The notes under the pieces were generated by a model, which made no database searches, was not told the DNA's origin, and saw nothing but the letters and a program-made list of their open reading frames with translations. Below, one piece after another: positions 1-17,081 of a stretch of DNA of 17,081 nt. Source of the stretch: Candidatus Methanoperedentaceae archaeon. GTDB lineage: Archaea > Halobacteriota > Methanosarcinia > Methanosarcinales > Methanoperedenaceae. Within the stretch, counting starts at the first letter, position 1, and each line of letters opens with the position of its first letter. A program made the position numbers and the translations under genes. The stretch lies in the NCBI GenBank assembly GCA_013331375.1, contig DUGO01000095.1, positions 4,078-21,158 on the forward strand. Direction: 5' to 3'.

Positions 1-738
1 GTTTACGGGCGTCTGGTTGAGCTCATTGCCGAGAGCATCAACCATGCCAAGCACGCTCTCGTCGACGTAGTATTTTCTTGCGGTGTCATGGCAGGCATTA
101 CAGGTCTCACTCATGGCTTTGAACCTTTTTGCGAAATCTCTGAAGTGCGCCTTTGCCATTTCGGTCTGCCCCTGCGAGATATCGGTTTCTATCCCTACAT
201 AGCTTGCATCCACAAACTGCATGATCCGTGAAAATCCCACATGCTGACCCGTCACGGGGTCATTGACTGTTACGGCTGAGAAATTCTTCCAGTGGTATTT
301 CTGCTTGACCTCTGACATGGTCGCAACGTGGCAGTTAAAGCACACCCTGCCCACATTTTCATACGCCTCCATAACACTACCCGGATTCCCCGTTTCAAGA
401 GCTTTTCCGAGTTCCCGGACAGGCTCATCCGGATATCGACCGTTCCATTCAGGTACCATCCCGGAGACCTCCTCATACTTTGTCTTGAACCTGTTGAAAT
501 CCTTTGAGGCGTTCTGCGGGTCTCCCTCTGAGAGGTCCGCGACAATGCTTGTGAATGAAGTGCCAAGTTCTATCATGCTGAAGAGGTAGAGCGGTTTATC
601 GGTTCTTGGGGGATAAAAATCCTCGAGTGACTTCGGGAGCGGGGTTTCGGGTGCTTTTTTTTGGAGGGCGCTGGTGAAGCCGACAATTGCAATAGCGGCG
701 ACCAGTATGCCCAGGGCTATCAGAGTTATTCTTTTCAT
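1..738 (-). CDS. c-type cytochrome with at least two CxxCH hemes, 3' end outside the window
   Basis: The reading frame is open from the ATG at 736-738 to the window edge (246 codons, no stop). A strong Shine-Dalgarno AGGAGG lies at 745-750, 6 nt before the start. Residues about 4-24 are a hydrophobic segment after MKR, an export signal or membrane anchor, so the protein should act outside the membrane. Two heme c motifs are visible: CFNCH (residues 133-137; 328-342) and CNACH (213-217; 88-102). Each ends a helix-rich stretch of about 80-130 residues. That resembles tandem cytochrome c'-like or Tll0287-like sensor bundles, but I cannot settle the family. More hemes may follow beyond the edge. 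It is divergent from a lipoprotein gene. Extracytoplasmic cytochromes are common in ANME/Methanoperedens-type archaea and Methanosarcinales, where they serve in electron transfer. The role here is inferred. Confidence 0.8.
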   Translation of the reverse strand, partial: MKRITLIALGILVAAIAIVGFTSALQKKAPETPLPKSLEDFYPPRTDKPLYLFSMIELGTSFTSIVADLSEGDPQNASKDFNRFKTKYEEVSGMVPEWNGRYPDEPVRELGKALETGNPGSVMEAYENVGRVCFNCHVATMSEVKQKYHWKNFSAVTVNDPVTGQHVGFSRIMQFVDASYVGIETDISQGQTEMAKAHFRDFAKRFKAMSETCNACHDTARKYYVDESVLGMVDALGNELNQTPVN

Positions 739-742
739 GATT

Positions 743-820
743 AACCTCCTATTCATCAATGCTGCAGGCTCATTTAATGTGAGCCCAAGTAATTTTACAC
801 GTTCAATAATCATAAATGTT
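743..820 (-). promoter_or_regulatory. Cytochrome gene upstream region: ribosome binding site, inverted repeat, TATA-like box
   Basis: Read on the minus strand, a TATA-like ATTTATGATT lies near 807-816, which would place the transcription start near 785-790. A 6-bp perfect inverted repeat (GGCTCA, 7-nt loop, TGAGCC; 767-785) falls just downstream of that start. AGGAGG at 745-750 is the ribosome binding site. The repeat could be an operator or a 5' leader hairpin. The RBS is clear; the promoter and operator are guesses from position. Confidence 0.4.
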
Positions 821-868
821 ACGCTTTTCACACTTTCCGGGTCGCGAACATTTTTCAACAATTTTCAA

Positions 869-884
869 CCGACATATTTTTACC
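869..884 (+). promoter_or_regulatory. Putative TATA region of the lipoprotein gene
   Basis: The A/T-rich ACATATTTTTACC stretch centres about 38 nt before the ATG at 916. Transcription would start near 902 and leave a leader of about 14 nt containing GGTG at 906-909. This is supported only by position and composition. Confidence 0.35.
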
Positions 885-915
885 CAACCTGAATGCTAAT
901 AGGGTCGGTGAAAGG

Positions 916-1455
916 ATGAGGAACTGGATAATACCACTTGCGATTTTGACCCTGATTCTTGCTGTTTCTGGTTGCAACGAACAGCAGAAAAGCGCAGAAA
1001 GCACCGCAGCCCAGCTGCCCGTGAAGGACCTGCCGGGAAGCATAAAGTATATCGGCTCACCGTCTTACGAGAGCGTGATGTCCAGCATCGCACGGGACTA
1101 CGGCAACTTTTCGAGCGCGGGTAAAATTGTAAACGCATCGCAGGGTTTCTACCAGAATAAAGGTAGTATCGATTTCAACATCATTGTAATGAAATTCCAG
1201 GACAAGCCTGCTGCTGCCTCTTTTGTGGAGGAGTTCAGGTCGGGCTACCAGGAATTCCCATACGAGTCCCGCTTCCTTGAGGAGAGCTTCAACGGTCACA
1301 GCGCCCTGCGAATAAAATACTACGCAATCGAGAGGGGTAGGGATGAGCCGAGATACCTGTACATCTGGAGCAACGGCTACCTTGTGTTCCTTGTCCGGGG
1401 CACGTCGGATGATGCTTCTCTCATGCTTTCGCTCGCAAAATCCACAGGCAATTAA
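916..1455 (+). CDS. Small lipoprotein of unknown function
   Basis: A 179-residue protein with a short positive N-terminus, a hydrophobic core (residues about 5-17) and the lipobox AVSGC, so Cys20 is the predicted lipidated residue. The mature part is a small soluble domain (about residues 40-178) of alternating strands and helices. It has conserved-looking aromatic segments (RYLYIWSNGYLVFLVRG, about 145-161) typical of archaeal surface lipoproteins. I do not recognise the family and assign no function. It is divergent from the cytochrome gene with 177 nt between the starts, so both may serve the cell surface. It ends in TAA and is followed by a strong hairpin. Confidence 0.75.
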   Translation: MRNWIIPLAILTLILAVSGCNEQQKSAESTAAQLPVKDLPGSIKYIGSPSYESVMSSIARDYGNFSSAGKIVNASQGFYQNKGSIDFNIIVMKFQDKPAAASFVEEFRSGYQEFPYESRFLEESFNGHSALRIKYYAIERGRDEPRYLYIWSNGYLVFLVRGTSDDASLMLSLAKSTGN

Positions 1456-1477
1456 AGCATCAGATAAAGAATGTTCG

Positions 1478-1526
1478 GATAAGCGGGGGGTTGGAGGTTG
1501 GTTGGATAAACAGCACCCCGCTTATC
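1478..1526 (+). repeat. 11-bp perfect inverted repeat with a G-rich, quadruplex-prone loop
   Basis: GATAAGCGGGG (1478-1488) pairs perfectly with CCCCGCTTATC (1516-1526) across a 27-nt loop. The loop holds closely spaced GG runs at 1489-1490, 1493-1494, 1496-1497, 1500-1501 and 1504-1505, separated by T, TT or A. This fits a two-tetrad G-quadruplex. It lies 22 nt after the lipoprotein stop codon. It could be a 3'-end structure; no T-run follows directly, though T-rich tracts appear at 1601-1619. A remnant of a mobile-element end is an alternative. Confidence 0.6.
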
Positions 1527-1537
1527 TTGAGATGGTT

Positions 1538-1573
1538 GTTCGATACAATACGAACATACGTATTTATACGAAC
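1538..1573 (+). promoter_or_regulatory. Two abutting 18-bp MsvR-box-like operators
   Basis: Copy A (1538-1555) is GTTCGAT-ACAA-TACGAAC and copy B (1556-1573) is ATACGTA-TTTA-TACGAAC. Both have 7-bp arms and a 4-bp spacer, and they follow each other without a gap. The right arms are identical. The motif matches the perfect copy at 11484-11501 before the Hdr genes. The MsvR box, as I recall it from Methanothermobacter and Methanosarcina, is TTCGTA-N4-TACGAA. A TATA-like CTTATAAAGC (1579-1588) begins 5 bp after copy B. Confidence 0.6.
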
Positions 1574-1578
1574 TATCG

Positions 1579-1588
1579 CTTATAAAGC
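1579..1588 (+). promoter_or_regulatory. TATA-like box next to the tandem operators
   Basis: CTTATAAAGC would direct a start near 1608. The first annotated gene downstream begins at 1724, so this promoter would give a leader of about 115 nt for the DUF1699 gene, or drive a short untranslated RNA. A second, closer TATA box exists at 1688-1697. Confidence 0.4.
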
Positions 1589-1687
1589 TTTCGGTTACTG
1601 TTTTCCCACTGTTTTTCCCTGTATCTTCCTGCTTCTTCCAGATAGATGGTGAGTGTCATTAAAAATAATTAATTTACCTAAGGCAAA

Positions 1688-1697
1688 AAAATATAAG
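1688..1697 (+). promoter_or_regulatory. Proximal TATA box of the DUF1699 gene
   Basis: AAAATATAAG is centred about 31 nt before the ATG at 1724, so the transcript would have almost no leader. That agrees with the absence of a Shine-Dalgarno sequence before this start. Confidence 0.5.
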
Positions 1698-1723
1698 TAG
1701 TAATCAGGTTATAGTTAATACAT

Positions 1724-2005
1724 ATGAAAGTAACCTTCAGAGTAATTGGCTCGGAAGAGGATTTGGAGGAGTTGACGGGGACAGAGGAGAACGTGCATTT
1801 CTGCTTCAGGCCGTCAGAGAAGAACATATTCGACCTGCTGAAGAAATGCCCGAAACTGAAGAGGATCCAGCTGCCGCCTTCGTACCACAAGACCGTATCA
1901 AACACTACGAAGCTGCTGCTTCAGATGAGAGGGATCCAGACAGCTGTTGGGGATATCTGGGGGCACAGGACAGATATCGAAAAGACAGCCAGCGTAGAAG
2001 TTTAG
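1724..2005 (+). CDS. DUF1699 family protein
   Basis: A 93-residue protein that I recognise as DUF1699-like, a family seen mainly in Methanosarcinales and relatives. Shared features are the CFRPSEKNIFDLL segment (residues 27-39), KCPKLKRIQLPPSYHKT (41-57) and GDIWGHRTDI (76-85). The LKRIQLPPS stretch looks like a leucine-rich-repeat-style turn. No catalytic motif is visible and the family's function is unknown to me. Expression probably starts from a TATA box about 31 nt upstream and may also start from an operator-flanked promoter at 1538-1588. The MsvR-like boxes hint at redox control. Its TAG stop overlaps the stop of the convergent methyltransferase gene by 4 nt. Confidence 0.7.
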   Translation: MKVTFRVIGSEEDLEELTGTEENVHFCFRPSEKNIFDLLKKCPKLKRIQLPPSYHKTVSNTTKLLLQMRGIQTAVGDIWGHRTDIEKTASVEV

Positions 2006-2583
2006 GTTCGTACAGCGGACTTAAGGACGATAAGCTGCTCGAACATATACCTCTCGCCTGCGACCATGCTGACTTCGAAACCCTGCGTTTCAAGCGCGTG
2101 GACCACCCGCCCCGTATCTGCAAGAGTGGATACCAAGAACAATAGCCTGCCGCCCGGTGTGAGGTGGTCACGCACATCTGAAATGAACCGCCCTATCACA
2201 GCCAGCCCGTCGCTCCCGCCGTCAATCGCCATGTCAAGCCAGCCTCCCAGCCGTTCATGCTCACCTGTCGGCAGGTAAGGCGGATTGAATATTATCAGGT
2301 CGAACCTCCCCTTAAGTCCTGAGAAGAGGTCGCAGATGACAGAATCCACGCCATTCGCCCTTGCGCATGCAGCCGCATGCGGGTTCAGGTCGGCGGCGAG
2401 CACGCTGGCACACCTGTCCCGCAAAAGCGCAGATACAAGACCGCAGCCGCACCCCATCTCGAGCACGTGGTCGTTTCGACTGACCTCGGAAAGCGCCGCC
2501 TCTGCGAGCAGGAAGGTGTCCTCTGAGGGCTCGTACACATGCGCAGAGTAACGGATTTCAGCTCCCCGGTAATGTATCTTCAT
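2002..2583 (-). CDS. HemK2/Mtq2-type release-factor glutamine N5-methyltransferase
   Basis: A 193-residue class I SAM-dependent methyltransferase. Diagnostic motifs are VYEPSEDTFLL (residues 17-27), typical of the eukaryotic/archaeal HemK2 (N6AMT1, Mtq2) branch, the SAM-binding loop EMGCGCG (42-48), acidic D65 after the second strand, and the catalytic NPPY (100-103). The family methylates the GGQ glutamine of class 1 release factors; archaeal members are expected to act on aRF1. The length fits the short archaeal form without the bacterial N-terminal domain. The ATG overlaps the trpB2 TGA by one base (TGATG, 2581-2585), so the two are translationally coupled. There is no sign of damage. Confidence 0.85.
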   Translation of the reverse strand: MKIHYRGAEIRYSAHVYEPSEDTFLLAEAALSEVSRNDHVLEMGCGCGLVSALLRDRCASVLAADLNPHAAACARANGVDSVICDLFSGLKGRFDLIIFNPPYLPTGEHERLGGWLDMAIDGGSDGLAVIGRFISDVRDHLTPGGRLLFLVSTLADTGRVVHALETQGFEVSMVAGERYMFEQLIVLKSAVRT

Positions 2584-3888
2584 CAGATGTCTTTGAGCTC
2601 ACCGCCAAAGTAGCTGTCGTATGCGCCCATGTCGAAGTGCCCGTGCCCGCTGAGATTGAACAGGATTGTCTTCTGCTGCTTCGTCCTCCTGCACTCAAGA
2701 GCATTCGATGGCACACTTTATGGCATGCGCGGACTCTGGCGCGGGAACGATGCCCTCTGAGCGTGCAAACTGTACTGCTGCAGCGAACACCTCGGTCTGC
2801 CTGAGCGCCACCGCCTCGATGACCTTCCCTGCGTGTAGTTTGCTGACCAGCGGCGCCATGCCGTGATATCGCAGCCCTCCCGCATGGATGGCTGGCGGGG
2901 TGAACTCGTGACCGAGCGTGTACATCTTCAACAGCGGCGTCAGTTCTGCAGTATCCCCGAAATCGTACCTGAACTCTCCACCGGTCAGGGATGGACACGC
3001 CGTGGGCTCCACTGCGATAGCCCTGACATCGTGCTTTCCCCGGAGCTTATCTCCTATGAAGGGGAACGCCAGCCCTGCGAAGTTGCTGCCGCCTCCCACG
3101 CTGCCGATGACGATATCCGGGTACTCGTCCTCGGTTTCAAGCTGTGCCCTGGCTTCCTGTCCTATGACCGTCTGGTGCATCAGGACATGGTTCAGCACGC
3201 TGCCGAGCGCATACTTCGTGTCGTCGTGCGTTGCTGCATCTTCCACGGCCTCACTGATGGCGATGCCAAGGCTGCCGGGCGAGTCCGGGTCTTTCGCCAG
3301 TATCTTCCTGCCGGCATTCGTCTTATTGCTGGGAGACGGTATGACCTCCGCACCCCACAGGTGCATGAGCGACTTCCTGTACGGCTTCTGTTGATAGCTC
3401 ACCTTTACCATGTACACGGTGCACTTGAGCCCGAACAAGCCTGTTGCAAGCGATAGCGCAGAGCCCCACTGCCCTGCCCCGGTCTCTGTCGCAAGCCTCG
3501 ACACGCCTTCCTTCATGTTATAATATGCCTGGGCGACTGCTGTATTCGGCTTGTGGCTGCCTGCCGGGCTTGTTCCCTCGTACTTGTAATATATCCTGGC
3601 AGGCGTCTTCAGCGCAGCCTCGAGCCTGTATGCCCGGTATAGCGGCGTGGGTCTCCAGAGCCTGTAAATATCAAGCACCTCTTCGGGTATGGGAACCATC
3701 CTGTCGCCGCTCACCTCCTGCTTTATGAGCTCTATCGGGAACAGGGGTGAGAGCTCCTTGGGTCCTATGGGCTCTTTTGTTCCTGGATGGAGCGGCGGCT
3801 CAGGCGGTTCGGGCATGTCAGGCAGGATGTTGTACCATGTCGTGGATAACTCATTCTCATCAAGGAGTATCTTGGTTTTATCTGTCAT
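2583..3888 (-). pseudogene. trpB2: TrpB2-type tryptophan synthase beta chain, frameshifted near the 3' end
   Basis: A PLP enzyme of the TrpB2 branch, which makes tryptophan from indole and serine. It has the long N-terminal extension of that branch, the PLP lysine K113 in SPAGSHKPN, and the phosphate-binding [10 protein letters not shown] loop. The uninterrupted frame runs 3888-2695 (397 aa) and stops after AIKCAIECS. The usual C-terminus reappears in another frame: after about 2700 the minus strand encodes [10 protein letters not shown], then ILFNLSGHGHFDMGAYDSYF, ending in TGA at 2583-2585. One extra base, or two missing bases, near 2700-2706 explains the break; two missing bases restore the normal residue spacing. 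The lost part includes the C-terminal phosphate-anchoring SGHGHFD region. It may be an assembly error or a recent mutation. It lies 36 bp after the membrane-protein gene and overlaps the methyltransferase start. Confidence 0.85.
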
Positions 3889-3924
3889 GCTGTGGTTCCA
3901 ACCTTTTTGATTATTTCATGATTC

Positions 3925-4905
3925 TTACTTCATCAGGTCCTGATCTTTCCGCCGCCTGTCGAACTCAGCCTTTATCTTCTGCGCCTCCCTTATGATGTCA
4001 CCTATGCCCTCACTGTCAATCTCGGTCTTCATCCTGTCTGAGAGCAGCGTATCAGCATCCCTGGCGCCAACAAGTCCTGAGAGTTCGCTCGATGAGAGCT
4101 GCTCTTCCACGATCTTTTCAATTACTGCATGCTGGGTGCCGTCAATCGATAGCGATTCGCTCATTCCCCTGATATCCCCGAGATCGCTTTCCAGTCTTAT
4201 AAGCGTATCATAGCCCCTGCTTGAGAGTGACCCCGCCTCGTGTTTCTTAAGTATATCGAGTTCTGTTCGCAGTGATAAGATGTTTTTCTCGATATCAGTT
4301 ATGGATTTGTTCAGCCCCTCGCGGCTGGTTGTGTATTCGATTGAGAATGCATACACCCGTTCGATGGTAATGCTCGTGAATATCGCCACTCCCATCACAG
4401 CCGGGAACATGGCGCTCCAGGCTATATCTTTCGCATCATAGAACAGCAGGAGAGAGTACAGCACCAGGGCTTCTCCTCCCACAAGCCCTGCCGGGTCGAA
4501 CCTGCGGTGGATGTTTCTGGGCGTAGCCATAACAGCCATGAAATTCACAGCCGTCACAACCAGCATCACAATCCCGATTATGAACGGGAACGCAAAGTGC
4601 CTGATTATGTCATACCTTCCTGCAAGGCTGAGGAGCGCAACGATCAGCAGGGATATTCCAACGATGAACCCATTAATTTCTTTGAATTGTTTGAGCGCTG
4701 GCAGGAATTTCAGCCTTTTTTGCTGGAACTTGACCGCTATGGTGAGCAATATGATTGCACCTATCGCCGCGGGGAAAACCGGGTTTTTCAACACATTCCA
4801 CCTGTTCAGCTGGACAAGCGCTGAAACAACAAAAAGAGACACTCCAATGATGATATTTACAATGGAATGCTCAAGAATGTCTTCAACTTTGATTTGGAGT
4901 TTCAT
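3925..4905 (-). CDS. Six-TM membrane protein with cytoplasmic coiled-coil tail, unknown function
   Basis: A 326-residue protein. Six hydrophobic segments lie at about residues 14-33, 43-60, 78-95, 104-126, 141-156 and 163-184. TM1-2 and TM3-4 look like an internal duplication: both pairs have the pattern NR/GR + short loop + F-P-x-x-I-G-x-I/V. The C-terminal 140 residues are soluble, charged and helical, with heptad-like stretches about 195-222 and 300-320. I recognise no enzyme, transporter or receptor signature. It follows pheA by 48 bp but seems to have its own TATA box (4938-4949), and precedes trpB2 by 36 bp. Its placement in an aromatic amino acid cluster may be chance. Confidence 0.75.
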   Translation of the reverse strand: MKLQIKVEDILEHSIVNIIIGVSLFVVSALVQLNRWNVLKNPVFPAAIGAIILLTIAVKFQQKRLKFLPALKQFKEINGFIVGISLLIVALLSLAGRYDIIRHFAFPFIIGIVMLVVTAVNFMAVMATPRNIHRRFDPAGLVGGEALVLYSLLLFYDAKDIAWSAMFPAVMGVAIFTSITIERVYAFSIEYTTSREGLNKSITDIEKNILSLRTELDILKKHEAGSLSSRGYDTLIRLESDLGDIRGMSESLSIDGTQHAVIEKIVEEQLSSSELSGLVGARDADTLLSDRMKTEIDSEGIGDIIREAQKIKAEFDRRRKDQDLMK

Positions 4906-4937
4906 GATGTTTTTCTCATATAAAATTGGTCAAATAC

Positions 4938-4949
4938 CTATATAAAACT
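4938..4949 (-). promoter_or_regulatory. TATA box of the membrane-protein gene
   Basis: On the minus strand GTTTTATATAGG is centred about 38 nt before the ATG at 4905, placing the start near 4918 with a short leader. It lies in the 48-bp gap after pheA, so the downstream genes may be transcribed separately from pheA. A second AT-rich run, AATTTTATATGAG (about 4916-4928), is too close to the ATG to serve. Confidence 0.5.
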
Positions 4950-4953
4950 TGCA

Positions 4954-5784
4954 CTAGACGTCCATCTGACTGTCTGCAGTCCTGAATGAGCCGAGCAGCT
5001 TCAACATACCGGTCTTCTGCTTGACGTTTTCAATAGCTTCCCTGACCAGAGGGTCAGAGAAATGCCCCTTGAAGTCGATATAGAACAGGTAATCACCGAG
5101 CGCCTTCTTTGACGGTCTTGACTCGATTTTTGTCAGGTCGATGCTCCTGCGCGCGAATTCACCCAGCAGGTCATACAGCGCACCCGGTCTGTTCTCATCA
5201 AGATAGACAATGATGGAAGTCTTGTCGCTGCCGCCTGGCGGGGCGAATTGCTTTCCTATCACAAGAAAGCGCGTGAAATTCTCTTTCATGTCCGCGATGC
5301 TGTGCTCAAGAACCGTGAGCCCGTATCTCCGGGCTGACTCTTCCGAGGCTATCGCTGCCGTATTCCTGGCTTTCGCAGCCATCTCCGCCGCCCTGGCAGT
5401 ACTTTCGACCGCCCTGAGCTCTGCCCCAGGGAACATGGATTTGAGATGCTTCCTGCACTGCGCAAGCGCCTGAGGATGGGACAGGATGACCCTGATGTCC
5501 TCGCCCCTCCTGCCAAGGAGGCAGTGCTTTACCGGAATCACGACCTCGCCTGTGACCTTCACATCGTACTCAAGCAGGTAGTCAAGCGTCATGCCTATTG
5601 AGCCCTCGATTGAGTTTTCAACAGGTACTATCCCGGAGTCGATCTCGCCCTTCTGCGCGGCTTCAAGGACATCGGATATGTCCTCGAAATACCTTATTTC
5701 AGCGCGGCTGTTCCACTTGCGTGCCGCTTTCTCCGAGAACGTGCCTTCGGGTCCAAGAACCCCGATTTTCACCTTTTCGCTCAC
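4954..5784 (-). CDS. pheA: Prephenate dehydratase
   Basis: Converts prephenate to phenylpyruvate in phenylalanine synthesis. At 276 residues it is a normal monofunctional enzyme without a chorismate mutase domain. The periplasmic-binding-protein-like catalytic domain covers about residues 5-178, with GPEGTFSEKAA near the start, PVENSIEGS (54-62) and the catalytic TRF motif at 171-173 (NFTRFLVIG). A regulatory ACT domain covers about 188-265, with GALY (201-204) and ESRP (221-224), the phenylalanine-binding motifs; feedback inhibition is therefore expected. The start is GTG at 5782-5784, chosen because AGGAGG at 5792-5797 sits 7 nt upstream and the GTG overlaps the flpA TGA (GTGA). It ends in TAG. 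Confidence 0.93.
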   Translation of the reverse strand: MSEKVKIGVLGPEGTFSEKAARKWNSRAEIRYFEDISDVLEAAQKGEIDSGIVPVENSIEGSIGMTLDYLLEYDVKVTGEVVIPVKHCLLGRRGEDIRVILSHPQALAQCRKHLKSMFPGAELRAVESTARAAEMAAKARNTAAIASEESARRYGLTVLEHSIADMKENFTRFLVIGKQFAPPGGSDKTSIIVYLDENRPGALYDLLGEFARRSIDLTKIESRPSKKALGDYLFYIDFKGHFSDPLVREAIENVKQKTGMLKLLGSFRTADSQMDV

Positions 5785-6389
5785 TTTTCAGCCTCCTGGC
5801 TCCTGTTTTTCACTGCAATTACTCCGAGATGGTCAATATGGTATGGCATGAGGTCCCTGGCACAGATGATACTGTACATCCGCTTGAGCTTTTCCACTTC
5901 TGCTGTAAGCACCTGCCCGGGGTCGCAGGCTGCATCAATGCTGCGCGCCTTGAGGGCTGCAATGAGTGTTCCTCCGGGTTTCAAAAGACCTGCATTTGCT
6001 ATCGCTATCGCCGCCTGCTCTGGCTGGGCAACATCCTGGTAAATCGCGTTCACCCTGCCCACGATGCCTGCATACCTCCCAGGATGCCTCGCATCAGCAA
6101 ATATGGGGATGATGTTTTTCCGCTTCTCTGCCAGGCGTATCAATTTCAGCATCGGCTTCGGAGAGAACTCGACCGCGTATACTGTACGCACCATGTCGCA
6201 CATGTGCCAGGCAGTCGAGCCTGCGGCCGCCCCGAGGTACAGGACGTCAAAATCCCTGCGAAGCCCTGCTGGCATTCCAAGTACAAGCATGGCTGCAAGC
6301 TTGCTCCTGTACGGGTCCCAGACTCGCGCGCCGCTCGAAGCAGGGCGCCCGCCCGGAAAGACTTGTTCAGGCATCCTGCTGTGAGACAT
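5781..6389 (-). CDS. flpA: Fibrillarin-like rRNA/tRNA 2'-O-methyltransferase
   Basis: The catalytic subunit of archaeal C/D box RNPs, guided by sRNAs to 2'-O-methylate rRNA and tRNA. Family marks are WDPYRSKLAAM (residues 24-34), the SAM loop YLGAAAGST (51-59), the acidic end of strand 2 (AVEFSP, 72-77), YQDVAQPEQA (117-126) and ALKARSID (145-152). At 202 residues it is some 25 shorter than usual, because only about 23 residues precede the WDP motif; the N-terminal beta subdomain is reduced. An alternative start is Met6 at 6374, with AGCAGG directly before it. It overlaps the UPF0146 stop by 23 nt (or 8 nt for Met6) and the pheA GTG by 3 nt. The usual partner gene nop5 is not in the window. 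Confidence 0.9.
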   Translation of the reverse strand: MSHSRMPEQVFPGGRPASSGARVWDPYRSKLAAMLVLGMPAGLRRDFDVLYLGAAAGSTAWHMCDMVRTVYAVEFSPKPMLKLIRLAEKRKNIIPIFADARHPGRYAGIVGRVNAIYQDVAQPEQAAIAIANAGLLKPGGTLIAALKARSIDAACDPGQVLTAEVEKLKRMYSIICARDLMPYHIDHLGVIAVKNRSQEAEK

Positions 6390-6777
6390 CGTAGAAATAA
6401 AACCTCGCTTTACCGAAATTCACAAGCCGTCCGTGACCGAGCACATCCTCGGTCCCCAGCGGTCGTATCACCATGTCAGAGCCCACCCGCTCAGCGATAG
6501 CTCCCATCGCTCCCTGCATCTCGATTGGGGGGCGGATGGAATAGATGAGACCTGCGTTCATGTAAATATCCATATCCGGCTGGAACACGTCGTCCTGTAC
6601 AAACCGTAAGCCTGAGCCCTGCCCCACTGGCTCGATGTCAGTGACCGTCAGGTCCACACAGCCGCTAATCATCCGCGCAATCTCGTGCAGCCTGCCCACA
6701 CCTATCTCCACCACCTTTTTCCCGCCGTAGCGCCCGCATATGAACTGCGCAATATCTTTATACTCGATTGTGGACAT
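6367..6777 (-). CDS. UPF0146 family protein
   Basis: A 136-residue archaeal protein with a Rossmann-like start: KVVEIGVGRLHEIARMI (residues 21-37), TVTDIEP (44-50), DDVFQPD (62-68) and AGLIYSIRPPIEMQGAM (75-91). This pattern resembles a degenerate SAM-methyltransferase fold and is the UPF0146 signature I know; the activity is unproven. I chose the ATG at 6775-6777 because MSTIEYKDIAQFI is the conserved N-terminus. An in-frame ATG four codons upstream (6789) is also possible, and the longer open frame to 6921 has no family-like sequence and crosses amzA. It heads the flpA-pheA group. Its start is only 10 bp from the divergent amzA start. Confidence 0.75.
   Translation of the reverse strand: MSTIEYKDIAQFICGRYGGKKVVEIGVGRLHEIARMISGCVDLTVTDIEPVGQGSGLRFVQDDVFQPDMDIYMNAGLIYSIRPPIEMQGAMGAIAERVGSDMVIRPLGTEDVLGHGRLVNFGKARFYFYDVSQQDA
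6755..6765 (+). promoter_or_regulatory. TATA box of amzA inside the UPF0146 coding region
   Basis: TCTTTATACTC is centred about 28 nt before the amzA ATG at 6788, implying a leaderless or nearly leaderless mRNA. The box lies within the first codons of the divergent UPF0146 gene. Confidence 0.45.
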
Positions 6778-6787
6778 TCTCTGCCTC

Positions 6788-7276
6788 ATGAACGTGGGCA
6801 TCGTGCCTGTAGGGCGGATAGAAGCCGATGTACTGGACTCAGTCTGTAAAGCGGTAGGGGATATATATGAAGTTTGTGTGTCAGTCGAACGAGCGCACGA
6901 TATCCCTGAGCATTCGTTCAACCGCAGGAGAAACCAGTACGTAGCCTACGATTTCCTGAAGCTCGCAGAGTCATGCTCGTGCGATAAGAACCTTGCAGTC
7001 ACTGATGCCGACCTGTACCTGCCCAGGCTCAATTTCGTGTTCGGGCAGGCAAAGCTGAACGGGCGCGGCGGCGTTGTTTCTCTGTTCAGGCTGAACAGCA
7101 GCCAGAGGGACATCTTTATACTTCGAGCGATGAAGGAATCGGTACATGAGATGGGACACCTGCTCGGACTGCGCCACTGCAGCGATCCCGGCTGTGTGAT
7201 GAGCTTTTCTCCAGAGATTGTGGGCGTGGATAAAAAAGGGGTTGACCTGTGCAGGCTGTGCGAGGACAGGCTTTGA
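6788..7276 (+). CDS. amzA: Archaemetzincin zinc metallopeptidase
   Basis: A 162-residue member of peptidase family M54. The active-site helix is HEMGHLLGLRH (residues 120-130), the HExxHxxGxxH zinc motif with E121 as general base. It is followed by the family-specific cysteines C131 and C136, the Met-turn residue M138, and C155/C158, which form a second zinc site. The start MNVGIVPVGR is chosen because it matches the family N-terminus and a TATA box lies about 28 nt upstream; the open frame extends 48 nt further without family-like residues. Physiological substrates of archaemetzincins are unknown to me. It is co-transcribed with the acetyltransferase gene, whose TTG start overlaps this TGA. 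Confidence 0.93.
   Translation: MNVGIVPVGRIEADVLDSVCKAVGDIYEVCVSVERAHDIPEHSFNRRRNQYVAYDFLKLAESCSCDKNLAVTDADLYLPRLNFVFGQAKLNGRGGVVSLFRLNSSQRDIFILRAMKESVHEMGHLLGLRHCSDPGCVMSFSPEIVGVDKKGVDLCRLCEDRL
6859..6870 (-). promoter_or_regulatory. Possible TATA box of the UPF0146-flpA-pheA group
   Basis: TCATATATATCC on the minus strand lies about 85-90 nt before the UPF0146 ATG, inside amzA. No AT-rich box exists nearer. It would give a leader of about 60 nt. Position-based guess. Confidence 0.3.
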
Positions 7277-7722
7277 TAGTGCGCAGATTCATGCCTGAGG
7301 ATTTCTCCTCTGTGCTTGAGCTCGAACAGGAGTCTTTCCAGGACCATAACCCGTTCCTGTATACAGAGTTCTATGAATCCAATCCCGACGGCTTCCTCGT
7401 GGCAGAGCTCGACGGCAGGGTTGTCGGGTTCGCGGTCGGTCTCATAACTCCTGAGCACGAGGGGTGGGTATTTACGCTGTCTGTCAAAAGCGATTTCAGG
7501 CGAAGGGGCATCGGCGGGATGCTGCTCGGGGCTCTCATTGAGCTTTTCATGCAAATGAAGGTCCCGCGAGTGAAGCTCGAAGTCAGGGTAAGCAATGTAA
7601 CCGCCCAGCGCCTGTACTCCAGATTTGGCTTTGTCGCCTCGCGCCTTGTTCCAGGCTATTATGCCGATGCCGAGGATGCTATCGTCATGGTCAAGACCCT
7701 TTCCCCGGGTCCGGCTGTTTGA
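7273..7722 (+). CDS. rimI: RimI/Ard1-type protein N-acetyltransferase
   Basis: A GNAT-fold acetyltransferase of about 149 residues. It has the acetyl-CoA pyrophosphate loop RRRGIGGMLL (residues 76-85), preceded by WVFTLSVKSDF (65-75), and the C-terminal RVSNVTAQRLYSRFGF motif of RimI/NAA10-type N-terminal acetyltransferases. The likely role is acetylation of protein N-termini. I chose TTG at 7273 because it gives MIVRRFMPED, the normal family start, and overlaps the amzA stop as TTGA; GTG at 7249 or 7279 are alternatives. The transcript then enters the origin region; no obvious terminator follows. Confidence 0.85.
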   Translation: MIVRRFMPEDFSSVLELEQESFQDHNPFLYTEFYESNPDGFLVAELDGRVVGFAVGLITPEHEGWVFTLSVKSDFRRRGIGGMLLGALIELFMQMKVPRVKLEVRVSNVTAQRLYSRFGFVASRLVPGYYADAEDAIVMVKTLSPGPAV

Positions 7723-7781
7723 GCCGCTGCATGAGGGGATTCTCAGGCAAGTATTCTCTGGGGATTCCGGGCTGTCATCAG

Positions 7782-7805
7782 GATCCCCTTGTGTTCCACT
7801 GGAAG
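7782..7805 (-). repeat. ORB element 1 (inverted)
   Basis: On the minus strand: TTCCAGTGGAAC, 4 nt (ACAA), then GGGGATC. It is in opposite orientation to the other three and shares the 12-bp core exactly with element 2. Confidence 0.8.
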
Positions 7806-7979
7806 ATATATGCCTGTGAACTCAGAAGTGTGTTCAGGGATGTTCGGGGTTAGGAACCTTGAACAGACTGAACAGACGCGAAACAAACAGGAAGATTTAT
7901 GTACCATCAGTTACTAGCATTACCCCGGGAATATACTTCTTTTGATTTCTTTACGCGGTCTGTATCGCGTCATCCCGTG

Positions 7980-8001
7980 TTCCAGTGGAACTCATGGGGT
8001 C
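7980..8001 (+). repeat. ORB element 2
   Basis: TTCCAGTGGAAC, 4 nt (TCAT), then GGGGTC. This is the best match to the ORB consensus of a dyad followed by a G-string, the asymmetric part that sets Orc1/Cdc6 orientation. TCGCGTCAT lies 6 nt upstream. Confidence 0.85.
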
Positions 8002-8017
8002 CCCCAGCCCCTCCAGA

Positions 8018-8037
8018 CTCCAGTGGAAGCACCCGTC
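8018..8037 (+). repeat. ORB element 3 (degenerate / mini-ORB)
   Basis: The dyad CTCCAGTGGAAG is intact but the G-string is replaced by CACCCGTC. It resembles a mini-ORB or a weaker site. Confidence 0.6.
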
Positions 8038-8083
8038 CTTCATCATAATGTAGTATATATTATGCCGTCTTCGCGTCATGGTT

Positions 8084-8105
8084 TTCCACAGGAAATAAAG
8101 GGGTC
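8084..8105 (+). repeat. ORB element 4
   Basis: TTCCACAGGAAA, 4 nt (TAAA), then GGGGTC. The dyad differs from elements 1-2 in two central bases and the last base. TCGCGTCAT lies 4 nt upstream. The box lies between two TATA-like candidates of cdc6, so Cdc6 bound here could repress its own gene. Confidence 0.8.
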
Positions 8106-8115
8106 GCCAGCATAA

Positions 8116-8161
8116 CGCTTATTAAGGTGCGCTTCCTATGCATCCCTTGCGGTTGAGGTTG
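8116..8161 (+). promoter_or_regulatory. Putative cdc6 promoter and ribosome binding site
   Basis: CGCTTATTAAGG (about 8116-8127) would start transcription near 8147, giving a leader of about 20 nt with GAGGTTGG (8155-8162) before the ATG at 8167. A stronger-looking TAGTATATATTATG at 8051-8064 lies farther upstream and would produce a longer leader running through ORB element 4, or may serve the origin. Confidence 0.4.
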
Positions 8162-8166
8162 GAAAA

Positions 8167-9417
8167 ATGACAGGAACAGAAAGTTTTCAGGTAGGCATTT
8201 TTGAGAATTTGATGAGCAGCCAGCAGATATTTGAGAACAGGGAAGTGCTTCGGCATACATACACCCCGGATTATCTTCCTCACAGGTCCGAGCAGATAAA
8301 CAGCCTGGCGACAGTGCTTGTGTCTGCGCTGAGAGGAGACACTCCATCGAACGTACTGATTTACGGAAAGACGGGCACGGGTAAGACTGCAGTGGCGAAG
8401 TACGTGGGCAAGGAACTTGAGAAATCAGGGGACCTTCGTGGGGTCCAGTGCAAGGTGATTTACATAAACTGCGAAGTCATAGACACGCAGTACAGGCTCC
8501 TGGCGCATATAGCGAGGCATTTCGACAAGGACGTTCCAATGACAGGCTGGCCCACTGACCAGGTGTACTCAGAGTTCCGCGACTCTCTCGACAGGGAAAA
8601 ACGCGTAGCCATCGTGGTGCTGGATGAGATAGACAAGCTCGTGCGCAAGGGCGACGATGCGCTCTATAACCTGTCGCGCGTGAACACTGACCTCAAAAAA
8701 GCGCGTCTCAGCCTCATAGGCATATCGAACGACCTGAAATTCACCGAATTCCTTGACCCCAGGGTCAAAAGCTCGCTCGGCGAAGAGGAGCTTGTATTCC
8801 CGCCTTACGACGCCAACCAGATCCGCGATATCCTGATGCAGAGGGCAGAGATGGCGTTCAAGAAATCGGTGCTTGAGGAGATGGTGATACCTCTCTGCGC
8901 CGCCTTTGCTGCCCAGGAGCACGGGGACGCGCGCAGGGCGCTGGACTTGCTCCGGGTCTCGGGTGAGATAGCCGAGCGCGCAAAGGCTTCCGTTGTCGGA
9001 GAAAGGCACGTGAGGCAGGCACAGGAGAAGATAGAGATAGACAGGGTCGTGGAAGTGGTGCGCACGCTGCCCACCCAGTCCAAGCTCGTGCTGTTGAGCG
9101 TGCTCCTGCTGAACAACGGGGCGGACACAGAGAGCCTCACCACGGGCGAGGCGTACCATGTGTACAGGCAGATGTGCAGGGAGATAGGAGCCGAGGTGCT
9201 GACACAGCGGCGCATCACTGACCTGATATCCGAGCTGGACATGCTGGGCATACTGAACGCTGTGGTCGTGAGCAAGGGCAGGTACGGCAGGACAAAGGAG
9301 ATTTCGATGAGCGTGCCACTTGAGAGCACAAAGAGCGCGCTGTTCGAGGATTACAGGCTCAAGCCGCTCGTGGATTTCAGGGCACCCCAGACAGCGATGC
9401 AGATGAAGCTCTATTAG
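8167..9417 (+). CDS. cdc6: Orc1/Cdc6 replication initiator
   Basis: A 416-residue AAA+ ATPase that binds ORB elements, melts the origin and helps load the MCM helicase. Walker A is GKTGTGKT (residues 67-74), Walker B VVLDEID (150-156), sensor 1 GISNDLKF (185-192) and sensor 2 GDARRALDLLR (253-263). The initiator-specific stretch LDPRVKSSLGEEELVFPPY (196-214) is present. The C-terminal about 120 residues form the winged-helix DNA-binding domain. Full length; ATG preceded by GAGGTTGG. It follows the ORB cluster directly, so autoregulation is likely. Its TAG stop overlaps the convergent signal peptidase stop. Paralogs elsewhere cannot be excluded. Confidence 0.96.
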   Translation: MTGTESFQVGIFENLMSSQQIFENREVLRHTYTPDYLPHRSEQINSLATVLVSALRGDTPSNVLIYGKTGTGKTAVAKYVGKELEKSGDLRGVQCKVIYINCEVIDTQYRLLAHIARHFDKDVPMTGWPTDQVYSEFRDSLDREKRVAIVVLDEIDKLVRKGDDALYNLSRVNTDLKKARLSLIGISNDLKFTEFLDPRVKSSLGEEELVFPPYDANQIRDILMQRAEMAFKKSVLEEMVIPLCAAFAAQEHGDARRALDLLRVSGEIAERAKASVVGERHVRQAQEKIEIDRVVEVVRTLPTQSKLVLLSVLLLNNGADTESLTTGEAYHVYRQMCREIGAEVLTQRRITDLISELDMLGILNAVVVSKGRYGRTKEISMSVPLESTKSALFEDYRLKPLVDFRAPQTAMQMKLY

Positions 9418-9971
9418 AAGATGGAGTGAACTGTAAGAGGCAGGTAGCCGACAAAGGGTATGCGGAATCTTGCCACACCCACCACCCATTCCTCCTTGAC
9501 AGGCGACATGTAGCTCACGCTGCCCTCCTGGTCGAACTTCTGGTTCGTTCGCGGGTTATCGCCCTTGGTGATATAGCCAGCGTAAGGCGCAGGAGGACCT
9601 CCGTCCCACATGGGCTCACCTTTTTCAACAAAATACATCGCTCTGTGTATCACTGGAGTCCCGCCCTGTCCCATCTTCTGGTACAGGATGACGTCCCCGT
9701 AATCGCCGAAAGACTTGTATCCTGTAGCCATTCCTTCCTCACGCGTCATGACTGTCGTATGGTCAGCTCCCTCTTTTATCACAAGGTCGCCGATCTGCAT
9801 ATTGGGTTCCATGCTGCCGCTTTCAACAGCGACAAGCGGATAATAGGTGCCGAGCAGGAGCTGTGAGACAACCATGAAAATGCCCACGACCGCAAACACG
9901 TAAATCAGGTCGCGCAGAAGCCCTGCAAGGAAATCGTCGCTCTCCCTGAGCCACTTGATTGCATCATTCAT
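9414..9971 (-). CDS. Archaeal signal peptidase I (S26B, Sec11-like)
   Basis: A 185-residue membrane peptidase that removes signal peptides from exported proteins. One transmembrane segment (about residues 22-40) precedes the catalytic domain. The nucleophile is S53 in ESGSMEPN. H109 in VIHRAMYF replaces the bacterial lysine, as in archaeal and eukaryotic Sec11. D138 in KGDNPRTNQ is the conserved acidic residue. A second hydrophobic stretch near the C-terminus (about 170-181) may be interfacial. It is encoded opposite to its neighbours, convergent with cdc6 (4-nt overlap) and divergent from DP1 with 41 bp between starts. A TATA box at about 9996-10006 (minus strand) would give a leader of only a few nt. 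Confidence 0.92.
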   Translation of the reverse strand: MNDAIKWLRESDDFLAGLLRDLIYVFAVVGIFMVVSQLLLGTYYPLVAVESGSMEPNMQIGDLVIKEGADHTTVMTREEGMATGYKSFGDYGDVILYQKMGQGGTPVIHRAMYFVEKGEPMWDGGPPAPYAGYITKGDNPRTNQKFDQEGSVSYMSPVKEEWVVGVARFRIPFVGYLPLTVHSIF

Positions 9972-9978
9972 CAGGGCT

Positions 9979-10006
9979 ACCTTTATGGTGGAGGGCGATA
10001 TAAGGT
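9979..10006. promoter_or_regulatory. Overlapping divergent promoters of signal peptidase and DP1 genes
   Basis: Minus strand: CCTTATATCG (about 9996-10005) lies about 29 nt before the signal peptidase ATG at 9971. Plus strand: CCTTTATGGTG (about 9979-9988) lies about 29 nt before the DP1 ATG at 10013. Both predict leaderless or short-leader mRNAs, and each transcript would start close to the other's TATA box. Based on position only. Confidence 0.45.
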
Positions 10007-10012
10007 TATTTC

Positions 10013-11491
10013 ATGCCACAGGGTCAGGTGCAGGTAGTGCAGCGGTTCGCAGAAGCTGGTTACCAGATAAATCCTGAAGCGGTCGCCAGGATAATGACCC
10101 ACGAGTCGCCGCAAGAGCTGATTAATCTCACTCTCAAGACCCTGAGCCCTGACGTTATTGTGGTGTGCCCCGAGCACCTGTGCGTGCAGCAGGAAGCAAG
10201 GAAGAAGCAGGTCACTGAACAGGTCGGGTCTGAAAAGGTCAAGGGCGCGGCACATGACATCAGGGTGCTGTTTGACGTGCCTGAGAAAACGTCAGGGATT
10301 GGCGATTACGAGGAATTCGTCTCGTACTTCAGGGACAGGTATGCCAGGCTCAGCGAGATGCTGAGGATACGGCTGAACGAAAGAGGGATGAGCGCAAGAC
10401 CGATAGAAAGCCTGAGGAAAGTGGACGGGAGGGACGTATCTGTCATCGGCATTGTGGCTGAAAAGAGGACCACGGCGAACGGGCACCTGCTGGTCGAGAT
10501 CGAGGACACGACTGGAACGGTTTCCGTGCTCGTGCTAAAGGACAAGGATCTCTTCAGCGAGGCTGGGAAGATAATACTTGACGAGGTCATAGGAGTCACG
10601 GGTTCGCTTTCAAAGGACAAGCGTGCCATCTATGCGAACTCCATCATGTCCCCCGACATGCCAGCTCCGCAGAGCCAGGCAAGGCTCGCGGGCAGGGACG
10701 GCGCCGGGAAAGCCGTGCTGATATCAGATACGCACGTGGGCTCAAAGACATTCCTCGAAGGCGCGTGGAACAGGTTCGTTGAGTGGATGTGCGGCGACTC
10801 GGGTGATGAGAGGCAGAGGGAGCTTGCGTCCCAGGTCAGGTACGTGGTCGTGGCAGGCGATGTGGTTGACGGCATAGGCATATTCCCGGGTCAGGAAAGA
10901 GAGCTGCTCATCAGTGACATCTACGAGCAATATGAAGCTGCAGCCGGTTATTTCAACGCACTGCCCGCGCACGTGAAGCTGGTGATAGCCCCGGGCAACC
11001 ATGACGCGGTGCGCCAGGCTGAGCCGCAGCCGCATTTGCCCGAGAGAATTACAAAGTCGTTCAGGAACGCAGTGTTCGTGAGCAACCCCTCGATAGTCGA
11101 GCTTGACGGGACAGGCATACTCATCTACCATGGTCGCTCAATAGACGACCTTGTTTCGAACGTGCCCGGCATATCCTACAGCGACCCTGCAAAGGCGATG
11201 GTGGAGATGCTGAGGAGGAGACACCTCTCACCGATATACGGCGGAAGGGTGATGGTCGCGCCCGAGCGCACGGACGGTTTTGTCATCAATAACCCGCCTG
11301 ACATCCTCCACTGCGGGCATGTGCATACGGTCGGGACGACACGATATAAAGGCGTGCTGGCTGTGAACAGCGGCACATGGCAGAGCCAGACAGAGTTCCA
11401 GAAGCGTATGAACCTGACACCAGTGCCTGCAAGGGCGCATGTCGTGGATTTGAAGAACCTGTCCACGCAGGTGCTCAATTTCTATTCGTAA
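10013..11491 (+). CDS. polB: DNA polymerase D small subunit DP1 (3'-5' exonuclease)
   Basis: A 492-residue small subunit of the archaeal replicative polymerase PolD, pairing with the DP2 catalytic subunit and proofreading through its Mre11-like nuclease. An N-terminal helical region (1-115) is followed by an OB-fold domain (about 138-215) and the calcineurin-like phosphoesterase domain (about 233-485). Metal ligands are visible: SDTHVGS (238-244), AGDVVDG (281-287), PGNHD (327-331), YHGRS (372-376) and CGHVHTVG (434-441). All nuclease motifs are intact, unlike the eukaryotic B-subunits. Its TAA lies inside the MsvR-like operator of the downstream Hdr operon. Closeness to cdc6 and the origin matches conserved synteny in some Euryarchaeota; DP2 is not in the window. 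Confidence 0.95.
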   Translation: MPQGQVQVVQRFAEAGYQINPEAVARIMTHESPQELINLTLKTLSPDVIVVCPEHLCVQQEARKKQVTEQVGSEKVKGAAHDIRVLFDVPEKTSGIGDYEEFVSYFRDRYARLSEMLRIRLNERGMSARPIESLRKVDGRDVSVIGIVAEKRTTANGHLLVEIEDTTGTVSVLVLKDKDLFSEAGKIILDEVIGVTGSLSKDKRAIYANSIMSPDMPAPQSQARLAGRDGAGKAVLISDTHVGSKTFLEGAWNRFVEWMCGDSGDERQRELASQVRYVVVAGDVVDGIGIFPGQERELLISDIYEQYEAAAGYFNALPAHVKLVIAPGNHDAVRQAEPQPHLPERITKSFRNAVFVSNPSIVELDGTGILIYHGRSIDDLVSNVPGISYSDPAKAMVEMLRRRHLSPIYGGRVMVAPERTDGFVINNPPDILHCGHVHTVGTTRYKGVLAVNSGTWQSQTEFQKRMNLTPVPARAHVVDLKNLSTQVLNFYS

Positions 11492-11501
11492 ACATACGAA
11501 T
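11484..11501 (+). promoter_or_regulatory. Perfect MsvR-box-like operator upstream of the Hdr operon
   Basis: ATTCGTA-AACA-TACGAAT is a perfect 7-bp inverted repeat with a 4-bp spacer and contains TTCGTA-N4-TACGAA exactly, the MsvR recognition sequence as I recall it. It overlaps the DP1 stop codon and ends about 6 bp before a TATA-like CTTTAATAC. Two related copies lie at 1538-1573. Confidence 0.65.
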
Positions 11502-11503
11502 CA

Positions 11504-11555
11504 AAAGCTTTAATACCCATTTTACACCTATCGTATAATAAACTGAAAAGCGGAG
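11504..11555 (+). promoter_or_regulatory. Hdr operon promoter and ribosome binding site
   Basis: Two TATA-like boxes are visible: GCTTTAATAC (11507-11516) and CGTATAATAAAC (11532-11543). The first gives a leader of about 30 nt containing GGAG (11552-11555), 10 nt before the ATG at 11566. The second gives a leaderless start at that same ATG. Both point to 11566 rather than the GTG at 11614 as the first start codon. Confidence 0.5.
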
Positions 11556-11565
11556 ATAAAACGAA

Positions 11566-11613
11566 ATGCTTAAGGTAGTATTCTATAATCCAGTAGGAAT
11601 GGAACTTAGGTAG
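11566..11613 (+). CDS. 15-codon upstream ORF ending in UAG, in frame with the HdrD-like gene
   Basis: ATG at 11566-11568 opens a frame for MLKVVFYNPVGMELR, closed by TAG at 11611-11613, which directly abuts the GTG start of the HdrD-like gene in the same frame. GGAG at 11552-11555 and the TATA spacing favour this ATG as the natural start. It may be a leader peptide with reinitiation at the GTG, the true N-terminus of the HdrD-like protein interrupted by a nonsense change or read-through (pyrrolysine is conceivable), or chance. TAG ends three other genes here (DUF1699, pheA, cdc6), which argues against general pyrrolysine use of UAG. Confidence 0.4.
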   Translation: MLKVVFYNPVGMELR

Positions 11614-12660
11614 GTGGAACTAACGGCAGAGTCTATCTCATGCTATCAATGCGGGAAATGCACATCGATTTGCCCTGTGCGCAGGGTCAGCAAGACCTCG
11701 CCGCGCGGCGCGATATACAGCTCAAACGTTTACAGCGACAGGAAGGATTCAGTCTGGACCTGCCTGACATGCGGGCTGTGCCCGATGGAATGCCCGCAGG
11801 AAGTGGATTTCCTGAAATTCGTCAGGGAACAGCGGGCGGGGCGCAAGCCTCTTGACGTGGCTCACCAGGGAGTGTTCACAGAGCTCGCTTCACTGATGTC
11901 TGTGCTTGACGGGAAGGCGGTGATAAAGACAGGGCTTGCGAGCGCGGAATCGAAGTACGGCTACTTCCCGGGATGCGCGGGATATTTCGACCTGCTGCTG
12001 CATGACGTCGGCGTGAAGTTCAGCGAGGTCGGAGAGGCGTCCGTGATGCTTCTCGCAAAAATCGGCATCGCACCCAAAATCATGGAAATGAAATGCTGCG
12101 GGCATGACGTCTTATGGCAGGGCAAAAAGGACGTGTTTGACAGGCTTGCGGGATACAATACCGACTATATCAGGAAAAGCGGCATAGATACGCTTGTAAC
12201 AGGCTGCGCCGAGTGCTACAGGACATTTTCGCTTGACTATCATCTTGGCGAGCTCGGCGTCAGGGTCGTGCACATTGCAGAGCTGCTGCCCGGGCTCGGA
12301 TTGAGGATAGGCGAAAAGGTCACGTACCATGACCCGTGCAGGCTCGGGAGGCACATGGGCGTGTACGATGCTCCGCGGGCAGCGCTTACAGCCAACGGTG
12401 TCGAGCTCGTCGAGATGGCGCACAGCAGGAAGGATGCGCTCTGCTGCGGCGTGAGCAATTTCATGAACTGCAATGAGCAGACAAAGGCGCTGCGTATGAT
12501 GCGGCTGGATGAGGCTTCGGCGACCGGCGCCAGGACGATGATTACGACATGCACCAAATGCCTTGCGCACCTGAACTGCCTGAGAAACGACGGAGAGCCT
12601 GAGAAGACCTACAGCTTCGAAGTGGTCGACCTGGCAACCTACCTTGCGAGGCACCTATGA
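11614..12660 (+). CDS. HdrD-like protein (HdrC-HdrB fusion) with two ferredoxin sites and two CCG domains
   Basis: A 348-residue Fe-S protein. The HdrC-like part binds two [4Fe-4S] clusters: C10/C13/C16/C20 (CYQCGKCTSICP) and C50/C53/C56/C60 (CLTCGLCPMECP). The HdrB-like part has two CCG domains: C121, C161-C162, C198/C201 and C242, C277-C278, C313/C316. In HdrB/HdrD such domains hold non-cubane [4Fe-4S] clusters that reduce disulfides. No membrane segment is seen. It is first in an operon with hdrC, hdrB and hdrA, and its TGA overlaps the hdrC ATG (ATGA). The GTG start is weakly supported: the first Cys then falls at residue 10, whereas relatives usually have 15-30 residues before it, and an upstream in-frame ATG lies beyond a UAG. 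The substrate (CoM-S-S-CoB or another disulfide) cannot be read from the sequence. Confidence 0.85.
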   Translation: MELTAESISCYQCGKCTSICPVRRVSKTSPRGAIYSSNVYSDRKDSVWTCLTCGLCPMECPQEVDFLKFVREQRAGRKPLDVAHQGVFTELASLMSVLDGKAVIKTGLASAESKYGYFPGCAGYFDLLLHDVGVKFSEVGEASVMLLAKIGIAPKIMEMKCCGHDVLWQGKKDVFDRLAGYNTDYIRKSGIDTLVTGCAECYRTFSLDYHLGELGVRVVHIAELLPGLGLRIGEKVTYHDPCRLGRHMGVYDAPRAALTANGVELVEMAHSRKDALCCGVSNFMNCNEQTKALRMMRLDEASATGARTMITTCTKCLAHLNCLRNDGEPEKTYSFEVVDLATYLARHL

Positions 12661-13223
12661 TAAAGACAGAAGAGCTTGACCCCAACTTCAAGTACGAGAT
12701 AGCGTCCATGCCGGGCGGTGAGAGGATAAAGTACTGCTTCAACTGTACAGGCTGCACGGTCTCCTGCCCTGTGAATGAGATAGACAGGGAGTTCAATCCC
12801 AGGAAGATACTGCGCCAGTCGCTGCTTGGCATGCGGAAAGAGGTGCTGTCGAGCGAACTCATCTGGCTCTGCTCCTCGTGCTATGCCTGCTACGAGCACT
12901 GTCCTCAGGACGTTCGGATAACGGAAATTATGGGCGCTCTTCGCACCATAGCTGAGAAGGAAGCGCACAGGGGCAATATAGCGGTACCCTGCGACAAGCG
13001 CAAGTTCGATAGCGCCTTCACGGGCTCGATAAAGAAGCACGGCAGGGTATATGAGGCGATGACAATCGCAGGATTCATATTCAGGACAAAGGGCATCGGG
13101 GGCATGCTCGCATATACGCCAATGGGACTGGCGATGCTGCGGAAAGGCAAGCTACCGCTGCTGCCGCATGGGATTAAGGGTAAAAAGCAGGTAAAGGCAA
13201 TCTTCGAGATGATGCACAGATGA
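12657..13223 (+). CDS. hdrC: Heterodisulfide reductase subunit C
   Basis: A 188-residue electron-transfer subunit linking HdrA to HdrB. Two ferredoxin sites are present: C27/C30/C33/C37 (CFNCTGCTVSCP) and C72/C75/C78/C82 (CSSCYACYEHCP). The rest is helical, and the C-terminal half (about residues 110-188) is basic and hydrophobic without a convincing membrane span. The length matches soluble HdrC. Starts with ATG overlapping the upstream TGA and ends with TGA overlapping the hdrB ATG, indicating coupled translation and fixed stoichiometry. Confidence 0.92.
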   Translation: MIKTEELDPNFKYEIASMPGGERIKYCFNCTGCTVSCPVNEIDREFNPRKILRQSLLGMRKEVLSSELIWLCSSCYACYEHCPQDVRITEIMGALRTIAEKEAHRGNIAVPCDKRKFDSAFTGSIKKHGRVYEAMTIAGFIFRTKGIGGMLAYTPMGLAMLRKGKLPLLPHGIKGKKQVKAIFEMMHR

Positions 13224-14185
13224 AGTTCTCATACTATCCCGGATGCACGCTGCACGGCTCTGCTTCCGAATACGATATCTCGACAAGGGCGGTGTGCAGG
13301 GCGCTCGGCATCGAGCTTGTGGAGATAGAGGACTGGAACTGCTGCGGCGCGCTTGAGGGCAGCTCAAACAAGGCACTCTCAACTGCGCTATCGGCGCGAA
13401 ACATAGTGATAGCCAGCAAAACCAGCCTGCAGCTTGTGATGCCATGCAGCATTTGCTCGCATAACCTTGCAAGGGCTGATGTGTCTATCAGGGAGGATAG
13501 CCGGCTTCGCCAGTCAGTCGAACAGGCGCTCGGCACGTCATATACAGGTGTGAGGATGAAGCACCTCCTGGACGTCATGGTCAACGAGTTCGGTCTTGAG
13601 AACCTCAAGGGCAGGGTCACAAGACCGCTAACAGGCATCAAGGCAGCGCCCTACTACGGCTGCCTGCTTGTGAGACCGTCAAAGATATGCAGGTTCGACA
13701 ACCCCAAGAACCCTGTAACCATGGACAACCTCATCCGCGCACTCGGCGCAGATAGCCCTCAGTTCCGGCACAAGGTCAAGTGCTGCGGCGGAAGCCTGCT
13801 CATGGGGAAGGAGGACATAGCCCACAATCTATCGCTCAATATATTGTCCGAGGCAAAAGCAGCAGGCGCAGACTGCCTTGTAGCAGCATGTCCCATGTGC
13901 CACACAATGCTTGACGGGCAGCAGGGAATGATAGAGAAGCACCATGACGTGAAGCTCGACATGCCCGTCGTGTATTTCACGCAGCTCATTGGCATCGCCC
14001 TGGGGCTTGGCGAAAAGGAGCTGGGGCTCGACAGGAACATGGTATCGGCATCCAGGCTTTTGGATTCGATATGCAAGAAACAGCAGGATGAAAAAATGCA
14101 GGAAAAGCGGGAAAAGCAGGACACGGGGAATACTGACGGGGACATGGGGCATCCGGGCGGGCATGCGGGAGGGATGGGCAAATGA
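13220..14185 (+). CDS. hdrB: Heterodisulfide reductase subunit B with a Gly/His/Met-rich C-terminal tail
   Basis: The catalytic disulfide-reducing subunit, 321 residues. CCG domain 1 has C9, C41-C42 and C76/C79. CCG domain 2 has C148, C188-C189 and C224/C227. All ten cluster ligands for two non-cubane [4Fe-4S] clusters are kept, so catalysis is expected. The core ends near residue 285, as in other HdrB proteins. About 36 further residues form a charged Lys/Gln/Glu run, then a low-complexity Asp/Gly/His/Met tail, which is unusual and might bind metal or be disordered. It overlaps hdrC upstream and the hdrA ATG downstream (ATGA). Confidence 0.93.
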   Translation: MKFSYYPGCTLHGSASEYDISTRAVCRALGIELVEIEDWNCCGALEGSSNKALSTALSARNIVIASKTSLQLVMPCSICSHNLARADVSIREDSRLRQSVEQALGTSYTGVRMKHLLDVMVNEFGLENLKGRVTRPLTGIKAAPYYGCLLVRPSKICRFDNPKNPVTMDNLIRALGADSPQFRHKVKCCGGSLLMGKEDIAHNLSLNILSEAKAAGADCLVAACPMCHTMLDGQQGMIEKHHDVKLDMPVVYFTQLIGIALGLGEKELGLDRNMVSASRLLDSICKKQQDEKMQEKREKQDTGNTDGDMGHPGGHAGGMGK

Positions 14186-17081
14186 AGGGCTCGGTTGCTG
14201 TCATAGGCGGGGGCGTTGCAGGCATACAGGCATCGCTCGACCTTGCAGAGAGCGGCTTTAAGGTATACCTTATAGAGTCGCGACCAAGCATTGGAGGCGT
14301 GATGTCGCAGCTTGACAAGACCTTCCCGACTAACGACTGCGCGATGTGCATCCTGTCACCCAAGCTTGTTGAGGCTGGCAGGCACCCCAACATCGAATTG
14401 CTATCATACACTGATGCGCTGTCTGTAAGCGGGAGCGCAGGTGATTTCAGGGTAAAGATAAAGAAAAAGGCACGGTATGTGGATGCTGCAAAGTGCACGG
14501 GCTGCGGCACGTGCACGGAGAAATGCCCGGTGAAAGTGCCTGATGAGTATAACGCAGGCACGAGCAAGCGCAAGTGCATTTACATACCGTTCCCGCAGGC
14601 GATACCCAGGGTGGCGACCATAGACAGCACGCGATGCCTGTACCTCACCAAAGGTAAGTGCGGCAACTGCATGAAGGTGTGCGGTCCGGGCGCGGTTGAT
14701 TATACCCAGAAGGATGCAGAGGAGGAACTGTCAGTCGGGGCAGTCATACTCGCGAGCGGATTCGCGCCCTTCGATCCGAAGGAGCTTTCCCAGTACATGC
14801 CTGAGCATCCCAACGTTATAACAGCCCTGCAGTTCGAGCGCCTGCTCTCAGCAAGCGGACCCACGCAGGGGCATATCGAAAGACCGTCCGACAAGAAGAA
14901 ACCGCAGCGTATAGCGTTCATCCAGTGCATCGGCTCGCGCGACCCGCATCACGGGAGAAACCACTGCTCCTCGGTCTGCTGCATGTACGCCACAAAAGAA
15001 TCCATCATAGCAAAGGAGCATGAGCCCAATCTTGATATTACCATCTTCAACATAGACGTCCGCGCATACGGCAAGGGTTTCGAGGAATTCTACCGCCGGG
15101 CGAGCGACGAGTACGGCATCCACTATGTGAACTCCCGCCCTCCTGAGGTGCATGCCGATGCCAACAATAATTTATCTCTCAGATACGAGGATTTCAAGTC
15201 CGGGGATGTGAAGACCTCGGGCTTTGACATGATAGTGCTATCCATTGGTCTTGACCCTGCTCCTGCCACAACAAGGCTTGCGGCAGCCTCAGGCATTGCG
15301 ACAAACGAGCTCGGGTTCATCGCCACATCGCTTGAGAGACCGCTTGAGACAAGCGTGCCCGGTATTTACGTATGCGGCGTCGCGCAGGGACCCAAGGACA
15401 TACCGGATACTGTGGCGCAGGCTTCCGCCGCGGCGTCAAAGGCGGCGTCCCTGCTAGCGAGCGAGCGGGGCAAGCTCGTGTCAGAGAAGACATACCCGCC
15501 CGAGAAGCCAGTAGCAGGAGAACCAAGGGTGGGCGTGTTCGTGTGCCACTGCGGTATCAACATCGGCAGCGTTGTTGACGTGCCGAAGGTAGTGGAGTAT
15601 GCAAAGACCCTGCCCGGCGTTGTCCATGCGCATGAGATGATGTATGCCTGCTCGTCCGACTCACAGGTCGCGATAAAGGACGCGATTGAAAAGCAGGCTC
15701 TGAACAGGGTGGTTGTTGCATCCTGCACACCCAGGACGCATGAGCCCCTGTTCCAGAACACGCTGCGTGAGGCAGGACTTAACCCGTTCCTGTTCGAGCT
15801 TGCCAATATCAGGGAGCACTGCTCATGGGTGCACATGAAGGAAAAGGAGAAGGCGACTGAAAAGGCAAAGGGCATTGTCAGGATGGCGGCTGCAAAGGCT
15901 GCGCTGTACCTGCCGCTCTACAGGCAGAAAGTGCCTCTCGTGAACACCGCGCTCGTGCTCGGCGGCGGCGCGGCTGGCATGACCACAGCGCTTGAGATCG
16001 CGGACAAGGGCTTTGATGTCACGCTCATCGAGAAAGAGGCAGAGCTCGGCGGCATGCTGCGCTATCTCGGCACGCTCCATGACGGGAAGAAGGCAAAAGA
16101 CGTACTTTCAAGGCTCGTGGGGCTTGTCAGGAGCACGCCCGGCATCAAAGTGCTTACAGAGGCGAAGCTCACGAAGGTGGACGGCTACCTCGGCAACTTC
16201 AGGGGCAAGATCACTGCGAAGGGTGCGGAGCAGGACATCACATTCGGTGCTGCGGTCGTTGCCACGGGCGCAGGCGTGCTTGAGGCGCCGGAAAACTCTG
16301 GAACCGCTGTCTTAACCCAGATGCAGCTTGAAAAAATGATCGCAGGGAACAGCGTGAGGGCAAGCGATGTCGTGATGATACAGTGCGCGGGCGCAAGGGA
16401 AAAGGGCAGGGAATACTGCGCAAGGACGTGCTGTGTCGAGGCTGTGAAGAACGCGATTACGCTGAAGCAGGCGGGCGCGAACGTCTATGTGCTGCACAGG
16501 GATATGAGGACGTTCGGCGTGTGGGAAGAGCTGTACAGGAAAGCGAGAGAGCTCGGCGTCATTTTTATTCGGTATGACAAAAAGCCGCAGATAAGTGAAG
16601 GTCACGTTACGGTGTTCGATGAGCAGTTGAACGATGAAATAGAAATATACTCAGACCTCGTGGTGCTATCCACACCCATGATACCAGGCAGGGACAGCGA
16701 GGAGATAAGCCAGCTGTTCAAGGTGCCTCTTGACAGGTACAAGTTCTTCCTTGAGGCGCATGTGAAACTCCGACCTGTGGATTTCGCCACAGATGGCATT
16801 TTCCTTTGCGGTACAGCAAGGGCGCCGGCTGATGTTACAGAGAGCATAAATCAGGGCTATGCTGCGGCATCAAGGGCTTCTGTACCTCTTATGAAGGGGT
16901 ATGTGCAGGCTGAAGCCATCACAGCGGTCGTTGACGAGGCAAAATGCATAGGATGCGGCTACTGCGTCTCTGTGTGTCCTTACCGCGCTGCTTCGATGAA
17001 TGAGAAGACTATTGTTGCGGAGGAAATCCCGTATATCACGAAGAAGTCGTACATCAACCCTGCATTATGCAAGGGATGCGG
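14182..17081 (+). CDS. hdrA: Tandem HdrA-HdrA fusion, flavin subunit of heterodisulfide reductase, 3' end outside the window
   Basis: At least 966 residues; ordinary HdrA has about 650. Module 1 (1-430): FAD loop GGGVAG (9-14), an inserted ferredoxin domain (C105/C108/C111/C115 and C152/C160/C163/C167), HdrA-type cluster cysteines C249, C262, C266-C267 with K272, and the C-terminal FAD segment YVCGVAQGPKDIPD (397-410). Module 2 (about 447 on): the canonical HdrA N-terminal domain (C455/C457, C490, C515, C547), FAD loop GGGAAG (594-599), cluster cysteines C735, C746, C750-C751 with K756, no inserted ferredoxin, then the C-terminal ferredoxin pair starting C922/C925/C928/C932 and cut at C963/C966. 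HdrA houses the bifurcating FAD. Two FAD modules in one chain suggest a covalent pseudodimer. The ATG overlaps the hdrB TGA. The electron-input partner is not visible. Confidence 0.92.
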   Translation, partial: MKGSVAVIGGGVAGIQASLDLAESGFKVYLIESRPSIGGVMSQLDKTFPTNDCAMCILSPKLVEAGRHPNIELLSYTDALSVSGSAGDFRVKIKKKARYVDAAKCTGCGTCTEKCPVKVPDEYNAGTSKRKCIYIPFPQAIPRVATIDSTRCLYLTKGKCGNCMKVCGPGAVDYTQKDAEEELSVGAVILASGFAPFDPKELSQYMPEHPNVITALQFERLLSASGPTQGHIERPSDKKKPQRIAFIQCIGSRDPHHGRNHCSSVCCMYATKESIIAKEHEPNLDITIFNIDVRAYGKGFEEFYRRASDEYGIHYVNSRPPEVHADANNNLSLRYEDFKSGDVKTSGFDMIVLSIGLDPAPATTRLAAASGIATNELGFIATSLERPLETSVPGIYVCGVAQGPKDIPDTVAQASAAASKAASLLASERGKLVSEKTYPPEKPVAGEPRVGVFVCHCGINIGSVVDVPKVVEYAKTLPGVVHAHEMMYACSSDSQVAIKDAIEKQALNRVVVASCTPRTHEPLFQNTLREAGLNPFLFELANIREHCSWVHMKEKEKATEKAKGIVRMAAAKAALYLPLYRQKVPLVNTALVLGGGAAGMTTALEIADKGFDVTLIEKEAELGGMLRYLGTLHDGKKAKDVLSRLVGLVRSTPGIKVLTEAKLTKVDGYLGNFRGKITAKGAEQDITFGAAVVATGAGVLEAPENSGTAVLTQMQLEKMIAGNSVRASDVVMIQCAGAREKGREYCARTCCVEAVKNAITLKQAGANVYVLHRDMRTFGVWEELYRKARELGVIFIRYDKKPQISEGHVTVFDEQLNDEIEIYSDLVVLSTPMIPGRDSEEISQLFKVPLDRYKFFLEAHVKLRPVDFATDGIFLCGTARAPADVTESINQGYAAASRASVPLMKGYVQAEAITAVVDEAKCIGCGYCVSVCPYRAASMNEKTIVAEEIPYITKKSYINPALCKGC

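Follow-up and report, generated by a model that had tools for sequence, protein, structure and literature searches.

Division of parts between the two modules of a fused HdrA in Methanoperedenaceae, and a possible bifurcating half-site in one chain

Introduction

In the solved Hdr homodimers, as described in the cryo-EM text, each flavin is served by a swinging arm that belongs to the partner HdrA, and this arm consists of the N- and C-terminal domains of HdrA together with an MvhD-type donor. QmoABC has two HdrA-like flavoproteins and an HdrC-type partner on separate chains, with QmoC in the membrane.

Fused forms have been described in ANME archaea, where HdrA3 and HdrA4 each consist of two fused HdrA genes and a pseudo-dimer was proposed (Chadwick et al. 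2022, PMC9012536). Their gene clusters are described there as holding HdrBC, MvhD, HdrD-like, several HdrA and FdhAB-like genes, and the tandem HdrA5/6 and HdrA12/13 pairs of the same paper show the same complementarity of parts on two unfused chains. A very close relative of the HdrABC-MvhD-FdhAB-like cluster is reported there from the cultured genus Methanolobus. The type II class A3 of a later survey (Microbiol Spectr 2025, PMC12054007) has an A6-like first half and an A12-like second half, A12 itself being likened to the part of type II proteins close to their C-terminus, and is said in that survey to have arisen by fusion of two different type I classes. The survey reports the Glu356/Lys409 pair as usual, not universal, in both halves, proposes two bifurcations and a pseudo-dimer, and lists a gene cluster of HdrBC, MvhD, FdhB/FrhB and FdhA-like genes, sometimes with a second HdrA and HdrD. 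In Moorella thermoacetica and Sporomusa ovata, the HdrA of the methylene-THF reductase complex also has two thioredoxin-reductase-like domains, is encoded beside HdrBC and MvhD and has MetVF as partner (PMC9430772). According to that source the Moorella protein has an extra GltD domain, and the S. ovata protein has the Glu/Lys residues in one domain only, whereas the protein analysed here has them in both modules.

Results

Domain layout of the fused HdrA

The features found in the window, that is, the whole stretch of 17,081 nucleotides analysed, are as follows.

11614..12660, + strand, HdrD-like protein; two ferredoxin-type and two CX..CCX..CxxC motifs
12657..13223, + strand, HdrC; two CxxCxxCxxxC motifs
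13220..14185, + strand, HdrB; CX..CCX..CxxC motifs (non-cubane cluster type) in each half
14182..17079, + strand, fused two-module HdrA (HdrA3, type II class A3); ATG start, 966 codons, 3'-incomplete
14182..15471, + strand, module 1, thioredoxin-reductase-like FAD domain; residues 1-430, from the alignment with 5odc 147-509
14338..14349, + strand, C53/C56, equivalent by alignment to 5odc C194/C197; C56 is the Cys197-type ligand
14473..14706, + strand, inserted ferredoxin of module 1; residues 98-175, expected to hold two [4Fe-4S] sites
14836..14838, + strand, E219, equivalent to E356 of M. thermolithotrophicus HdrA in a gapless alignment block with 5odc
14926..14997, + strand, CX12CX3CC motif (C249, C262, C266, C267) and K272, which equals 5odc K409 in a gapless block
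15520..15942, + strand, CHCG N-terminal-type domain of module 2; residues 447-587, 5odc 3-143
15943..16896, + strand, thioredoxin-reductase-like FAD domain of module 2; residues 588-905
16330..16332, + strand, E717, assigned by eye from its motif position as the module 2 equivalent of E356
16384..16449, + strand, CX10CX3CC motif (C735, C746, C750, C751, by cysteine script) and K756 (by motif position)
16915..17079, + strand, C-terminal ferredoxin of module 2 (C922, C925, C928, C932, C963, C966), truncated by the contig end

The gene belongs to type II, class A3 (HdrA3) of the Methanoperedenaceae, a kind already known. Its frame is still open where the contig terminates at 21158 (window position 17081), and about 50 residues are missing from the C-terminal end; the long-match open frames of 25 other relatives encode 996-1090 aa against 966 in the window. 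The relatives have two further cysteines beyond the C966 position in the C-terminal ferredoxin.

Alignment with PDB 5odc matches residues 6-371 to 147-509, with the inserted ferredoxin within, residues 447-618 to 3-174, the N-terminal domain, and residues 824-963 to 486-627. The stretch with E717 and K756 lies outside this alignment, and their equivalence was set by eye. Thus each module is homologous to the HdrA of the HdrABC-MvhAGD, Elp-Hdr and Fdh-Hdr homodimers (5odc, 8rvu, 7bkb), but while these carry all domains on each chain, the single chain of the window has two thioredoxin-reductase (FAD) domains with the other domains divided between them. The N-domain, Cys197, the inserted ferredoxin and the C-terminal ferredoxin, which canonical type I HdrA combines in one chain, are all four present in neither module. 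Module 1 lacks the N-cluster domain and the C-terminal ferredoxin and has the inserted ferredoxin (C105, C108, C111, C115, C152, C160, C163 and C167 by script), which fits an A6-like composition. Module 2 has the N-domain and the C-terminal ferredoxin without the inserted ferredoxin and may correspond to an A12-like half. No difference from type II class A3 as described in PMC12054007 was found in the window. The complementary split of Cys197 and N-terminal domain between the halves is likewise that of HdrA3/HdrA4, except that the sentence in PMC9012536 places the N-domain in the first half and Cys197 in the second, the reverse of the window, where the Cys197 half comes first.

This layout bears out the earlier note, which had read the locus as an HdrA fusion with two FAD modules, the first with the inserted ferredoxin and no CHCG domain, the second with the CHCG domain and C-terminal ferredoxin and no inserted ferredoxin. 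The open reading frame (14182-17079), the 5odc alignment and the cysteine script and counts agree with it, as does the search for an N-domain in 119 rows described below. The cluster motif and the following lysine were also correctly assigned to both modules, and the spacings of 13 and 11 given there hold as residue offsets, equal to 12 and 10 residues between the cysteines. The restriction of the Cys197-type ligand to module 1 and the incompleteness of the gene had been overlooked.

Conservation across fusions

Conservation was counted in a broad set of 120 non-redundant fusions (the window and 119 others), drawn from 142 fusion ORFs by removal of three window copies and 20 with identical cores. 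Among its members are a very long ORF (L127) and eight fusions whose alignment starts no earlier than about residue 100-145; the length filter excluded a gene interrupted by an in-frame stop, recorded as L012, L023 and L056. The near set, which overlaps the broad set, consists of the window and its 119 nearest database proteins, the best 120 of 8000 scored.

The cluster ligands of both modules are invariant or almost so in the 120 fusions, and the two-module pattern is therefore beyond chance. The module 1 cluster cysteines are kept in 119-120 of 120, and those of module 2 equal them in invariance. The spacing differs as a family trait, with x12 in 103/120 for module 1 and x10 in 114/120 for module 2. 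C56 is a cysteine in 117 of the 120, one of the other three having a gap, and C455, C457 and C490 of the CHCG domain are all present in 120/120. The complementary absences are equally regular. A search of 119 rows, four of them beginning within module 1, found no N-terminal CHCG domain ahead of that module, the N-domain occurring in 119/119 fusions as a single copy per chain located between the modules. A CxxCxxC motif at residues 399-450 is absent from all 120 rows, leaving module 1 without a C-terminal ferredoxin. At residues 600-734 each of the 120 rows has at most two cysteines, hence no inserted ferredoxin in module 2, and no Cys197-type residue was found there, residues 626-660 being Cys-free in 119/120 of the near set (best of 8000 scored). 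The joining stretch (window residues 420-455) measures 36-37 residues in 116 of the 120.

The catalytic pair is kept unequally. The positions of E219 and K272 are Glu and Lys in all 120 broad-set fusions. In module 2 Glu is found in 112/120 and Lys in 106/120, so that Glu or Lys is lost from module 2 in 17 fusions and from module 1 in none. These departures correspond to at least seven separate changes on a FastTree tree, and the mild cases among them are two Glu to Asp with Lys kept and two Lys to Arg with Glu kept. In the near set (again the best of 8000 scored) the module 2 positions are Glu in 120/120 and Lys in 119/120. Compared with the survey in PMC12054007, the broad set extends past methane-metabolising archaea and reveals departures of Glu/Lys confined to module 2.

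Because a frame had to run colinear with the window to enter the broad set, the module order of the window was favoured there, and the order was therefore re-examined on all distinct frames of at least 750 aa. Among 137 such frames 124 have two cluster motifs, with the N-domain between them in 124/124, and four have an N-domain but fewer than two cluster motifs; these loci were gathered by likeness to the window, and a kind with reverse order may have escaped.

Distribution and origin of the fusion

The fusion is present in 18/18 Methanoperedenaceae genomes compared, and a same-order match over at least 900 residues in 26/30 genomes, the window's own included in both counts. Named Methanoperedens records hold genes about 70% identical to it; the plasmid look-up yielded just two records, with identities of 40 and 30%. 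A lineage of ANME or Archaeoglobales had been suggested in the earlier note, of which ANME stands, the Methanoperedenaceae being ANME-2d, but fusions range far wider, with kin in many archaeal and bacterial phyla well outside ANME.

There are also 28 unfused neighbour pairs, some from close relatives, with the identical division of parts and identical gene order, and Lys is present in 28/28 of their second genes. They resemble the HdrA5/6 and HdrA12/13 pairs of PMC9012536 and may belong to the same classes. The separate phylogeny of the modules that had been proposed was run on 39 of the 120 fusions and 21 of the 28 unfused pairs. Either half groups with the equivalent half of other fusions and clusters with its unfused counterpart, and the two halves lie on opposite sides of the tree. 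Recent internal duplication is unsupported because the halves sit apart, each beside its own unfused counterpart.

A quick tree placed the Lokiarchaeota fusions L105 and L106 among unfused genes, as two independent fusions would; this claim was dropped. Trees constrained to keep all fusions together were on a par or a little better (p-AU 0.552 for module 1 and 0.516 for module 2), so a single fusion event was not rejected. A single clade of 'module 2 + split B' was rejected with p-AU 1.06e-35, but this is due to row labels: three rows labelled type I fall within that clade, two of them at zero distance to split B rows. Among 39 taxa, the path through the module 2 core is the longer one in 92.4% of taxon pairs, with a median ratio of 1.29; this rate excess is modest, and the second-gene core of the unfused pairs is likewise faster, more weakly (ratio 1.14).

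Gene neighbourhood

HdrB overlaps the start of the fused HdrA by 4 nt, and the HdrD-like protein is 64% identical to the BLZ2 gene in the equivalent position. MvhD, FrhB and FdhA-like genes follow downstream in relatives; in the window that region lies past the contig end. A search of its own genome, which is 67% complete, did not turn up the rest of the cluster elsewhere, orthologues of FrhB and of type I HdrA included. A type I HdrA gene comes next in 25/27 Methanoperedenaceae loci; the other two are the window and a locus truncated by its contig end. Four loci show joint divergence or replacement of HdrC, HdrB and the fusion, while most flanking genes remain alike. The window itself has no QmoC; in three QmoC-type variants the HdrD-like protein is 83-86% alike to that of BLZ2, the fusion merely 55-56%.

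Discussion

The pseudo-dimer and two-bifurcation ideas for fused HdrA are already published (PMC9012536, PMC12054007), and the sequence evidence agrees with the suggestion in the earlier note of a chain that could mimic the HdrA dimer, its two flavins being non-equivalent. What the sequences show is which domains and ligands are there, how they complement each other, how far they are conserved and how the genes present are ordered; the fold, the pseudo-dimer, the electron path, the partners and the direction are inferred from this.

With a probability of about 0.6, by analogy to the solved homodimers, the fusion would be two HdrA kinds held as a heterodimer in one chain and rebuilding one canonical trans half-site. 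The retained parts are divided into the arm in module 2 and the flavin with its exits in module 1, which would mean a single half-site restored in cis and its opposite number dismantled. Module 2 would act as the swinging arm, with the CHCG domain, the C-terminal ferredoxin and docking of MvhD, and C56 of module 1 would complete the N-domain cluster of module 2. Module 1 would hold the bifurcating FAD with E219/K272, its high-potential exit running via the C249-C267 cluster to HdrC-HdrB and its inserted ferredoxin forming the low-potential port. The full partner set of the homodimers, that is, opposite arm, high-potential cluster and inserted ferredoxin, would then be available to the module 1 flavin only; the module 2 flavin of the window keeps E717/K756 and its own cluster, without an opposite arm or inserted ferredoxin. 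In the cell the fusion probably couples F420 (via MvhD, FrhB and the FdhA-like scaffold), ferredoxin and CoM-SH/CoB-SH, and the direction during methane oxidation is most likely confurcation to F420. The complementary parts in the window and 119 other fusions support the rebuilt half-site, as do the matching division of labour in the 28 unfused pairs and a Glu/Lys pair invariant in module 1 and departing from module 2 in 17 of the 120. The grouping of each half with its unfused counterpart, the faster module 2 core and the joint divergence of HdrC, HdrB and the fusion in four loci also speak for it. On the other side, the Glu in 120/120 and Lys in 119/120 of the near set (best of 8000 scored) and the Lys in all second genes of the unfused pairs argues for a Lys-dependent job of the module 2 flavin in many lineages, which counts against this reading. 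So do the equally invariant cluster cysteines of module 2 and the mildness of some departures; the downstream donor genes are absent from the window, and the rate excess of module 2 is modest and, more weakly, shared by unfused pairs.

Those same residues are the ground for a second explanation, unlikely though to be taken seriously, in which both flavins bifurcate or confurcate, that of module 2 using the cluster of its module to reach a second protein of HdrC/HdrD type. The earlier note suggested double bifurcation, and the 2025 survey argues the same from retained residues (PMC12054007). E717 and K756 in the window and their near-invariance among the best 120 of 8000 scored, the lysine of the unfused second genes and the almost invariant module 2 cluster agree with it, and the operon has the HdrD-like gene, a second protein with two CX..CCX..CxxC motifs. 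However, the known partners would be missing for the module 2 flavin, since an arm is absent from module 1 and an inserted ferredoxin from module 2, and Glu or Lys departs from module 2 in 17 of the 120 broad-set fusions. The high likeness of the HdrD-like protein in the QmoC-type variants, set against the low likeness of the fusion, fits service to the downstream type I HdrA instead. A variant for the ANME cluster, rather improbable, would have the single arm of module 2 visit the two flavins in turn, giving two unequal, serial bifurcation or confurcation steps per chain.

We consider it distinctly doubtful that the module 2 flavin is a mere relay or structural leftover and that the chain pairs in trans with a second fusion or a type I HdrA. 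The type I gene that follows in 25/27 Methanoperedenaceae loci would suit such pairing, and that of BLZ2 has the N-domain, the Cys197-type motif and the inserted and C-terminal ferredoxin motifs, but the fusions L043, L045, L046, L100 and L129 have no adjacent type I HdrA within the DNA compared, and the near-constant joining stretch is expected of a fixed cis arrangement, though no proof of it. The contig end inside the fused gene might suggest an assembly chimera of two hdrA genes, yet chimera and chance are ruled out by the relatives, given the same-order matches in 26/30 genomes and 18/18 Methanoperedenaceae and the about 70% identical genes of named Methanoperedens records.

In the homodimeric enzyme it is hidden which arm feeds which flavin, and the fused HdrA offers an asymmetric form of it made by nature. 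If one half-site is rebuilt as proposed, point changes in each module would probe trans-arm Hdr bifurcation directly, which a symmetric dimer cannot allow. If instead two serial steps take place, the lineages without Glu or Lys in module 2 would be one-site enzymes and natural comparison pairs. The fusion may also bear on the recycling of ferredoxin and CoM-SH/CoB-SH, itself still unproven, in nitrate- and metal-dependent methane oxidisers.

A fused HdrA of known kind

The fusion gene (14182-17079, + strand) begins at an ATG, shares 4 nt with the end of HdrB and is open at the end of contig C80 (window 17081). Its 966 residues match HdrA families, the best NCBIfam model being HdrA2 with 945 bits, below the curated cut-off of 1100, and match solved HdrA chains in three stretches. 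Open reading frame and domain alignments agree that the two-module HdrA fusion of the earlier note was correctly observed, and the cysteines, lysines and spacings listed there were confirmed, the values 13 and 11 being offsets.

Domains of the fusion protein
Residues 1-430: module 1, aligned to 5odc from 147 onward, inserted ferredoxin included
Residues 447-587: N-terminal CHCG domain of module 2 (N-domain), aligned to that domain in solved HdrA
Residues 588-905: second FAD domain (module 2)
Residues 912-966: C-terminal ferredoxin, beginning only

The fusion is of a known kind, with its architecture and the main idea already in print. Both are given by Chadwick et al. 2022 (PMC9012536), where one sentence assigns the N-domain to the first half, whereas it lies between the modules in the present sample. 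A 2025 survey (PMC12054007) describes the fusions as type II HdrA, mostly of class A3 (139 of 176), derives type II from the type I classes A6 and A12 and states that it could host two bifurcations. A fusion survey (PMC11237513) reports double HdrA in Asgard and TACK archaea, and Arshad 2015 (PMC4683180) proposes confurcation via an HdrABC-FrhB complex for Methanoperedens.

Conserved residues and domain order

In a broad set of 120 non-redundant fusions (the window's and 119 others) the N-domain cysteines C455, C457 and C490 were present in every row, and the Cys197-type ligand of module 1, C56, was Cys in 117. The cluster cysteines were kept in 119-120 of 120 rows in either module. E219 and K272 of module 1 were found in 120/120 each, and their module 2 counterparts E717 and K756 in 112 and 106, for which at least six changes of Lys, three of Glu and seven of either are needed on a FastTree whose alignment omitted these positions. 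A CxxCxxC motif after module 1 was found in none of the 120 rows, and at the expected place of an inserted ferredoxin in module 2 every row has at most two cysteines, against the eight required. The module 2 core evolves faster than that of module 1; in a near set of the window and its 119 nearest database matches (best 120 of 8000 scored), the module 1 core was nearer to the window's in 119/119, with a mean identity of 0.685 versus 0.571 for module 2.

Each chain has one N-domain, between the modules, and none ahead of module 1 (119 rows, four of which begin within module 1). The same placement between the motifs was seen in 124/124 longer open frames that carry two such motifs of cluster ligands, checked without the colinearity filter. 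Fusions of reverse order may exist outside the sample, since the loci were collected by likeness to the window.

Unfused pairs and origin of the modules

Each of 28 unfused pairs consists of an HdrA ORF with the features of module 1 (432-467 aa) and, behind it, one with those of module 2 (559-674 aa). The Cys197-type motif is present in 28/28 first and 0/28 second genes, the lysine in both genes of all 28 pairs, and inserted-ferredoxin motifs are missing from 25 of the 28 second genes. Three second genes were missed by a simple CHCG regex, although their alignment starts within the CHCG domain.

The earlier note had called for a phylogeny of both modules. In a 135-row tree, module 1 and the first genes are set apart together by a branch with a support of 80 (not starred), in a part that also contains most type I HdrA, 5odc among them, and module 2 and the second genes group together on the opposite side (63 rows, support 98, starred; three rows author-labelled type I). 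The modules are therefore two different kinds of HdrA. Recent duplication as the source of both is not supported by these opposite positions beside the unfused counterparts. A single fusion event is compatible with the trees and was not rejected.

Occurrence in relatives

A same-order match of at least 900 residues was found in 18/18 genomes of the Methanoperedenaceae (ANME-2d), including the window's own (G000; 1.65 Mb, 67% complete, genus code g1) and that of Candidatus Methanoperedens sp. BLZ2 (G011, g3), and in 26/30 genomes searched. In genome G019, outside the 26, the match is interrupted by a contig edge, and the three of the 30 without it make up all the searched genomes of family f5. 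The fusion of G010 (LFW-280_4), counted among the 26, is broken by an in-frame TAA into two open frames, 632 and 388 residues long (loci L023 and L056, G010:C56:12928-15843), by sequencing error or a real break. The species-genome scan for fusions gave 79 loci from the best 80 matches. Among the matches listed, colinear fusions occur in archaea (Bathyarchaeota, Lokiarchaeota, Helarchaeota, Freyarchaeota/Jordarchaeia, Thermoplasmata, Methanomassiliicoccales, Syntrophoarchaeum) and in Planctomycetes, Fibrobacteres, WOR-3, Chloroflexi, Spirochaetes and Candidatus Desulfopertinax. Loci L100, L114 and L129 (Thermoplasmata bin33, Methanomassiliicoccales bin396) have several fused HdrA genes in runs, with MvhD genes interspersed.

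Gene neighbourhood and partners

HdrD-like, HdrC and HdrB genes precede the fusion in the window, with 4-nt overlaps at every junction, and HdrB and HdrD-like each have CX..CCX..CxxC motifs at two places. The order in BLZ2 is mcrD, HdrD-like, HdrC, HdrB, fusion, MvhD, type I HdrA, 154-aa ORF, MvhD, FrhB/FdhB-type, FdhA-like. The remaining Methanoperedenaceae copies match it to their contig ends, except for QmoC-type variants and the 154-aa ORF, detected in BLZ2 alone among the copies compared. Of type I HdrA and FrhB, only paralogues and no orthologues were found in the 67% complete G000.

Other features of the window
1-864 (-), continuing beyond the window start: 321-aa open frame with three CxxCH motifs; weak match to MtrC/MtrF-type multihaem cytochrome domains, below curated cut-offs
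8167-11491 (+): Cdc6/Orc1-type gene, then a calcineurin-like phosphoesterase of the replicative polymerase small-subunit type (OB-fold and DNA_pol_E_B domains); a replication origin possibly lies nearby

Identities to BLZ2 are 64% (HdrD-like), 60% (HdrC), 62% (HdrB) and 69% (fusion) for the window genes. At the locus of genome G014, HdrC (57%), HdrB (47%) and fusion (63%) are divergent together; HdrD-like stands at 70%, the genes 3' of the fusion at 74-89%. In 3 of 31 Methanoperedens genomes searched (G005, G016, G044), a single QmoC-like membrane protein takes the place of HdrC-HdrB, and the fusion next to it is divergent (55-56%); HdrD-like, type I HdrA, second MvhD and FrhB are 83-96% identical there. 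Because HdrC-HdrB is thus replaced or divergent jointly with the fusion in four loci and HdrD-like is conserved more, the comparison points to HdrC-HdrB as the partner of the fusion itself, and to type I HdrA as that of HdrD-like.

QmoC-like genes
L048:4860-5969
L047:4863-5987
G044:C66:18381-19484 (L147, L148)

The QmoC-like protein has two ferredoxin motifs and about five hydrophobic stretches, and scores 196 and 191 bits with the qmoC model (cut-off 300). Its named homologues among the best 120 database matches are bacterial MAGs, e.g. Zixibacteria (87%) and Aminicenantes (66%); across 294 genomes of the phylum 32 matches were obtained, all in one other family and at most 49% identical. Methanoperedens and QmoC were not mentioned jointly in the matches listed by the literature search, and the terms 'Qmo' and 'QmoC' were not found in PMC7327174 and PMC9012536, respectively. 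The variant may be an F420-coupled, quinone-linked HdrA complex.

A second Hdr cluster in Methanoperedenaceae (L037, G014:C28; L053, G000:C194) contains HdrC, HdrB, a 654-658 aa HdrA and MvhD. The G014 copy also has HdrD-like and an unfused HdrA pair, and in the G000 copy the contig stops shortly past the MvhD start.

A proposed half-site in one chain

The arm parts, N-domain and C-terminal ferredoxin, belong to module 2 only. Only in module 1 is the flavin accompanied by an HA4-type cluster as well as the inserted ferredoxin, and the Cys197-type ligand, which the partner contributes to the N-domain of the arm, is likewise confined to module 1. The parts missing from each module would be those for the opposite half-site, and the module 1 flavin would be the canonical bifurcating site, consistent with its fixed Glu/Lys pair, the Glu/Lys changes in module 2 and the faster module 2 core. 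By analogy, the fusion would be a single trans half-site rebuilt in cis (probability about 0.6), module 2 giving the swinging arm and module 1 the bifurcating FAD and both exits, a reading of fused HdrA not found in the passages of the literature searched.

The earlier suggestion of a dimer mimic with double bifurcation holds in part. Complementary parts are indeed split between the modules; as to a second bifurcation, the module 2 Glu/Lys pair departs in 17/120 broad-set rows, some mildly (Glu to Asp, Lys to Arg), yet in the near set (best 120 of 8000) Glu is kept in 120/120 and Lys in 119/120. Because of this retention, the lysine of the unfused pairs, a cluster conserved like that of module 1 and the mildness of some departures, the module 2 flavin in ANME is probably still functional, either as a relay or as a second bifurcating site.
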